Positions 1-64,000 of a stretch of DNA of 64,000 bases are shown here, in pieces. Origin of the DNA: Acidobacteriota bacterium (GTDB lineage: Bacteria > Acidobacteriota > Terriglobia > Acidiferrales > UBA7541); assembly GCA_003225315.1 (NCBI GenBank), contig QHZD01000041.1, positions 1 to 64,000 of the forward strand, written 5' to 3'. A program made the position numbers and the translations under genes. The notes beneath the pieces were generated by a model. It searched no databases. It was not told the DNA's origin and saw only the letters and a program-made list of their open reading frames with translations. Position 1 is the stretch's first letter. The number at the start of each line of letters is the position of its first letter.

Positions 1-65
1 AACTCTTTGCACTCCGCCCGGTTCAGCTTAAGATGACCGTTGCCGAGGACTTTCAGTTCTCGCAT
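1..65 (-). CDS. 5' end of an unrecognised gene, cut by the window edge
   Basis: An open frame reads leftward from an ATG at 65-63 and is still open at the window edge; the visible residues begin MRELKVLGNGHLKLNRAECK. The start is well supported: a perfect AGGAGG ribosome binding site (81-76) lies 10 bases upstream. Only about 21 residues are visible, too few to assign a family. Confidence 0.6.
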   Translation of the reverse strand, partial: MRELKVLGNGHLKLNRAECKE

Positions 66-268
66 TTAGGGTGTACCTCCTCTTGGGGTTGGCGCTCCAG
101 AGAAAGTACGCCCTTTTTTTCTGCTCCAAAAACCGAATTTACACAAAAGAAGTTACGCTACCTTGCGGCGATTTGGTTGCCGCGGGAAAGCTAGGGCGCC
201 GCTAATTTGGCGCCGGGAAATATACAAGTGCGGGGCATTCGGGGGGACGGCTTGCCATCCCAGGGCAC

Positions 269-1291
269 CTACTGCGGAACCATTCCGATCGTCCCCAGCC
301 ACGTCTCCACCAACTGGGGCCATCCGGTTATCGGAAGTTTCGTTCGTCGGAGGCCGAACGCATGCCCGCCCTGCGCATACAAATGCATCTCCACGGGAAC
401 GCCAGCCTTCTTCAGCGCAGCATAGTAAGCAAGCGAATTCTCTACGCCGTCTACGGGGTCATTCTCCGCTTGCAGCAAAAACGTAGGTGACGTTTGGCTG
501 TTGACATGAATATCAGGATTCAACCCAAAGCTGCTATCGGCAGCCGACAGATGCCCGGGATGACGAACCACAAATTTCTTGGTGCCTTGTTTAGCATCCC
601 ATTCCGCCGCGGCAATCGACAGATGCCCCGGATAAATAGCCACTGCAAAATCCGGGCGGCAGCTTTCTTTGTCAGCGGCATCGACAGCCGGATACAAACG
701 CCTCTCAAATTCGGTGCTCATCGCCACCACCAGATGCCCGCCTGCCGAAAACCCAAGCACTCCTATCTTGTGAGGATCAATGTGCCGCTCCGCTGCGTTA
801 AAGCGCACCAGCCCCAACGTCCTCTGCGCATCTTCCAACGCCATCGGTGATCTCGGATACGGCCCTGATTTCGGATACGGTGCCGATTTCGCGTAGTATT
901 CCTCACCCGGCACGCGATACTTCAGCAGTACACAGGTGATTCCCATGGACGTCAGCCAGTCACAGATCTCCGTGCCTTCCAGGTCGATGGCCAGATCCTC
1001 GTAGCCCCCGCCGGGAAACACCACCACCGCAGCACCCGTATTCTTTCCCTCTGGCGAATACACCGTCATCGTAGGCCGAGATACGTGGTACACAGTAAAC
1101 CCACCAGGCCCACCAGGGCCTGTTGGCCACCAGTGACTCTCCTCCGGCCCCGCGACAGGCTGCGCATCAGGCGGCGTCCCCGGCCAGATCGGCACTTGTG
1201 TATGACCCGGCGATGGCTGCCAGACAGGCGTCTGCGCGCTTAGACCGCCAAATGCAAACACAAAACAGAAAGCAAAGAGCAAAGGCTTCAT
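269..1291 (-). CDS. Secreted alpha/beta-hydrolase (xylan esterase/BD-FAE-like)
   Basis: A 340-residue exported hydrolase, probably deacetylating or de-esterifying carbohydrates in the periplasm or outside the cell. Residues 1-20 form a signal peptide ending at SAQ. An oxyanion segment FPGGGY lies near residue 92, the nucleophile elbow GFSAGG places Ser near 172, an Asp lies in ENDPVDG (about 278) and a His in GGHAFG (about 310), giving a complete Ser-Asp-His triad. Length and order fit the esterase/lipase group that includes acetyl-xylan esterases; the substrate is inferred. The ATG at 1291 is preferred over an upstream GTG (1303) because GAGG sits six bases before it. It follows no operon partner. 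Confidence 0.85.
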   Translation of the reverse strand: MKPLLFAFCFVFAFGGLSAQTPVWQPSPGHTQVPIWPGTPPDAQPVAGPEESHWWPTGPGGPGGFTVYHVSRPTMTVYSPEGKNTGAAVVVFPGGGYEDLAIDLEGTEICDWLTSMGITCVLLKYRVPGEEYYAKSAPYPKSGPYPRSPMALEDAQRTLGLVRFNAAERHIDPHKIGVLGFSAGGHLVVAMSTEFERRLYPAVDAADKESCRPDFAVAIYPGHLSIAAAEWDAKQGTKKFVVRHPGHLSAADSSFGLNPDIHVNSQTSPTFLLQAENDPVDGVENSLAYYAALKKAGVPVEMHLYAQGGHAFGLRRTKLPITGWPQLVETWLGTIGMVPQ

Positions 1292-1458
1292 CACAATCCT
1301 CACACTTATACATAACCAGTCGCTGCCGAGCTGAGCCGAGTGTAGGGCTGTCTAAGAGGGATTGTTCCTCTTGTTGCAGCGGGAATCGACTCAGTTTTCC
1401 TATCCACAGCGCACAGACAGAACTCACGGGATGTGGCAGAAATGGCGTTCCGCGGGAG

Positions 1459-1590
1459 TTATCCGTAGCGCAGGGCGACTCGGGGGTCGACGCGCATGGC
1501 GCGCAGGGACGACGCAAGCGGCAAGAGCAACGATGTCCAGCAAGGCCATGACGCTTGCCAACACAAGCGGGTCGAGCATGCCGATCGGGA
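1459..1590 (-). pseudogene. C-terminal remnant of an FtsX/MacB-type ABC permease
   Basis: Reading leftward, one frame gives LDPLVLASVMALLDIVALAA followed by CVVPARHA, and after a shift near 1490-1500 the next frame gives RAMRVDPRVALRYG and a TAA stop (1461-1459). Together this is the usual last transmembrane helix plus the PAR-A-xRVDPxxALRYE tail of the large acidobacterial FtsX-like permeases (ADOP/MacB type). Everything N-terminal to it is missing; the PilZ gene ends just upstream at 1608. I read this as a decayed, truncated and frameshifted gene end. The remaining part of 1304-1607 holds no other gene that I can see. Confidence 0.6.
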
Positions 1591-1607
1591 GATCGGCGTT
1601 CCCGTGG

Positions 1608-2627
1608 TCAAGTTGGTTCGTGGGATTTTGCGCGGGATTTGGCATCGGGATGGCGAGGCGTCCAGTCTTTTGGGGGGAAAACCACGTGCCAGAACATGGG
1701 ATTGGGCAGCAGGAACTCCACTCCTACCTGGGGCTGGTTGGGTTGGCTCCGATCAATGTGCGCGACAATGCACTCGAGCGCCGCTTTGGTCTGGACGTTC
1801 GACAACGTGAGCCGCTGCCCTCTATAAACCTGCGTCAACAAGAGAATCAACGCACCGTGAGCACTGATGGCCCGTGTGTGAGTTTCTTCTTCAAAGGCTC
1901 CAGCGCCGGTCTTACCAGAGACACGGACTGGGACGGTCATCAATACGCGCTGGCTCCTGCGACGGTTTGCCGCGAGCCAGGAGGTTTCGCGGGACTCGGC
2001 TAGCCACGTTTCGAGTGTGCGAAGCTGCTCCGGCTCAATGGTGGCAAACATGAGCCCCATGCCTTTGGAAGCGCGGGAGTAGACGACTCGCGCGCGGGCT
2101 TCAAACCGTTGCGCGCCTTTGATGATGCGAACTTCGGTGACCGTCCCTAGCGGGAGGGCGTCGCTGGTGTCTATGTAGCAGCCCTGCAGGCTCAAGTCGC
2201 GGACGCGCGTTTCCATCCGGGCGCCGGATTCGGTCGGAACGACCTCGGCGGCGGCAAAGAACTCGTAACGTGGGTGAGTCCGGCGGTCTGCGCCGGTAGG
2301 CGCGGCGGAAGGAGCCGCAACATTCGCGGTAACAGCGGCAGTGCTGGGAGGGCTTGCGATGTTTGCGGAGACGCTGGGAGTGCCAGGAAAGGTTGCGACC
2401 ATTTCCGAATCACTGGAGACGTCGACAAGGCTGGCGATCGTTTCCGAATCAAAAGAAAACTCGGAAACGCTTGTAACGTCTTCGGAAGGAATGGAACTGT
2501 CGGGATAGTTCGCAACTTTTTCCGAATCTCTGGGAATCTTGGAAGGACTCGCGGGCGTCTCCGAATTGCTGCGAATCGTAGGAGGGCTGGCAGCTTTCAA
2601 CTTTCGTTTGCGACTTCGGCGCGCCAT
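1608..2627 (-). CDS. Two-domain PilZ protein with repetitive N-terminal linker
   Basis: A 339-residue predicted cytoplasmic protein. A basic start (MARRSRKRKLK) is followed by seven 13-residue repeats (about 21-111), then a PilZ domain opening with RRTHPRYEFF (about 115-210) and a second opening with NRRRSQRVLMTVPVRV (about 222-325). PilZ domains are c-di-GMP receptors; the first keeps a plausible RxxxR-type motif (RRTHPR) and DLSLQG in place of D/NxSxxG, whereas the second has RRSQR but ISAHG, so binding by the second is less certain. The ATG at 2627 is chosen because the longer frame from 2756 adds an unlike stretch. The target of the protein is unknown; the pil operon in the same window is a possible but unproven link. 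Confidence 0.8.
   Translation of the reverse strand: MARRSRKRKLKAASPPTIRSNSETPASPSKIPRDSEKVANYPDSSIPSEDVTSVSEFSFDSETIASLVDVSSDSEMVATFPGTPSVSANIASPPSTAAVTANVAAPSAAPTGADRRTHPRYEFFAAAEVVPTESGARMETRVRDLSLQGCYIDTSDALPLGTVTEVRIIKGAQRFEARARVVYSRASKGMGLMFATIEPEQLRTLETWLAESRETSWLAANRRRSQRVLMTVPVRVSGKTGAGAFEEETHTRAISAHGALILLLTQVYRGQRLTLSNVQTKAALECIVAHIDRSQPNQPQVGVEFLLPNPMFWHVVFPPKDWTPRHPDAKSRAKSHEPT
2295..2567 (-). repeat. Seven 39-bp (13-codon) degenerate tandem repeats in the PilZ gene
   Basis: The linker splits without gaps into seven 13-residue units: NSETPASPSKIPR, DSEKVANYPDSSI, PSEDVTSVSEFSF, DSETIASLVDVSS, DSEMVATFPGTPS, VSANIASPPSTAA and VTANVAAPSAAPT. Position 2 is Ser/Thr, 3 Glu/Ala and position 5 usually hydrophobic, so the period is real although identity between units is low. 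It is Ser/Thr/Pro-rich and probably unstructured. Confidence 0.75.
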
Positions 2628-2727
2628 GACTGTACGATTGTAACGCAAAGGGCGTTGCGGTGGCGTTATTGCGAGGGCTAATCTACACGAGGCGTGAATG
2701 GCCAGCCGCGGGAAGAACATGCCGTTT

Positions 2728-3152
2728 TCAGGGAACCGCCGCGAACGGGTTCTCAATGCGGAGTCCGGCGATTTTCTGTCCCGAGTTCAAGTTTTCCGAA
2801 AGAACCCGTGCTGCGCCGCTCTTGGCGGCAGCAGCGATGATGAGTGCATCCCAGAAACCGATACGCGATTCGTCTTCAATGCGGAATGCCACGGAAAGCT
2901 CAACTGGAGTCGTTTCCATGCACCAGATCGAGTAGCTACTAACTACAAGGCGAGCCGAATCGTTTGGCAGGGGAGAGCGAATCTTGCGGGTTACGTTCAC
3001 GTAGAATTCCTGCAAAACTTGCAGGCTCAGAACACCAGCGCGTTCGCTCCAAAGTTGACGCAGAATGTTTTTGGCGATTGTATGTTTGGGTTTGAATCGA
3101 CATCGTGAGCGTAAATCAGCACGTTGGTATCGACGAAGGTCCTACCGTTCAT
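2728..3152 (-). pseudogene. vapC: VapC-type PIN-domain toxin, frameshifted
   Basis: The ATG at 3152 opens MNGRTFVDTNVLIYAHDVDS, a typical PIN N-terminus. The frame then runs to a stop near 3027, while the neighbouring frame continues the toxin as KPKHTIAKNILRQLWSERAG, through LQEFYVNV and ending at 2728 with IGFWDALIIAAA and IENPFAAVP. One missing base in the run around 3090-3096 (an AAAA to AAA loss would do) restores a 141-residue protein, the normal length. All acidic catalytic positions (Asp in VDTN, Glu in LQEF, Asp in FWDA) remain. PIN toxins are RNases that cleave tRNA or rRNA. Either a real inactivation or a homopolymer sequencing error. The start overlaps the antitoxin gene by 11 bases. 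Confidence 0.8.
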
Positions 3153-3393
3153 GTAATTCTTCCCGGCAGGCAGGCGCGGCGCCGCCCAAATGAAAGCCCT
3201 TGTCAAGGAGTTCCACTGCCTGGCGCTCAGCGCGTTCGTATGCCTCTTCCTCACCCACCAGGATTTCAAGTTGCTGGGCAAGCAGTCCGCTAATGGAGGT
3301 TTCCCGCCGGGCCGCAACGATCTTGGCCTTGCGAATTGTTTGGCGATCAAGACTGATGGTGACATTCTGCTTAATGGAGCACCCCCTGGGCAT
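3142..3393 (-). CDS. VapB-like antitoxin (ribbon-helix-helix type)
   Basis: An 83-residue protein with the ribbon-helix-helix style opening KQNVTISLDRQTIRKAKIVA and the ETSISGLLAQQLE second helix, then a charged C-terminal tail that would bind the toxin. It precedes and overlaps the PIN toxin gene, the standard antitoxin-toxin order. A -35/-10 promoter and a perfect palindrome lie directly upstream, consistent with autorepression. The ATG at 3393 is used; a GTG at 3399 is possible. The antitoxin is intact although the toxin is frameshifted. Confidence 0.8.
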   Translation of the reverse strand: MPRGCSIKQNVTISLDRQTIRKAKIVAARRETSISGLLAQQLEILVGEEEAYERAERQAVELLDKGFHLGGAAPACREELHER

Positions 3394-3407
3394 GGACACT
3401 GTGCCTA

Positions 3408-3449
3408 ACGTGAAACACGTACAATACGTATGGCACGTAAGGCGCGCAA
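3408..3449 (-). promoter_or_regulatory. vapBC promoter with palindromic operator
   Basis: On the minus strand TTGCGC (3449-3444), 17 bases, then TATTGT (3426-3421). The perfect palindrome ACGTGtttCACGT (3420-3408) begins immediately downstream of the -10 box and covers the expected transcription start, a good position for repression by the VapBC complex. Additional ACGT half-sites lie between the boxes. Confidence 0.6.
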
Positions 3450-3535
3450 TAGCAAGATGGCCGCTGTACCTTGTCCACTCTTACTTTCGCGTCCGCTAAC
3501 GGCAAGTAGAAGTTGGGCTGGCCGGTGGATTTCCC

Positions 3536-4096
3536 TCAGGCGCGGGCTTTGTCAATCATTTCTTCCCAGATGCCTTTGGACTTGAGGATGACCTCGACGA
3601 GTTCACGGGCGGCGCCTTTGCCGCCGTCGGCTTTAGTGGTGTAGTGGGCGGCGCGGCGCACTTCGGGCGTGGCGTTGTGGACGGCAACGGCCAGGCCGAC
3701 GCGCTTCATGATGGTGAGATCGGGGAGGTCATCGCCAAGAAAGGCGACTTCGGATTCCTTGGCGCCGGTCTTGCGGAGGACGTCTTCGTAAGCCGCGACT
3801 TTGTGCCCTTGTTTTTCGTAAACAAACTCGATGTCCAACTCCTTGCAGCGGCGGCGAAGAGCGGCACTGCCGCGGCCGGTAATGACGCCGGTGCGGAGCC
3901 CGGCAGTGACGGCGAGAGTGAGGCCCTGGCCGTCGTGAGCGTCGAACGTCTTACTCTCGAGCGCGTGGCCATCCTGCTGCGATACTAGCGTGACGCTGCC
4001 ATCGGTTAGGGTGCCGTCGACGTCCATCAGTAGGACAGCGATTTGCTTCGCTCGTCTCGCCAGTTTTTCTGGGATTTTCCTTCCTCGCGTGGCCAA
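3536..4096 (-). CDS. kdsC: 3-deoxy-D-manno-octulosonate 8-phosphate phosphatase KdsC
   Basis: A 186-residue HAD-family phosphatase that removes phosphate from Kdo-8-P, the third step of Kdo synthesis for lipopolysaccharide. The HAD motif I is LLMDVDGTLTDG (about 22-33), motif II lies in VITGRGS and motif IV in FLGDDLPDL, matching the short, capless C1-type tetrameric KdsC enzymes. The start is a TTG at 4096, supported by AGAGGAG six bases upstream. It follows kdsD on the same strand after about 150 bases that include a palindromic repeat. Confidence 0.9.
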   Translation of the reverse strand: MATRGRKIPEKLARRAKQIAVLLMDVDGTLTDGSVTLVSQQDGHALESKTFDAHDGQGLTLAVTAGLRTGVITGRGSAALRRRCKELDIEFVYEKQGHKVAAYEDVLRKTGAKESEVAFLGDDLPDLTIMKRVGLAVAVHNATPEVRRAAHYTTKADGGKGAARELVEVILKSKGIWEEMIDKARA

Positions 4097-4133
4097 TGCC
4101 GTCTCCTCTTATCTGTGTACGCTAGTCCTTAGA

Positions 4134-4160
4134 TAGGGCGCAGCATGCTGCGCCCCTACA
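4134..4160. repeat. Dispersed palindrome, family A copy 1
   Basis: GGGCGCAGCATGCTGCGCCC (4136-4155) is a perfect 20-base palindrome followed by CTACA. Three further elements in this window share the TGTAGGGGC...GCCCC layout (19959, 28856, 45184). It lies between kdsD and kdsC, where it could also act as an RNA hairpin. Confidence 0.7.
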
Positions 4161-4246
4161 CACGGAAAAACGAGCGGTCTTCCCGAGGTAAAGCGTCGGA
4201 CCGCCCCGAGCAGACCGGGTAAACGCCAGACGCGAAAGACCCGTCA

Positions 4247-5206
4247 CTACATCAGCTCCAAAGTCCACAAATCGTGCAGGTGGACGACGCCTAGCACGCC
4301 CTTGGCTTCGTCCGTGACCACGATGGAGGTGATCTTGCCCTTCTCCATCAGGTTCAGAGCTTCGCTGGCGAGCACGTGCGGGCCAATCGTTTGCGGACTT
4401 TTTGTCATGCACTGGCCCGCCGCCATCTCCAGTGTAGCGCCACGATGTTTTTCCATCAGGCGGCGAAGATCGCCGTCGGTCAGAATTCCCGCCAGACGCC
4501 CATCCGGCTCCAGCACGGTGGTCATCCCAAGGCCTTTCTTGCTCATTTCATGAAACACGTCCGGCATTGGAGTGTCTTTTGACACGCGCGGCAGGGCATC
4601 GCCCGCATGCATCAAGTGTTCGACGCGAAGCAATTTCTTGCCGAGGCGCCCGGCGGGATGCAACGCCGCGAAATCATCATGCTTGAAGTCGCGACGCTCC
4701 AGCAACGAAACCGCTAGCGCATCGCCGACGGCCATCGCGACTGTGGTGCTCGCAGTGGGAGCGAGGTTAAGCGAACACGCCTCTTCCTTCACGCTGACAT
4801 CCAGCACGACGTCGCTCGCTTCGGCGAGCGTGGATTGCGGCTTGCCCGTGAGCGTCACGAGCGGCATTTCGAGCCGCTTCAGGGCTTCCAGCAGGCGGAT
4901 GATCTCTTCTGTCTCCCCGCCGTAGGAAACCGCCAGCATAGCGTCGCCTCGCGCGAGCATCCCGAGATCACCGTGCAGAGCTTCGGCAGGATGCAGAAAG
5001 AAAGATGGCGTGCCGGTGCTGGAGAGCGTGGCAGAAATTTTTCGTCCAATGAGTCCGGATTTGCCCATGCCCGTGACCACCACGCGGCCTTTGCACGCGA
5101 AGAGCACGCCGACAGCTTTCTCAAAGGTCGCATCCAGGCGCGCGAGGACGTCCTGAATTGCCTGGGCTTCGATTTTCAGCACGCGCCGCGCGGAGTCCAG
5201 GCTCAT
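4247..5206 (-). CDS. kdsD: D-arabinose 5-phosphate isomerase KdsD
   Basis: A 319-residue enzyme converting ribulose-5-P to arabinose-5-P, the first committed Kdo precursor. An SIS domain (about 30-165) contains GMGKSG and SYGGET; two CBS domains follow (about 195-250 and 258-315) with [12 protein letters not shown] in the first. This SIS-CBS-CBS order is diagnostic for the KdsD/KpsF family. The ATG at 5206 overlaps the kdsA stop as ATGA, with GGAG six bases upstream, indicating translational coupling; a TTG at 5218 is a less likely alternative. Gene order kdsA-kdsD-kdsC keeps the pathway together. Confidence 0.92.
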
Positions 5207-6042
5207 TTCGCGCTCCAACGGCGGACCACGGCGCTGAGCCCCTTTAATTTCATGAGCAGGGCCAGGAGTTGTGAAAGTGGCAGAGCATTGGGTCCGTCCG
5301 AGAGAGCCTTCGCAGGATTGTCGTGAGTCTCCAGGAAAATGCCATCGACGCCCGCGGCTACGCCTGCGCGGGCCAGCGGCTCAATGAATTGCGGCTGGCC
5401 GCCGCTGGAGTGGCCTTGCCCGCCCGGAAGCTGCACGGAATGCGTTACGTCAAAGACAACCGGATAACCGGTCCTTTGCATGATGGGGAAGGAGCGCACA
5501 TCCACGACAAGATTCTGATAGCCGAAGGTAGAGCCGCGCTCCGTAAGAATGATCTTGTCGTTGCCGGTGCTGGCAACTTTTTCCGCCACGTTGCCCATTT
5601 CCCACGGCGAAGCAAACTGTGGCTTCTTGACATTGATAATGCGACCGGTCTTGCCGGCGGCGAGCAGCAGATCCGTTTGCCGCGCCAGAAATGCAGGAAC
5701 CTGCAGAACGTCGCAAACTTCCGCAACGGGAGCGGCCTGGGAAGCTTCGTGGATGTCGGTGAGGATCGGAAGTTTCATCTCGGATTTGATCTTGCCGAGA
5801 ATGCGCAAGCCTTCCTTCAGGCCGGGGCCGCGGAATCCCTTTAGCGAGGAGCGGTTGGCCTTATCGAAGGAAGCCTTAAAGATGTACGGCAATCCCGCAT
5901 CGGACGCGATCTTCGCGATTTTTTCCGCCATGGCACGGGCGTGTGATTCGGTTTCAATGACGCAGGGCCCGGCAATCAGGAAGAGGGGATTGCCGCCACC
6001 GAGGCGCAGCTTGCCAAGTTCGATTTCGCGTGTCGCGTTCAT
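5203..6042 (-). CDS. kdsA: 3-deoxy-8-phosphooctulonate synthase KdsA
   Basis: A 279-residue TIM-barrel enzyme condensing phosphoenolpyruvate with arabinose-5-P to Kdo-8-P. Visible motifs are IAGPCVIE near residue 26, [30 protein letters not shown] and FLETHDNP. The Cys in GPCVIE, with the His of THSVQ and the later Glu and Asp, marks the metal-dependent class of KdsA (as in Aquifex) rather than the Asn-containing metal-independent class of E. coli. It lies 63 bases after pyrG and shares a 4-base overlap with kdsD. Confidence 0.95.
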
Positions 6043-6105
6043 AAGATATGGAAAAAGGTTCGCAAGCTACTTAGGCTACGCAGGCCGCGGCGGGTTTGCA
6101 ACGGT

Positions 6106-7980
<1,875 letters not shown>

Positions 7981-8154
7981 TTAGTGATGGCGCGTGTTGC
8001 GGCGCAGGAAATATTGCGCGGCAACCAGAAACCGACACTAGGGGATTTGCCATCTAAGGAAATGAACCTTTAGCCTTGCGCTCCGAAGCCGTTTTCCGTT
8101 TAGTCCCCGCAACGCGGAAGGTTCCGAGTGGAACTCTTGCAATTGGAAAGGGAT

Positions 8155-8622
8155 ATGAAAGCTCCTAAACGAAGTTACTCAGGCACTCTCGCACTTCTGA
8201 TCACGCTCGCATTTTGCATTTCCGCGAACGCGCAACAGACGAAGCAGTCCGACGCGCAGCAACTGCATGCTTACGACTTGAATCGCGAAAGTTTTCTTCT
8301 TGGCACGGTTGTAAAATTCGAGTCCTCCTCTAGCGTGTCTCCTATCGGCGCGCATGTGATTCTTCAGACGCCATCGGGCCAGGTGGACGTTCATCTCGGC
8401 AACGTTAGAATTCTCCAGGCCGGTCATCTGGAGTTGAATCCCGGCGATAACGTGCGCATCGTCGGAGAACAATTGGCTCTCGGTGACAGTACTTACTTTG
8501 CCGCGCGCGTTGTGCAGAAAGGAGCGCAAGCCGTCGCGGTGCGGAATGCGAAAGGCTACCTCCTTACCTCGGCTTCCACCTTGACCCCGGATCAAAAGCA
8601 AGCGCTGCGAGGTGTGCGATGA
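8155..8622 (+). CDS. Small secreted protein, OB-fold-like, unknown function
   Basis: A 155-residue protein with a signal peptide ending CISANAQ (about residue 24). The body contains short beta-rich segments (GTVVKFESSS, GAHVILQTPSGQVDVHLG, LNPGDNVRIVGEQ) that resemble small OB-fold or DUF5666-like periplasmic domains, which is a structural impression only. The ATG at 8155 with GGAAAGGG just upstream is preferred over 8128. It overlaps the following lipoprotein gene by ATGA, so the two are probably translated together and act in the envelope. Confidence 0.75.
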   Translation: MKAPKRSYSGTLALLITLAFCISANAQQTKQSDAQQLHAYDLNRESFLLGTVVKFESSSSVSPIGAHVILQTPSGQVDVHLGNVRILQAGHLELNPGDNVRIVGEQLALGDSTYFAARVVQKGAQAVAVRNAKGYLLTSASTLTPDQKQALRGVR

Positions 8623-10193
8623 AACGCCTGCTCTTCGCTCTCGCGACAGCCGCTGGTCTGTTGTCTACCGCATGTGGTGGCGGCTCCAGCGTTCAGCCAC
8701 CCCCTCCGGTAGGCAAGTACAGTATGGCCAGCCTGAACGGCCAATATGCTTTTGTCACCAATGGCGAGGTCTTTACCAGCGGATCTAATGCTCCGGTTCC
8801 GCTCGCCCGTACGGGTGTTTTCATCGCGGATGGCAACGGCAACATTACGGGTGGAATTGAGGACGTCAATGCTAGCGGCACGCCCTCCAACGCCATTGCC
8901 ATTACCAACGGCACTTACACCGTCAATGCCGACGGGCGCGGGGCCCTGGCATTGAATGTCGGCCAGTCCACGCTGGACTTTGGAATTACTTTGACGTCCA
9001 CCAGTGATGGCCTCTTGATCGATGAAACTTCGAATAGCAATCAAGCCTCCACGGGCAGCGGGAATTTTGTTTTGCAGAAGGCCGCTCCTTTCGCTCTCAC
9101 GGACGTAATTGGCCCGTACGTGTTTGACTTTCCCGGTCTGGACGCAAACAACAACCCGGAGTCCTTCATCGGGGAGTTCACAGTCGACAATACGGGGGCA
9201 ATCCTGACCGGGTTCTTCGATGACAACGTCAATGGAAACCTGACGAGTGGCGGGATGGCACCGGGTTCGATCGCCCAGGATCCCTTGCAATTGTCGACGC
9301 TTTCCAGCTTCGGCCGTGGCATCGCCAACATAGCCGGACAAAATTTCGTTTTCTATATCGTGGATTCCAGGCGCGTTCGCTTCGTTAGCACCTCAGGTGG
9401 AATGCTTTCTGGTGACGCCGTGACACAAAGCACCAACGTGCCGACAAGCACTAGCAACTTCAATGGAAGCTTCGCGTTTGTTCTAGCCGGAGCCTCGGCG
9501 AATGGCGGCGTTACGCGTGTGGGCCGTTTCACTGCGAATGGTGCAACGGTCGGCAACGTTCTTGGAGACACCAACGATGCGGGTAGGCAGCATCCATCAA
9601 CGAGCTTCTCCAGCGGGACCATTACCTTCGACTCCGCGAACCCTGGGCGCGGCCAGATCACGTTTCAGGATCCCAGCTTCCCATTCACTTTTGTCTTTTA
9701 CCTGAGCTCCGCGAGCAGTGGCGTGATTCAAGATGTTACGCAATCCAGCCCAGGTGTTGGGATAGTCGTGGCTGATGGCTCGCTGGAGTCGCAATCCGGC
9801 GGTCCATTCACCAGCGCGAATATCTCGGGAACCTACGCGATGAACTGGAGCGGCCTGGTCACCGCGGCAGGTAACATCGCAACACAGGATGAAGAGGATA
9901 TCCTGGCCCAGACCACCGTCACGAACCTGGCTCTCAGCGGCACGGCGGATTTGTTCCAATTCACGACGGGCACTCTGCGCACGGACCTCGGCGTTGGAGG
10001 CGTGATTGAAATCAACGGCAGTGACGGAACGAGTAGCGACGGGAGCCGCAACGGAATGACTGTGAATCTCACAGGCGCATCGCCGATCAATTTTGTGATT
10101 TACTTCATCAATCCCCAAACGGCTTTCTTCGCCAACCGTGACAACTCCGGCGCGCAGCGCATCGTTGTTGGCATCCTGAAATTGCAGCAATAA
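8619..10193 (+). CDS. Putative lipoprotein with repeated beta-rich units
   Basis: A 524-residue protein with a lipoprotein signal: the lipobox LSTAC places the lipidated Cys at about residue 19, followed by GGGSS and a PPPP linker. The mature part repeats a motif of the form NGQYAFVTNG / NGSFAFVLAG / SGTYAMNWSG, each followed by a GxFxADGNGNI or VGRFTANG type strand, suggesting three or more related beta domains. I know similar repetitive lipoproteins from acidobacterial genomes but not their function. It is translationally coupled to the preceding secreted protein and ends at a strong terminator shared with kdsB. Confidence 0.75.
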   Translation: MKRLLFALATAAGLLSTACGGGSSVQPPPPVGKYSMASLNGQYAFVTNGEVFTSGSNAPVPLARTGVFIADGNGNITGGIEDVNASGTPSNAIAITNGTYTVNADGRGALALNVGQSTLDFGITLTSTSDGLLIDETSNSNQASTGSGNFVLQKAAPFALTDVIGPYVFDFPGLDANNNPESFIGEFTVDNTGAILTGFFDDNVNGNLTSGGMAPGSIAQDPLQLSTLSSFGRGIANIAGQNFVFYIVDSRRVRFVSTSGGMLSGDAVTQSTNVPTSTSNFNGSFAFVLAGASANGGVTRVGRFTANGATVGNVLGDTNDAGRQHPSTSFSSGTITFDSANPGRGQITFQDPSFPFTFVFYLSSASSGVIQDVTQSSPGVGIVVADGSLESQSGGPFTSANISGTYAMNWSGLVTAAGNIATQDEEDILAQTTVTNLALSGTADLFQFTTGTLRTDLGVGGVIEINGSDGTSSDGSRNGMTVNLTGASPINFVIYFINPQTAFFANRDNSGAQRIVVGILKLQQ

Positions 10194-10229
10194 AACGCGA
10201 ATCGCCGGCAATTCCGCGGCGTAAGCTTA

Positions 10230-10256
10230 TCGCCCGGCGGAGTCCCCGCCGGGCGA
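10230..10256. terminator. Terminator hairpin between convergent genes
   Basis: Perfect 11-bp arms TCGCCCGGCGG and CCGCCGGGCGA with a five-base loop lie between the stop of the lipoprotein gene and the stop of kdsB. There is no long T run, so efficiency is uncertain, but the position suits a bidirectional terminator. Confidence 0.65.
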
Positions 10257-10258
10257 AG

Positions 10259-10999
10259 TCATTTCTGCAGCAGTTTTTCCACGCGCGCCACGTCTTCCGG
10301 CATGTCCACGCTCACGGCGTCGTGTTCCACTTCCGCCACGCGGATTTTCCAGCCGTTTTCCAGCCAGCGCAGTTGCTCCAGTTGCTCGATTCGTTCCAGC
10401 TCACCTTGCGGGAGCGTGGGATACTCCAGCAGAGCCTCGCGTTGAAAAACGTACAGCCCAAGATGTTTCAGGTGCCGCACCTGAATCTTGCTGCCCGTAT
10501 CCCGCACCCAGGGAATCGGCGCGCGCGAGAAATAAATCGCGTTTCCGTCGAAGTCTAGGACTACCTTCACGACATTCGGGTCCATGATGTCGCCGGGCGT
10601 CTTGATCGGGGTCGCCACGGTACTGACGGAGGCTTGAGGATCCTCCAGCAGGGAATCCACCGCGATATCAATCGCATGCGGATCGAGGAGTGGCTCGTCT
10701 CCCTGGACGTTAACGAAAACGTCGCCGTCTTCGCGCGCCGCTACTTCCGCGACGCGCTCGGTACCGGTACGGTGTTCAGTACGGGTCATTCTTGCTTCGC
10801 CGCCAAACGCCTCGACAGCTTTCATGATGCACTCGTCGTCGGTTGCCACAATCACCCGGTCTGCTCGTTTCGCCAGCCTGGCTCGCTCGACCACCCGCTG
10901 AATCATGGGTTTTCCCGCCAGAGAAATCAGGGGTTTTCCGGGTAGACGGACCGACCCATATCGTGCGGGAATAACTACGATGACTTTCGGCTGGCTCAT
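10259..10999 (-). CDS. kdsB: CMP-Kdo synthetase (3-deoxy-manno-octulosonate cytidylyltransferase) KdsB
   Basis: A 246-residue cytidylyltransferase that activates Kdo with CTP before transfer to lipid A. The N-terminal signature PARYGSVRLPGKPL, the IVATDDE segment, RTEHRTGTERVAE and FVNVQGDEPLLDP are all typical, and the length equals that of the E. coli enzyme. It is on the same strand as pyrG-kdsACD but separated from it by two divergent envelope genes, so it likely has its own promoter. With kdsA, kdsD and kdsC the window holds the whole route from ribulose-5-P to CMP-Kdo. Confidence 0.95.
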   Translation of the reverse strand: MSQPKVIVVIPARYGSVRLPGKPLISLAGKPMIQRVVERARLAKRADRVIVATDDECIMKAVEAFGGEARMTRTEHRTGTERVAEVAAREDGDVFVNVQGDEPLLDPHAIDIAVDSLLEDPQASVSTVATPIKTPGDIMDPNVVKVVLDFDGNAIYFSRAPIPWVRDTGSKIQVRHLKHLGLYVFQREALLEYPTLPQGELERIEQLEQLRWLENGWKIRVAEVEHDAVSVDMPEDVARVEKLLQK

Positions 11000-11131
11000 C
11001 TAGACTCCTGGCCCCAGGAATTGTTGGACCGCTTCGGAAGTTATCTCTAGCGGAATGTGCGATGCTACCACACGCTAGTAAGCCTTGCGGGCCTATCAAA
11101 CTGTTCGATTTTGAACATCAATCAATTGCTC

Positions 11132-11159
11132 TTGTTTTCGGTAGGCTGAGTGGTAGAAT
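11132..11159 (+). promoter_or_regulatory. Candidate promoter of the VWFA gene pair
   Basis: TTGTTT (11132-11137), 16 bases, TAGAAT (11154-11159), ahead of the GTG at 11215. The leader then contains a palindrome at 11184-11203. Confidence 0.5.
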
Positions 11160-11183
11160 TCCGGTAAGTCCCAACCGCGCGGC

Positions 11184-11203
11184 CATCCCGGCAGGCCGGG
11201 ATG
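11184..11203 (+). other. Leader hairpin before the VWFA gene
   Basis: CATCCCGG-CAGG-CCGGGATG, perfect 8-bp arms, ending 11 bases before the GTG start and next to the weak ribosome binding site GATGAGGG. It could limit translation or be another dispersed palindrome. Confidence 0.45.
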
Positions 11204-11214
11204 ATGAGGGTGCC

Positions 11215-12273
11215 GTGAAACGCGATTTACCTGGTTTTCGCGTTCTGTCTTTCTCAATGCATGCCCTGCTGGTCGTTTGCCTGTGCGTGTTATCTGCCGC
11301 GCTCCCCGCCCCCGCTCAGTCCACTTCCGACGAAAGCAAGCCGAAAGACGAAGCTAAACGCGAAGAAGTCAAGGAAATCAAGAAGGATGACGTGCGGAAA
11401 GACACGGCGGGCACACCCTTCAAGCCCGGCGGAACGATTCATTTTGACGTCGACCTCGCGCTCGTCAATGTAACGGTCACCGATCCTTACAATCGCCTGG
11501 TCACCGGGCTGGAAACCGACAACTTCCGCGTGTTCGAAGACAACATCGAGCAGGAAGTCGTCACCTTCTCCGCTGAAGACGTTCCCATTTCCATCGGCGT
11601 AATCTTCGATTTCAGCGGGAGCATGTCCAACAAAGTTGGCAAGGCGCGCGAAGCCGCTCTGCAATTTTTCAAGACTGCCAATCCCCAGGATGAGTTCTTT
11701 CTGGTGAGCTTCAACGAGCGCGCCGAACTGACGAGCGCTTTCACCAATAGCGTGGAGGACTTGCAGAGCCGCATGATGCTCACGGCTCCCAAAGGCCGCA
11801 CCGCGCTGCTCGACGCTATCTATCTGGGCCTCAGCCAGATGAGGGGTGCACACAACGCCAAACGCGCCTTGCTCATCCTATCCGACGGAGGCGATAATCA
11901 TAGTCGGTACAACGAAAGCGATATCAAGCGGCTGGTAAAAGAAGCAGATACCCAGCTCTATGCCATCGGCATCTTTGACCCGCTTGGTTTTCGTAACCGG
12001 ACCCCGGAAGAACTGGGAGGCCCTTCGCTTCTCAGCGAAGTAACAGAGATGACCGGTGGCCGCGTATTCGCGGTGGAGAAGTTGGATGAGCTTCCGGACA
12101 TCGCTTCAAAAATCGGCATGGAGCTGCGAAACCAATATGTGCTCGGCTATCGACCAAGCAACAAGGCTCACGACGCTCGCTGGCGCAAGCTTAAGATCAA
12201 GCTGCGCGCACCCAAAGGGCTTCCGCCGCTCAGCGTCTTTTCCAAGACGGGATACTACGCCCCCAGCCACTAA
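11215..12273 (+). CDS. Secreted VWFA-domain protein (acidobacterial VWFA family), copy 1
   Basis: A 352-residue exported protein. The GTG start gives a signal peptide ending ALPAPAQS; a Lys/Glu-rich linker (about 36-60) follows, then the family lead-in VDLALVNVTVTDPYNRLVTG and NFRVFEDN, and a von Willebrand A domain (about 125-310) with an intact MIDAS motif DFSGSMS and a second loop containing ILSDGGDNHS. This matches the family TIGRFAMs calls VWFA-related acidobacterial domain; such proteins are thought to bind ligands or partners through a divalent metal, but no precise role is known. The next gene is a paralogue in tandem, with its upstream reading frame overlapping the end of this one. 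Confidence 0.85.
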   Translation: MKRDLPGFRVLSFSMHALLVVCLCVLSAALPAPAQSTSDESKPKDEAKREEVKEIKKDDVRKDTAGTPFKPGGTIHFDVDLALVNVTVTDPYNRLVTGLETDNFRVFEDNIEQEVVTFSAEDVPISIGVIFDFSGSMSNKVGKAREAALQFFKTANPQDEFFLVSFNERAELTSAFTNSVEDLQSRMMLTAPKGRTALLDAIYLGLSQMRGAHNAKRALLILSDGGDNHSRYNESDIKRLVKEADTQLYAIGIFDPLGFRNRTPEELGGPSLLSEVTEMTGGRVFAVEKLDELPDIASKIGMELRNQYVLGYRPSNKAHDARWRKLKIKLRAPKGLPPLSVFSKTGYYAPSH

Positions 12274-12298
12274 GTCCTTCCGGAGCTTCTTTAACTCC

Positions 12299-13285
12299 CT
12301 GCGCTATGCCTGTTTGTTGGCATGCGGTATTGCGCTGTTTGCTTCAACAGCCTTCGCCCAAATTCCTGTGCCGAGTACGCCGCCACCCCCTTCTGGGCAG
12401 GACGTGAACGCGGGCAAGCAAGGTTCCAGCATCAAGGTTGACGTTAACCTGGTCGTTTTGCACACGACCGTTCTTGACGACCGTCAACGTTTTGCCGATG
12501 GCCTCAAATCCGAAAATTTTCGCGTCTTTGAAGACAAAGTCGAACAGAAGCTTTCCGTCTTCAAGCGTGAAGACGTTCCCGTCAGCATGGGGCTGGTGAT
12601 CGATAACAGCGGCAGCATGCGCGACAAGCGTCCCCGCGTCAACGAGGCCGCCATCACTTTGGTTCAGGCCAGCAATCCGCAGGACGAAGCGTTCGTCGTC
12701 AACTTCAATGACGATTTCTATCTTGATTTAGATAAGGATTTCACCAGCAGCATTCCCGAACTGAAAGAAGCCCTCGAACGCATCGATTCCCGCGGCAGCA
12801 CTGCCATGCGCGACGCCATCTTGGGCTCCCTCGATCATCTTAAGAAAGCTTCCAAGGACAAGAAAGTTCTCCTCGTGGTTACCGACGGCGAAGACAACGC
12901 CAGCCGCAATTCCCTGGAGAAGATGATCCGTGAAATCCAGAAGACCGATACGGTGATCTATACCATCGGACTGCTGGGCCAGGAAAACAAGAAGGAAGCC
13001 AAGCGCGCCAGGAAGGTGCTCGAACAAATCTCTGCTGCTTCAGGCGGGTTGGCGTACTTCCCCGAAAATGTCGATGACGTGCACAACATCTGCGAACAGG
13101 TCGCGCACGACATCCGCAACCAATACATTCTGGCGTACTATCCGACCAATACGCGTCGCGATGGCACGTTTCGCACGATCCAGGTGGAAGTGATTCCGCC
13201 GCGCGGCCGTGGCAAGCTTATGGCTCGCACTCGCAATGGCTACTACGCCCCTGGCGGCCCCACCTCTGCCGCGGCCGGGAACTGA
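12299..13285 (+). CDS. Secreted VWFA-domain protein (acidobacterial VWFA family), copy 2
   Basis: A paralogue of the preceding gene: signal peptide ending FASTAFAQ, Pro-rich linker, VDVNLVVLHTTVLDDRQRFA, FRVFEDKVEQK, then a VWFA domain with MIDAS DNSGSMR and LVVTDGEDNAS, ending NGYYAPGG. The same tail (GYYAPS) ends copy 1, so the pair arose by duplication. The start is uncertain: no ATG or GTG fits the signal peptide; CTG at 12299 (used here, GGAG 13 bases upstream) or TTG at 12314 would give a sensible N-terminus. Its frame is open back to 12056, inside copy 1, but that stretch is not like a coding N-terminus. Translation may depend on termination of copy 1. Confidence 0.82.
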   Translation: MRYACLLACGIALFASTAFAQIPVPSTPPPPSGQDVNAGKQGSSIKVDVNLVVLHTTVLDDRQRFADGLKSENFRVFEDKVEQKLSVFKREDVPVSMGLVIDNSGSMRDKRPRVNEAAITLVQASNPQDEAFVVNFNDDFYLDLDKDFTSSIPELKEALERIDSRGSTAMRDAILGSLDHLKKASKDKKVLLVVTDGEDNASRNSLEKMIREIQKTDTVIYTIGLLGQENKKEAKRARKVLEQISAASGGLAYFPENVDDVHNICEQVAHDIRNQYILAYYPTNTRRDGTFRTIQVEVIPPRGRGKLMARTRNGYYAPGGPTSAAAGN

Positions 13286-13297
13286 CCTGACCATCGT

Positions 13298-14089
13298 TCA
13301 GCCATTTTCTTTCGGCGAACTGCTGGCTAGGACCAGAGCGCATCCGGACAAGGCCAGAATCTCAAATCCGTTTGTCCAAGGGCCGGGATTGTGCAGTTGC
13401 ATCACGATACGTGGGGCGTGGACGAACAAGAAAAAGAGAAAAAGGATTGTTCCCAGGGCGGTAGCCGCCATGCGGGTTTTTTTTCCGAGAACGATTGCTG
13501 CGCCTATGGCAACGAGGATTACGCCGGTCAAATACGCCCGCAGTGGCCGCCCCGTAAACCAGGGTGGACCCAATCCCGCGGTGAACCGTCCATAAACAAA
13601 GTGTTGAATCCCAAAAGCCATAAACGCCAGGGCAAAGAAATATCTCCCTATTTTGAGGAACGGATCCGGGATTTCGCGCTCGTATAAGGGTGCGGCGCTG
13701 GCAAGGACCCAGGCGCCTCCGCACATTGCGAGCGCCACGAATCCACTGGTCCATTCATTTCCATCGCGCGAATGCAGGACGATCCTGGGGATATGAAGCA
13801 GCAAAACGAAGAGAAAAAACATCACTCCCAGCAAGGTTGCCGCCGGCCGCGCCAGCATTTTGTACAGAATGCCGGCAGCGGCGGCAATAAATGCCGCGCC
13901 AATAAAGTACGCCCAAAACAGCCGTCCGGGCATAAACGCGGGCACCAGTCCTGCGACGAAACCGCCGTACATGAAATGTTGGACGCCAAAAACTATCAGG
14001 GAAATGGCAACTAAGATTCGTCCAGGCGTCTGGCTCTTTTCCATATTTGAGAAGGGCAGCCCGACCTCGTTCTTTATCAGTTGGGCCAT
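13298..14089 (-). CDS. DoxX-like integral membrane protein with internal duplication
   Basis: A 263-residue membrane protein with about eight transmembrane helices arranged as two copies of a four-helix unit. Copy 1 begins ILVAISLIVFGVQHFMYGGF and contains LLHIPRIVLHSRDGNEWTSG; copy 2 begins ALAFMAFGIQHFVYGRF and contains FVHAPRIVMQLHNPGPWTNG. The FGxQHFxYG and HxPRIVxxLxxxxxWTxGFE motifs recur at the same spacing, so the gene is a fused tandem duplication. The fold resembles the DoxX family of small membrane proteins; biochemical function is unknown. An alternative start is the ATG at 14044. It converges on the VWFA pair with 12 bases between the stops. Confidence 0.75.
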   Translation of the reverse strand: MAQLIKNEVGLPFSNMEKSQTPGRILVAISLIVFGVQHFMYGGFVAGLVPAFMPGRLFWAYFIGAAFIAAAAGILYKMLARPAATLLGVMFFLFVLLLHIPRIVLHSRDGNEWTSGFVALAMCGGAWVLASAAPLYEREIPDPFLKIGRYFFALAFMAFGIQHFVYGRFTAGLGPPWFTGRPLRAYLTGVILVAIGAAIVLGKKTRMAATALGTILFLFFLFVHAPRIVMQLHNPGPWTNGFEILALSGCALVLASSSPKENG

Positions 14090-14097
14090 CTAATCAG

Positions 14098-14118
14098 ATT
14101 GCATGCTTCACATGCAAT
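14098..14118. promoter_or_regulatory. Inverted repeat upstream of the DoxX-like gene
   Basis: ATTGCATG-CTTCA-CATGCAAT, perfect 8-bp arms nine bases before the ATG at 14089. Its position and AT-flanked symmetry suit a regulator-binding site or a leader hairpin; no regulator gene is adjacent. Confidence 0.4.
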
Positions 14119-14205
14119 GAATAATTGCGGAGCCCAACCCCTTTCTTTCTCTCATTCTGCGTTGTTACCTGCTGCGATGACGCGATTGCACGCTAGAATA
14201 AAGCG

Positions 14206-14349
14206 ATGCAACGCAAGGTTTTCTGGACCACGTTCATTGCGCTGGGGCTCATAGCGGATTTCAGCTTGCCCATCCTCTGGTCGCTCCTGGCGACGATTCC
14301 TATCGGCATTTTTAGCTGGTGGGTAGCCTACCGCAGCGACTGGTTCTGA
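14206..14349 (+). CDS. 47-residue hydrophobic membrane peptide
   Basis: An ATG at 14206 opens MQRKVFWTTFIALGLIADFS and closes at TGA 14349 after WVAYRSDWF. The peptide has a basic first turn, two closely spaced hydrophobic segments joined at SLPILW, and an aromatic C-terminus, which is the look of a genuine small inner-membrane protein rather than chance translation. It is divergent from the DoxX-like gene and converges on deoB. I know no function. No strong ribosome binding site is visible. Confidence 0.55.
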   Translation: MQRKVFWTTFIALGLIADFSLPILWSLLATIPIGIFSWWVAYRSDWF

Positions 14350-14419
14350 CGTAGGAAAACTTAGTGCGTTCTCAGAAGAGGCTTTCTTCCACCAGTCGCC
14401 GCTCACGATCGCTGCTTCG

Positions 14420-15622
14420 CTATCCCGCCACTTCATTGGTACAGCGAATTTTCATCTCGCTCAAGAAACTCCTGCCATGTGGAATCGCCGTACCGAAATT
14501 CTCCGCGATTGTCTGCCCCATATCCGCCAGCGTTTCGCGCACTCCGAGGTTCACGCCTGCGCCGCCTCCTGGCGAATACGCCAGGATCGGCACGTACTCC
14601 CGCGAATGATCGGTGGTCGCCCACCGCGGATCGGGATCACACCCGTGGTCAGCGGTGATCATCAGCATGTCGGAGAGGCTTAGCAGCGGCAAGAAGCCAG
14701 CCAGCATGCGGTCGAACTCTTCCAGCGATTTTGCAAATCCCTCCACGTCTTTTCGATGGCCGTACAACATATCGAAATCCACAAGATTGCAGAAGATGAG
14801 TCCGCTCTTCCGCTCAGTGACGGCCACCGTCAATTTGTCCATGCCGTCGGCGTTACCTTTCGTGGTCACGTACTCTTCCACTCCCCGGCCATTGTAAATG
14901 TCATGAATTTTACCGACTCCGAAAACGCGCACCTTTCGCTCCGTGAGAACGTCCATCAGCATCGGCTTCGGCGGATCCACGGCATAATCGTGCCGCCGCG
15001 TAGTCCGCACAAAATTTCCCGGCGTTCCGATGAACGGCCGCGCGATCACGCGCCCCACACGATGCGGCCCATCCAGCAATTTCCGAGCAATTTCGCATAT
15101 GCGGTAAAGCTCCGTGATTGGGATGACTTCTTCATGCGCGGCGATCTGAAACACACTGTCGCCCGAGGTATACACGATCGGCTTGCCCGTTCGAACGTGC
15201 TCTTCGCCCAATTCCTTGATGATCTCCGTGCCGGAAGCGGGCTTGTTTCCAATGGTTCTTCTGCCAATTTGCTTTTCAAACTCCTCGATCAATTTCTTCG
15301 GGAATCCATTTTTGTAAACAGGGAACGCCTGCTCGAGCCACACGCCCGCCATTTCCCAGTGTCCTGTCGTCGTGTCTTTCCCGGGAGAGCGCGTCGCGCC
15401 CTTGCCGAACGCTCCAACTGGAGAAGCGGCTGGCGTCTGATGCTTCAGAGGCGCGATGTTCGCCAATCCGAGCCGCACAAGATTCGGGATTTTCAGCGGC
15501 CGCGATTCCGCGATGTGGCCGAGTGTGTTCCTGCCGACGTCGCCATATTCCGCCGCATCCGGAAGCTCGCCAATTCCAACGCTATCCAGAACGATCCAGA
15601 AAATCCTTTCGAATTCCTTCAT
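14420..15622 (-). CDS. deoB: Phosphopentomutase DeoB
   Basis: A 400-residue alkaline-phosphatase-superfamily enzyme interconverting (deoxy)ribose-1-P and -5-P in nucleoside salvage. Motifs: FWIVLDSVGIGELPDA at the start (metal-binding Asp), TRSPGKDTTTGHWE with the phosphoacceptor Thr, and ITADHGCDPDPRWATTDHSRE near the end with metal-binding Asp/His residues. Length matches other DeoB proteins. ATG 15622 is chosen since GAGGAG lies about eight bases upstream; the frame extends five codons further. No other salvage genes adjoin it. Confidence 0.95.
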   Translation of the reverse strand: MKEFERIFWIVLDSVGIGELPDAAEYGDVGRNTLGHIAESRPLKIPNLVRLGLANIAPLKHQTPAASPVGAFGKGATRSPGKDTTTGHWEMAGVWLEQAFPVYKNGFPKKLIEEFEKQIGRRTIGNKPASGTEIIKELGEEHVRTGKPIVYTSGDSVFQIAAHEEVIPITELYRICEIARKLLDGPHRVGRVIARPFIGTPGNFVRTTRRHDYAVDPPKPMLMDVLTERKVRVFGVGKIHDIYNGRGVEEYVTTKGNADGMDKLTVAVTERKSGLIFCNLVDFDMLYGHRKDVEGFAKSLEEFDRMLAGFLPLLSLSDMLMITADHGCDPDPRWATTDHSREYVPILAYSPGGGAGVNLGVRETLADMGQTIAENFGTAIPHGRSFLSEMKIRCTNEVAG

Positions 15623-15858
15623 TCCCCGACTCCTCAAGCGTTTTTCGGCGGAACTCTATCACACACGGTTCCCATGCAATGCTTACGCAGCAGCTATGAT
15701 TTGAGACGCTGGCCGAAAATCGGCCGTTACACTGTTCGTGACAGCCTCCGGGCGTCCCTCAGAGTTCATGGCGCGCCTTCGTTGTTGTACAGTGTTACCA
15801 ACCGCTCGCTGAAGTATTTTCCTTTCGCGCGCGTAGTACAAGGTAGCGGAGGTGTGCC

Positions 15859-16803
15859 ATGGCCCAGGACGGCAATCCCAGGAGAGTTTCGCTCATTTTC
15901 CCGATCATTCTCATTACCGTAGGAGCTCTCTTTCTCCTGCATAACTGGCGGCCGGCGTTCGATCCTTGGCCGATTCTTGCGACCTACTGGCCGCTCATTC
16001 TCATTTTCGTCGGTGTCGGCAAGATTTGGGATAGCACCTATCGAAGCCGCAACCCCGACGCGCCTCAGGGAATTTCCATCGGCGCCACCGCTGGGGCGAT
16101 TGCGTTTGTCATCGTTCTGGTTGCCCTTCTCGTTCACGGGCGAAGTCTCAGCCACCGCCGCGGTTTCTATTCGGAATCGCAGCACACCGCGCAAACCGTG
16201 GACCTGCAGGGAGCGAAAACCGCGCATGCCAGGGTGGAAATGGGCGCCGGTCAACTCAACATCAACGGTGGCGCCAACCACATGCTTGACGCGGACTTCA
16301 CGTACGACGGCACTTTCGACGCACCACGCGTCGATTACCACGTCGACGGCGGCGTCGGCCAACTCAGCATTTCTCAGAATTCGCATTCCACTCACTTCGG
16401 CCGTTCTCAAAATGATTGGATTCTTCGCTTCGGTAAAGATATCCCCCTGGATTTGAAGGTCGATATGGGTGCGGGACAAGGGAATCTGCATTTGCGCGAC
16501 GTTCCTCTTACCCGGCTGGATCTCCATATGGGGGCGGGGCAAATGGATCTGGACCTCACCGGCGATCGCAAGACCGATTTGACCGCCGACATCGAAGGCG
16601 GTGTGGGGCAGGCCAACATCCGCCTTCCGAAAAACGTCGGCGTTATCGCTCACGCTTCCGGCGGCATCGGTTCCATTAACGTGCGTGGTTTGAAGCACGA
16701 TGGCGGCTCCTACACGAACGACGCCTATGGTAAATCGCCCGCGACGATTCACCTGAAAGTGGAAGGCGGCATCGGTGAGATCACACTCACCCAGGAGCCG
16801 TAG
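15859..16803 (+). CDS. LiaF/toast-rack type membrane protein
   Basis: A 314-residue protein. Residues 10-60 contain two transmembrane helices with LIFPIILITVGALFLL and YWPLILIFVGVGKIWDS, a LiaI/LiaF-type membrane module; a further helix spans about 74-93. The rest (110-312) is beta-helical toast-rack repeats, with GxGxGQLxI-like steps (EMGAGQLNINGG, DGGVGQLSISQ, DMGAGQGNLHL, HMGAGQMDLDL, EGGVGQANIRL, SGGIGSINVRG, EGGIGEITL). LiaF proteins modulate envelope stress signalling in Firmicutes; in Gram-negatives the domain is found in poorly characterised envelope proteins. GGAGGTG lies just before the ATG. No histidine kinase is adjacent. Confidence 0.75.
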   Translation: MAQDGNPRRVSLIFPIILITVGALFLLHNWRPAFDPWPILATYWPLILIFVGVGKIWDSTYRSRNPDAPQGISIGATAGAIAFVIVLVALLVHGRSLSHRRGFYSESQHTAQTVDLQGAKTAHARVEMGAGQLNINGGANHMLDADFTYDGTFDAPRVDYHVDGGVGQLSISQNSHSTHFGRSQNDWILRFGKDIPLDLKVDMGAGQGNLHLRDVPLTRLDLHMGAGQMDLDLTGDRKTDLTADIEGGVGQANIRLPKNVGVIAHASGGIGSINVRGLKHDGGSYTNDAYGKSPATIHLKVEGGIGEITLTQEP

Positions 16804-16827
16804 ATTTGTCCTCAACAAAGCAGCAGT

Positions 16828-16856
16828 TTGCCCCTCTTTGACAGCAGACGTATAAT
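16828..16856 (+). promoter_or_regulatory. Promoter of the uvrA operon
   Basis: TTGCCC (16828-16833), exactly 17 bases, TATAAT (16851-16856). The start would be near 16863, about 40 bases before the TTG start of uvrA. I see no clear LexA-type palindrome overlapping it. Confidence 0.7.
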
Positions 16857-16902
16857 TTGAAGTTTAGGCAGTGCATTCAAAACCCGCTGTCCGAGCTTAT
16901 TC

Positions 16903-19883
<2,981 letters not shown>

Positions 19884-19887
<4 letters not shown>

Positions 19888-21260
19888 AGCTCGCTCATCT
19901 CCGTTCGCATGTGATTCGATCTCTCTTGTTTGTTCTGTGCGTTCCCATCCTTCTCTTTGTAGGGGCGGAGCATGCTGTGCCCCTGCTCGGCAACCAATCG
20001 TCAAACAACGCACAGTCCTCTCAGTCCAAACCTGTCGTCGGATCAAAAACTCAAAAAGTCGCCAACCCGCTTAACGATTTACTGGCGGAAGCCCAGCGCG
20101 ACATCGACAAAAGTAATTTTAAGTCTGCCATTGCACCGCTGCAAAAGGTCATTGCCGACCAGCCCGAATTTGCGTACGCGCACTTTCAACTCGCTTACGT
20201 CTACACGGCGCTGAAACGAACCGACGAAGCTCGCGCCGAATACGCCCGTACCATCGCTATCGATCCCAAAATGTCGGAGGCATATTTAAATCTCGGGATT
20301 CTGCTCCTCGATAAACAGGAAAACGCCGCCGCCGTAGCGCCGCTTCGCAAAGCCGTTGACCTGCTTCCCGCGCAAAGCCACCCTCGATATCTCTTGGCAG
20401 TTGCCCTGGACCGCTCGGGCGATCACGCCGGCGCCGCCGAAGCCTTCGAAGCCCTCTTACATTTGGATCCCAACGACGTCACGGCCATCAATTACCTGGG
20501 CTGGGCCGCGCTTCGCAATGGAAAGCCCGCTCAAGCAGAAGCCAAATTCCGGCGCGGGGTGGAAATTCAGCCGAAGGAGCCAGAGGAGCGCAAAGGGCTC
20601 GCGGAAAGCCTCGATGCCCAAAAGAAGCCCGAAGCCGCCGCCGCCTACCGCGATTATCTCGAATTGATAGCCAATGATTTCGAAGCCCGCGCCCGGCTCG
20701 TCCATCTTCTCCTCGAACAAAACCAGAGTGACGCGGCTCTTGCGGAACTCGATCGTCTGGACGCCGGCAAGCCCCCAACCATCGAATCGCTCAAGCTCCG
20801 TGCCGACGTTCAAATCGCCAGTAAGAAATGGGACGATTCCATCGTCACGCTTCAGCAAGCGCTCACGCTGGCCCCCAGCGACGCGCAACTCCACGGCGGT
20901 CTGGGACGCATCTTTCTCCAGAAGCGCGACTTCGCTGCGGCGGAGAAGGAGCTTCGCATCGCGCTCCGTCTCGATGGAAAAAATCTCGCTTATTGGAAAG
21001 ATCTCAGCTCCACGTTTTTTCTGAGCGGTAATTATCCCGCTGCGCTGTCAACGCTGGACGAGATAGCCAAAATGGAACAACCGGGCGCGGGCGTCTGGTT
21101 TGTTCGCGCGATTTGCTACGATAAACTGAACCAGCCCAAGCTTGCTTTGGAGGCTTACCAGAAGTTTCTCGCGCTTGATCAGGACAAAAATCTCGATCAA
21201 GTCTGGCAAGCTAGGGAGCGCAGCAAGGTGCTGCAACGCATGCTGGAACGGAAAAGGTAG
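19884..21260 (+). CDS. Secreted tetratricopeptide-repeat protein
   Basis: A 458-residue protein with an N-terminal hydrophobic signal (about 12-26) followed by a low-complexity stretch and about ten TPR units from residue 60 onward (for example FAYAHFQLAYVYTALKRTDE, SEAYLNLGILLLDKQENAAA). TPR arrays mediate protein-protein contacts, so this is likely a periplasmic scaffold. A family A palindrome encodes GAEHAVPLLGN right after the signal helix (about residues 27-37), apparently inserted there. It overlaps uvrA by ATGA and is followed by two further exported proteins; why these are tied to a DNA repair gene is unclear. Confidence 0.85.
19959..19986. repeat. Dispersed palindrome, family A copy 2, inside a TPR gene
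   Basis: TGTAGGGGCGGAGCATGCTG continues into TGCCCCTGC (19959-19986); 14 or so positions are shared with copy 1 in the same orientation, including the AGCATGCT core. It is in frame and contributes residues just after the signal helix. Confidence 0.65.
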
Positions 21261-21264
21261 TTGC

Positions 21265-21801
21265 ATGAGGGCCACTGGGACGTTCCTGGGTGTGGTCTGT
21301 GGCTTGCTCGCTTTGCTGGTGTTCACGACGTCCGGCGTCGCGCAGAGCCTGGCTGATCTTCAGGCGCGTTTCGATCGCGAAACGAGCGGGGTCCAAAAGG
21401 CTAAGTTAATGACAAGACTCGGCGAGACGCAGCTTGAAGAAGCCCGCCGCGCAGGTAGAGCCGGTGAATATGATTCGTTGGGCCTCACGCTCGAAAAATA
21501 CCGCGACAACGTTCGCGCCGCCGTCGACGCCCTGAAAAAGCAGCATCCCGACGCGGAAAAGCAATCCAATGGCTACCGGCAATTGGAAATGCACTTGCGT
21601 AAGGGGATTCGCGAGCTCGACGAAACAATCCTGGTATCTCCCGAGGGCTTCAAGCCGCCGCTCCAGATTGTTCGCCAGGATTTGATTGGCATGGATGATG
21701 AGTTGCTGAAAAGCCTCTTTCCGCGTCGGCCCGTGGAAAAGCATGGGGCCGCGCCTCCTGCGGAAAGGCCCGCGCCTACGCCTCCGGAGAAACAACCATG
21801 A
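21265..21801 (+). CDS. Small secreted helical protein, unknown function
   Basis: A 178-residue protein with signal peptide ending TSGVAQS (about residue 25), then a charged, largely helical body (ADLQARFDRETSGVQKAKLM, LEKYRDNVRAAVDALKK) and a Pro/Ala-rich tail APPAERPAPTPPEKQP. No domain recognised. ATG 21265 lies four bases after the TPR gene stop and gives a clean signal peptide; longer frames upstream lie inside the TPR gene. It overlaps the next gene by ATGA. Co-transcription with the TPR protein suggests a shared envelope role. Confidence 0.75.
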   Translation: MRATGTFLGVVCGLLALLVFTTSGVAQSLADLQARFDRETSGVQKAKLMTRLGETQLEEARRAGRAGEYDSLGLTLEKYRDNVRAAVDALKKQHPDAEKQSNGYRQLEMHLRKGIRELDETILVSPEGFKPPLQIVRQDLIGMDDELLKSLFPRRPVEKHGAAPPAERPAPTPPEKQP

Positions 21802-22322
21802 AGTCAAAAACTTGGTTTCTCCTGCTGAATTCCTTCATACCGGCCGTGGCGCCGCCGGTGCGAGCTGCTGCGCCTCCGCAGAAGGACTATCTCACCGCTG
21901 TCGAAGCGGACAAGATTCGCGATGCGGAGAACAACACCAACGAACGCATCCGTCTTTTTCTCACTTTCGCCGACGATCGCTTGAAGAAATTCCAATACGA
22001 ATTGGACCATCCTTCGACGAACCGCCACGGCGACATGTTGAATTCACTTCTGAACGCCTACGTTGGCTGCGTTGACGATGCCGCGGACCTCATTCAACTG
22101 GGGCTTGAGAAACAGGACAACATTCGCAAGGGAATCGACCTGATGAGTTCCCGCGCCAAGGAATTTCTGGTTGTGCTGGAAAAACTGTCCGCGGAGGGCC
22201 CAGAAAAGGAGCTTTACAAAGATAATCTCGACGATGCCATCGAGGGCACTCGCGACGCCATGAACGACGCGGAAAAGGCCAAAAAGAAAGTGGCGCCTCC
22301 GCCCATTCGCCGGAAGAATTAA
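21798..22322 (+). CDS. Small secreted helical protein, unknown function
   Basis: A 174-residue protein with a short signal peptide ending VRAAA (about residue 24), then a predominantly helical domain (RIRLFLTFADDRLKKFQYEL, GCVDDAADLIQLGLEKQDN) and a basic tail VAPPPIRRKN. The helical content resembles the preceding gene, so the two may be distant relatives or partners. No known family recognised. The ATG overlaps the preceding TGA. Confidence 0.75.
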   Translation: MKSKTWFLLLNSFIPAVAPPVRAAAPPQKDYLTAVEADKIRDAENNTNERIRLFLTFADDRLKKFQYELDHPSTNRHGDMLNSLLNAYVGCVDDAADLIQLGLEKQDNIRKGIDLMSSRAKEFLVVLEKLSAEGPEKELYKDNLDDAIEGTRDAMNDAEKAKKKVAPPPIRRKN

Positions 22323-22325
22323 CGC

Positions 22326-23066
22326 GTGAGGAATACCGTCAAGACGATGAAAACGAGCCGCCGCACAACTTCGCTGGTCCCCGGAGGCGCGCCGCTTTTT
22401 CAGCGTATGTTCACGCGGCTGGGCTGCAAAGGCCGTCCGCCGCGTTTCCGCGTGGAGTTTTATCCCTATTCCAGTCTGGTACTGACGATTCGGCGGCGCG
22501 AGGATGTCGTCTACGTTCGCTTCTCCGACCTCTTGCGGCGCGCCCCCATGGCCGTCTTGGAAGCTGCGGCCGCTCTGCTGCTGGCGCGCGTGTATCGCCG
22601 CAAGCCTTCCAGGGAACTCACCGAACCTTACTTGGAATATGCGCGCTCCCATCGCACGCGCTCCCGCATGAACCGCATGCGCAGCGGGCGCGTTCGCCTG
22701 GCCGCGACGAACCCGCGCGGCGACCATTTCGATCTGAACCGGCTGTTCGATGACCTGAATCGAGAATATTTTGCCGGCCAGTTACAGCGTCCGCACATCG
22801 GCTGGAGCACGCGAATCTGGCGGAGGCAATTTGGTTGTTACGATCCCGGCCCCAATCAAATTCTTCTGAATCGCCGCATGGATCGTCCCGGCGTTCCGGC
22901 ATGCGCGGTGGAGTATGTTTTGTTCCACGAGATGCTGCATGTCAAGCATCCCACTCGCCGCTCGGGCTGCAGCATGGTTTCGCATTCCCGCGAATTTCGC
23001 GAAGAAGAGAAGCGCTTCCCGGAATTCGCACGCGCCCGCCGCATCCTCGACCGCCTCGCTCGCTAA
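22326..23066 (+). CDS. SprT-like zinc metalloprotease
   Basis: A 246-residue protein. The C-terminal half carries the SprT-like core: FDLNRLFDDLNREYFAGQL (about 137-155), WSTRIWRRQFGCYD, then the zinc motif HEMLH in VLFHEMLHVKHP (about 199-210) and a downstream His in SHSREFREEEKRF as probable third ligand. The N-terminal half is basic and without a signal peptide, so it is likely cytoplasmic. The eukaryotic relative SPRTN digests DNA-protein crosslinks; bacterial SprT proteins are uncharacterised. Being last in the uvrA cluster makes a DNA-repair role attractive but unproven. GTG start at 22326, or ATG at 22347. Confidence 0.8.
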   Translation: MRNTVKTMKTSRRTTSLVPGGAPLFQRMFTRLGCKGRPPRFRVEFYPYSSLVLTIRRREDVVYVRFSDLLRRAPMAVLEAAAALLLARVYRRKPSRELTEPYLEYARSHRTRSRMNRMRSGRVRLAATNPRGDHFDLNRLFDDLNREYFAGQLQRPHIGWSTRIWRRQFGCYDPGPNQILLNRRMDRPGVPACAVEYVLFHEMLHVKHPTRRSGCSMVSHSREFREEEKRFPEFARARRILDRLAR

Positions 23067-23191
23067 TTTTCCCGTCCTCATCTTGGCAGTAAATCAGTTT
23101 TCGAGTGGCCGTCACCGCGTGGTGGAAATGCGCTCTATTGTCGCAGACGTAGACACAGTCTTCGTCTTCAGTTAGTTTGAGGTGGATCAAA

Positions 23192-24235
23192 ATGCGCACT
23201 AAACCCATGAACGTCACGCGGCGAGAAAGCCTGCGGCTTCTCGGTAGCGGCCTTGCAGCGACGTCCGTCTCTTTGCCCGATCGGCGCCATGATGCCTTTC
23301 CGGCCGAGAACGCTCTGGATCGCGTGCGGCTTCTTCAGTTGTTGGGCACTGTGCCGGCGTCAGTTCCGCCTCTGGCAGCCGAGCGGGTTGAGCGCACCGA
23401 TCTGGGTGACGTTGTGCGAGAAAAAGTCACCTACACGGTCGAGCCCGGCGAGCGCGTGCCTGCCTTTGTTCTGCTCCCGAAGTCGGGACCGCCGCGCCAT
23501 CCCGCCATCCTCTGTCACCACCAGCACGGCGGTGAGTTCGAGGTCGGGAAAGACGGCCCGGCAGGACTAGGCTCTGACCCCAGCCAGCACTACGCGCTTG
23601 AGCTGGCTCGCCGTGGTTACGTCACGATTGTTTTCGACGCGCTCTGTTTCAACGAGCGGAAGGACGCCATGGGCAAGCTCAAGGGGGCTGACTACGAGCG
23701 CTACGAGGCAATGTACCGCATCACGGAAGGCAAGAGCCTCCAGGGTAAGTATGTCTGGGACGCGTGTCGCGCACTGGATTATCTCGAGACTCGGCCTGAC
23801 GTCGATGCCTCGCGCCTGGGCATGATCGGCCATTCGCTCGGCGGCCAGGAGACTCTGTTTACGACCGCCATTGACACCCGCATTCGCGCCGCCGTCTCGA
23901 GTTGCGGCTTCGGCAGTCTGCGCACGCTCAAGCGCGACCGGATCAACCACAACTACGCCCTGTTCGTGCCTGGTCTCGCTAATAATGGCGACTACGGCGC
24001 AGTACTAGCAATGGTAGCTCCTCGCCCGTTCTTCGTCGCCGCACGGAGTGACGATCCCATATTCCCGAAGGACGGAATCGAGGAGACGGTGGCGACGGCG
24101 CGTCGTGCTTATGTAGCCGTTAGTGCAGCGGACCATTTGGCCACCTTTTTTGAGCCCGGAACGCACGCATTCTCGCAAACGATGCGCGCCGCTGCCTACG
24201 CCTGGTTCGACCGATGGCTAGCGCCTGCTGAATGA
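23192..24235 (+). CDS. Tat-exported alpha/beta-hydrolase (dienelactone hydrolase/acetyl esterase-like)
   Basis: A 347-residue hydrolase. The N-terminus has a twin-arginine signal TRRESLRLLGSGLAA. The hydrolase core shows LCHHQHGGEFE, the nucleophile elbow GHSLGGQE (Ser about 214), an Asp in ARSDDPIF and a His in PGTHAFSQ, giving a complete triad. This fits the large cofactor-free hydrolases with acetyl-xylan esterase or carboxyl-esterase activity; the substrate is unknown. GAGGTGG six bases before ATG 23192 decides the start. It converges with the TPR gene at 24243 with seven bases between them. Confidence 0.82.
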   Translation: MRTKPMNVTRRESLRLLGSGLAATSVSLPDRRHDAFPAENALDRVRLLQLLGTVPASVPPLAAERVERTDLGDVVREKVTYTVEPGERVPAFVLLPKSGPPRHPAILCHHQHGGEFEVGKDGPAGLGSDPSQHYALELARRGYVTIVFDALCFNERKDAMGKLKGADYERYEAMYRITEGKSLQGKYVWDACRALDYLETRPDVDASRLGMIGHSLGGQETLFTTAIDTRIRAAVSSCGFGSLRTLKRDRINHNYALFVPGLANNGDYGAVLAMVAPRPFFVAARSDDPIFPKDGIEETVATARRAYVAVSAADHLATFFEPGTHAFSQTMRAAAYAWFDRWLAPAE

Positions 24236-24242
24236 GGCCCCG

Positions 24243-24728
24243 CTAGTTCTGCTTTTTATCCTTTGCCGTTTCCTTCCAGAGTTTCTCAATTTTCTTGCGT
24301 ACCTTGTCGCCGTCTTCCGCGTGCGGATATAAGTCTAGGTAGCGCTGGTACGACTTGATGGCTTGTTTCCTCAGCCCTTTTTTTTCTTGCGCTTCACCCA
24401 GATATTTGAAAGGGACCGCGTAACCTGGTTTCGCCTCTGTGGCGTCCTGAAAGCGGTCGATGGCCGCGTCCAAATCGCCCTTCCTCATGTAGTACTGGCC
24501 CACTTCGAGGTCCTTTTCCGCCCGCAACGGATCCCACGCAGGCTGGTCCGGTGAGTTTTGCGTGACGGTATCTTTCTTTTTCTTGGCAGGCGACTTTGGC
24601 GGCGTAGGAGCCGGAGCGTCGGCTGGTTTCGAGGAGGACTCCTGTGGCGGGTCCTGCGCGTGCGCTGGTCGCGCAGCAAAGAGTAGGGAAACTGCGGCGA
24701 GAATAGGAATCGTTTTGCCGAATCGCAT
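24243..24728 (-). CDS. Secreted TPR protein
   Basis: A 161-residue protein with a signal peptide ending ARPAHAQ, a Pro/Lys-rich linker (PAPTPPKSPAKKKK) and two to three TPR units from about residue 75 (LEVGQYYMRKGDLDAAIDRF, AVPFKYLGEAQEKKGLRKQA), finishing with KLWKETAKDKKQN. The two-repeat layout resembles BamD-like or PilF-like scaffold lipoproteins but there is no lipobox Cys. Likely a periplasmic adaptor. It is divergent from uvrC. Confidence 0.78.
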   Translation of the reverse strand: MRFGKTIPILAAVSLLFAARPAHAQDPPQESSSKPADAPAPTPPKSPAKKKKDTVTQNSPDQPAWDPLRAEKDLEVGQYYMRKGDLDAAIDRFQDATEAKPGYAVPFKYLGEAQEKKGLRKQAIKSYQRYLDLYPHAEDGDKVRKKIEKLWKETAKDKKQN

Positions 24729-24813
24729 GCCGGTCACGCAGGTCTCCCTGTACTCCGATTCGGTCTAGTATGATGGAAGTTGTCTGGCGATTGAAAGTTG
24801 TGTTGAAACCTCC

Positions 24814-26646
24814 ATGGAACCCCGCGAAAAAGCCGCGCAGCTTCCGGAAAGTCCGGGCGTCTATCTCTTCAAGGATGCCGCTGAGAAGATCCTATACGTC
24901 GGCAAGGCGCGCAACCTGCGCAGCCGCGTGCGTTCCTATTTCCTCGAATCGCGCTGGATCGATGCCAAGACCGGTTCGCTGGCGCGGGAGATTGCCGATC
25001 TTGAAACTATCGTCGTAGGCAACGAACGCGAAGCCCTGGCGCTCGAGAATAACCTCATCAAGCAGTATCGGCCGAAGTTCAACGTCATGCTCCGCGACGA
25101 CAAGACCTATCCGTACATCAAATTCACGGCCGCGGAAAAATATCCCCGCGTCTACTTCACGCGGCGTATCAAGAAAGATGGCTCGCTCTACTTCGGCCCC
25201 TATTTTCCCGCGAGCTTGGCCCGCCGCATTCTGCACTTTGTCCACAAGCGGTTTCTCGTTCCTTCCTGCTCCGTGGATTTGACGCGCAGCCACCCACGCC
25301 CTTGCTTGCAGTATTACATCAAGCGCTGTCTCGGGCCTTGCGTAACCGGCCTCACTACCGACGACCGTTATGCGGAAGCCGCCCGCGATGTGCGTCTGTT
25401 TCTCGAAGGACGCCGCCACGATTTGATGAAAAGCCTCGAAGAACGCATGACGACCGCGGCAGAGAAAGAATTATTCGAGCAGGCGGCCGCTTACCGCGAT
25501 TTGTTGCGAACCCTGGAAGACATCGAAGAACGACAACGCATTGCCGCCGCACAGGGAGACGATACCGACGTCCTTGCGTATTACGCCGAACCGCCTCTTG
25601 TCGCTGCAAACCTTTTCCACTTGCGCGGCGGGCGCGTCGTGGATCGCCGCGAATTCTATTGGGAGGATTTGGAAGAATTTGACCCGCAGGAGTTCGTTCC
25701 GTCTCTTCTGAAGCAGCTTTACCTGGAGGCCGAGTATCTGCCGAAAGCGATTCACGTCTCGGCGGATTTCGAAGACCGCGAATTGCTGGAAGCCACGCTG
25801 ACGGAGCGCGCAGGACACAAAGTGGAAATCTGTACGCCCCAGCGCGGTACCAAGCGAGCGTTCCTCGATCTCGTCGAAAACAACGCCAAGCATTCCTTCG
25901 AACAGCGCTTCCGCGTCTTGAAGCCTACTTCAAAAGCCATTGGTGAGGCCTTGCAAAACTCCCTCAATCTCGCGGAAGAGCCGGAGCGCATCGAGAGCTT
26001 CGACATTTCGCACATCCAGGGAACCGACACCGTCGCGTCCATGGTCGTGTGGGAAAAAGGCCGCATGAAAAAATCGGACTATCGGAAATTCATCATTCGC
26101 GGCGAAGAGGGCTCCAACGGAAATCCGCTGCGGCAAAACGACGATTTTGCCAGCATGCGCGAAGCGGTGACTCGACGCTATCGCCGCCTGCAGGAAGAAA
26201 AAAGAGAATTGCCCGGATTGATCCTGATCGATGGCGGCATCGGACAGCTTCACGCCGCGGCGCAGGCGCTCGAATCGCTACAAATCATCAATCAACCGGT
26301 CGCCAGCATCGCGAAAAAAGAAGAGATTCTTTACGTTCTCGGCCAGGAAGATGAGCCCATTGTTCTTGAACGGCATTCTCCGGTTCTGCACCTGATTCAG
26401 CAAATTCGCGACGAGACTCACCGATTTGCAGTTACGTTTCACCGCCAGCGCCGCGGCAAGCGGCAGACGCAAACGGCGCTGAGCGAAATTCCCGGCGTGG
26501 GTGCGAAGACGGCGCAGAAATTACTGAAAGAATTCGGGAGCGTCGCCAATATTCAGAGAGCGGGTTTGGAAAAATTGAGCAGAGTAATTTCGCGAAAAAG
26601 CGCGGAGAAAATTCTGAGCCAGCTCGGCGATTCGAAAGCCCAATAA
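24814..26646 (+). CDS. uvrC: Excinuclease ABC subunit C UvrC
   Basis: A 610-residue dual-incision nuclease of nucleotide excision repair. GIY-YIG domain at the N-terminus (SPGVYLFKDAAEKILYVGKA, residues 12-31), UVR motif around 205-240 (AAEKELFEQAAAYRDLLRTL), RNase H-like nuclease core (ESFDISHIQGTDTVASMVVW with metal-binding Asp; LILIDGGIGQL), and two helix-hairpin-helix motifs at the end (EIPGVGAKTAQKLLKEFGSV). Complete and of normal length. A ribosome binding site is not obvious upstream of ATG 24814. Confidence 0.96.
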   Translation: MEPREKAAQLPESPGVYLFKDAAEKILYVGKARNLRSRVRSYFLESRWIDAKTGSLAREIADLETIVVGNEREALALENNLIKQYRPKFNVMLRDDKTYPYIKFTAAEKYPRVYFTRRIKKDGSLYFGPYFPASLARRILHFVHKRFLVPSCSVDLTRSHPRPCLQYYIKRCLGPCVTGLTTDDRYAEAARDVRLFLEGRRHDLMKSLEERMTTAAEKELFEQAAAYRDLLRTLEDIEERQRIAAAQGDDTDVLAYYAEPPLVAANLFHLRGGRVVDRREFYWEDLEEFDPQEFVPSLLKQLYLEAEYLPKAIHVSADFEDRELLEATLTERAGHKVEICTPQRGTKRAFLDLVENNAKHSFEQRFRVLKPTSKAIGEALQNSLNLAEEPERIESFDISHIQGTDTVASMVVWEKGRMKKSDYRKFIIRGEEGSNGNPLRQNDDFASMREAVTRRYRRLQEEKRELPGLILIDGGIGQLHAAAQALESLQIINQPVASIAKKEEILYVLGQEDEPIVLERHSPVLHLIQQIRDETHRFAVTFHRQRRGKRQTQTALSEIPGVGAKTAQKLLKEFGSVANIQRAGLEKLSRVISRKSAEKILSQLGDSKAQ

Positions 26647-26724
26647 CCGCATTCGAATGAGAATAGCGGTTAGCACGCATTGCGCGGCTGTTAGTGCTAT
26701 GCTACGGTTTCTCTGGAGGTTATT

Positions 26725-27015
26725 ATGGCGGACAATGTGGGTTCGAAGGTGACGTATTTCATGGTGGGAATGGGGATCGGGGCGCTTGTCGGTATTTTGT
26801 TTGCGCCAAAGTCCGGCGAAGAGACTCGCGATTTTCTTTCGAAGAAAGCGGATGAGGGCAAGGATTACGCTCAGAAAAAAGCCCGCGAATTGCGCGAGCG
26901 CGCCGACGAATTGATTGAGCGCAGCAAGGAAATTGCTGTAAGCAAAAAAGATTCGATCTCGGCGGCAGTGGAAGCCGGACGCGAAGCGTATCTGCGCCAA
27001 TCGAAGTCGTCTTAA
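26725..27015 (+). CDS. YtxH-domain membrane protein
   Basis: A 96-residue protein with one N-terminal transmembrane helix (YFMVGMGIGALVGILFAPKS, about 12-31) carrying the YtxH signature GxxxGxLFAPKSGEETR, followed by a charged amphipathic helix rich in Lys/Glu/Arg. YtxH proteins are general-stress-associated in Bacillus; the molecular role is unknown. GGAGG lies five bases before the ATG. Forms a likely pair with the next membrane protein. Confidence 0.85.
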   Translation: MADNVGSKVTYFMVGMGIGALVGILFAPKSGEETRDFLSKKADEGKDYAQKKARELRERADELIERSKEIAVSKKDSISAAVEAGREAYLRQSKSS

Positions 27016-27044
27016 GAATTTCGTGAGGCGATAGCACGGGGTTC

Positions 27045-27061
27045 CGTCCCCCAGCGGGACG
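27045..27061. other. Intergenic hairpin between YtxH and the next gene
   Basis: CGTCCC-CCAGC-GGGACG, 6-bp arms in a G/C-rich stretch just upstream of the 27074 start. It may be an mRNA hairpin or another dispersed palindrome; no T run. Confidence 0.35.
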
Positions 27062-27073
27062 CGCGGGGCAGCT

Positions 27074-27586
27074 ATGCAATTCTGGCTTGAAGTGTTCTGC
27101 ATCATCGCGGCCATCGCACTGGTGGTCCAGGTGATCATATTGACGTTGCTGTTCTTCCAGCTAAAACGCACGTCGGAGAACACCAACCGGTTGGTTACTG
27201 ATTTGCAGTCGCGCGTGGGACCGATTCTGACACGCGTGCAGATTTTGCTGGACGACACCCAGCCGAAAATCTCCAACATGGTGAACGATGCCTCGCACAT
27301 CGTGTACTTGGCGCGCGGCCAGGCGCAGAAGATCGATCGCGTGTTTACGGATGCGTCTGACCGGTTGCGCGGACAGTTGGTTCATGCGGACCGCATCCTG
27401 ACGGGAACGCTCGAAGCCGTGGAGGATGCGGGATCGAAATTCAGTCACAGTTTCTGGCGGCCGGTGCAAAAAGCGTCGGCGCTGGTGCAGGGAATTAAAG
27501 TGGGGCTCGATCTTCTGCGGTCGCGGCGGCGGCGCCGCAACAGCGATGACCCGCGCGAGCAGCAGGAAGAGGAACTTTTTATCTAG
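27074..27586 (+). CDS. DUF948-like single-pass membrane protein
   Basis: A 170-residue protein: one transmembrane helix (about 5-28, FCIIAAIALVVQVIILTLLF), then a long helical region (TSENTNRLVTDLQSRVGPIL, TQPKISNMVNDASHIV) like the coiled-coil part of DUF948 proteins, ending in an Arg-rich tract RSRRRRRNS and acidic tail. These proteins often accompany YtxH in general-stress operons, as here. No enzyme motif. Confidence 0.75.
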   Translation: MQFWLEVFCIIAAIALVVQVIILTLLFFQLKRTSENTNRLVTDLQSRVGPILTRVQILLDDTQPKISNMVNDASHIVYLARGQAQKIDRVFTDASDRLRGQLVHADRILTGTLEAVEDAGSKFSHSFWRPVQKASALVQGIKVGLDLLRSRRRRRNSDDPREQQEEELFI

Positions 27587-27693
27587 CGAAGTTACGGCGC
27601 GAAATTCAAACTCTCTTTTCCTCTTTCTTTTTCTTGTCAGAGAACCTGCGACTCAAAACGCAAAACTTAAGACCGAAACTTCAATGCAGTGCG

Positions 27694-28845
27694 TTAGCGG
27701 ATCCAGGCGCCGCCGAGGACGATGTCGCCATCGTAGAAAACAGCGGCTTGGCCAGGGGTGATGGCTCGCTGCGGCGCGTCGAAAGTGACGCGCGCGGTGG
27801 CGGCGGCCAGCGGCTCGATGATAGCCGATGCAGGCTCGTGCTTGTGACGGATTTTGGCGAACGCGCGAATAGTGCCGGACGGCTGATCGCGGGAAATCCA
27901 ATTTACGCCTTCGACTTCACAAACTGCCTTGCGAAGAACATCGTCTTCGCCAACAACGACGCGGTTCTTCTCCGGATCAATCGAGAGAACGTAGAGCGGC
28001 TTGCCGGCGGCGAAGCCCAGGCCCTTGCGCTGGCCGATCGTAAAATTATGCACGCCGTCGTGACGGCCGACCACATCGCCGCTCTCGTTGACGATTTTGC
28101 CCTCGCCATGATGCAAAGAAATTCCGCGCTCGCGTGAATAAGCCTGGATGAATTGCACGTAATTGCCGGTAGGCACGAAGCATAGCTCCATACTTTCCGG
28201 CTTTTCCGCAACGGGCAAGTTCGCGCGGCGGGCCAGGGCGCGGACTTCTTCCTTGGTAAGTTCGCCGAGAGGGAAGTCGCTGCGCGAAAGCTGTTCTTGG
28301 GAAAGTCCCCACAGAAAATAAGACTGGTCCTTGGTTTCGTCGCGCGCGCGCATCAATTCCCAGCGGCCGGTTACATCGTTCCTGCGAATGCGCGCGTAGT
28401 GGCCGGTGGCGAGACGCTCCGCGCCAATCTGGCGCGCCATGCGCAGAAGCGGCTCGAACTTTACGTCGGTGTTGCAATTGGTGCAGGCGATGGGCGTACG
28501 GCCGGCAAGATACTGATCGACGAAAGGACGCACCACGCGCTTCTCGAATTGCTCCTCGAAATTTACGACGTAATGTGGAAAATTCAGGTGCTGCGCGACG
28601 GCTTTGGCGTCGTAGACATCGTCGAGGGAACAGCAACGGTGTTGCGCGGGGCCGTCGCCTTGAAGTTCGGGGAGACGGCGCTGGTTCCACAATTGCATCG
28701 TGAGGCCTACGACGGCGCGGCCTTGCTGCTGCAAAAGCGCCGCAACAGCGGAAGAGTCGACACCACCCGACATGGCGACAGCGACGAGGCCGAGCTGCGT
28801 TTCGGCGCGCTCGGGCAGGGTGTCGAATTGGGTCGCTGTTGTCAT
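27694..28845 (-). CDS. mnmA: tRNA-specific 2-thiouridylase MnmA
   Basis: A 383-residue enzyme adding sulfur to U34 of tRNA Lys, Glu and Gln. The PP-loop AMSGGVDSSAV lies at about 23-33; the catalytic Cys pair is in CTNCNTDVKF (about 118) and MELCFVPTG (about 215). C-terminal beta-barrel motifs HNFTIGQRKGLG and PGQAAVFYDGD are present. The start at 28845 is chosen because the longer frame runs through the palindrome and into the nifS gene. It is directly downstream of a cysteine desulfurase, the usual sulfur donor. Confidence 0.95.
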   Translation of the reverse strand: MTTATQFDTLPERAETQLGLVAVAMSGGVDSSAVAALLQQQGRAVVGLTMQLWNQRRLPELQGDGPAQHRCCSLDDVYDAKAVAQHLNFPHYVVNFEEQFEKRVVRPFVDQYLAGRTPIACTNCNTDVKFEPLLRMARQIGAERLATGHYARIRRNDVTGRWELMRARDETKDQSYFLWGLSQEQLSRSDFPLGELTKEEVRALARRANLPVAEKPESMELCFVPTGNYVQFIQAYSRERGISLHHGEGKIVNESGDVVGRHDGVHNFTIGQRKGLGFAAGKPLYVLSIDPEKNRVVVGEDDVLRKAVCEVEGVNWISRDQPSGTIRAFAKIRHKHEPASAIIEPLAAATARVTFDAPQRAITPGQAAVFYDGDIVLGGAWIR

Positions 28846-28855
28846 ATACAAGATC

Positions 28856-28881
28856 AGGGCACGATTTATCGTGCCCCTACA
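28856..28881. repeat. Dispersed palindrome, family A copy 3
   Basis: GGGCACGATTTATCGTGCCC (28857-28876) is a perfect palindrome followed by CTACA; its reverse strand begins TGTAGGGGCACGAT. It occupies the gap between the cysteine desulfurase stop and the mnmA start and is itself flanked by AGATCA/TGATCT (28851 and 28882). Confidence 0.7.
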
Positions 28882-28886
28882 TGATC

Positions 28887-30089
28887 TTACCTGGCTTCCG
28901 CCATCTTTCCATAGGTTGGCGATAACTCGCGGAGCTGGGCGACGGCGGCGGGAACAACGTTCAATGCGAAATCGATGTCGGCGGGAGTGGTGTGGCGGCC
29001 GAGGCTGAAGCGCAGGCTGGCGCGGGCTTCTTCCGGCGGCAAGCCAATGGCGGTGAGGACGTGCGATGGCTCGACAGCGCCAGAGGAGCAAGCAGCGCCG
29101 GTGGAACAGGCGAGACCCTTCAAGTCGAGAGCGATGAGAAGCGCTTCGCCTTCGACGCCGGGAAAAACAAGATTGGTCGTGTTGGGAGTGCGCGGCGCAG
29201 CCCCAGCGTTTACGCGCGAATGAGGAACGCGTTGGAGCAAACCTTGCTGCAGTTTGTCGCGGAGCGCGGCGATGCGCTGAGCATCTTCGGCGAGAGACTT
29301 GCACGCGATTTCCACGGCTTTGCCGAGTCCCACGATGCCGGCGACGTTTTCCGTGCCGGGGCGGAAACCGCGCTGATGATGGCCGCCATAGAGAAGCTGG
29401 CGCAGACGCGTTCCGCCGCGGACATAGAGCGCGCCGATTCCCTTGGGCGCGTACAGTTTGTGGCCGGAAATCGAAAGCAGATCCACTTGGAGCGTGTTGA
29501 CGTCGATGGGAATTTTTCCGGCGGATTGCACGGCGTCGGTATGGAAGTAGACGTCGGCTTCTTTAGCGATGCGGCCGATTTCTTCGAGCGGCTGGACGGC
29601 GCCAAGCTCGTTATTGGCGTGCATGATGGTGATGAGAACTGTTTCCGGACGAATGCCGCGGCGCAGCTCGCCGAGGTCAATCAGCCCTTCGCGATCCGTC
29701 GGCAGATAGGTAACGCGCGCGCCTTGCTTTTCGAGCGCTTGGCAGGCGTTCAGCACAGCTTCGTGTTCGATGGCCGTGGTGATGATATGAGGAAAAGAAT
29801 TGGCAGTTCTCGAAGAGGAGACAGGCAAGAATGCCTGTCCCACAACCCCAAAGATGGCGTGGTTGTCGGATTCGGTGCCGCCGCTGGTGAAGACAATTTC
29901 CTGGGGACGCGCACCGATGAGCGCGGCAACTTGTTCGCGCGCGGTTTCGACAGCAGCGCGAGCACGCTGGCCCGGAGTGTGAATGGAGGCGGCGTTGGCG
30001 AATTCGGCGGAGAAATAGGGAAGCATGGCGTCGAGCACAGCGGGCTCGACGGGCGTGGTGGCGTTAAAATCGAGGTAGACGCGGTTCAT
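28887..30089 (-). CDS. Cysteine desulfurase (NifS/IscS type) with repeat-derived insertion
   Basis: A 400-residue PLP enzyme that transfers Cys sulfur to acceptors such as MnmA or Fe-S scaffolds. Motifs: VYLDFNATTPVEP at the start, FTSGGTESDNHAI (68-79), the PLP Lys in SISGHKLYAPKG (Lys about 211), GTENVAGIVG, and the catalytic Cys loop STGAACSSGAVEPSH. Between IFGV and PHIITTAIEHE the family normally has only a few residues; here about 18 residues (VGQAFLPVSSSRTANSF) are added, most of them encoded by a GACAGGCA...TGCCTGTC palindrome. The frame is kept, so the enzyme is probably functional. ATG 30089 used; 30101 is possible. Confidence 0.93.
   Translation of the reverse strand: MNRVYLDFNATTPVEPAVLDAMLPYFSAEFANAASIHTPGQRARAAVETAREQVAALIGARPQEIVFTSGGTESDNHAIFGVVGQAFLPVSSSRTANSFPHIITTAIEHEAVLNACQALEKQGARVTYLPTDREGLIDLGELRRGIRPETVLITIMHANNELGAVQPLEEIGRIAKEADVYFHTDAVQSAGKIPIDVNTLQVDLLSISGHKLYAPKGIGALYVRGGTRLRQLLYGGHHQRGFRPGTENVAGIVGLGKAVEIACKSLAEDAQRIAALRDKLQQGLLQRVPHSRVNAGAAPRTPNTTNLVFPGVEGEALLIALDLKGLACSTGAACSSGAVEPSHVLTAIGLPPEEARASLRFSLGRHTTPADIDFALNVVPAAVAQLRELSPTYGKMAEAR
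29820..29839. repeat. Dispersed palindrome, family B copy 1, in frame inside the cysteine desulfurase gene
   Basis: GACAGGCA-AGAA-TGCCTGTC, perfect 8-bp arms, followed by CCAC. The same element, with loop GGAA, ends the minisatellite in ubiD (32720-32739). On the coding strand it encodes GQAFLPV. Confidence 0.8.
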
Positions 30090-30101
30090 AAAGCTATCCA
30101 T

Positions 30102-30687
30102 AGGATACTACGAGCGAAGAATCGTTGGCCGTGATCCGCGTCTCGTGATCCGTGGAAGAGCGGGGCAAAGGAGGCTGACAGTGGAGAGTTTAGGTTGGAC
30201 AGCAAGAAAGAAGATTCGTGCCCGAGGCCCCCACCCCCACGTTTTGTGTAAATGTTGCATCTAAAGGAGTTAGCTTTTCAGCAAGTCTTTTGTTTGCAAT
30301 ATTTTGCGGGGAATTTCGTAAGTGTTGCATCTAAATGGGTTACAAGTGCAATGTGCCTATATGAAAGCAACTGGTTTTCCTGTGTCGATTCTGAAGAAGT
30401 TAGAAGGACTGCGGGCTGAGCGAACATTGTGGGCAGCACTCTACTTTCCCAAAAGGGTCGGAATATACGGTCCCGATAAGATTGGGATCTTTCGATCGCA
30501 AAGGCTGTGGCGGACAGACAAAAGGATCGTGCCGAATTAACAAATCCATTATACCATATTGGTACCGTAAGTCAAGGATTAGTATAAATGGTTTGTTTGC
30601 GATAGGATAGCGAGATGGGTACTCTCAGTAACGCGAGCGGAGGCCAGAAACACAGAGGTATCCTTCAGAGAGAATGCGACTCCTCAT
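30102..30687. other. AT-richer non-coding region
   Basis: 586 bases without a convincing gene. It contains a pair of direct repeats (30248 and 30318), the symmetric site TACCA-TAT-TGGTA (30556-30568) and noticeably lower G+C in its second half. A 72-codon frame at 30322-30540 lacks coding character. It may be the scar of a lost element. Confidence 0.5.
30248..30342 (+). repeat. Two 25-bp direct repeats exactly 70 bp apart
   Basis: GTAAATGTTGCATCTAAAGG (first 20 bases, 30248) and GTAAGTGTTGCATCTAAATG (30318) agree at 22 of 25 positions over the full 25 bases. Multiple repeated sites of this kind occur at ends of some insertion sequences such as the IS21 family, but there is no transposase here. 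Confidence 0.6.
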
Positions 30688-31530
30688 TTACTTGATCCAA
30701 ATTCGCTCTTTGAGACTAAACACTTGCCCAGGAGATAGGAAGTAATAAGAATTGCCATTGTGTTGTTTACCGTCGTAGATAGCCACCTGACCGCCGAGCA
30801 CCTCAAAGGAATCGCCATGCACCACAATCGCTGCGCCTTCATCAATCCCGAGGCCGAGAAGCTCGCGATGCTTCTCGATAACCGTTACAAGATCATGCTC
30901 ACGCTGGCGCGTGTTCACGTGCTGATCAATGGCGGAGTTAGAGAGCAATCCAAATCCTCTTTCATGGCCAGGCGACATCACAATCTCGTTCCCTTTTGGA
31001 TCGCCGCGGACAAGGAATGAGCCTTGAATTGTGGCGCCAGCAGAGGTGCCAAACACGACGCCTCCGCGAGCGAGCAGTCTCTTTATTTCGTCTTCGACAC
31101 CGGTATCCAGATAAGCGTCGGCAAGCCTCCATTGTCTTCCGCCCCAGATCACAACACCGGAAGCCTTCCGTAACGCTTCTATAAAGAATTCGGAATTTGC
31201 ACGCGCTTTGTCCCTGGTATGCAGCATCGTGACGTGATCTGGATTTATTCCCCAGCTCTTTAACAACCCCGTTCCGTGTCCTCGAAAGAAGCCGGCCTTC
31301 TCTATGTCTTCATCGGAAAGAGCTGTAGGAATGAACACTATGTTTCCGTTTGGTCCGCCAGCCAAAGTCACAAAGCGTTTTTCCGCCTCCTTAAGGCCTC
31401 CGCCGCCGTCAATGATGAGCCATCCCTTTTCCGGTCCAGCACTCTGCGCAGCGCAGACCATTGGAATAAGGCCCGTGAAAAGCGCAGTGAGCGCGCCAGA
31501 TAAAAGGAATTTGGTGAAGTGGGCAAGCAT
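30688..31530 (-). CDS. Cyanophycinase-like peptidase (S51 family), exported
   Basis: A 280-residue protein with a signal peptide ending MVCAAQS. The body resembles cyanophycinase-type S51 peptidases: WLIIDGGGGLKEAEKRF, a GGRQWRLADAYL segment, the nucleophile region VVFGTSAGATIQGSFLVRG (Ser in GTSAGA, about residue 160) and GLGIDEGAAIVVHGDSFEVLGG near the end. True cyanophycinases hydrolyse cyanophycin; exported relatives act on unknown peptides. Base composition is lower in G+C than neighbours, suggesting transfer. The ATG at 31530 is chosen for the signal peptide, but a terminator-like hairpin lies just upstream; the frame is open back to 31620. Confidence 0.78.
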   Translation of the reverse strand: MLAHFTKFLLSGALTALFTGLIPMVCAAQSAGPEKGWLIIDGGGGLKEAEKRFVTLAGGPNGNIVFIPTALSDEDIEKAGFFRGHGTGLLKSWGINPDHVTMLHTRDKARANSEFFIEALRKASGVVIWGGRQWRLADAYLDTGVEDEIKRLLARGGVVFGTSAGATIQGSFLVRGDPKGNEIVMSPGHERGFGLLSNSAIDQHVNTRQREHDLVTVIEKHRELLGLGIDEGAAIVVHGDSFEVLGGQVAIYDGKQHNGNSYYFLSPGQVFSLKERIWIK

Positions 31531-31535
31531 AAGGG

Positions 31536-31560
31536 AAAAAAGCGGCAGCAAGGCTGCCGC
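31536..31560 (-). terminator. Terminator-like hairpin just before the cyanophycinase-like gene
   Basis: On the minus strand GCGGCAGC-CTT-GCTGCCGC is followed by TTTTTT (31541-31536), the full form of an intrinsic terminator, ending five bases before the chosen ATG. It is either an upstream terminator, an attenuator or, if translation begins at 31620, an in-frame palindrome encoding SAAALLPLF. Confidence 0.6.
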
Positions 31561-31675
31561 GCTCCCGAAAAATACTTGATAGTAATTTACCACATCGAGA
31601 GCAACCGTAAAGTAAAGCATTCATAAAAAAGGACTTTGAATCTGAGGAACCCGTTAATTTCGCGTATGTTAAGAA

Positions 31676-31918
31676 CTACTGGTTTTGCTTCTTGGGGCGC
31701 CAGTTGACGAGGTTGCTGGTGTAGAGGGCGATGCAGAGAAGATTGGCGGGAACGAAACCGAATTGGGCGGTGCGGACTCCGATGACGCAGACGACAGCGC
31801 TATTGACGGCGGCGACGACCCAGCCTTGCCAGAGCTTTTTGCCAATGAGCACAGTGGCGAGAACGGTCAGAATGCAGGACAGGTAATCAAGCCGGATATT
31901 GTGTAGGACATTTATCAT
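31676..31918 (-). CDS. 80-residue membrane protein (PnuC-like fragment)
   Basis: Three hydrophobic segments (CILTVLATVLIGKKLWQGW, VVAAVNSAVVCVIGVRTAQF, FVPANLLCIALYTSNLVNWR). The W.AAVNS..V and QFGF.PAN pattern is reminiscent of small transporter halves such as those in PnuC-like proteins, but at 80 residues it could only work as an oligomer; the resemblance is weak. The ATG 31918 is chosen since the upstream open frame (to 32134) lacks coding character. No ribosome binding site of note. Confidence 0.55.
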   Translation of the reverse strand: MINVLHNIRLDYLSCILTVLATVLIGKKLWQGWVVAAVNSAVVCVIGVRTAQFGFVPANLLCIALYTSNLVNWRPKKQNQ

Positions 31919-32511
31919 GTTGGCGGTGTGTCGGGTCGATGCGCCAGGGACAAAGTTAAGAATTTGCTGGCGTAAGTACCGTTTGCGACCTTCCTCCTTG
32001 TAAGGTTGCGAAGCCTGTGCCGGGGCACGATCGAACGATTCCCGGGATTGGGCGAGTGGGCGCACGGACGACGTGTGAGCAGACGCCTTCCTCTCACACG
32101 AGTGCAATTGCGATGCCAACCGAATCTCGAGCATTGAGAAAGAGATGGATGTAGCGGAGTCCGTAAATCTCAGTAGATACAGCGTTTAGAAAGTGTCAGA
32201 GGAGAGGTTAGAAGCGCGTAGGCGATATGCCGACGCCGAATTTGCTCAGTCTGAGACAGATTGTGTCAGCGTGAAACGAGCGCGAGTGAGAATGCGAAAG
32301 TTGAAATCCGCTTGAAAGAGAGATTTCTCCCTGCGGTCGAAATGACCGATTTGCGTGCCATACCAGGAGGAGGTTTTGCGAGCCTTCCGGGCGGCAGGTT
32401 CGACAGGGACGAGAACCTGGACGCCTTCGTGTTACAGTTTTCGCGCTGGAGTGCAAGTTCAATGTGGGATCAGCGCGCACAGGCTAAAGCCTGTGCCACT
32501 GGGAGGAATGA
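31919..32511. other. Non-coding region between divergent genes
   Basis: 593 bases with no gene I can support. It includes a palindrome at 32477-32496 and, at 32317-32346, AGAGAGATTTCTCCCTGCGG followed by TCGAAATGAC, which I believe is a dispersed sequence in related genomes but occurs once here. The ubiD promoter is presumably inside. Confidence 0.5.
32477..32496. repeat. Dispersed palindrome, family B-related
   Basis: GCACAGGCT-AA-AGCCTGTGC, perfect 9-bp arms, followed by CACTGG, 15 bases before the ubiD start. It shares the CAGGC...GCCTGT design with the palindromes in nifS and ubiD. The ribosome binding site GGGAGGA follows immediately. Confidence 0.6.
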
Positions 32512-34083
32512 GTGGCATACGCGGATTTGCGGGAGTTTGTGCGGAAGCTGGAGAAGGAAGGGGAATTAAGGCGCATTCGCGCGGAAATCGATCCGGTGCT
32601 GGAGATTACGGAGGTGGTGCAGCGGGTCATGCGAGGCAAGGTCGGCGGACAGGCAGGAGAAGGCAGACAGGCAGGAGAAGGCAGACAGGCAGGAGAAGGC
32701 AGACAGGCAGGAGAAGGCAGACAGGCAGGAATGCCTGTCCTACTAGGAGACAGTCCGGCGCTGTTGTTTGAGAAGCCGAAGGGGTCGCGATATCCGCTGC
32801 TGATTAATGCTTTTGGAAGTGTGCGGCGGATGGCGCTGGCGTTGGAAGTGAACGAGCTGGATGAGGTCGCGGAGCGCATCCAAGGATTTTTGAAAATGGA
32901 AACACCGCAGGGGTTTTTCGACAAGGTCAAGATGCTGCCGAAGCTTGCGGAGCTGGGGTCGTTTTTCCCGAAGAGCGTGAAGGTCGGAGCGTGCAAGGAA
33001 GTTGTGCAGAAGGGAAGCGACGTCAACCTTTTGGAATTCCCGATTCTGAAATGCTGGCCGCAAGACGGCGGACGGTTCATCACGTTTCCGCTGGTGTTTA
33101 CGAGGAACCCAGACACGGGGAAGCGGAACGTGGGGATGTATCGCATGCAGATTTATGACGAGCGGACAACGGGAATGCACTGGCAAACGCAAAAGCATGG
33201 AGCAGAGCATTTCCGGCGAGCGAGAGCGAAGAATCCAGAAGGGAAAATTCCGGTGAGCGTGGCGATTGGCGCCGATCCGGCCACGGCGCTCTCAGGGATG
33301 CTGCCAATTCCGCCGGACCTGGACGAGATAATGTTCGCGGGATTTTTGCGACGCGAGCCGGTGGAAATGGTGACGTGCGAGACCAACGATCTGGAGGTGC
33401 CAGCCAATGCCGAGATTGTGTTGGAGGGTTACGTTAGCTTGAATGAAATGCGCACGGAAGGCCCGTTTGGGGACCACACCGGCTTTTATTCATTGGAAGG
33501 TGAGTTTCCGGTTTTTCACGTGGAGTGCGTGACGCGACGCAAGGAGCCGATTTATTTGACGACGGTGGTAGGGCCGCCGCCGCAGGAAGACTTCTATATG
33601 GGATACGCAGTGGAGCGCGTATTTCTGCCGGTGATGAAGATGCAGTATCCGGAAATCGTGGATGTTGCGATGCCGGCCGAGGGAATTTTTCACAACCTGA
33701 TGATTGTGGCGATTCGCAAGTCGTATCCCGGGCATGCGCGGAAAATCATGAATGCGATTTGGTCGCTGGGACAGGCGATGTTCACAAAGGTGATCGTGGT
33801 GGTGGACCACGACGTGAACATTCACAACTACAGTGAAGTGGTATGGAAGACGCTCTGCGCGCTCGATCCTGAGCGGGACGTGCAGTTTTCGCTGGGGCCC
33901 ATGGATACATTGGACCACGCAGCGCGGATGCAAGACTTCGGATCGAAGATGGGAATCGATGCGACGCGGAAGTGGGCATCGGAAGGGTTCACGCGGCCTT
34001 GGCCGGACGAAATATTGATGGATGACGAGACTAAGAAGCGCGTCGATGCGCTGTGGAAGTCACTTTCGCTGGATAAATCGTGA
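32512..34083 (+). CDS. ubiD: UbiD-family decarboxylase with minisatellite insertion
   Basis: A 523-residue member of the UbiD family, prenylated-FMN-dependent decarboxylases that include 4-hydroxy-3-polyprenylbenzoate decarboxylase and menaquinone-pathway relatives. Recognisable parts: ADLREFVRKLEKEGELRRI at the start, LLFEKPKGSRYPLLINAFGS, YRMQIYDERTTGMHWQ, the E-R-E type region GPFGDHTGFYS and DHDVNIHNYSEVVW. Between EITEVVQRVMRGK and SPALLFE lies an extra stretch of about 38 residues, (RQAGEG) units plus RQAGMPVLLGD, created by 18-bp repeats and a palindrome; relatives go almost directly from one to the other. GTG start with GGGAGGA upstream. A flavin prenyltransferase (ubiX) is not in the window. 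Confidence 0.9.
   Translation: MAYADLREFVRKLEKEGELRRIRAEIDPVLEITEVVQRVMRGKVGGQAGEGRQAGEGRQAGEGRQAGEGRQAGMPVLLGDSPALLFEKPKGSRYPLLINAFGSVRRMALALEVNELDEVAERIQGFLKMETPQGFFDKVKMLPKLAELGSFFPKSVKVGACKEVVQKGSDVNLLEFPILKCWPQDGGRFITFPLVFTRNPDTGKRNVGMYRMQIYDERTTGMHWQTQKHGAEHFRRARAKNPEGKIPVSVAIGADPATALSGMLPIPPDLDEIMFAGFLRREPVEMVTCETNDLEVPANAEIVLEGYVSLNEMRTEGPFGDHTGFYSLEGEFPVFHVECVTRRKEPIYLTTVVGPPPQEDFYMGYAVERVFLPVMKMQYPEIVDVAMPAEGIFHNLMIVAIRKSYPGHARKIMNAIWSLGQAMFTKVIVVVDHDVNIHNYSEVVWKTLCALDPERDVQFSLGPMDTLDHAARMQDFGSKMGIDATRKWASEGFTRPWPDEILMDDETKKRVDALWKSLSLDKS
32648..32740 (+). repeat. 18-bp minisatellite ending in a family B palindrome, inside ubiD
   Basis: Four perfect copies of GACAGGCAGGAGAAGGCA (32648-32719), then GACAGGCAGGAATGCCTGTC (32720-32739), a palindrome with 8-bp arms identical to those in the cysteine desulfurase gene. 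The unit is six codons, so copy-number change would keep the frame. Confidence 0.92.
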
Positions 34084-34514
34084 GAAAATTTCATGCAAAC
34101 GCGCGGGGCGGGGGCGCGGAACTCGGTGCGATTTCTCGCGACGACAAAAAATAAAGAAGGAAATAGATTCGCAAGCGTAAGGCGTAAGTAGTACTTTTCC
34201 AAGGAAACGGGGCTGATTGCAAAGGATAACCGCCCCTGCGGACAGGCGGCGGGGAGTGCAAAGCCACAACTAATTGTGGCATTGGGAGACATGGCCCCCA
34301 ACCTGGGTAGGTACTAGCGGCGAATACCCCCGAATTGCCTAGAACTACCCGTATTGATAGGACAACAGCCCTATAGATTCCCTTGACGGTCGGAGGTATA
34401 GAATGTCATAAAGCTTCCACGGGTTGCGCCCTCCAACCTCCGCAAGCGCAGGTCGGCGCAACTCACGGACGTTTAAATTTTGTGGTTCATCTGGATGCCG
34501 GGGTGGCGTTCTTC
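34084..34514. other. Structured non-coding stretch ahead of the pil operon
   Basis: No gene. Several strong inverted repeats are packed between 34225 and 34350: CCGCCCCTG-CGGA-CAGGCGG (34230-34248), GCCACAA-CTAA-TTGTGGC (34263-34280), TTGGG/CCCAA (34283-34302) and GGGTAGGTACTAG paired with CTAGAACTACCC (34305-34317 with 34339-34350). This density suggests a structured RNA. The segment GGGGAGTGCAAAGCCAC faintly recalls the GACGCAAAGCC box of c-di-GMP-I (GEMM) riboswitches, but the match is incomplete. Confidence 0.45.
34383..34412 (+). promoter_or_regulatory. Candidate promoter for the HTH gene and pilMNOPQ
   Basis: TTGACG (34383-34388), 18 bases, CATAAA (34407-34412). The -35 is good and the -10 moderate. 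The start would lie downstream of the structured stretch, leaving about 95 bases of leader. Confidence 0.45.
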
Positions 34515-34712
34515 GTGAGCGAATCGCGCGAAGTGATGAATGTGCGGCAGGCGTCGCAGTATCTGGGAATCTCCCCGGATACCCTGTACCGTTACATCAC
34601 GGAAGGCGAAATTCCCGCGTTTAAACTCGGCAACCGTTGGAAACTGCGTAAAACGATACTGGACCGCTGGATGGAACGGAAAATGAGCCAGGCCACAGCG
34701 AGACGCCGGTAG
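34515..34712 (+). CDS. Excisionase-type HTH DNA-binding protein
   Basis: A 65-residue protein built around a MerR/excisionase winged helix: MNVRQASQYLGISPDTLYRY (helix-turn-helix) and EGEIPAFKLGNRWKLRKTIL (wing), then a basic tail KMSQATARRR. Such proteins act as small transcription factors or recombination directionality factors. No integrase is near, so a regulator of the following pil genes is more likely. GTG 34515 (GGGGTGG upstream) is used; ATG 34536 is the alternative. pilM starts 44 bases downstream. Confidence 0.8.
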   Translation: MSESREVMNVRQASQYLGISPDTLYRYITEGEIPAFKLGNRWKLRKTILDRWMERKMSQATARRR

Positions 34713-34756
34713 TTTGACGGGGGAACAGGGACGCCGGTAAGAAAAGGGGCCGCGAA

Positions 34757-35806
34757 ATGCTTGGAATCGGAAAGAAGAGCCGACAGCTGGTGGGACTGGA
34801 CATCGGGTCCAGTTCGATCAAGGCCGTGGAACTGAAATCAACGAAATCCGGGTATGAGCTGGTGAGCTTCGGAATGGAATCGCTGGCACCGGATACGGTG
34901 GTGGACGGCGCGATCATGGACGCGCCGCAAGTTGCGAACGCCATCAGCAAGATTTTCGATGCACAACGGGTTAAGACAAAGAATGTGGCGACATCGGTTT
35001 CAGGACACTCGGTGATCGTCAAGCGCGTGCCACTCCCCCTGATGACCGAGGAAGAGCTTTACGACCGCATTCCTTCAGAGGCCAGCCAGCACATTCCGTT
35101 CGATATCGCGGACGTGAACCTGAGCTATCAACTGCTGGAGTCAATGGACTCGCAGATGGATGTTTTGCTGGTGGCGGTGAAGAAAGACAAGATTCTGAAC
35201 CACACCAACGTACTGGCGCAGGCGGGTAAAACGCCAGTTGTGGTGGACATCGACGCCTTCGGATTGCAGAATTGTTTCGAAGTCAACTATGAACCGGATG
35301 CGGGACAGACGGTGGCGTTGTTGAATATCGGCGCGAGCGTGATGAACATTAACATCGTGCGCGGCGGAGTGCCGCTGTTCACGCGCGACGTCAGCGTGGG
35401 CGGGAACCAGTATACGGACGCGCTGCAGAAGGAGCTGGACCTCAGTTTCGAGGACGCGGAACGGCTGAAGAGAGGCGATTCGCTGCCGAGCGTGACGGAC
35501 GAACAGAAGCAACAAATACTGCGCAGCGTTTCGGACATTCTGACGCTGGAAATTCAAAAGACTTTCGATTTCTTCCGGGCAACGGCCAGCGGCGAGAACA
35601 TTCAGCGCATCGTGGTGGCAGGCGGAACGGCGCGCGTCCCGGGCCTGGTGGACTTGCTGCGGGAAGAGTTCGCGATGCCGGTGGAAGAGCTGAATCCATT
35701 TCGCAAAGTGATGATTGATCCCGGCAAGCACAGTGATGACCAGATTCGCGAAATGGCGCCGCGGCTGGCCATTGCCGTAGGTCTGGCGCTGAGGAGCTTC
35801 GACTAG
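34757..35806 (+). CDS. pilM: Type IV pilus assembly ATPase-like protein PilM
   Basis: A 349-residue actin-like protein that sits at the cytoplasmic face and binds the N-terminus of PilN in the pilus alignment complex. Actin-fold phosphate 1 motif VGLDIGSSSIKAVEL (13-27), ALLNIGASVMNINIV (phosphate 2) and VVAGGTARVPGLVDLL (adenosine loop). It is the first of five contiguous genes; pilN starts two bases after its stop. Confidence 0.93.
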   Translation: MLGIGKKSRQLVGLDIGSSSIKAVELKSTKSGYELVSFGMESLAPDTVVDGAIMDAPQVANAISKIFDAQRVKTKNVATSVSGHSVIVKRVPLPLMTEEELYDRIPSEASQHIPFDIADVNLSYQLLESMDSQMDVLLVAVKKDKILNHTNVLAQAGKTPVVVDIDAFGLQNCFEVNYEPDAGQTVALLNIGASVMNINIVRGGVPLFTRDVSVGGNQYTDALQKELDLSFEDAERLKRGDSLPSVTDEQKQQILRSVSDILTLEIQKTFDFFRATASGENIQRIVVAGGTARVPGLVDLLREEFAMPVEELNPFRKVMIDPGKHSDDQIREMAPRLAIAVGLALRSFD

Positions 35807-35808
35807 CC

Positions 35809-36456
35809 ATGATCCGCATAAACCTACTTGGACAAATTCGGCCGAAGGCCTCACGGCGCACGGTTTCGACGGGAGACACGGGCGGGGCGCTTCCGACGCT
35901 GTTTATAGGCGCGGGAGTAATCCTTGGCGTTCTGGTTTTGGGATTTTTCTATTACACGTGGCAGAACCAGCTGAATAAGGAAAACGCAGAAATCAAGAGG
36001 CTGACGGCGCAGAAGACCGACCTCGAGCAGACCAAGCTGCAAGTGGAAGCGTTCGAAAAACAAAAGGCAGTTCTGCAGCAGCGCGTGTCGACGATCGAGC
36101 AGTTGCAACGTGACCGCACCGGAGGGCAAGAACTGCTGGATATGGTGGCCAACACGGTGTCGCGGACGGAGAATCTGTGGCTTACCGAGATGGTGCGCAA
36201 GGGAAGCGTGCTTTCGATGGAAGGCTCGTCGGCGTCGGTGAACGCGGTCGCGAACTTCATCACGGCGCTGAAGCGCTCCGGTTACTTCCAGAAAGTCGAA
36301 ATCAAGGAAACGAAACAGGACGATAAGAGCACGGCTGTGCAAACGTTCCTGTTCCAGATTTCCGCTGAAATCACTCCGCCCCCCGCAGTGCAGGCGCGGC
36401 CGGCCAATACACCGGCTCCCGCCGCGGCTGCGAAGGCGCCGGCGAAGAAAGGATAA
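35809..36456 (+). CDS. pilN: Type IV pilus inner-membrane protein PilN
   Basis: A 215-residue bitopic protein. It opens with the PilM-binding motif MIRINLLGQIRPK (the INLLP-type peptide), has one transmembrane helix (about 28-47, LPTLFIGAGVILGVLVLGFF), a periplasmic coiled coil (ENAEIKRLTAQKTDLEQTKL) and a ferredoxin-like domain, and ends with an Ala/Pro/Lys tail. Partner of PilO. Confidence 0.93.
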   Translation: MIRINLLGQIRPKASRRTVSTGDTGGALPTLFIGAGVILGVLVLGFFYYTWQNQLNKENAEIKRLTAQKTDLEQTKLQVEAFEKQKAVLQQRVSTIEQLQRDRTGGQELLDMVANTVSRTENLWLTEMVRKGSVLSMEGSSASVNAVANFITALKRSGYFQKVEIKETKQDDKSTAVQTFLFQISAEITPPPAVQARPANTPAPAAAAKAPAKKG

Positions 36457-36465
36457 GAGAGCGCC

Positions 36466-37116
36466 ATGGCCAATCCGTTTCGAGACATGTCCGTGATCAT
36501 GCAGGCCCTGGTGGCCGCGGCAGTTGCCGTTGTGCTGGTTCTGGTGGGTGTGTACGTGCCGGGGTCGCCGATTGCGCGCGAGCGTGACGAGGTCGACCAG
36601 GCCGTTCAGCAACGCACCAAGCTCAACCAGGAAGTGACCCAGCTGCAGGTTTACAAGCAGCGCTACGGAGAGTTGAAACAGCAGATGGATGCGCTTTCGA
36701 AGCAATTGGACACGCTGAAAACCATCGTGCCCGAAGAAAAAGAGACCGACGAGTTTATCCGGCTGTTGCAAGGGGCGGCGAGCGCGTCGAACGTGCAGAT
36801 CCGGCGCCTGACGGCGCAGGCTGTTGTTCCGAAGGAGTATCACTACGAGATGCCTTTTGAAGTGCAGGCCGACGGCCCGTACTTCAATATCCTGGATTTC
36901 TTCGGGCGATTGGGCCGTCTGTCGCGAATTATCAATGTGGGCGACCTGACGTTTGACGATCCAGAGAAGTCGAAGGGCACGAAGTACGCGACGCGACCGG
37001 GAACAACGGTTTCTGGAATTTTCACGGCAACAACATTCTTTACCAAGCCCGCCGATACGGGTGCGGTTCCTGTAGCCGGAGCCAAGCCTGCAGCCGGTGC
37101 GGCTGGGAAACCCTGA
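36466..37116 (+). CDS. pilO: Type IV pilus inner-membrane protein PilO
   Basis: A 216-residue bitopic protein: one transmembrane helix (about 11-30), coiled coil (EVTQLQVYKQRYGELKQQMD), then the ferredoxin-like PilO domain (YFNILDFFGRLGRLSRIINV) and a Pro/Ala/Gly tail. It forms heterodimers with PilN and contacts PilP. Nine bases separate it from pilN. Confidence 0.93.
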   Translation: MANPFRDMSVIMQALVAAAVAVVLVLVGVYVPGSPIARERDEVDQAVQQRTKLNQEVTQLQVYKQRYGELKQQMDALSKQLDTLKTIVPEEKETDEFIRLLQGAASASNVQIRRLTAQAVVPKEYHYEMPFEVQADGPYFNILDFFGRLGRLSRIINVGDLTFDDPEKSKGTKYATRPGTTVSGIFTATTFFTKPADTGAVPVAGAKPAAGAAGKP

Positions 37117-37133
37117 GCGGGAATGAGCGAACT

Positions 37134-37856
37134 ATGCGTTCAGCGATAACTCTCGGACTAGGGATTTTGGTTGCGACAGCGGCGCCCGGATTGCGGGCGC
37201 AGGCGAAGCCGTCCACTTCCAGCAGTGCCAAGTCCGCACAGCAGGATGCCGACAAGCCCGCGCAGCAAACGGCCAAGCCCGCGGCGACGACTGCGACCAA
37301 GCCCACACCACAAGCGGCCAAGCCCGCGGCACCGGCGCAGAGCAAGCCAGCTACCAAGCCGGCGGCGCAAGGGACAAAGCCAGCTGGCACTGCTGCCGCC
37401 AAGAGCGGAGCGAAGCCAGGCACGAAGACGCGGGGCAAGGCTAAAGCTGCAAAACCAGCGCGCCGGGTGGTTGAGAGGGCCTCGACTCCGGGTTCCGCTC
37501 CGACGGCTGCTGAGAGCGAGATCAAACAGGCTCGGCGGGATCCTTTCGAAACCTTAGTGGGCAGGCAGAACAAGGGAGGAACACCGAATCTGCCGCCGGG
37601 CAAGCTGGGTTTGCAGGTCAGCACGCTGCGACTTGACGGAATCGTGCGTTCCCCGAATGGGATGATCGCAGTGGTCTCAAATCCTCAATCGCGCACGTAT
37701 TTCCTGCGCGAGGGCGACCGTCTATATGACGGGAGCGTGGAAAAAATTTCGATGGATAGCGTGTCCTTCCATGAAGAAGGAAAAGACGCCTTTGGAAAGC
37801 CCGTCGAACGTCAAGTGAACAAACGAATTTACTCCAGTCCAGGAGAACTGCAATGA
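37134..37856 (+). CDS. pilP: Type IV pilus protein PilP with long Ala/Pro/Lys linker
   Basis: A 240-residue protein linking the PilNO inner-membrane complex to the secretin. An N-terminal signal peptide (MRSAITLGLGILVATAAPGL) is followed by about 90 residues of KPA/TKPA-type low complexity, then the beta-sandwich PilP domain (about 130-230) beginning QARRDPFETLV with LRLDGIVRSPNGMIAVVSNP and LREGDRLYDGSVEKI. Proteobacterial PilP is normally a lipoprotein; no lipobox Cys is present here, so anchoring must differ. Ends with ATGA overlap into pilQ. Confidence 0.9.
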   Translation: MRSAITLGLGILVATAAPGLRAQAKPSTSSSAKSAQQDADKPAQQTAKPAATTATKPTPQAAKPAAPAQSKPATKPAAQGTKPAGTAAAKSGAKPGTKTRGKAKAAKPARRVVERASTPGSAPTAAESEIKQARRDPFETLVGRQNKGGTPNLPPGKLGLQVSTLRLDGIVRSPNGMIAVVSNPQSRTYFLREGDRLYDGSVEKISMDSVSFHEEGKDAFGKPVERQVNKRIYSSPGELQ

Positions 37857-39898
37857 AGACGAATTGGCCGGCCCTTCGGCATGGCTACCTAATCCTTGCC
37901 AGTGTTGCGCTGACGACCAGCCCGACGCTTGCGCAGACGCCCGCTGGTGGGACAGCGGCCGGCGCTGTCATCTCCAGCGTTGCCATAACCCAAGCGCCGG
38001 AACGGTCGGCTGTGCGCGTGGAAGGCGAGGGACGTCTTGACGTTCATGCCGGCCGCATGCAAAACCCGGAGCGCTTGGTGCTGGATTTTGCGGGAGCCCG
38101 GCTAGCAGTGCAGAAGACGGTCATCCCGGGGATATCCGCTCCTGTGCGCGGAGTGCGCATCGGACAATACCGGCCGGACGTCGCGCGAGTGGTGGTGGAT
38201 CTTACGACAGTGACGCCGTACCGGGTTGCCCGCGATGGCGATGCTGTAGTCATCTATTTTGAAAACCCGTCAACGACGCCCGTACAACCGGCGTCAAGCG
38301 CGGCGACTTTGACGTCCGAGCAGGAGAAGCCACGACAGGAATTCGATTACCGTACAGCACCACCCCGCATGGTGGCGGGGCGCTCCTCCAAGGATTCGAA
38401 GATTCCTGCTCCTCGCTTCCCTTTGCCAAGCGAACTGGCCCAGCCCTCAGTCACTTTGGCATCGTTCAATGAAAAGAAGGAACCTGTCCGTCCGGATTCC
38501 ACGACGCAACAAGCGGCCCAGCAAGCGGTGCAGCAGGCAAACACAGCGGCCACCACAATGGCTGCCCAGGCCCCGGCGGTGGCAGCAACTCCAGCCGGCA
38601 AGTACACCGGTGAGCCGATTTCGGTGAACCTGAAGGACGTCGACCTGAAGGATTTCTTCCGGCTGATTCACGAAATCAGCGGGCTGAACGTGGTCTTGGA
38701 TCCGGCGGTCAAAGGAAGCCTCACCATCGTTCTGGATGAAGTACCGTGGGATCAGGCACTGGACATCGTGCTGCAGAACAACAGCCTCGACAAGCAACTG
38801 AACGGCAACGTGCTACGCATCGCGACGCGCGCCACTCTCAAGACGGAAGCCGAGACGCAGCGGGACCTGGAGAAGGCGCAAGCAGAAGCAGTCACGCCGG
38901 TGACCGTACCCCGTGTACTGAGCTATGCTAAAGCGGCGACGCTGGCGCCGACGCTAAAGAAGTTCCTCAGTTCGCGCGGCGACATCTTATTCGATGACCG
39001 TTCGAACCAGCTGATCATTCGCGACATTCCGTCGGTCATTCCCATCATTGACAACCTGATCCGCAATCTGGACCGCAAGTCGCAGCAGGTGGAAATCGAA
39101 GCGCGAGTGGTTTCGGCCTCACGTTCCTTCGCGCGGGATATCGGCACTCAGCTCGCGTTTGCGACATCCGCCGGGAACAATATCTTTGGCGGCAATTCGG
39201 CCGTGGGCGCCAGCCCGATCTTCCGGACGATACTCCCTGGTGTATCCACTTCGCCAGCACTCACTTTCGGCACGCCACCGACGCCGTCGGGAACCGGTGC
39301 ACCGGCACCGGCGAACGTTCAGATGCCCTTGGTAACGAACCTCGGTGCGTCCGCTCCCACCAGCGGCATGAGCTACCTTTTCACGTCACCCAACTTTGCC
39401 ATCGATTTCATGATTACCGCGGCGGAAGCCAAGGGAGTTGGCAAGCTGCTGTCGAAGCCGAAGGTCATCACACAGAACAACGAGAGGGCGACAGTCAAGC
39501 AGGGAACCAAGATTCCCATTCAAACAACGATCAATAATACGATCTCTGTCCAGTTCATAGATGCGGTGCTGAAACTGGAAGTCACTCCACAGATCACGGC
39601 CGAAGGTACAGTGTTCATGGATGTAGTGGTGGAGAACACGCAGATTGACACCGGTATTCCACGAGTTCAGGGAGTTCCGGCGTTAGATACCCAAGCCGCG
39701 GAAACCAAGGTGACGGTGGCAGATGGTGGGACAGTGGTGATCGGCGGAATCATCGTGTCCACTCAGCGCACGGACATCTCTCAGGTTCCGCTGGTTGGGA
39801 GCCTGCCGCTGATCGGGCACCTATTCAAGCGTACGGCTGTCTCGACATCATCCCAGGAACTGCTGTTCTTCCTTACGCCGCGCATTATTCCGGGGTAA
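37853..39898 (+). CDS. pilQ: Type IV pilus secretin PilQ
   Basis: A 681-residue outer-membrane secretin. Signal peptide to about residue 28; one AMIN domain (about 45-140, peptidoglycan binding); Thr/Ala/Gln-rich linker; an N0/STN domain (ISVNLKDVDLKDFFRLIHEI, about 250-325); an N1/secretin_N domain (RDILFDDRSNQLIIRDIP, about 345-405); and the secretin core to the end with VPLVGSLPLIGHLFKR and the final TPRIIPG. Single AMIN and single N1 copies make it a compact version. It closes the operon, followed by a strong hairpin. Confidence 0.93.
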   Translation: MKTNWPALRHGYLILASVALTTSPTLAQTPAGGTAAGAVISSVAITQAPERSAVRVEGEGRLDVHAGRMQNPERLVLDFAGARLAVQKTVIPGISAPVRGVRIGQYRPDVARVVVDLTTVTPYRVARDGDAVVIYFENPSTTPVQPASSAATLTSEQEKPRQEFDYRTAPPRMVAGRSSKDSKIPAPRFPLPSELAQPSVTLASFNEKKEPVRPDSTTQQAAQQAVQQANTAATTMAAQAPAVAATPAGKYTGEPISVNLKDVDLKDFFRLIHEISGLNVVLDPAVKGSLTIVLDEVPWDQALDIVLQNNSLDKQLNGNVLRIATRATLKTEAETQRDLEKAQAEAVTPVTVPRVLSYAKAATLAPTLKKFLSSRGDILFDDRSNQLIIRDIPSVIPIIDNLIRNLDRKSQQVEIEARVVSASRSFARDIGTQLAFATSAGNNIFGGNSAVGASPIFRTILPGVSTSPALTFGTPPTPSGTGAPAPANVQMPLVTNLGASAPTSGMSYLFTSPNFAIDFMITAAEAKGVGKLLSKPKVITQNNERATVKQGTKIPIQTTINNTISVQFIDAVLKLEVTPQITAEGTVFMDVVVENTQIDTGIPRVQGVPALDTQAAETKVTVADGGTVVIGGIIVSTQRTDISQVPLVGSLPLIGHLFKRTAVSTSSQELLFFLTPRIIPG

Positions 39899-39927
39899 TT
39901 CGGGAATACTCTTTCAACACAGCTGGA

Positions 39928-39960
39928 AACGAGGAGACTATGGTCTCCTCGTTCCATTTT
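39928..39960 (+). terminator. Hairpin after pilQ overlapping the next start codon
   Basis: AACGAGGAGAC-TATG-GTCTCCTCGTT, perfect 11-bp arms extendable by GG/CC with one bulged A, followed by CCATTTT. It has the form of a weak intrinsic terminator, yet its left arm carries the GAGGAG ribosome binding site and its loop the ATG (39940) of the next gene. Confidence 0.65.
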
Positions 39961-41043
39961 ATGAAGACACCTCTGCATCGACGGCGCCACGATCTCAGCT
40001 TGAGTTTCCGAGACGCGAAAATCGATGCGCTGCTGATAACGAGCCCGGCTAACTGGTATTACCTGACGGGGTTCACCGGGGAGTCCGGTGCGCTGATCGT
40101 GTCGCGGAAGGGCGTTAGTCTCATCACGGATGGAAGATTTATGGTGCAGGGCCGGGAAGAAATGTCCGGAGTCCGCATCCTCCAGCAAAAACATTCGCTG
40201 TTTGAATCCGTCGGCCAGGTTTTAAGGGATTCCAGGTTCCGTCGCGTGGGGTTCGATCCCACTCAGATAACGGTCGGACAGTTTCGCAGCCTGCGCAAAG
40301 CGGCCGGAGCGCGGGTGCGGTGGGTTTCAGCTCCAGGCAAAGTGGAGAGCCTGCGCATGCGGAAGGACCCTGCAGAACTGGCGCAAATGCGACGGGCGGC
40401 CATCCTGGCTGGTGAAGTGGTCCAATCGGCCATCAGGCTGCTAAAGCCCGGGATACGAGAATTTGAGGTCGGAGCTGAGATCGAATACCAGATGAGAAAG
40501 AGGGGAGCGTCGGGGCCGGCTTTTGAGACAATTGTCGCATTCGGACGCAGATCTGCGTTGCCACATGCGCGCCCCACGGCCAAGCGACTGGGGAGAAATG
40601 AGTTGGTCGTGTTGGACCTGGGTGTTATACTCGGCCACTATTGCAGCGACATAACCCGCACAGTGTACGTGGGGCGGGCCCCAAAACGCATCCGGTTGTG
40701 GTATCAGGCGGTTTTGGAGGCCCAGACGGCAGCAATCGCAGCAGCAAAGAACGACGCGGCGTGCGGGGACGTCGATGCAGCGGCAAGGCAAGTTTTAGCC
40801 GACTATCACCTGGACCATCTCTTTGTTCACAGCACGGGCCATGGGCTTGGATTGGAAGTGCATGAAGATCCCAGGGTGGCGCGGGGGCGGAAGAGGCGCC
40901 TGGAGCCGGGAAACGTCATCACAATTGAACCGGGCGTATATTCGGCGGGAGTCGGCGGGATACGCATTGAGGATGATGTCGCCGTTCACGCCGGCCATAC
41001 GGAAGTACTGACCCGCGCACCGCGGGATCTCATTGAGATCTAA
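39940..41043 (+). CDS. Xaa-Pro aminopeptidase/dipeptidase (M24B)
   Basis: A 367-residue two-metal peptidase cleaving before or after proline. The creatinase-type N-terminal domain (about 15-135) has WYYLTGFTGESGALIVS; the pita-bread catalytic domain has the five ligands in LDLGVILGHYCSDITRTV (two Asp), STGHGLGLEVHE (His), TIEPGVYSAG (Glu) and GGIRIEDDVAV (Glu). All are intact. Two starts are possible: ATG 39940, with GAGGAG but inside a strong hairpin, or ATG 39961, immediately after the hairpin but lacking a ribosome binding site. It is followed by accB and accC, a common neighbourhood. Confidence 0.9.
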   Translation: MVSSFHFMKTPLHRRRHDLSLSFRDAKIDALLITSPANWYYLTGFTGESGALIVSRKGVSLITDGRFMVQGREEMSGVRILQQKHSLFESVGQVLRDSRFRRVGFDPTQITVGQFRSLRKAAGARVRWVSAPGKVESLRMRKDPAELAQMRRAAILAGEVVQSAIRLLKPGIREFEVGAEIEYQMRKRGASGPAFETIVAFGRRSALPHARPTAKRLGRNELVVLDLGVILGHYCSDITRTVYVGRAPKRIRLWYQAVLEAQTAAIAAAKNDAACGDVDAAARQVLADYHLDHLFVHSTGHGLGLEVHEDPRVARGRKRRLEPGNVITIEPGVYSAGVGGIRIEDDVAVHAGHTEVLTRAPRDLIEI

Positions 41044-41051
41044 AAAAAGGC

Positions 41052-41585
41052 ATGAAACGCAAAAAGCCGAGCAAGTCCAGCCCGTCGTTTGGCAATCCTG
41101 AAATCCAGCAGATCGAACAGCTCTTTCAGTTCATGACGGAGCACAATCTTGAGGAATTCGAATATAGCAGGGGTGACCTAAGCATAAGGCTGCGTAAGCC
41201 TTCGGCCGGGCTCCCGGTTGCGCCTCTCCGAGCCGTAGCCGCACCTGAGATTATCGTTCCCGGGTCGCTGGAAGCTCCTCAATTGTCGTCCGGCGGTGCT
41301 TCGGCCCCGACTGCCGAGGCGCGTTCCTCGGAAGAGCTGCACCTGGTCAAATCCCCGATCGTCGGGACGTACTACGAATCTCCCAGCCCCGGAACGGAGG
41401 CATTTGTAAAGGTAGGGACGTACGTGGAGGCGGGAAAGGTGCTTTGCATTGTGGAAGCGATGAAGCTAATGAACGAGATCGAATCCGATGTCTCCGGCGA
41501 AGTTATGCGGATCTTCGTGGAAAACGGACAGCCGGTTGAGTATGGGCAGCCTCTCTTTGGCATTCGTCCGAGCCGGAAAAAGTAG
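41052..41585 (+). CDS. accB: Biotin carboxyl carrier protein of acetyl-CoA carboxylase AccB
   Basis: A 177-residue protein with an N-terminal AccC-interacting region (IQQIEQLFQFMTEHNLEEFE), an Ala/Pro-rich swinging linker (about 60-95) and the biotinyl domain (about 100-175). The biotin Lys is in VEAMKLMNE (Lys about 138), and the protruding thumb is in SPIVGTYYESPSPGTEAF. Carries carboxybiotin between AccC and the carboxyltransferase for malonyl-CoA synthesis. Nine bases after the peptidase gene. Confidence 0.95.
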   Translation: MKRKKPSKSSPSFGNPEIQQIEQLFQFMTEHNLEEFEYSRGDLSIRLRKPSAGLPVAPLRAVAAPEIIVPGSLEAPQLSSGGASAPTAEARSSEELHLVKSPIVGTYYESPSPGTEAFVKVGTYVEAGKVLCIVEAMKLMNEIESDVSGEVMRIFVENGQPVEYGQPLFGIRPSRKK

Positions 41586-41600
41586 CTGGCCCGCCAGACC

Positions 41601-42950
41601 ATGTTCCAGAAAATCCTAGTTGCCAATCGCGGGGAAATCGCCCTGCGGGTCATCTGCGCCTGCAAAGAATTGGGCATATCGACAGTTGCGGTGTATTCCG
41701 AGGCGGACCGCAATTCCCTCCATGTTCGATTTGCGGATGAGGCGGTTTGCATCGGGCCGGCGCGTAGCAGCGAGAGCTACCTGAACATCCCCCAGGTGAT
41801 CAGCGCCGCCGAAATTACTAACGTGGACGCCATTCATCCGGGATATGGGTTCCTTTCCGAAAACGCCAACTTCGCCAAGGTCTGCGAAGCGTCGGAAATC
41901 ACCTTCATCGGGCCTAGGCCGGAAATCATCGAAATGATGGGTGAAAAAGACCGCGCGCGGCGGGAAGTGAAAACCGCCGGCCTGCCAACCATTCCGGGAA
42001 GCGAGGGCGTTGTCGACGGGGAAGAGCAGCTCGCGAAAGAAGCGGCGCGCATCGGCTATCCGCTGATTCTCAAGGCCTCCGCAGGTGGAGGCGGACGCGG
42101 CATGCGCGTGGTACGCAAACAGGATGAGCTTCTCTCCGCTTACCAGACGGCGCGCAGCGAGGCGCAGCAAGCCTTTGGTACGCCGGACGTTTACGCGGAG
42201 AAATTTCTCGAACACCCTCGTCACATCGAGTTTCAGGTGCTGGGCGACCAGCACGGGAAAGTGGTGCATCTGGGTGAGCGCGAATGCAGCATCCAGCGAC
42301 GGCACCAGAAACTAGTGGAGGAATCGCCTTCGCCGGTCATGGAGCCCAAGCAGCGGAAGGAACTTGGCGCCAAGGTGGTGAAGGCGCTGGAACAAATCGG
42401 TTACACCAACGCCGGGACTGTCGAGTTCCTGATGGACCAGGACGGCGCGTTGTACTTCATCGAGATGAATACGCGCATTCAAGTCGAGCATCCCGTGACC
42501 GAACTCGTAACCGGCGTGGATTTAATCAAAGCCCAGATTCGCATCGCTTCCGGCGAAAAGATGGAAGATGCGACCGGAGCGATTATGCCCTCCGGCCACG
42601 CGATCGAGTGCCGGATCAACGCGGAAGATCCGGTGACCTTCGTGCCGTCCGCGGGGCGCATTACGACGTTTCAGGCGCCGGGAGGCACAGGCGTGCGAGT
42701 GGATTCCGCCGCTTATGCCGACGCGGTCATTCCTCCTTACTACGATTCGATGATTGCAAAGCTCATCGTTAAGGGGCGCGACCGGACGGAGGCCATCGGG
42801 CGCATGAAGCGGGCGCTTGAGATGTTCGTCATCGAAGGCATCAAGACGTCGATTCCGTTGCACCGCCGGATTCTGGCGGATCCGGATTTTGCTGCGGGGA
42901 AGTTTGACACCCACTTCATCGAAAGATTGCTGGGAACGAACGGAAAATAA
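41601..42950 (+). CDS. accC: Biotin carboxylase AccC
   Basis: A 449-residue ATP-grasp enzyme that carboxylates biotin on AccB. Motifs: [17 protein letters not shown] (start), [17 protein letters not shown]-binding glycine loop [54 protein letters not shown] and [16 protein letters not shown] with metal and bicarbonate ligands. Length is the family norm. Genes for the AccA/AccD carboxyltransferase are not in the window. Confidence 0.97.
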
Positions 42951-42953
42951 ACA

Positions 42954-43598
42954 TTGAAGCGCCTTGTTCTACCGCGGCTGTATGTGATATTAGACGCAGC
43001 ATTGCTTACCGTTCCGGAAGAGCGCGCTCAAGAGCTTGTTGCCGCCGGTGTCCGGTTGTTCCAGTACCGGAATAAGGGGGCGTCCGCGCGCAAACTTTTC
43101 GAATCCTCAAGAAAACTGGTTTCGTTGCTTTCATCGCAGGGAGCTCGGTTTGTGGTGAATGACCGCCCTGATGTCGCGGCCCTTGTGGGAGCAGACGGCG
43201 TTCATGTCGGCCAGGATGATTTAGGCGTGGAGGAAGCGCGGCGCGTAGTTGGGCTGGAGAAACTTGTCGGAGTGTCCACGCACAATCTCGAACAGTTCCA
43301 GCACGCCGCCGCATCTTCCGCGGATTACATCGCTGTGGGCCCCATCTTTGCCACGGGGACAAAGTCAAACCCCGACCCTGTTGTTGGCACGGAGTTCGTT
43401 CGAAAGGTCAGGCCGCTAACTGATAAACCAATCGTGGCAATTGGCGGCGTCACATTGCAGAGCGCGCCTGAGATAATCGAGGCAGGGGCCGATTGCGTGG
43501 CGGTTATCAGGGACATTCTTGGGGCTCCGGAGCCTGCGATGCGCGCAAGGCAATACATCGACCAGCTGGGAGCTATTAACCATGCGGCGATAGGCTGA
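42954..43598 (+). CDS. thiE: Thiamine-phosphate synthase ThiE
   Basis: A 214-residue TIM-barrel enzyme joining HMP-PP and thiazole-P to thiamine phosphate. Motifs: LFQYRNKG (pyrophosphate-binding QxRxK), VVNDRPDVAALVGADGVHVG and QDDLG (metal-binding Asp pair), GVSTHNLEQ, YIAVGPIFATGTKSN and IVAIGGV. It starts with TTG three bases after the accC stop, so it is read from the same transcript. No TPP riboswitch is visible, as expected for an internal operon gene. Other thi genes are absent here. Confidence 0.92.
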   Translation: MKRLVLPRLYVILDAALLTVPEERAQELVAAGVRLFQYRNKGASARKLFESSRKLVSLLSSQGARFVVNDRPDVAALVGADGVHVGQDDLGVEEARRVVGLEKLVGVSTHNLEQFQHAAASSADYIAVGPIFATGTKSNPDPVVGTEFVRKVRPLTDKPIVAIGGVTLQSAPEIIEAGADCVAVIRDILGAPEPAMRARQYIDQLGAINHAAIG

Positions 43599-43610
43599 GG
43601 CATTCGGCGA

Positions 43611-45173
43611 ATGGCTGACACAACACATCCTCTCGCGGACACCAGGGCAAAATCGGAGCCTGGCTTTGTGCGCGCCATTGGTTTGTTCGACGGCACGATG
43701 ATCGTGGTGGGCTCGATGATCGGATCGGGCATCTTCATTGTGGCCGCGGATATATCGCGGCAAACGGGTTCCGCGGGCGGACTGTTGCTCACCTGGATTC
43801 TCACGGGACTGCTGACGATTTCCGCCGCGCTTTCTTACGGTGAACTGGCAGCGCTGTTCCCGCACGCCGGCGGTCAGTACGTTTATTTGCGTGAGGCCTA
43901 CTCTCCGCTGTGGGGATTTCTTTACGGTTGGACGCTTTTCCTGGTGATCCAGACAGGAACCATCGCGGCTGTGGCTGTTGGATTTGCCCGCTATTTGGGC
44001 ATTCTGTGGCCGGCGATATCGCCGAATGCATGGATTATTCATCCCATTGCCCTCGGTTCGAAATACGCCATCAGCCTCTCTGTCCAGCAATTGGTGGGCG
44101 TGCTTATGATTGTGTTCCTGACCTTCATCAACACGCTGGGCGTGCGGCTTGGGAAGCTGATCCAAAACGTGTTCACAAGCGCAAAAACACTCTCACTCGT
44201 GGGATTGATTTTCCTGGGCATTTTTGTGGGGAGGAATGCCGGGGCGATTACCGAGAATTTCAGCCACTTCTGGACGATTCGAAATGCGCAGCCCATCGAG
44301 CCGGGCGCGAGTTTTCTAAAGAGTTTTGTGCCAACGATAACTGCTGCCAGCGGCGCGTTTGGATTGTTGGTGGCATATGGTGTGGCGCAAGTCGGCTCGC
44401 TGTTTTCCGCGGACGCCTGGAACAACATCGGGTTTACGGCCGCGGAAGTGAAAAACCCGAAGCGCGACGTGGCTCTCTCGATGGCCTTCGGCACGATTAT
44501 CGTGATCATGCTGTATTGCCTTGCGAATTTGGCTTATCTTTGCACGCTGCCACTGGTGCAGATTCAGACCGCTCCTGATGATCGCGTGGCCAGCGCGGCA
44601 TTAAACGCCATCTTCGGACCCACGGGCGCGATGCTCATGGCCGGAGCGATCATTATTTCGACGTTTGGCTGCAACAACGGATTGATTCTGGCCGGTGCGC
44701 GCGTCACTTATGCCATGGCAAAGGATGGCCTCTTTTTCAAATCCACTGGCACGCTGAACAAGAAAGGCGTCCCCGGTACGGCGTTGATTTATCAAGGCGT
44801 TTGGATCGCTATCCTGATATTGCTAAGAACGCGGCGCGTGGACGCGGCTGGCGCGATCACATACGGCAATCTTTATAGCGACCTGCTCAATTACGTTGTT
44901 TTTGCCGCGTTACTTTTTTATGTGCTGACGATCATCGGGATTTTTGTGCTGCGTGCAAAACGGCCAGATGCCGAGCGGCCGTATCGCGCGTTCGGGTACC
45001 CGATTGTTCCCGCGCTCTATATCTTTGCCGCGGTCGCAATTATGTTTGTGCTTTTGCTTTACCAGACGCAAACCTCGGGAAAGGGTCTGGAGATTGTTTT
45101 GCTTGGCGTTCCCGTCTATCTGCTATGGTCGTGGTGGTCGCGGCGGAGCGCTAACGCTGGACTAGAGCAATAG
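43611..45173 (+). CDS. APC-superfamily amino-acid permease (LAT/PotE-like)
   Basis: A 520-residue transporter with about twelve transmembrane helices. Helix 1 has the broken-helix motif VVGSMIGSGIFIVAADI; FTAAEVKNPKRDVALSMAFG matches the conserved loop after helix 6 and NGLILAGARVTYAMAKDG the region near helix 8. A large extracellular loop (about 200-235) is present. Likely proton-coupled amino-acid uptake or exchange; substrate unknown. Follows thiE by 12 bases. A second, different APC permease lies downstream. Confidence 0.88.
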   Translation: MADTTHPLADTRAKSEPGFVRAIGLFDGTMIVVGSMIGSGIFIVAADISRQTGSAGGLLLTWILTGLLTISAALSYGELAALFPHAGGQYVYLREAYSPLWGFLYGWTLFLVIQTGTIAAVAVGFARYLGILWPAISPNAWIIHPIALGSKYAISLSVQQLVGVLMIVFLTFINTLGVRLGKLIQNVFTSAKTLSLVGLIFLGIFVGRNAGAITENFSHFWTIRNAQPIEPGASFLKSFVPTITAASGAFGLLVAYGVAQVGSLFSADAWNNIGFTAAEVKNPKRDVALSMAFGTIIVIMLYCLANLAYLCTLPLVQIQTAPDDRVASAALNAIFGPTGAMLMAGAIIISTFGCNNGLILAGARVTYAMAKDGLFFKSTGTLNKKGVPGTALIYQGVWIAILILLRTRRVDAAGAITYGNLYSDLLNYVVFAALLFYVLTIIGIFVLRAKRPDAERPYRAFGYPIVPALYIFAAVAIMFVLLLYQTQTSGKGLEIVLLGVPVYLLWSWWSRRSANAGLEQ

Positions 45174-45183
45174 TCGAATTCTT

Positions 45184-45214
45184 TGTAGGGGCGCGACGTG
45201 CTGCGCCCCTACAA
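45184..45214. repeat. Dispersed palindrome, family A copy 4
   Basis: TTGTAGGGGCGC-gacgtgct-GCGCCCCTACAA: perfect 12-bp arms around a near-symmetric centre, in the gap between the two permeases. It is the cleanest copy of the family and probably folds in mRNA, where it could terminate or stabilise the upstream message. Confidence 0.75.
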
Positions 45215-45276
45215 TGCATAAGGCCAAATTGGCGGCGTCATGAGGAAGCGGGGCCATCCCCCAAAGGAGGAGTTGC

Positions 45277-46803
45277 ATGGGCAACCCCTTGTTCGCAACC
45301 AAGTCGCTCGACACGCTGATGAAAGAGGCTGCCGATACAGGAGAGCACAGTCTGAAGAGGGCACTCGGCCCCGTCAACCTTATTACGCTGGGAATCGGGG
45401 CTGTCATCGGCGCAGGCATCTTCGTGCTCACCGGCTCGGCCGCAGCACTTTATGCTGGCCCAGCCATCATGCTCTCCTATGTACTCGCTGGGACAGGCTG
45501 TGTGTTCGCTGGTCTCTGCTATGCCGAATTCGCTTCGATGATTCCTATCGCCGGCTCTGCCTATACTTATGGCTATGCCACGCTCGGCGAACTTATTGCC
45601 TGGATCATCGGCTGGGATTTGATCCTGGAATATGCGTTTGGCGCTGCGACCGTAGCCAGTGGCTGGAGCAGCACGCTTGTAGCGTTCCTGCAGGACTATG
45701 GTATCAGCTTGCCGCCGCAGATCTGCGACGTGCCGGGAGCTCTTTGGGTCATGGTCGATGGCCGGTGGGCGCCGGCGACTACTTTTAATCTGCCTGCCGA
45801 GCAGTTGGCCGCCCTGCCGCACGCCACGGCCAGCTTCAACCTGATCGCGTTCCTAGCCATCCTTGCCGTTACCACCATCCTGATTTTGGGCATCAAAGAA
45901 TCGGCCAACTTCAACACGGCCATCGTGTTCGTGAAGCTCACCGCAGTGTTGACTTTTATCGCTGTCGCGCTGCCTTTTGTTCTGAAGCACCCTGACATCG
46001 CTCACGCCAATTGGAAGGTATTTTTGCCGCTGAACACAGGCACATTCGGCGCCTACGGCTGGTCGGGCGTCCTGCGAGGCGCCGCAGTTGTTTTCTTCGC
46101 GTACATCGGTTTCGATGCTGTTTCGACCGCAGCTCAAGAGGCGCGCAACCCGCAAAAGGACATGCCCGTCGGCATCCTAGGATCGCTGGTCATATGCACC
46201 TTCCTGTACATCGCCGTGTCCGGGCTGCTTACCGCAACGGTGCACTACTCGCGCCTTAACATTGGCGCCCCGGTGTCGTTGGCTATTCGCGAGACGGGGG
46301 TAAAGTGGGGCAGCTATGTAGTCAATGCGGGAGCGCTGGCTGGACTGAGCACGGTGATGTTGGTGATGTTGCTGGGACAATCGCGCGTATTTTACTCGAT
46401 GGCCCACGACGGCTTGCTGTGGAAGTGGGCAGGCGACATTCACCCACGTTTTCGCACTCCATGGAAGTCCACGGCAGTTGTCGGATTGGGTGCCGCTATC
46501 TTCGGCTCGCTCGTCCCTATTGGCAGTCTTGGGCAGATGGTGAGCATCGGTACGCTCCTGGCCTTTGTTATCGTTTGCGCGGCTGTTTTGATTTTACGCG
46601 TTCGCCGTCCGGACCTGGAGCGGCCCTTCCGGACACCGTGGGTTCCCTTCGTGCCGGTGATGGGAATTATTGTCTCGCTTGGGCTTATGGCCAGTCTGAA
46701 CAGAGTCACCTGGGTGCGGCTGATTGTTTGGCTGATAATTGGCCTGATCATTTATTTCACCTACAGCGTGAAAAACAGCAAAGTCCGCAATGGCATGAAG
46801 TAA
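45277..46803 (+). CDS. APC-superfamily cationic amino-acid transporter (CAT-like)
   Basis: A 508-residue permease with about twelve transmembrane helices. VITLGIGAVIGAGIFVLTGSAA is helix 1, followed by YAEFASMIPIAGSAYTYGYA and IAWIIGWDLILEYAFGAATV, and FFAYIGFDAVSTAAQEARNP, all characteristic of the CAT/YfnA group. AAGGAGGAG is eight bases before the ATG. Substrate likely a basic or branched amino acid by family; not determinable here. Confidence 0.9.
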   Translation: MGNPLFATKSLDTLMKEAADTGEHSLKRALGPVNLITLGIGAVIGAGIFVLTGSAAALYAGPAIMLSYVLAGTGCVFAGLCYAEFASMIPIAGSAYTYGYATLGELIAWIIGWDLILEYAFGAATVASGWSSTLVAFLQDYGISLPPQICDVPGALWVMVDGRWAPATTFNLPAEQLAALPHATASFNLIAFLAILAVTTILILGIKESANFNTAIVFVKLTAVLTFIAVALPFVLKHPDIAHANWKVFLPLNTGTFGAYGWSGVLRGAAVVFFAYIGFDAVSTAAQEARNPQKDMPVGILGSLVICTFLYIAVSGLLTATVHYSRLNIGAPVSLAIRETGVKWGSYVVNAGALAGLSTVMLVMLLGQSRVFYSMAHDGLLWKWAGDIHPRFRTPWKSTAVVGLGAAIFGSLVPIGSLGQMVSIGTLLAFVIVCAAVLILRVRRPDLERPFRTPWVPFVPVMGIIVSLGLMASLNRVTWVRLIVWLIIGLIIYFTYSVKNSKVRNGMK

Positions 46804-46908
46804 CTCTTGGAACTCGGCGCCGACGACGCCTGGCCTGTTTTGCTCCGCTCGATGCTCCCACTGCATTCGCTACGGCGATTCAGGTAAAGTATTCATTCCG
46901 ATGACGGC

Positions 46909-48897
46909 ATGATGAAATCCCTCCGCGCCAGCCTAAAAGAAGTCTGGAACCGCCTCACGTGGCCCGATCTAACTTCCACGGCAGTGGCGGCCGGAGGATT
47001 GTTGGCCACCGTCTTTGGCTTTCAAGGCGGTGTCTTCAGTTTCTTGAAATACCTGGCGGTTCTTGCGGGAGTCTATCTTCTGTTCCGGCTAATCGGCTGG
47101 TGGAGAGACCGGCTGTTGTGGAGCCTCCGCAACCGGCTGATCGTTGCCTATCTGTTTATTGCGGTGGTTCCAATTTTGTCGATCGTGACGTTGGCTGTTC
47201 TTGCCGGCCGCATTCTATATTCTCAGCTGGGCGCCTACCTGTTGCACGAAGACCTGCAGCAACGTATCGCCATGATTGCAGATATTTCGGAGCACATCGC
47301 CGCCGCGCACTCGACCCTGCCAAAGGGCATAAGCGAGCAGGAGTCCGAGCGCGTACTGGCGGCGCAGTCTCACTCCGTACACGACCGCGAGCTTCCGAAA
47401 TTAGATATCGCGTTCTCCAATGACACAAGTTTGCTGGGGAAGGTAGCCGGGCTGGGGGCGATGTCCTTTGCGGGTATCGTGCAGGAAGGCGAACAGCTTT
47501 CGTTAATGAGCATACGGGCGATGCCGGAGCGAGGGCGCGTGCGGCTGGTGACCTTGCGCGTGCCGGTCACGGCTGACTTTCTCAGTGGAATTGCGCCGGA
47601 TCTCGGCGCGATCCAACTTAGCTTGACGGAGAAATATGTGCCCGGAGCGCGCGAGGGAATTATTTATCCCACAGCAAATGGTCAATACATTACGGCTGAC
47701 CGCATCGTGGCGAAAAATCGGACGCTGCAGCCCGCTATGATTTGGATTGACGTGCCGGTAGAAGTCGTGTCGCGGCTGGACTCGATATATGTGGGGCAGG
47801 ACGGCATTGTAGAACCGCTTCGGCCTGTCCTAGCGGTATTCAATGCGCGTCCCTCTCAGTTGAACGCGCGAATGTTCACGTCGTTTGGCGAGCTGCGCGA
47901 TACTTACCGGCGGATGGCGATTGGGCTGTTCGCTCTTTTTGTTCTCATCGGAATCGTGGCGCTGATTCCAGGCATTGTGCTGACCCGCCGGATCACCAAT
48001 GCCGTTGCAGACCTCTATCAGGCTACACAGTTTGTGAAGGCGGGAGACTTTTCTCACCGGATATCGATGAAGCAACAGGACCAACTAGCGGAGCTGGCCG
48101 AGTCATTCAACACTATGACCGCTTCCATCGGCGAGCTCGTGGAGGTAGAAAATAAGCGGCAGCGTCTGGAGAATGAGATTTCCATCGCGCGGGAAGTGCA
48201 AAACCAGCTTTTTCCGAGCACCTTGCCGTCCGTGCCAGGAGTGGAGATCGAAGCAATCTGCAAGGCCGCGCGGTCCGTCAGCGGCGACTACTACGACTTT
48301 ATTCAGCTCAGCCCGACACACATCGCCATTGCCATCGCGGATATCTCGGGGAAGGGAATTTCGGCGGCACTGCTGATGGCCAGTCTGCAAGCGGCGCTGC
48401 GCAGCCAGATGCTTACGGAAGGCAGCGAACGCCTGAGCATGTCCGAGCTGGTTTCCAGACTGAATAAGCATTTAGTGCGCAACACTGGCGACGACCGGTT
48501 CGCGACATTCTTCATTGCAACCTACGACAGCAGTACGCGAACGCTGCGCTATACAAACGCTGGACACCTGCCGGCATTCCTGATCTGCAAGGACGGTTCG
48601 GAACAATTGGATAAAGGTGGCATGGTTCTGGGCGTGATGGAAGATTACATCTATGAGGAAGGGGAGCTTATGGTCGGTCCCGAGGCGCTCCTGATCGGAT
48701 ACAGCGACGGCTTGATTGAGCCGGAAAACGTGTACGGTGAAGAATTTGGAATTCGCCGATTGCAAGAGGCCGCGGAGCGCGTGCAGGGTGCCGCGCCGCT
48801 CATGGTCGCGGAGTCGCTGATGGCCGCAGCCGAAGAGTGGGCGGGGACTCCTGAACAGGCCGACGATATGACAGTGATCGTCGCTCGGCTTCGGTAG
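46909..48897 (+). CDS. Membrane PP2C/SpoIIE-type phosphatase with HAMP (RsbU-like)
   Basis: A 662-residue signalling protein: two or three N-terminal transmembrane helices (about 20-100), a periplasmic sensor region (about 105-330), another helix (about 340-365), a HAMP domain (TRRITNAVADLYQATQFVKA, about 365-415), a short coiled coil (KRQRLENEISIAREVQNQLF) and a SpoIIE/PP2C serine phosphatase (about 440-660) with GDYYDFIQL, IADISGKGISAALLMA, NAGHLPAFL, GYSDGLIEP and DDMTVIVARL. It probably dephosphorylates an anti-sigma-factor antagonist in a partner-switch pathway; no STAS or kinase gene is adjacent. Confidence 0.92.
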   Translation: MMKSLRASLKEVWNRLTWPDLTSTAVAAGGLLATVFGFQGGVFSFLKYLAVLAGVYLLFRLIGWWRDRLLWSLRNRLIVAYLFIAVVPILSIVTLAVLAGRILYSQLGAYLLHEDLQQRIAMIADISEHIAAAHSTLPKGISEQESERVLAAQSHSVHDRELPKLDIAFSNDTSLLGKVAGLGAMSFAGIVQEGEQLSLMSIRAMPERGRVRLVTLRVPVTADFLSGIAPDLGAIQLSLTEKYVPGAREGIIYPTANGQYITADRIVAKNRTLQPAMIWIDVPVEVVSRLDSIYVGQDGIVEPLRPVLAVFNARPSQLNARMFTSFGELRDTYRRMAIGLFALFVLIGIVALIPGIVLTRRITNAVADLYQATQFVKAGDFSHRISMKQQDQLAELAESFNTMTASIGELVEVENKRQRLENEISIAREVQNQLFPSTLPSVPGVEIEAICKAARSVSGDYYDFIQLSPTHIAIAIADISGKGISAALLMASLQAALRSQMLTEGSERLSMSELVSRLNKHLVRNTGDDRFATFFIATYDSSTRTLRYTNAGHLPAFLICKDGSEQLDKGGMVLGVMEDYIYEEGELMVGPEALLIGYSDGLIEPENVYGEEFGIRRLQEAAERVQGAAPLMVAESLMAAAEEWAGTPEQADDMTVIVARLR

Positions 48898-48957
48898 TGC
48901 CTCTGTTTCTGCTAGGCTATACTGAAAATCCTTCCAAGAGATTTGCCGGGGAGACGA

Positions 48958-49701
48958 ATGTCGCTTCGTAATCGTGTGGCGCTGGTGACAGGCGGGAGCA
49001 GAGGAATCGGCCGCGGGCTTGCTCTGCGGCTGGCGCAGGATGGCGCGCGCATGGCCATCGCCTATCGCTCCAACAAAGTAGCGGCGCAGCAGACGTTGCG
49101 GCAGTTGCAGGCCAATGGAGTCGATTGCGTTGCGGTGGAGACGGATATCACCGACGCGGGGCGCTGCGACCAGTTGATCAAGACGGTGGCCGATCGTTTC
49201 GGCCGTCTGGATGTCATTGTCAACAACGTTGGAGATTTTCGCTGGGGCACGCTTGCGGAATCGTCGCTTCAGGACTGGCAAAGCATCTTCACCTCGAATC
49301 TTCTCACCGTTTTATACATGTGCCGGGCCGCATTACCGCATATGCGCAGAGCGCGCTGGGGCCGGATTATTAATATGGGTGCCGTCGGCGCGGAGCGCGC
49401 GTTTGGCCAGGCGAAAATCTCCGCCTATGCAGCGGCCAAGGCGGCAGTCGTGGCATTGTCACGTTCCCTGGCGCTTGAGGAAGCCAAGAACGGCATCACC
49501 GTGAACGTCGTGAACCCTTCCAGCATTGATGAAAACGAGCTGACGCTGGAAGAAGCTCGCAAGATTCGCGACGCACGGTTCCCCATCGGCCGCCCTCCGA
49601 CCGTTGAAGATGTTGCCGGCACGGTGGCTTTTTTCGCATCCGAGGAAGCCGAATACGTTACCGGACAGGTCGTCAATGTCAGCGGCGGCTGGATGCTTTG
49701 A
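48958..49701 (+). CDS. Short-chain dehydrogenase/reductase
   Basis: A 247-residue classical SDR. Rossmann glycine motif TGGSRGIGRGLA (about 10-21), NNVGDF in place of NNAG, catalytic Ser in MGAVGAERAF region and the YxxxK pair in SAYAAAKAAVV. The adenine-binding loop (YRSNK) favours NADP. Closest in style to FabG-like 3-oxoacyl reductases, but the substrate cannot be told. GGGGAG lies seven bases before ATG 48958. Confidence 0.88.
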   Translation: MSLRNRVALVTGGSRGIGRGLALRLAQDGARMAIAYRSNKVAAQQTLRQLQANGVDCVAVETDITDAGRCDQLIKTVADRFGRLDVIVNNVGDFRWGTLAESSLQDWQSIFTSNLLTVLYMCRAALPHMRRARWGRIINMGAVGAERAFGQAKISAYAAAKAAVVALSRSLALEEAKNGITVNVVNPSSIDENELTLEEARKIRDARFPIGRPPTVEDVAGTVAFFASEEAEYVTGQVVNVSGGWML

Positions 49702-49719
49702 TTTTGCCGTGAGCCTCCC

Positions 49720-51345
49720 ATGAAAGCTCTCACTGCTGCCGAGATGCGCGAAGTCGATCGACTCACCACCGAGCGCTACGGCATCCCCAGCCTGCAGTTG
49801 ATGGAAGCTGCCGGAACAAGCGTTTGCAGAGTCATCCGTGATTATCGTGCTTCAAGGCATTTGGACCGAACTCGCCGGATCGTGGTTCTTTGCGGAAAAG
49901 GAAACAACGGCGGAGACGGGTTCGTGAGTGCCCGGCACCTTCAGAAAGAGGTACATGATGTTCACGTACGAGCATATCTTTTCGGTTCCGCACAAGACTT
50001 GAGTGGCGACGCCGCCCAAAACTGCAAGCGCTGGACGGACGAGGGCGGTCCGACCACTGAAGTGAAAGACGAGGCGGCCTGGAGAAAAGTCTGGGAGGAG
50101 ATTGCTTGGGCTGACATAGTCGTGGATGCGCTCCTCGGCACTGGGCTACGTGGTGGAGCATCTGGTTTAATCGCTCGAGCGATAGAGGACTTAAATCGTC
50201 TATCACGCTCTGCTTCTGCCCCGATTCCTGCTCTAATCCTCGCTGTTGACACTCCTTCCGGCCTCCCTTCGGATGGCGAAGCCGTTCAGGGACCTGTTCT
50301 TCGGGCGCACAAAACCATTACATTCACTGCTCCCAAGGTGGGGCAACTCATTTCTTCGGATGCGCCCTGTTGCGGTGAACTGCTGGTCCGGATGATTGGC
50401 TCACCGCCCGCGCTCGTAGAAGAGATCGGCAAGGGGAACCTTCGTCTCGCGAGTCCAGACGAATTCGCATCATTGGCGCTCGTCCGCCCCGTGGACTCTC
50501 ACAAAGGGACTTTCGGACATGCACTGATAGTTGCCGGCTCCTTAGGGAAGTCCGGTGCGGCAGTGCTCGCTGGGTTAGGCTCCCTGCACAGTGGCGCCGG
50601 TTTGACGACGATTGCGGCTCCCGACATTGTCCTCCCGACCATCGCAACGGCGCACGCCGAATACATGACTGAGGCTCTTACATCAACAGAAGACGGGACC
50701 ATCTCCGCCGCGAGTGTGAATTCCAGTCGATTCGGAAAGATTCTTGAGGGAAAGAGCGTTCTTGCTCTCGGGCCTGGTCTTGGTATCCACCCTGAAACAC
50801 AGCAATTTGTCAGGGACATAGTTCGCGATTCGCAGATTCCGGTGGTTGTTGACGCGGATGGCCTGAACGCTTTTGCGGGCAAGGGAGATCTGTTGGCAAA
50901 TCGCAAGACTCCTTTTCTCGCAATTACGCCGCATCCGGGGGAGATGGCTCGATTGCTAGACCTCAAGACAGCTGACGTTCAATCGAATCGAGTTGAAATT
51001 GCATCGGATGTGGCACGCCGATGGAATGTCCATGTGATCTTAAAGGGATTTCACACCGTCATAGCTTCCAATGACGGCAGAATATGGGCCAATGCCACGG
51101 GAGGGGCCGGGCTCGCCAAGGGAGGATCAGGCGACGTATTGACCGGTGTTTTAGCGGCACTGACCGCCCAATTCGGAACGCAAGATTGGTCACGCATCCT
51201 TGCATTAGGAGTTTATCTTCATGGGGCCGCAGGAGAATTCGCTGGAGGATGGAGTGACGAGTCAGGGCTGCTCGCCAGCAGCGTGGCATTTGCTATACCC
51301 ATGGTGCGTCATGAGCTCGTCAGGGAGATTCAGCGGCGTGCCTGA
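49720..51345 (+). CDS. nnr: Bifunctional NAD(P)H-hydrate repair enzyme (epimerase plus ADP-dependent dehydratase)
   Basis: A 541-residue two-domain protein. Residues 1-230 are the YjeF-N epimerase (LCGKGNNGGDGFVSARHL; DALLGTGLRG); residues 245-540 the ribokinase-like dehydratase (KGTFGHALIVAGSLGKSGAA; VVVDADGLNAFAG; the ATP-binding GGSGDVLTGVLAAL). Together they repair hydrated NADH and NADPH. The tsaE gene overlaps its 3' end, a very common bacterial arrangement. Confidence 0.95.
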   Translation: MKALTAAEMREVDRLTTERYGIPSLQLMEAAGTSVCRVIRDYRASRHLDRTRRIVVLCGKGNNGGDGFVSARHLQKEVHDVHVRAYLFGSAQDLSGDAAQNCKRWTDEGGPTTEVKDEAAWRKVWEEIAWADIVVDALLGTGLRGGASGLIARAIEDLNRLSRSASAPIPALILAVDTPSGLPSDGEAVQGPVLRAHKTITFTAPKVGQLISSDAPCCGELLVRMIGSPPALVEEIGKGNLRLASPDEFASLALVRPVDSHKGTFGHALIVAGSLGKSGAAVLAGLGSLHSGAGLTTIAAPDIVLPTIATAHAEYMTEALTSTEDGTISAASVNSSRFGKILEGKSVLALGPGLGIHPETQQFVRDIVRDSQIPVVVDADGLNAFAGKGDLLANRKTPFLAITPHPGEMARLLDLKTADVQSNRVEIASDVARRWNVHVILKGFHTVIASNDGRIWANATGGAGLAKGGSGDVLTGVLAALTAQFGTQDWSRILALGVYLHGAAGEFAGGWSDESGLLASSVAFAIPMVRHELVREIQRRA

Positions 51346-51757
51346 AGAAATCATTACGAATTCGGCCGAAGAAACGATCCAATGGGGCAAGGAATTCTCC
51401 AAGCGCCTCAAGGCTCCCGTACTGGTTCTTCTGACCGGCGACCTTGGGACGGGTAAGACCACGCTAACCAAAGGCATCGTTTCAGGCCTAGGGGCTGCCA
51501 CGGAGGACGACGTCACCAGCCCAACCTTCACACTCGTTCACGTCTATGGCAAATCCCCCAAGGTCTACCACGCGGATTTATACCGGATTGAAAGTTTCCA
51601 CGATTTTGAGACTCTTGGCATGGAGGATATGTTCGCAACCCCCTCAGTGGCCGTTCTGGAGTGGTCCGAGCGCTTCCCCCTGCAATCTCCCTGGCCACAA
51701 GTTCAGGTGCGCATGGAGCACCTGGGGGGCGACACCCGGCGGATTACGGTTCTGTAG
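51311..51757 (+). CDS. tsaE: tRNA threonylcarbamoyladenosine biosynthesis ATPase TsaE
   Basis: A 148-residue P-loop ATPase supporting the t6A modification complex (TsaB-TsaD). Walker A LTGDLGTGKTTLTKGI, switch-like SPTFTLVHVY, YHADLYRIE and VLEWSERFP are all family hallmarks. The ATG 51311 overlaps nnr by 35 bases; a GTG at 51338 is possible. tsaB and tsaD are not nearby. Confidence 0.92.
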   Translation: MSSSGRFSGVPEEIITNSAEETIQWGKEFSKRLKAPVLVLLTGDLGTGKTTLTKGIVSGLGAATEDDVTSPTFTLVHVYGKSPKVYHADLYRIESFHDFETLGMEDMFATPSVAVLEWSERFPLQSPWPQVQVRMEHLGGDTRRITVL

Positions 51758-51865
51758 CTTATCAGTAATCCACCTCACTAACTCTCTGGTTACGCACCAC
51801 GCTGGATTTCTTGCCCGGTTTCCTTGCGGCTGCTAACGTGAAAATAGCAGATTCTGGCCAACTTG

Positions 51866-54352
51866 ATGCTTAACGAAATCCTAGCGCCCAGCCCGACCGA
51901 GCAGGCCCGGCCTGAACTCAAGAGCTACAACGTCACGATTCCCATGGAGTCGTTGGCGATTGGCGTCGATAACATTCACCACGACGTTTTCTTGAGCCCG
52001 AAATTCGTTCAAACCGCCCGCGACTATCTTTTCGACGTGATTCGCCAGAACACCAGCAATACTTATCTTTCAGGGATCGAACTGCGCGCTTCACGATCGC
52101 CGGATCATGCCGGGTTTCGCAAGCTGCTCTCCGAAGTGCTGCAAAGCTCTTTAACCCAGGCCAAGTATCACAAAAATATAGAGATAGACCTGCTCTTCCG
52201 TTTGGGCTTGCTCAAATTCCTGACCTTCGAGATCGGCAATCAGTTTGCCAACTTGATCCTCGAAGGCAAGGAATGGATTCGCAAGCGCGGCGAGCATTTC
52301 GAGCGCAGCCAGCAGGCGCACGTCATCAAAGCACGTTTGTCGGAGCTGCAGTCCGCCAGGAGGAGCGTCGTTCGCCGAGTGAGCCAGCAGGTGGCGCAGA
52401 TTGTGATCGACGTGGAAGACAACGTCATCGCAAAAACCCGCCGGGCTCTCTTTGGCGAAGATTTCGCTCCTTATTACGAGCTTTGCAAGAACCGGCTGAT
52501 TTTTCTTGACGGCGGCAAAGACGACTTTTTTTTTCTGGAGCATTACATCCTGCTGGGCAACTATGCGCGCGACCCCGACCGCTTCGAAGCCATGGATGAG
52601 CTTTTCCAAGAATTTCTCCGCGAAGCCGGCGTCACCTTTAGCCACGACCCAGCCCACACGGAAGCCATCCAGGCTCATACCGGGCTGCTGGAAGCCGTGC
52701 AGGCAATCCAATCTGAAATCGCTAATATCGAGGAGCAGCGGGAAAACATCCGCAAGCGTCTGGAACGCAACGATGGTTTCTTCAGTAAATTCCTGAATTC
52801 CGGCGACCCCGCTGACCTGAAAGCATCCCTAAACGATTTGGACGCCCGGCTCAAGCACCAGGAATGCAAGCTGGAAGAGTTGGGGCCACAGATTGACGGC
52901 GCCAGGCAGAAACTGGATTTCTTCGTGAAGGATCATGCTGGGAGGCTCGGTGAATACTTGAACGAACCGGAAAACGCCAAGCGCCTGTTTGACGTGAGCT
53001 CCGCCGGAGAGGAGCAGGCGCCGGTGCGCGCACGCTTGCTCTCTCAGCTCCTCGATCGCCTCGAACTCCAAGAAGTGCTCTACCACATTCTGGCAAGCTA
53101 CGAAATCCAACCAATCGCTTCGGATTACTGCCCGCCCGTGCACTTGCAGCAGCTCCGCAAGGCCCTCGTATCGAAAGAGGAGCTGAAGCAAGTTGAACAG
53201 GTCATCAAGCATGTGCCTGCAAAGAAATTATCGCTCAAGGCCATCGAGGAACTGTCCAGGAAAATACGCCGCTATTCCCGCGAGGAAAAACTGGCTTTCG
53301 TTTTGCGGTTTGCCGGCGACTTCCTGCGTCTGCGAAGGGATCTGCGCGACGCGGAACATCTGACCACCTGCATGGAGCGCATCAACCTGGTAACCACGGA
53401 GAAGGCCCGCGAACTCTCCCGTCTGAACAACCGGTTGTACGAGTGCGTGCTTCCAGAAGAAGCCCGGCCGGACCAGGATCAGGTGATCTCGCACGTGATC
53501 ATCAAGTCGGACGTGCGCGGCTCCACGCGCATGACTCATGACTTACTCTCGCGCGGGCTCAACCCCGCTTCCCATTTCAGCCTGAACTTGCACGAGCCGG
53601 TCAGGAAACTTCTGGACCGCTATTCGGCGAAGAAAGTATTCATCGAGGGTGACGCCATCATTCTCGCCATTTTCGAAACGGAGTCGACCGTAGCCTATGC
53701 ACGGCCGGTCGCCAAGGCGTGCATCCTTTCGCGCCAGATTCTCGCCGTGTGCAATTCGTACAACGAACGCGCATCGGACAGCAATCTTCCCTCGCTCGAA
53801 CTCGGCCTAGGAGTCGCTTTCCAGGGTTCCGCGCCCACGTACTGGACGGACGGCGATTCGCGCATCATGATTTCGAAGGCGCTTAATCTTTCCGACCGCC
53901 TCTCCGGCTGCGCCAAGCTAGCGAAACGCATGCTTGCCGGACAAAAAAGCCATTTTTCCATTTTTCAGTTTCTAAACACCATGGAAGGCGCATCTGCGGA
54001 AGAGTTGGACGAATTCCTGGTCCGCTACAACCACAACGGCATCGAGCTCAACGAGGAAGGGTTTCAAAAACTTTCCGAGGAAATTTCGCTCGACACCATT
54101 GAAACGAAGCTCGATATGCCCTGGGGCAAGCAAAACGTCACTTTGTTTTATGGAGAAGTGCCGCTCGGCGAGTCCGTGGAACTGCTTGTCTTACGCAAGG
54201 CCTTCGCGCGGCAATTGCTTCCTGACGGAAAAGTCGGCGGAGCAACTTCGCATCCCTACTATGAAGTTTGCACTGCTCCTGCGCTGTACGATCTCGTCGC
54301 TGCTTTGATTCGCACGCAGCAAGCTGCCACGCTCACTTCCCAGCGCGCCTGA
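51866..54352 (+). CDS. Large cytoplasmic protein with divergent class III nucleotidyl cyclase-like domain
   Basis: An 828-residue protein I do not recognise overall. No signal peptide or membrane helix. Residues 1-250 are mixed helical; about 265-350 form a coiled coil (QSEIANIEEQRENIRKRLER, LKHQECKLEELGPQIDGARQ). Residues about 540-700 look like a class III cyclase homology domain: VIIKSDVRGSTRMTHDLLSR (first metal Asp about 549), KVFIEGDAIILAIFE (second acidic pair about 595) and LGLGVAFQGSAP..DSRIMISKALNLSDRLSG (typical gxxVNxAxRL region). The usual Lys/Asp substrate-selecting residues are not obvious, so catalysis is uncertain. A C-terminal 130 residues follow. ATG 51866 is used; TTG 51863 directly precedes it. 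The stop lies seven bases before the tRNA-Sec promoter. Confidence 0.75.
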   Translation: MLNEILAPSPTEQARPELKSYNVTIPMESLAIGVDNIHHDVFLSPKFVQTARDYLFDVIRQNTSNTYLSGIELRASRSPDHAGFRKLLSEVLQSSLTQAKYHKNIEIDLLFRLGLLKFLTFEIGNQFANLILEGKEWIRKRGEHFERSQQAHVIKARLSELQSARRSVVRRVSQQVAQIVIDVEDNVIAKTRRALFGEDFAPYYELCKNRLIFLDGGKDDFFFLEHYILLGNYARDPDRFEAMDELFQEFLREAGVTFSHDPAHTEAIQAHTGLLEAVQAIQSEIANIEEQRENIRKRLERNDGFFSKFLNSGDPADLKASLNDLDARLKHQECKLEELGPQIDGARQKLDFFVKDHAGRLGEYLNEPENAKRLFDVSSAGEEQAPVRARLLSQLLDRLELQEVLYHILASYEIQPIASDYCPPVHLQQLRKALVSKEELKQVEQVIKHVPAKKLSLKAIEELSRKIRRYSREEKLAFVLRFAGDFLRLRRDLRDAEHLTTCMERINLVTTEKARELSRLNNRLYECVLPEEARPDQDQVISHVIIKSDVRGSTRMTHDLLSRGLNPASHFSLNLHEPVRKLLDRYSAKKVFIEGDAIILAIFETESTVAYARPVAKACILSRQILAVCNSYNERASDSNLPSLELGLGVAFQGSAPTYWTDGDSRIMISKALNLSDRLSGCAKLAKRMLAGQKSHFSIFQFLNTMEGASAEELDEFLVRYNHNGIELNEEGFQKLSEEISLDTIETKLDMPWGKQNVTLFYGEVPLGESVELLVLRKAFARQLLPDGKVGGATSHPYYEVCTAPALYDLVAALIRTQQAATLTSQRA

Positions 54353-54358
54353 CGTTCC

Positions 54359-54387
54359 TTGAGAGTCTGCAGACCGCTCACTATACT
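54359..54387 (+). promoter_or_regulatory. Promoter of the selenocysteine tRNA gene
   Basis: TTGAGA (54359-54364), 17 bases, TATACT (54382-54387). Transcription would start six or seven bases on, that is at or just before the first base of the tRNA (54394), as usual for independently transcribed tRNA genes. Confidence 0.75.
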
Positions 54388-54393
54388 GTTCGC

Positions 54394-54492
54394 GGAGGCG
54401 AAAAACGTCCGGTGACGTTCCCGGCCTTCAAAGCCGGCGATTCGGTCCTTCGCGGGTCGAATGGTGGGTTCGACTCCCACACGCTTCCGCCA
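54394..54492 (+). tRNA. selC: tRNA-Sec (anticodon UCA)
   Basis: A 99-nt cloverleaf. Acceptor GGAGGCG pairs with CGCTTCC (one G-T), discriminator G and encoded CCA (54490-54492). The D-stem is six base pairs, AACGTC/GACGTT, with the short loop CGGT, a hallmark of selenocysteine tRNA. Anticodon arm CCGGC-CTTCAAA-GCCGG puts TCA at 54428-54430. The variable arm is long (ATTCGGTCC/GGGTCGAAT with a TTCGC loop), and the T-arm is GTGGG-TTCGACT-CCCAC. The eighth acceptor pair is A-A, a small irregularity. It decodes UGA with SelB and a SECIS; selA, selB and selD are not in the window. Confidence 0.93.
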
Positions 54493-54687
54493 GACCCAGA
54501 CTGCATGAGTATTGTTTGTGCGGTGGCTGGCGATGCTATCTGCGCGGCCGAAAAAGGGTCGAGTGAAACGAGGTTTACCCTTTAGAACGTCTAATCCCTG
54601 ACTTGAATCAGGTGTACCAGTGGCTTGGTTGGCCCAGCCGATTGTCATCCCTGTTCGAGAAGGCAAATAAAGGAATGTGGTATTGAG

Positions 54688-55953
54688 ATGATGTTTGGCA
54701 GCGGGACCGTGGGCAAACAAATCCTCTTACTCTTAATTGTTGGGATTTCGCTAACCCTCAGCGCGGGAAGTGCAGTGATTCAAGCTGGCCAGCCGCAATC
54801 GGGGCAACAACCCTCCGCGCAAGCTTCTTCCGCCGCTCGGCCCGTGGGAACGATCAAGTCGATTTCCGGGAATACCATAATTTTGACCACTGATGCAGGC
54901 AGCGACATGACGGTTCAAGTTCAAGACTCCGCAAAGCTCGTTCGCATCGCGCCCGGCCAGAAAGACTTGAAGGATGCCACTCCCATCCAGTTGGGGGACC
55001 TTCAGCCGGGCGATCGCATTCTTGTGCGCGGCAAACTTGCTGATGACGGTAGATCCGTGGCTGCCGCGTCGGTCATCGCCATGAAGAAGGTGGACATCGC
55101 GGACAAACAGTCCCGCGAGCGGGAGGAATGGCAGCGGCACGGCTTCGGAGGGCTGGTCAACAACGTCGATGCGGGGGGCAATACCATCAACGTTTCGCTG
55201 CCTTCTCCGGGCGAAAAGAAGACAGTAGCCATCCACTTCTCGAAGGACACCATACTGCGCCGGTATGCGTCGGACTCGGTGAAATTTGATGACGCGAAGC
55301 CTGCTCCTCTCGATCAGATCAAACCGGGCGACCAGCTTCGCGCCCGCGGCACGCGCAGTGCCGATGGCGCCGAATTTACCGCCGATGAAATCGTCTCCGG
55401 CACGTTTCGAAATATCGCCGGCATCATTTCGGCGCTCGATGCATCCGCAGGCACCGTCACCGTGCAGGACCTTGCCCTGAAGAAATCTGTCACCGTGAAA
55501 GTCACGGCCGACTCACAGTTGCGTAAACTGCCCCCGCCCATGGCACAGCGGATCGCGGCGCGTCTGAAAGGAACTCCCGTCGAAGCACCGTCGACAGCTA
55601 CAACTGCGGGTGGAGCCAGCTCGGCCGCGAACTCCGAACCGTCAACGAAACCGAATGGCCCGCCTTCCGTGGGATCTGGGTCCGGAGGGATGGGAAGGTC
55701 CGGAGGAGGAGGCTCCGCCGATTTGCAGCAGGCGATCAGCCGCATGCCAGCCGCCACACTGGCGGACTTGCAGAAGGGCGACGCCGTCATGGTCGTGGCC
55801 ACCGAGGGAGGAGCGAACGGCGTTGCCACGGTAATCACTCTGCTTGGCGGAGTGGAACCTATTCTGGAGGCTTCTCCCAAGAGCAGCGCGTCAACAATCC
55901 TTTCGCCATGGAGCCTAGGCACTGGGGCCGGCGGGGAAGCGGCCACGCCGTAA
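54688..55953 (+). CDS. Exported protein with three DUF5666-like domains
   Basis: A 421-residue protein: signal peptide (about 1-30, ILLLLIVGISLTLSAGSAV), then three similar beta domains of about 75 residues, each containing a GTIKSISGNTIILTTDAG / GGLVNNVDAGGNTINVSLP / IAGIISALDASAGTVTVQDL entry strand and a PGDRILVRG / PGDQLRARG type strand, matching DUF5666. A Gly/Ser-rich segment (VGSGSGGMGRSGGGGS) precedes a last helix-strand unit (ADLQKGDAVMVVATEGG). Function unknown. It sits 44 bases ahead of a TonB-type receptor whose tail is also Gly-rich, so co-expression is likely. Confidence 0.8.
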   Translation: MMFGSGTVGKQILLLLIVGISLTLSAGSAVIQAGQPQSGQQPSAQASSAARPVGTIKSISGNTIILTTDAGSDMTVQVQDSAKLVRIAPGQKDLKDATPIQLGDLQPGDRILVRGKLADDGRSVAAASVIAMKKVDIADKQSREREEWQRHGFGGLVNNVDAGGNTINVSLPSPGEKKTVAIHFSKDTILRRYASDSVKFDDAKPAPLDQIKPGDQLRARGTRSADGAEFTADEIVSGTFRNIAGIISALDASAGTVTVQDLALKKSVTVKVTADSQLRKLPPPMAQRIAARLKGTPVEAPSTATTAGGASSAANSEPSTKPNGPPSVGSGSGGMGRSGGGGSADLQQAISRMPAATLADLQKGDAVMVVATEGGANGVATVITLLGGVEPILEASPKSSASTILSPWSLGTGAGGEAATP

Positions 55954-55997
55954 TGCCGTCCAGTCTCAATACAAATCACGTTCACTCAGGAGATCTG

Positions 55998-58982
55998 ATG
56001 CGTTTCTGGCTCGTCCGAATTGTTCTATTGAGTTCGGTTTTCCTTTTATCGATTTTCTCCGTCGCCGGAAATTTGCGTGCGCAGACGACCGCTGGCTCTC
56101 TGAATGGCGTCGTCACCGACCAGTCAGGTGGAGTGATTGCCAAAGCCGCCGTCCGCCTGACCGACGCAAGCGGCGCCTCACTGGACAGCACTACCAATCG
56201 CGATGGCTTCTATGAATTCAAAGGACTGGTTCCCGGAACGTACATCCTGAAAGCGGTCGCCAAGGGCTTCGCCATTTTTACGCAGGAAAACGTCGAGATT
56301 CTCGCGGGAAAGACGCAACAGTTGAACATTGGGCTAGTCATCCAGGTCGAAGAGGAAAAAGTGGAGGTTTCCGATTCCTCGACCAAAGTCGATGTCGATC
56401 CTTCGAATAACGCTGGAACGGTGGTTATGAAGGGCAAAGATCTTGAGGCGCTTTCCGACGATCCCGACGAGCTGCAGTCCGAACTCCAGGCTCTCGCTGG
56501 TCCTTCCGCCGGTCCGAACGGCGGTCAGATCTACATTGATGGCTTCACCGCCGGGCAGCTTCCGCCAAAAACTTCCATCCGCGAGATTCGAATCAATCAG
56601 AACCCCTTCTCCTCGGAATACGACAAACTCGGATACGGACGGGTTGAAATCTTGACGAAACCGGGAACGGATCAGCTTCACGGCCAGATTTTCGTGACTG
56701 GCAACACCAACGCCTTCAATTCCCGCAATCCATTCGAAGGCTCGGCACCGCAGCCCGGCTACGATTCCACGCAGTACAGCGCCAATCTCGGGGGTTCCAT
56801 TGGCAAAAAGGTGTCTTTCTTCACCAACATCGAACGGCGCAACCTCAATGAGCTAAACGTCGTAAATACACCCTTCGTTGATCCGACGACATTTCAAGTG
56901 ACGCAATTTACGGACGCCGTACCGAATCCTCGCACGCGCGCAAATTTCAGCCAGCGGTTCGATTATCAGGTTACTCCCGGAAACACACTTACCACTCGTT
57001 ATCAGTATTGGCGAAATAACGAACAAAATGACTTTCCACCAGCCCTTGCATCTTTCAGCCTGCCTAGCTTCGGTTACAACTCTCTCGAGACAGAACACAC
57101 TTTTCAAGTGAGCGACACGCAGACGCTAAGCTCAAGAACCATCAACGAAACGCGGTTTCAGTTTGTCCGCGAAAGCAATAATCAGAATCCACTGAACACC
57201 GCTCCTACCATCCAGATCCTGGGCGCGTTCTTCGGTGGAGGTAACAGTTCGGGTCTGTACGACGATGTGCAAAATCGCTATGAACTTCAGAACATCACTT
57301 ATATGACGCTCGGCAAGCATTCCATCAAATATGGCGGCCGCGCCCGCGTCACAAAAGAAGAGAACTCCTCCGACTCCAGGTTCAATGGCGTGTATTCCTT
57401 CGGCTCGCGCATCGACCCAACTGTCAGCGGATGTAACATTCCCAATCCGCCCAGCACTTGCCCGCAGATTTCCGGTCTTGTCGCCTATCAACGGACGCTT
57501 CAATCCATCGCCGCCGGTAACGCGCCTGCCCAGAACGGTGGCGGTGCCAGTTTCTATGCGCTGAACTTCAACACCATAGGGAGCGCCATGGCCGATGAGA
57601 CTTGGGCGGATGGAGCTGTCTTTCTGCAAGACGACTGGCGCATCAAGCCGAATGTGACCATCAGTTCGGGCCTCCGGTACGAAACACAAAACAATCTCGG
57701 CGATCATGCCGATTTTGCGCCGCGGGTCGGGCTGGCTTGGGGAATCGGCGCGAACGGGAAGAATAAGTCTCCGAAAGCCGTCCTTCGCTTCGGTTACGGA
57801 ATTTTCTACGACCGTTTTGGCTCGGACCTCGTGTTGCAGCAACAACTTCAGAATGGCGTCATCCAGCAACAATACCTTGTTCAGAGTCCGACGTTTTTCG
57901 ATCCGGTGCAGGCTGTGCCGCCGTCTCAGTTTCCGTCGTCCGGCACTTCTCCGCAGACGGTTTACCAAATCAATCCCAAGCTGCGCACTCCTTACACCAT
58001 GCAGACCGGGGTAACGCTGGAGCGCCAGCTCACGAAATCCGCCAATCTCTCTATCACGTATCTCAATTCGCGGGGCAACCATCAATTCTTCACCAACTTC
58101 ATCAATGCCAATCCAATTCCCCCGGGGGCAACCGTTGCTCCGGCGCCCAGCCAAATTCTCAACGAATTTCAATCCGAAGGCATCTTCAAGCAGAATCAGT
58201 TGATCGTCAACAGCAGCATTCGAATTGGCACGAGGCTCTCCCTGTTTGGCTACTACACGCTGAACTACGCCAATAGCGACACTTCAGGCGCGTCAAGCAT
58301 TCCTTCAAATCCTTTTGACTTGCAGCAGGATTATGGCCGCGCTTCTTTCGATGTTCGCCACCGCGTTTTTGTCGGCGGCTCGATAGGCCTTCCTTACGAC
58401 TTTCGCTTGAGCCCTTTTATGATTGCCAGTTCCGGCGCGCCTTTCAATATCACTACTGGACAGGATTTGTATGGAAACGCGTCGTTCAACACGCGTGCGA
58501 CGCCTGGAACCTGTTCTGCCGGCGCGGCCGGTTCGAAAGACACTCCGTACGGCTGCTTCAATTTGGTTACTCTCCCTGGAGCATCCGTCATTCCAATTAA
58601 TGACGTTACAGGTCCGGGCCACTTCACTCTGAATTTGCGATTGAGCAAGACTTTTGGCTTCGGTGCAAAAAAGGAATCGGCCGCAGCTGGCGGTCCTCGT
58701 GGCGGCATGTTTGGCCGCGGGCCTGGCGGCGGAGGTCCGCGCGGCGGCGGTGGGGGAGGGGACCACGGCGGTGGAATGTTCGGGGGCACGCCGTCGAATT
58801 ATCGTTACAATTTGACATTTGGCGTTAACGCTCGAAATGTCTTTAATAATGTTAACGTCTCCAACCCAGTCGGAAACCTCAGCTCGCCGATTTTTGGTGA
58901 ATCGAATGGGCTCGCAGGCAGGCCGTTTTCTTCTTCCACGGCGAACCGGATCATTGATCTGCAGGTATCCTTCAATTTCTAA
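55998..58982 (+). CDS. TonB-dependent receptor-like outer-membrane protein with N-terminal carboxypeptidase-regulatory domain
   Basis: A 994-residue outer-membrane protein. Signal peptide to about residue 33 (SVAGNLRAQ); carboxypeptidase-regulatory-like beta sandwich (SLNGVVTDQSGGVIAKAAVR, about 38-118); a plug-like region with IYIDGFTAGQLPPKTSIREI and NPFSSEYDKLGYGRVEILTK; then a long beta-barrel ending in VSFNF with a C-terminal Phe. A striking Gly/Arg-rich loop (GGMFGRGPGGGGPRGGGGGG) lies near 905-940. This OmpA/Oar-type receptor family is greatly expanded in acidobacteria and probably imports oligosaccharides or other large ligands. AGGAG six bases before the ATG fixes the start. Confidence 0.9.
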   Translation: MRFWLVRIVLLSSVFLLSIFSVAGNLRAQTTAGSLNGVVTDQSGGVIAKAAVRLTDASGASLDSTTNRDGFYEFKGLVPGTYILKAVAKGFAIFTQENVEILAGKTQQLNIGLVIQVEEEKVEVSDSSTKVDVDPSNNAGTVVMKGKDLEALSDDPDELQSELQALAGPSAGPNGGQIYIDGFTAGQLPPKTSIREIRINQNPFSSEYDKLGYGRVEILTKPGTDQLHGQIFVTGNTNAFNSRNPFEGSAPQPGYDSTQYSANLGGSIGKKVSFFTNIERRNLNELNVVNTPFVDPTTFQVTQFTDAVPNPRTRANFSQRFDYQVTPGNTLTTRYQYWRNNEQNDFPPALASFSLPSFGYNSLETEHTFQVSDTQTLSSRTINETRFQFVRESNNQNPLNTAPTIQILGAFFGGGNSSGLYDDVQNRYELQNITYMTLGKHSIKYGGRARVTKEENSSDSRFNGVYSFGSRIDPTVSGCNIPNPPSTCPQISGLVAYQRTLQSIAAGNAPAQNGGGASFYALNFNTIGSAMADETWADGAVFLQDDWRIKPNVTISSGLRYETQNNLGDHADFAPRVGLAWGIGANGKNKSPKAVLRFGYGIFYDRFGSDLVLQQQLQNGVIQQQYLVQSPTFFDPVQAVPPSQFPSSGTSPQTVYQINPKLRTPYTMQTGVTLERQLTKSANLSITYLNSRGNHQFFTNFINANPIPPGATVAPAPSQILNEFQSEGIFKQNQLIVNSSIRIGTRLSLFGYYTLNYANSDTSGASSIPSNPFDLQQDYGRASFDVRHRVFVGGSIGLPYDFRLSPFMIASSGAPFNITTGQDLYGNASFNTRATPGTCSAGAAGSKDTPYGCFNLVTLPGASVIPINDVTGPGHFTLNLRLSKTFGFGAKKESAAAGGPRGGMFGRGPGGGGPRGGGGGGDHGGGMFGGTPSNYRYNLTFGVNARNVFNNVNVSNPVGNLSSPIFGESNGLAGRPFSSSTANRIIDLQVSFNF

Positions 58983-59011
58983 ATCCGGTAGAATCCCGCC
59001 CTGGGGCCGGG

Positions 59012-59173
59012 ATGAAAAAGCGCAGCAAAGTCTTAAACAAAGCCATCGAAGCGCGGCGCGCGGCGCGGAATTCGGGAATTGCGCCGGCCGTCACGCGCGT
59101 CATCCCAGACAAGCGGAAACGGCCGCCGAAACACAAGAAACAGCTCCTTGAAATCGAGCCCGACCAAACTTGA
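59012..59173 (+). CDS. 53-residue highly basic protein
   Basis: ATG 59012 opens MKKRSKVLNKAIEARRAARN and ends ...EIEPDQT at TGA 59173. About a third of residues are Lys or Arg with no Cys, suggesting nucleic-acid binding or ribosome association; no family recognised. GGGGCCGGG adjoins the start but spacing is too short for a clear ribosome binding site, and a hairpin (ATCCCG...CGGGAT) ends on the ATG. A proper terminator follows, which supports transcription of this region. Confidence 0.45.
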   Translation: MKKRSKVLNKAIEARRAARNSGIAPAVTRVIPDKRKRPPKHKKQLLEIEPDQT

Positions 59174-59239
59174 TTCGACTTTTCTTATACCTCCTGCGTT
59201 ATTCAAATCCTTCGGTATAAAAAAGCCCCACAATCTTTC

Positions 59240-59262
59240 AGGCCCGACCGGGCCTAATTTTT
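59240..59262 (+). terminator. Intrinsic terminator
   Basis: AGGCCC-GACC-GGGCCT followed by AATTTTT: six-pair G/C-rich stem and T5, plus strand, ending the receptor/small-protein unit just before the convergent gene's stop. Confidence 0.75.
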
Positions 59263-59268
59263 CGAGCT

Positions 59269-59766
59269 TCATCCCGGTTTGTTGGAAGGGACAACTTCGT
59301 CGCGCCGAAAAAGCGGCGACATGGATATTTTTTTGCGCTCGGCGAGATATGCGGCAATTGTTTCCAGGTCCTTCTTGTCAAAGCCCATGGAACTCACTTT
59401 GACGGCACCATCGGTGTCGATCAGAAAAATCGTGGGTACGTTGGTCAGGCCGTAGGCGTTGGAGACGACGTAGCCGTTCGCGTCGTCGAGGAGAATGGGA
59501 AAAGTGATGCCGTGTTCTTTCGCGAATTTGTGCGTTGATTTTGCGTCGTCCTGGGAGATCCCGAGGAACGTTACGTTGTTGCCCCCGTAGTGCTTGTAGA
59601 GACGTTCTAGAAACGGAAACGTGAATTGGCAGACAGGGCAGGAGATCTTGAAGAATCCGGCGATCACGGGGCCGCGTTCGATGAGGTCGCTAAGCGAGTA
59701 TTCCTTGTTGTCGAGAGATTTGAGCGAAAATCCGGGAGCCGTCTTTCCGACAACGATGTGCGTCAT
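59269..59766 (-). CDS. Thioredoxin-fold protein (AhpC/TlpA-like)
   Basis: A 165-residue protein without a signal peptide from the chosen ATG. The fold markers are APGFSLKSLDNKEYSLSDL, the active site FFKISCPVCQFTFPFLERLY (CPVC, about residue 47-50) and GLTNVPTIFLIDTDG with the cis-Pro. CPVC is a redox-active pair, so this is a disulfide reductase or peroxiredoxin-like (PRX-TlpA) enzyme. The frame extends 41 codons upstream (to 59889) without coding character. Both Cys codons are ordinary; no selenocysteine. Confidence 0.85.
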   Translation of the reverse strand: MTHIVVGKTAPGFSLKSLDNKEYSLSDLIERGPVIAGFFKISCPVCQFTFPFLERLYKHYGGNNVTFLGISQDDAKSTHKFAKEHGITFPILLDDANGYVVSNAYGLTNVPTIFLIDTDGAVKVSSMGFDKKDLETIAAYLAERKKISMSPLFRRDEVVPSNKPG

Positions 59767-59912
59767 GTGGCCTGAGTCCTCTTTCCGGCCCTCGCGAACG
59801 GTGCTGGGGATAAACGTGAAAGCCGCAAAATGTCCGTCGACTGAGTTTAGCGCACTGAAGCGGCAGGTCGCAAAGTCGGTTAGCAACACAGGTGCGAACT
59901 GGCGCCCGGGCT

Positions 59913-62900
59913 TCAGTTGTGGCCAGCGGCATCCACTAGATAGAGCACGGCGTCACCGCTGAAAGGCGGAGTGAACGTTTGCGTCGAGCCTCCAGAGACA
60001 CTTCCACCGGAAGTGGTGCTTCCGCTGCTGGGGTCGAACCATTCTACGTTCAGTACGCGAGTCGTCGCTGATAAGTTTACGGTGAAACTCCCGCCGTTCG
60101 GTGCATACACCAGATACTCAGCGCCAACAGATGGCGTCTGCGCCAAACAGTAGCCGGTCGAGGACAGCCCTCCCTTCGGCGTCATCTTTGCCAAGTCCAT
60201 TTTATTTGCGTAGCTGACCGTGTAGCCCAGGTTGTTCCTCATGTTATCCCACCGCGAATCAGGTCCTGAGTTTGGCACAAGTTGCGGTTCCCACTGCTCC
60301 AATAGATCAGGTAGGGATCCATGAACATCACCTGGTTACCGTTCCCGAAGTTCTCCCACACGTAATTGCGGTTCGTTTGCGCGCTGTCGTTCCACATTCC
60401 GTAATACGAATGGTCGCTATCGTTGATGTTTACCTTGCATTGCGGCGTACCGCTGCCACAACTGCTCGTTGGTGAAATCCGCGCCGACGGCGCTACCCAA
60501 TCGGCATTCGCGTTGTACAGCACCGTATCTCCGTTGTTATACCAGGGTAGCCCGACAGGGTGTTGGAGGGGCTTGCCCGTTTCGTAAGTATGGATCAGAT
60601 TAATCATGTGACCTTGCCACCAGCCTGAACTACTCGGAGCTTCCTCGGAAACCTCCCACAGCACGTTCGGCTGATCGTTCACGGTGTCGATCACCTTCTG
60701 CACGTAAGCGTCCTGGATGTTCGTGACGGCGTTGGGGCTGCTCATGGTCATGGAGTTTGTGCCGCCACCGTCGTCCACTCCATTCACATTGTTACCCGCA
60801 GTGAAAGGGTAGCCATCGTTGGAGCAGCGATTGTTGGCCAGCCCGAGTCCGTCGAACAGTTCCACGATGGCGTAAATGCCGTTCCGCTGAAGCTGAATTA
60901 CCCTGGCACGCAGCCGATCGAAATACGTTTGATCCAGTTGCATCAGATCAAAAGCCGGCAATCCGTCTGAAGCGACCTGCGTTCCGCTGTTCCCGCCCGT
61001 GCGTTTCCACGGGAAGGGGGCCATATGCCACGTTCCGCCTGCGCCCCAATTGCAGTAAGTGGGCAAGTCTTTCTTCCAAAGAATGGTGACATTGTGGCCG
61101 TGCGAGTTCAGGAAGTTAACGTAGGCGGTGAAGTCGACCGCCGTTGGTGGTGTGCTCGTACTCGTATCCTGAAAATCATTCCAAGTCTGGGAACCGGACA
61201 AAAGGATGGCCTTGCCGCTCCCGTCCGTGAAATAGTGCGCGTTGCCAGCCAGCGGCCGCAGCGGCCCTGTCGCGCCAGTCCCCGTCCCGGTGGAATTGGA
61301 AACTGTAATTGTAACTGCTGCACTCGTCCCCTGGTTTCCAGACGGATCTTGTCCTAATGCCGTCAAGGTATGGCTCCCGTTTGCCACGGTCGTGGTGTCA
61401 AAGGAAAGCGAATACGGGGTGGTTGTCAGTTGCGGACCCGTATTGATGCCATCTACCTGGAACTGGACAAAGGACACGGCACTGTCCGGATCCGTCGCTG
61501 TCGCTGTCAGCGTAATCGTTCCAGAGACCGTCGCACCATTCGCCGGCGCCGTAATGCTCACCACTGGCGGCGTGTTGTCCGTCGGTGTCCCTCCGGTGCT
61601 CGCAGCCTTAAACGCTATCGCATGCATAAACCAGTTCGCTCCGCCGGAATTGGTGGCCGTTACGCCATGGGTTCCAGCCGCCCCAGCGGTCTCGTTCTCC
61701 ACCAAATTACCACTGTACGTCGCCAAGGCCTGAAACCCTGCTCCTGGCATCGTCGTGCCGGTGTCTGTGAACGTTACCGCATGGATCAAATCGTTGGCGT
61801 AGCGTGTCGTCAGTGGCCCGGCACTGATGTTTGTGCCGGTGCCCGTCGCCGCTCCAACTGTATCCAACGGCGAGGCGACATCCACACCGGAATACTCGAA
61901 TTGGTATAGATGCAAGTTCCCGGTTGAGGCGCCGTCCAATTTGACAGTGATGGTGATTGGCACGCCTCCGCCTGCAATATTGTTCGCGAAAAAAGTCTGC
62001 GCCCACTTGGCAGTCCCACTCCAGTTCGTCGGGCCAGCAGCACTTTGATAAACGTCGCCCTTATCGTCGGTGACAGAAACAACCGAAAGATTCTGTCCCC
62101 CCCATTTCACAGTGGTGACAATCAGATTGCCGGCAGTACTGACCTGCGGGAAGGATTGCGAGACCGATCTCGCACCCGAGCTGACAAACAGCTCCGCTTG
62201 TTGCACTAGGGTTATCGTCGATGAGGATGTCGCGGTATTGGAGACTGTTATTGGCACAGGCGAGCTCATGCCGCTGTTCGCTGAGGGGTCCTGCGCCACC
62301 GCCGTCAGCGTGTGGCTGCCATTGGAGAGCGCTGTCGTGTCCAACAAAATCGAATACGGAGTTGACGCCAGCTTAGCTCCGACGTTCGCTCCATCGACCT
62401 GGAATTGCACAAATGAGACCGCACTGTCCGAATCCGTCGCCGTCGCCGCGAGTGTGATGGTCCCGGACACCGTGGCATTATTCGATGGCGCGGTAATGGT
62501 TACTACTGGCGGCGTTGTATCCTTGGTCACCGTAAAGCTGGCACTGTTACTCGCTGTTCCACCCACCGTCACGACAACGCTGCCGGTCGTCGCACCGCTA
62601 GGAACGGGAACCGCGATGCTCGTCGCGCTCCAGCTCGTCGGCGTCCCCGCCGTTCCATTGAACTTGACCGTACTCGTCCCTTGTGTCGTCCCAAAGTTCG
62701 CGCCACTGATCGTCACCGGCGTCCCAGCCATTCCTGAAGTCGGACTCAGGCTCGTAATGCTCGGGAGAGCCGCTCCGGCTCCGGCCTTGAACGACGCAAG
62801 AAGGGCCCCCCACTGATCGGAAGAGCCAAGCGAAACGCTTGCTGAAATAGTTCCCGTTGACGTTTGTACCCGATCCTCAACGAACAGTTTGCTGGACGGT

Positions 62901-63463
62901 TCTGCAGGAACACGTTCTTCGGCAATAAAGCTAGCGCCGTTTGTAAAGGTCGCGGGATTTGCCGTCGCAATAACCCCGAGCAGCAAATCTCCATTAGAGG
63001 TAGTCGTCGCATTCCCGCTATTCGGTGTCGCGCTGGTTCCTTGTGCCGATGCGGAGACGTCATACGAGTTTGCTGTCGCTACACCTGAGTATTCGAGGAT
63101 CGCAAAACGCAGGGTGGCCAGGATTGATTCGGAAACGGTAATCGTGTTGGGGCCACCTTTTACGTTTTCCGCGTAAAAGACGGCCAGTGTATCGCCATTG
63201 GGCGTGTCTACCGTCACGTCAAGTTGCGCGGCGCGACGATACACATTTCCCAGAGAATCCGAAACGCTAAACGCCTCGCCAGATTGGCCTGCTCGAATAC
63301 AGACAGCGAGCCAATTGCCCTGAGTATTGTTGGAGACGAAGGAAAGCGACGAAGACGTGGTCGTGCCGGCGTCCTTACTGACATGCTGCACAAGCGTAAC
63401 TCCGGCGTCGGCAACGCGGGGTAAGACAACAAATAGGAACACAAGCAGAAAAGCCTTCTTCAT
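59913..63463 (-). pseudogene. Secreted multi-domain glycosidase-like protein (DUF4038 family), frameshifted near its end
   Basis: Reading leftward from ATG 63463: signal peptide ending RVADAG; a jelly-roll-like domain (about 25-235); an IPT/TIG domain (ITSLSPTSGMAGTPVTISGA); an Ig-like domain (PPVVTITAPSNNATVSGTIT); a second jelly-roll-like domain related to the first; a second Ig-like domain; then the DUF4038/apiosidase-like barrel (HYFTDGSGKAILLSGSQTWN ... NVLWEVSEEAPSSSGWW, HSYYGMWNDS). The frame ends at 60239, but the neighbouring frame continues the family C-terminus (SGPDSRWDNMRNNLGYTVSY, then a collagen-binding-like domain with FSGDAVLYLVDA) to 59913. The shift lies near 60260-60275. 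Otherwise complete, about 1,180 residues; sequencing error or recent mutation. Confidence 0.8.
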
Positions 63464-63475
63464 ATGCCCTCTCAC

Positions 63476-63951
63476 TGCGCTGAACGCTCATTCAGGTCAG
63501 GCTTGCTCAGACCTGCTGAAGAATCGGTGGAAGTGTCGCTAGAGCTAGAAGTTGACGCGTCAGATTTAGCGCAAATAGGTGAAGAGCCTCATTTGAGAGG
63601 GCTGCCACCACGATGATGGTAGGGGCCTCCACGTCCATTGCTCGAGGGCTGTGAATCCACGGCTCGTTTCCGCGAACCGCGAGTCTGTCGGGCCGGAAAC
63701 GCTGCAATGTGAAGGCCATTGGTTACTGCCTGAATCACTGCCTAAATAGACCGGGCACATGGCAACGTATGGCAATGTCATGTAGCCCGTCTATCATGCA
63801 AATTCCTTAAAAACGCATCCGGTAATCTTCTGAGGAGAACGACGGGCGGAAGTCGCGAGGGAGTGATGCGTTGGAAGGGTATAAAGCTGAGGGTGTGAGG
63901 AAGAATGGCAAGACTCGGAAGGTGAATCACGCCCTACAAAACAAAGAGGAT
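63476..63951. other. Non-coding region upstream of the glycosidase-like gene
   Basis: 476 bases with no gene I can support; short frames on both strands lack coding character. A near-perfect tandem ATGGCAACGT/ATGGCAATGT occurs around 63760-63779. The promoter of the leftward gene is presumably here. Confidence 0.5.
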
Positions 63952-64000
63952 TCAGACGTCGAGGGGGGGCTTGATGTAAGCGGCGCCGTGGCGGTAGAGG
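63952..64000 (-). CDS. 3' end of an unrecognised gene, cut by the window edge
   Basis: The minus strand reads LYRHGAAYIKPPLDV and a TGA stop (63954-63952). Codon choice (CTC, TAC, CGC, CAC, GGC, ATC, AAG, CTC) is like neighbouring genes, which suggests a real C-terminus, but 15 residues are too few to identify it. Confidence 0.35.
   Translation of the reverse strand, partial: LYRHGAAYIKPPLDV

Follow-up and report, generated by a model that had tools for sequence, protein, structure and literature searches.

A tRNA-Sec gene with its own promoter in an acidobacterium that carries selA, selB, selD and genes with UGA at catalytic positions

The closest described relatives of the gene reported here are the bacterial tRNA-Sec genes (Rfam family RF01852), exemplified by selC of Escherichia coli. 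With them it shares a TCA anticodon, a six-pair D-stem with a 4-nt D-loop, a long variable arm, the 8+5 helix length, G73 and an encoded CCA. The six-pair D-stem with its 4-nt loop is the element recognized by SelA (PMC7609411). Our gene departs from E. coli selC in that pair 8 is A-A rather than C-G, leaving seven standard acceptor pairs plus a mismatch, in that 49:65 is G-C rather than G-U, and in being unlinked to selA, selB and selD. Allo-tRNAs likewise have a long variable arm, as does the tRNA described here. They have been reported from Acidobacteria among other groups and have a 12-bp acceptor domain built as 8/4 or 9/3 (PMC7609411), which our tRNA does not. With only seven standard acceptor pairs, the gene also resembles the 7/5 (12-bp) tRNA-Sec species, in which a nucleotide is missing or a bulge is present (PMC5330540), but it keeps eight nucleotides on both strands and 13 layers. 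Because the 7/5 forms are shorter or bulged, we regard our tRNA as distinct from them.

The window (the whole 64,000-nucleotide stretch of DNA that was analyzed) contains a single tRNA, which ARAGORN identifies as tRNA-Sec with anticodon TCA. The gene (selC; 54394–54492, forward strand) is 99 nt long including the encoded CCA. Rfam RF01852 agrees, covering 54394–54488 at full model length with 69.1 bits, well over the gathering score of 47 (E = 5.1e-12). A sequence-only reading of this DNA had proposed a tRNA-Sec with a TCA anticodon, a six-pair D-stem with a small loop, a nine-pair variable arm and CCA, and every one of these elements is as described. According to the ARAGORN cloverleaf and an RNA fold, the 5′ strand of the acceptor stem (54394–54400) forms seven standard pairs with 54482–54488. 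In the cloverleaf it is followed by an unpaired eighth position, an A at 54401 whose partner at 54481 is also A, and the acceptor/T helix thus has 8+5 nt per strand, or 13 layers, with A-A at layer 8. After two linker bases (cloverleaf and direct reading) comes the D-arm (54404–54419), six pairs of AACGTC/GACGTT (54404–54409/54414–54419) around the 4-nt loop CGGT. The anticodon arm (54421–54437; ARAGORN) has a five-pair stem and the loop CTTCAAA, with the anticodon at 54428–54430. The variable arm (54440–54462) has nine pairs including two G-U (54440–54448/54454–54462), and the T-arm (54464–54480) has five pairs, GTGGG/CCCAC, and the loop TTCGACT; these two arms, like the D-arm, were assigned by direct reading and ARAGORN. 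The discriminator G73 (54489) and the encoded CCA (54490–54492), read directly, are kept in nearly all relatives. All of these elements lie on the forward strand, and an unconstrained RNA fold yields the same cloverleaf except for details of the variable arm (−42.3 kcal/mol, z = −1.85). The gene is thus a genuine, intact tRNA-Sec and a typical member of an established family. A search of the genome with RF01852 found it to be the sole real tRNA-Sec. Two further matches were considered as extra copies and rejected: one above the cut-off, on contig C29 (49.6 bits), is a tRNA-Trp, and the next, at 46 bits, is a tRNA-Ser.

The source genome, that of an acidobacterium of the Candidatus Acidiferrales group, is a 4.98-Mb draft in 57 contigs that is 97.6% complete. 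It also encodes the selenocysteine machinery, the absence of which, like a covariance score below threshold, had been named as refuting the reading; neither holds. All three genes score above their curated cut-offs: selA on contig C18 (567 bits versus 268), selB on C42 (364 versus 242) and selD on C46 (349 versus 125). Since selA, selB, selD and the tRNA-Sec gene each lie on a different contig, linkage contributes no support.

We then looked for selenoprotein genes by family, namely SelD, the formate dehydrogenase alpha subunit, AhpC/TSA and thioredoxin. The selD gene has one in-frame TGA, in the context VKAAG-U-AAKLSP, at what we take to be the known Sec/Cys site of the SelD family. An FdnG-type formate dehydrogenase gene on contig C9 has a TGA in ENQARV-U-HGPTVSSLGPTFGRGAMTN; the two other loci for this subunit in the genome have no internal stop. 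In three AhpC/TSA peroxiredoxin genes the sole internal stop is a TGA at the peroxidatic cysteine (STPG-U-TIE, FTGG-U-TKQ and FTGG-U-TKQ), and substituting cysteine for it gives full-length proteins in all three cases. Because the search was limited to four families, this list of at least five genes is a minimum. The occurrence of UGA at an active-site position in five genes means that chance or sequencing error is not the explanation.

To look for SECIS elements, 52 nt from each UGA were folded and compared with shuffles. The selD gene has a strong SECIS-like hairpin after the UGA (−27.2 kcal/mol versus a shuffle mean of −15.4, s.d. 2.7). That of fdnG is recognizable but only about 1.2 s.d. 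below its shuffles (−18.8 versus −15.1, s.d. 3.0); in its loop, positions 23 and 24 (with the U of UGA as 1) are G and U, which presumably corresponds to the G23-U24 that SelB binds in the SECIS of E. coli fdhF. In the three peroxiredoxin genes the hairpins that follow the UGA are weak and unconvincing alone. Of the SECIS-bearing UGA genes that the sequence-only reading had suggested seeking, formate dehydrogenase and SelD were found. The thioredoxin-family matches in the genome lack an internal stop. Taken together, the tRNA-Sec, selA/selB/selD, the catalytic-site UGAs and the selD and fdnG hairpins give good support, at the level of sequence, to the reading of UGA as selenocysteine in the source acidobacterium, which had been put forward as probable and to which the five genes with UGA at a catalytic residue now lend weight. 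In these uncultured soil acidobacteria UGA very probably means selenocysteine. In that case at least five of their genes, selD and formate dehydrogenase among them, will be cut short by automatic annotation, and the earlier caution about genes apparently truncated at UGA was justified.

Could the tRNA instead be a plain opal suppressor, or a relative of tRNA-Ser with a TCA anticodon, unrelated to selenocysteine? Its long variable arm is shared with tRNA-Ser, and true tRNA-Ser genes of the genome also score, just below the cut-off, on the Sec model. But a tRNA of that kind would not be expected to have the six-pair D-stem with a 4-nt loop, the 13-layer helix and G73, nor to be accompanied by a complete SelA/SelB/SelD set and UGA-containing selenogenes, and the best tRNA-Ser match reaches 46 bits against 69 for the tRNA-Sec. 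We consider this alternative very improbable.

Turning to transcription, a −35 box, TTGAGA (54359–54364), and a −10 box, TATACT (54382–54387), lie on the forward strand just upstream of the tRNA. The combination TTGAGA-17-TATACT (54359–54387) has no other match in the window and none in 100 shuffles, and the interval 53900–55000 contains one promoter-like site only (shuffles give 0.6). Consensus scans are weak alone, and it is the conservation of the −10 position in relatives that makes the promoter solid. The −10 box ends 6 nt before tRNA base 1, and in the host's family 39 of the 65 distinct upstream regions have a −10-like hexamer with precisely this spacing, against a shuffle mean of 0.36. 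Base −1 is C or T in 64 of the 65, and a TTG at a spacing of 16–18, as for the −35 box found by consensus scan, is present in 24. (In a DNA alignment one row, L077, was misplaced and was ignored.) With the −10 box at 6 nt, transcription would by canonical promoter numbering begin at tRNA base 1. The promoter that had been called from sequence alone therefore holds up; the start at the first tRNA base, argued from the conserved 6-nt spacing, is only probable. Leaderless synthesis is likely to be characteristic of the tRNA-Sec gene in the host's family; in the remaining phylum the spacing between the −10 box and tRNA-Sec is not fixed.

The usual route for most bacterial tRNAs is different: a leader is transcribed and trimmed by RNase P, in which case the −10 spacing here would be incidental. 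The sister family f2 of the same order, in which the −10 box lies about 12 nt upstream of tRNA-Sec, fits such a route. Against it stand the fixed position in the host's family and the 47 other tRNAs of the source genome, of which 15 have a comparable −10 box, none at 6 nt and most 8–22 nt away. A trimmed leader is therefore the less likely reading, although one to be taken seriously, and it bears on the leaderless part of our account only; we favor a start at base 1. We note that a tRNA-Met gene of the source genome (L241), whose −10 box (TATAGT) is only 5 nt upstream of base 1, is a second possible leaderless tRNA. A search for a terminator downstream of tRNA-Sec found none. The gene directly upstream of the promoter (51863–54352) encodes an 829-residue protein with no Pfam match at E 0.001, and the gene downstream of the tRNA (54694–55953) encodes a DUF5666 protein, one stretch of which weakly resembles CusF.

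The A-A at pair 8 had been described as a small departure of this gene from the 8/5 rule. The mismatch is real, but it runs through the lineage and is frequent in the phylum. The comparison covered 71 tRNA-Sec genes of ordinary type from the order and 89 from other parts of the phylum; four low-scoring or odd loci that did not parse (L139, L142, L143 and L206) were left out of the pair counts, and for L142 and L143 ARAGORN rejected a tRNA-Sec identity. Layer 8 lacks a standard pair in 67 of the 71 and in 55 of the 89, mostly together with a Watson-Crick pair at 49:65 where E. coli has G-U, and it is A-A in 52 of the genes of the order, the source gene included. The host's family has mostly A-A or C-A and a few C-U; the sister family f2 has a U-A pair. 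Outside the order, genes with a layer-8 mismatch have a Watson-Crick pair at 49:65 in 46 of 55 cases, whereas those with a standard layer 8 have G-U there in 25 of 34. The association between 8:66 and 49:65 is significant over genes (Fisher p = 9e-8) and when each taxonomic family is counted once per state (p = 4e-5), with descent not fully corrected for in either value.

In E. coli the antideterminants against EF-Tu are C7:G66, G49:U65 and C50:G64, according to PMC11231383 (citing Rudinger 1996) and PMC6267555. The source tRNA-Sec does not match this type, having A-A at the last acceptor pair and G-C at 49:65. Its A-A/G-C junction may nonetheless work like the E. coli antideterminant, and the irregularity at that site seems to have been moved by one pair. 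We infer from the gene comparisons that an irregularity in the junction helix is a selected trait, which many acidobacteria would place at layer 8 and not at 49:65. More tentatively, and in our view less likely than not, a layer-8 mismatch (A-A, C-A, C-U and others) could replace the 49:65 G-U as the anti-EF-Tu signal in Acidobacteriota, in combination with a leaderless, RNase P-free tRNA in the host's family. A literature search that did not reach most subscription papers found neither a report of the acidobacterial pair-8 variant nor a bacterial leaderless tRNA-Sec, which is not proof of novelty. The exchange between an 8:66 mismatch and a 49:65 G-U supplies naturally occurring variants with which to examine how tRNA-Sec escapes EF-Tu, a matter relevant to engineering selenoprotein production, and the fixed promoter spacing suggests a straightforward way to test whether a bacterium makes a tRNA without a leader. 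The added interest of the locus is comparative, lying in the apparently moved irregularity and the fixed spacing.

The non-standard acceptor pair might also be taken as a sign of decay, the gene being a degenerate copy or pseudogene of tRNA-Sec. The genome has no other real tRNA-Sec, however, and both the pair-8 mismatch and the promoter are conserved across the family; we give decay hardly any credence. Rather, we are highly confident of the account as a whole: a functional selC with its own promoter, serving a SelA/SelD/SelB route to UGA-encoded selenoproteins. The tRNA, the machinery genes, the catalytic-site UGAs, the two hairpins and the conserved promoter position are all features of the genomes themselves; the start of transcription, charging, conversion and decoding are modeled on the E. 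coli pathway. RNA polymerase would be directed by the gene's own sigma-70-type promoter and would probably begin at tRNA base 1, and serine would be charged onto a tRNA-Sec that keeps the 13-layer length of the acceptor/T helix, with the layer-8 mismatch common to most relatives. SelA would convert Ser-tRNA to Sec-tRNA with selenophosphate from SelD, itself a predicted selenoprotein, and SelB would bring Sec-tRNA to UGA codons that precede a SECIS hairpin. The products with selenocysteine would include at least formate dehydrogenase, SelD and the three peroxiredoxins.

Finally, tRNA-Sec is widespread in these bacteria: RF01852 finds it in 73 of the 95 genomes from the order and in 178 of a sample of 297 from across the phylum. 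The nearest named records retrieved with an exact degenerate pattern of the tRNA are without exception metagenome assemblies of acidobacteria, and several carry the label Candidatus Acidiferrales or gp2. In three genomes from other genera of the same family (L272 in G071, L273 in G086 and L274 in G091), the usual tRNA-Sec is replaced by a divergent TCA-anticodon tRNA of 97 nt with, according to ARAGORN, a shorter acceptor stem and a short D-stem with a large loop. This tRNA adjoins a complete, linked selD-selA-selB cluster, in which SelA has an additional stretch near model position 160 and selD has cysteine in both genomes in which its start was read; the whole has the look of a selenocysteine cassette that was acquired separately. 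Two tRNA-Sec genes occur together in two other genomes: G015 carries a tandem pair (L115, 594 bases) 259 bp apart with the same stems and promoter, and G033 has two differing copies 3.6 kb apart.
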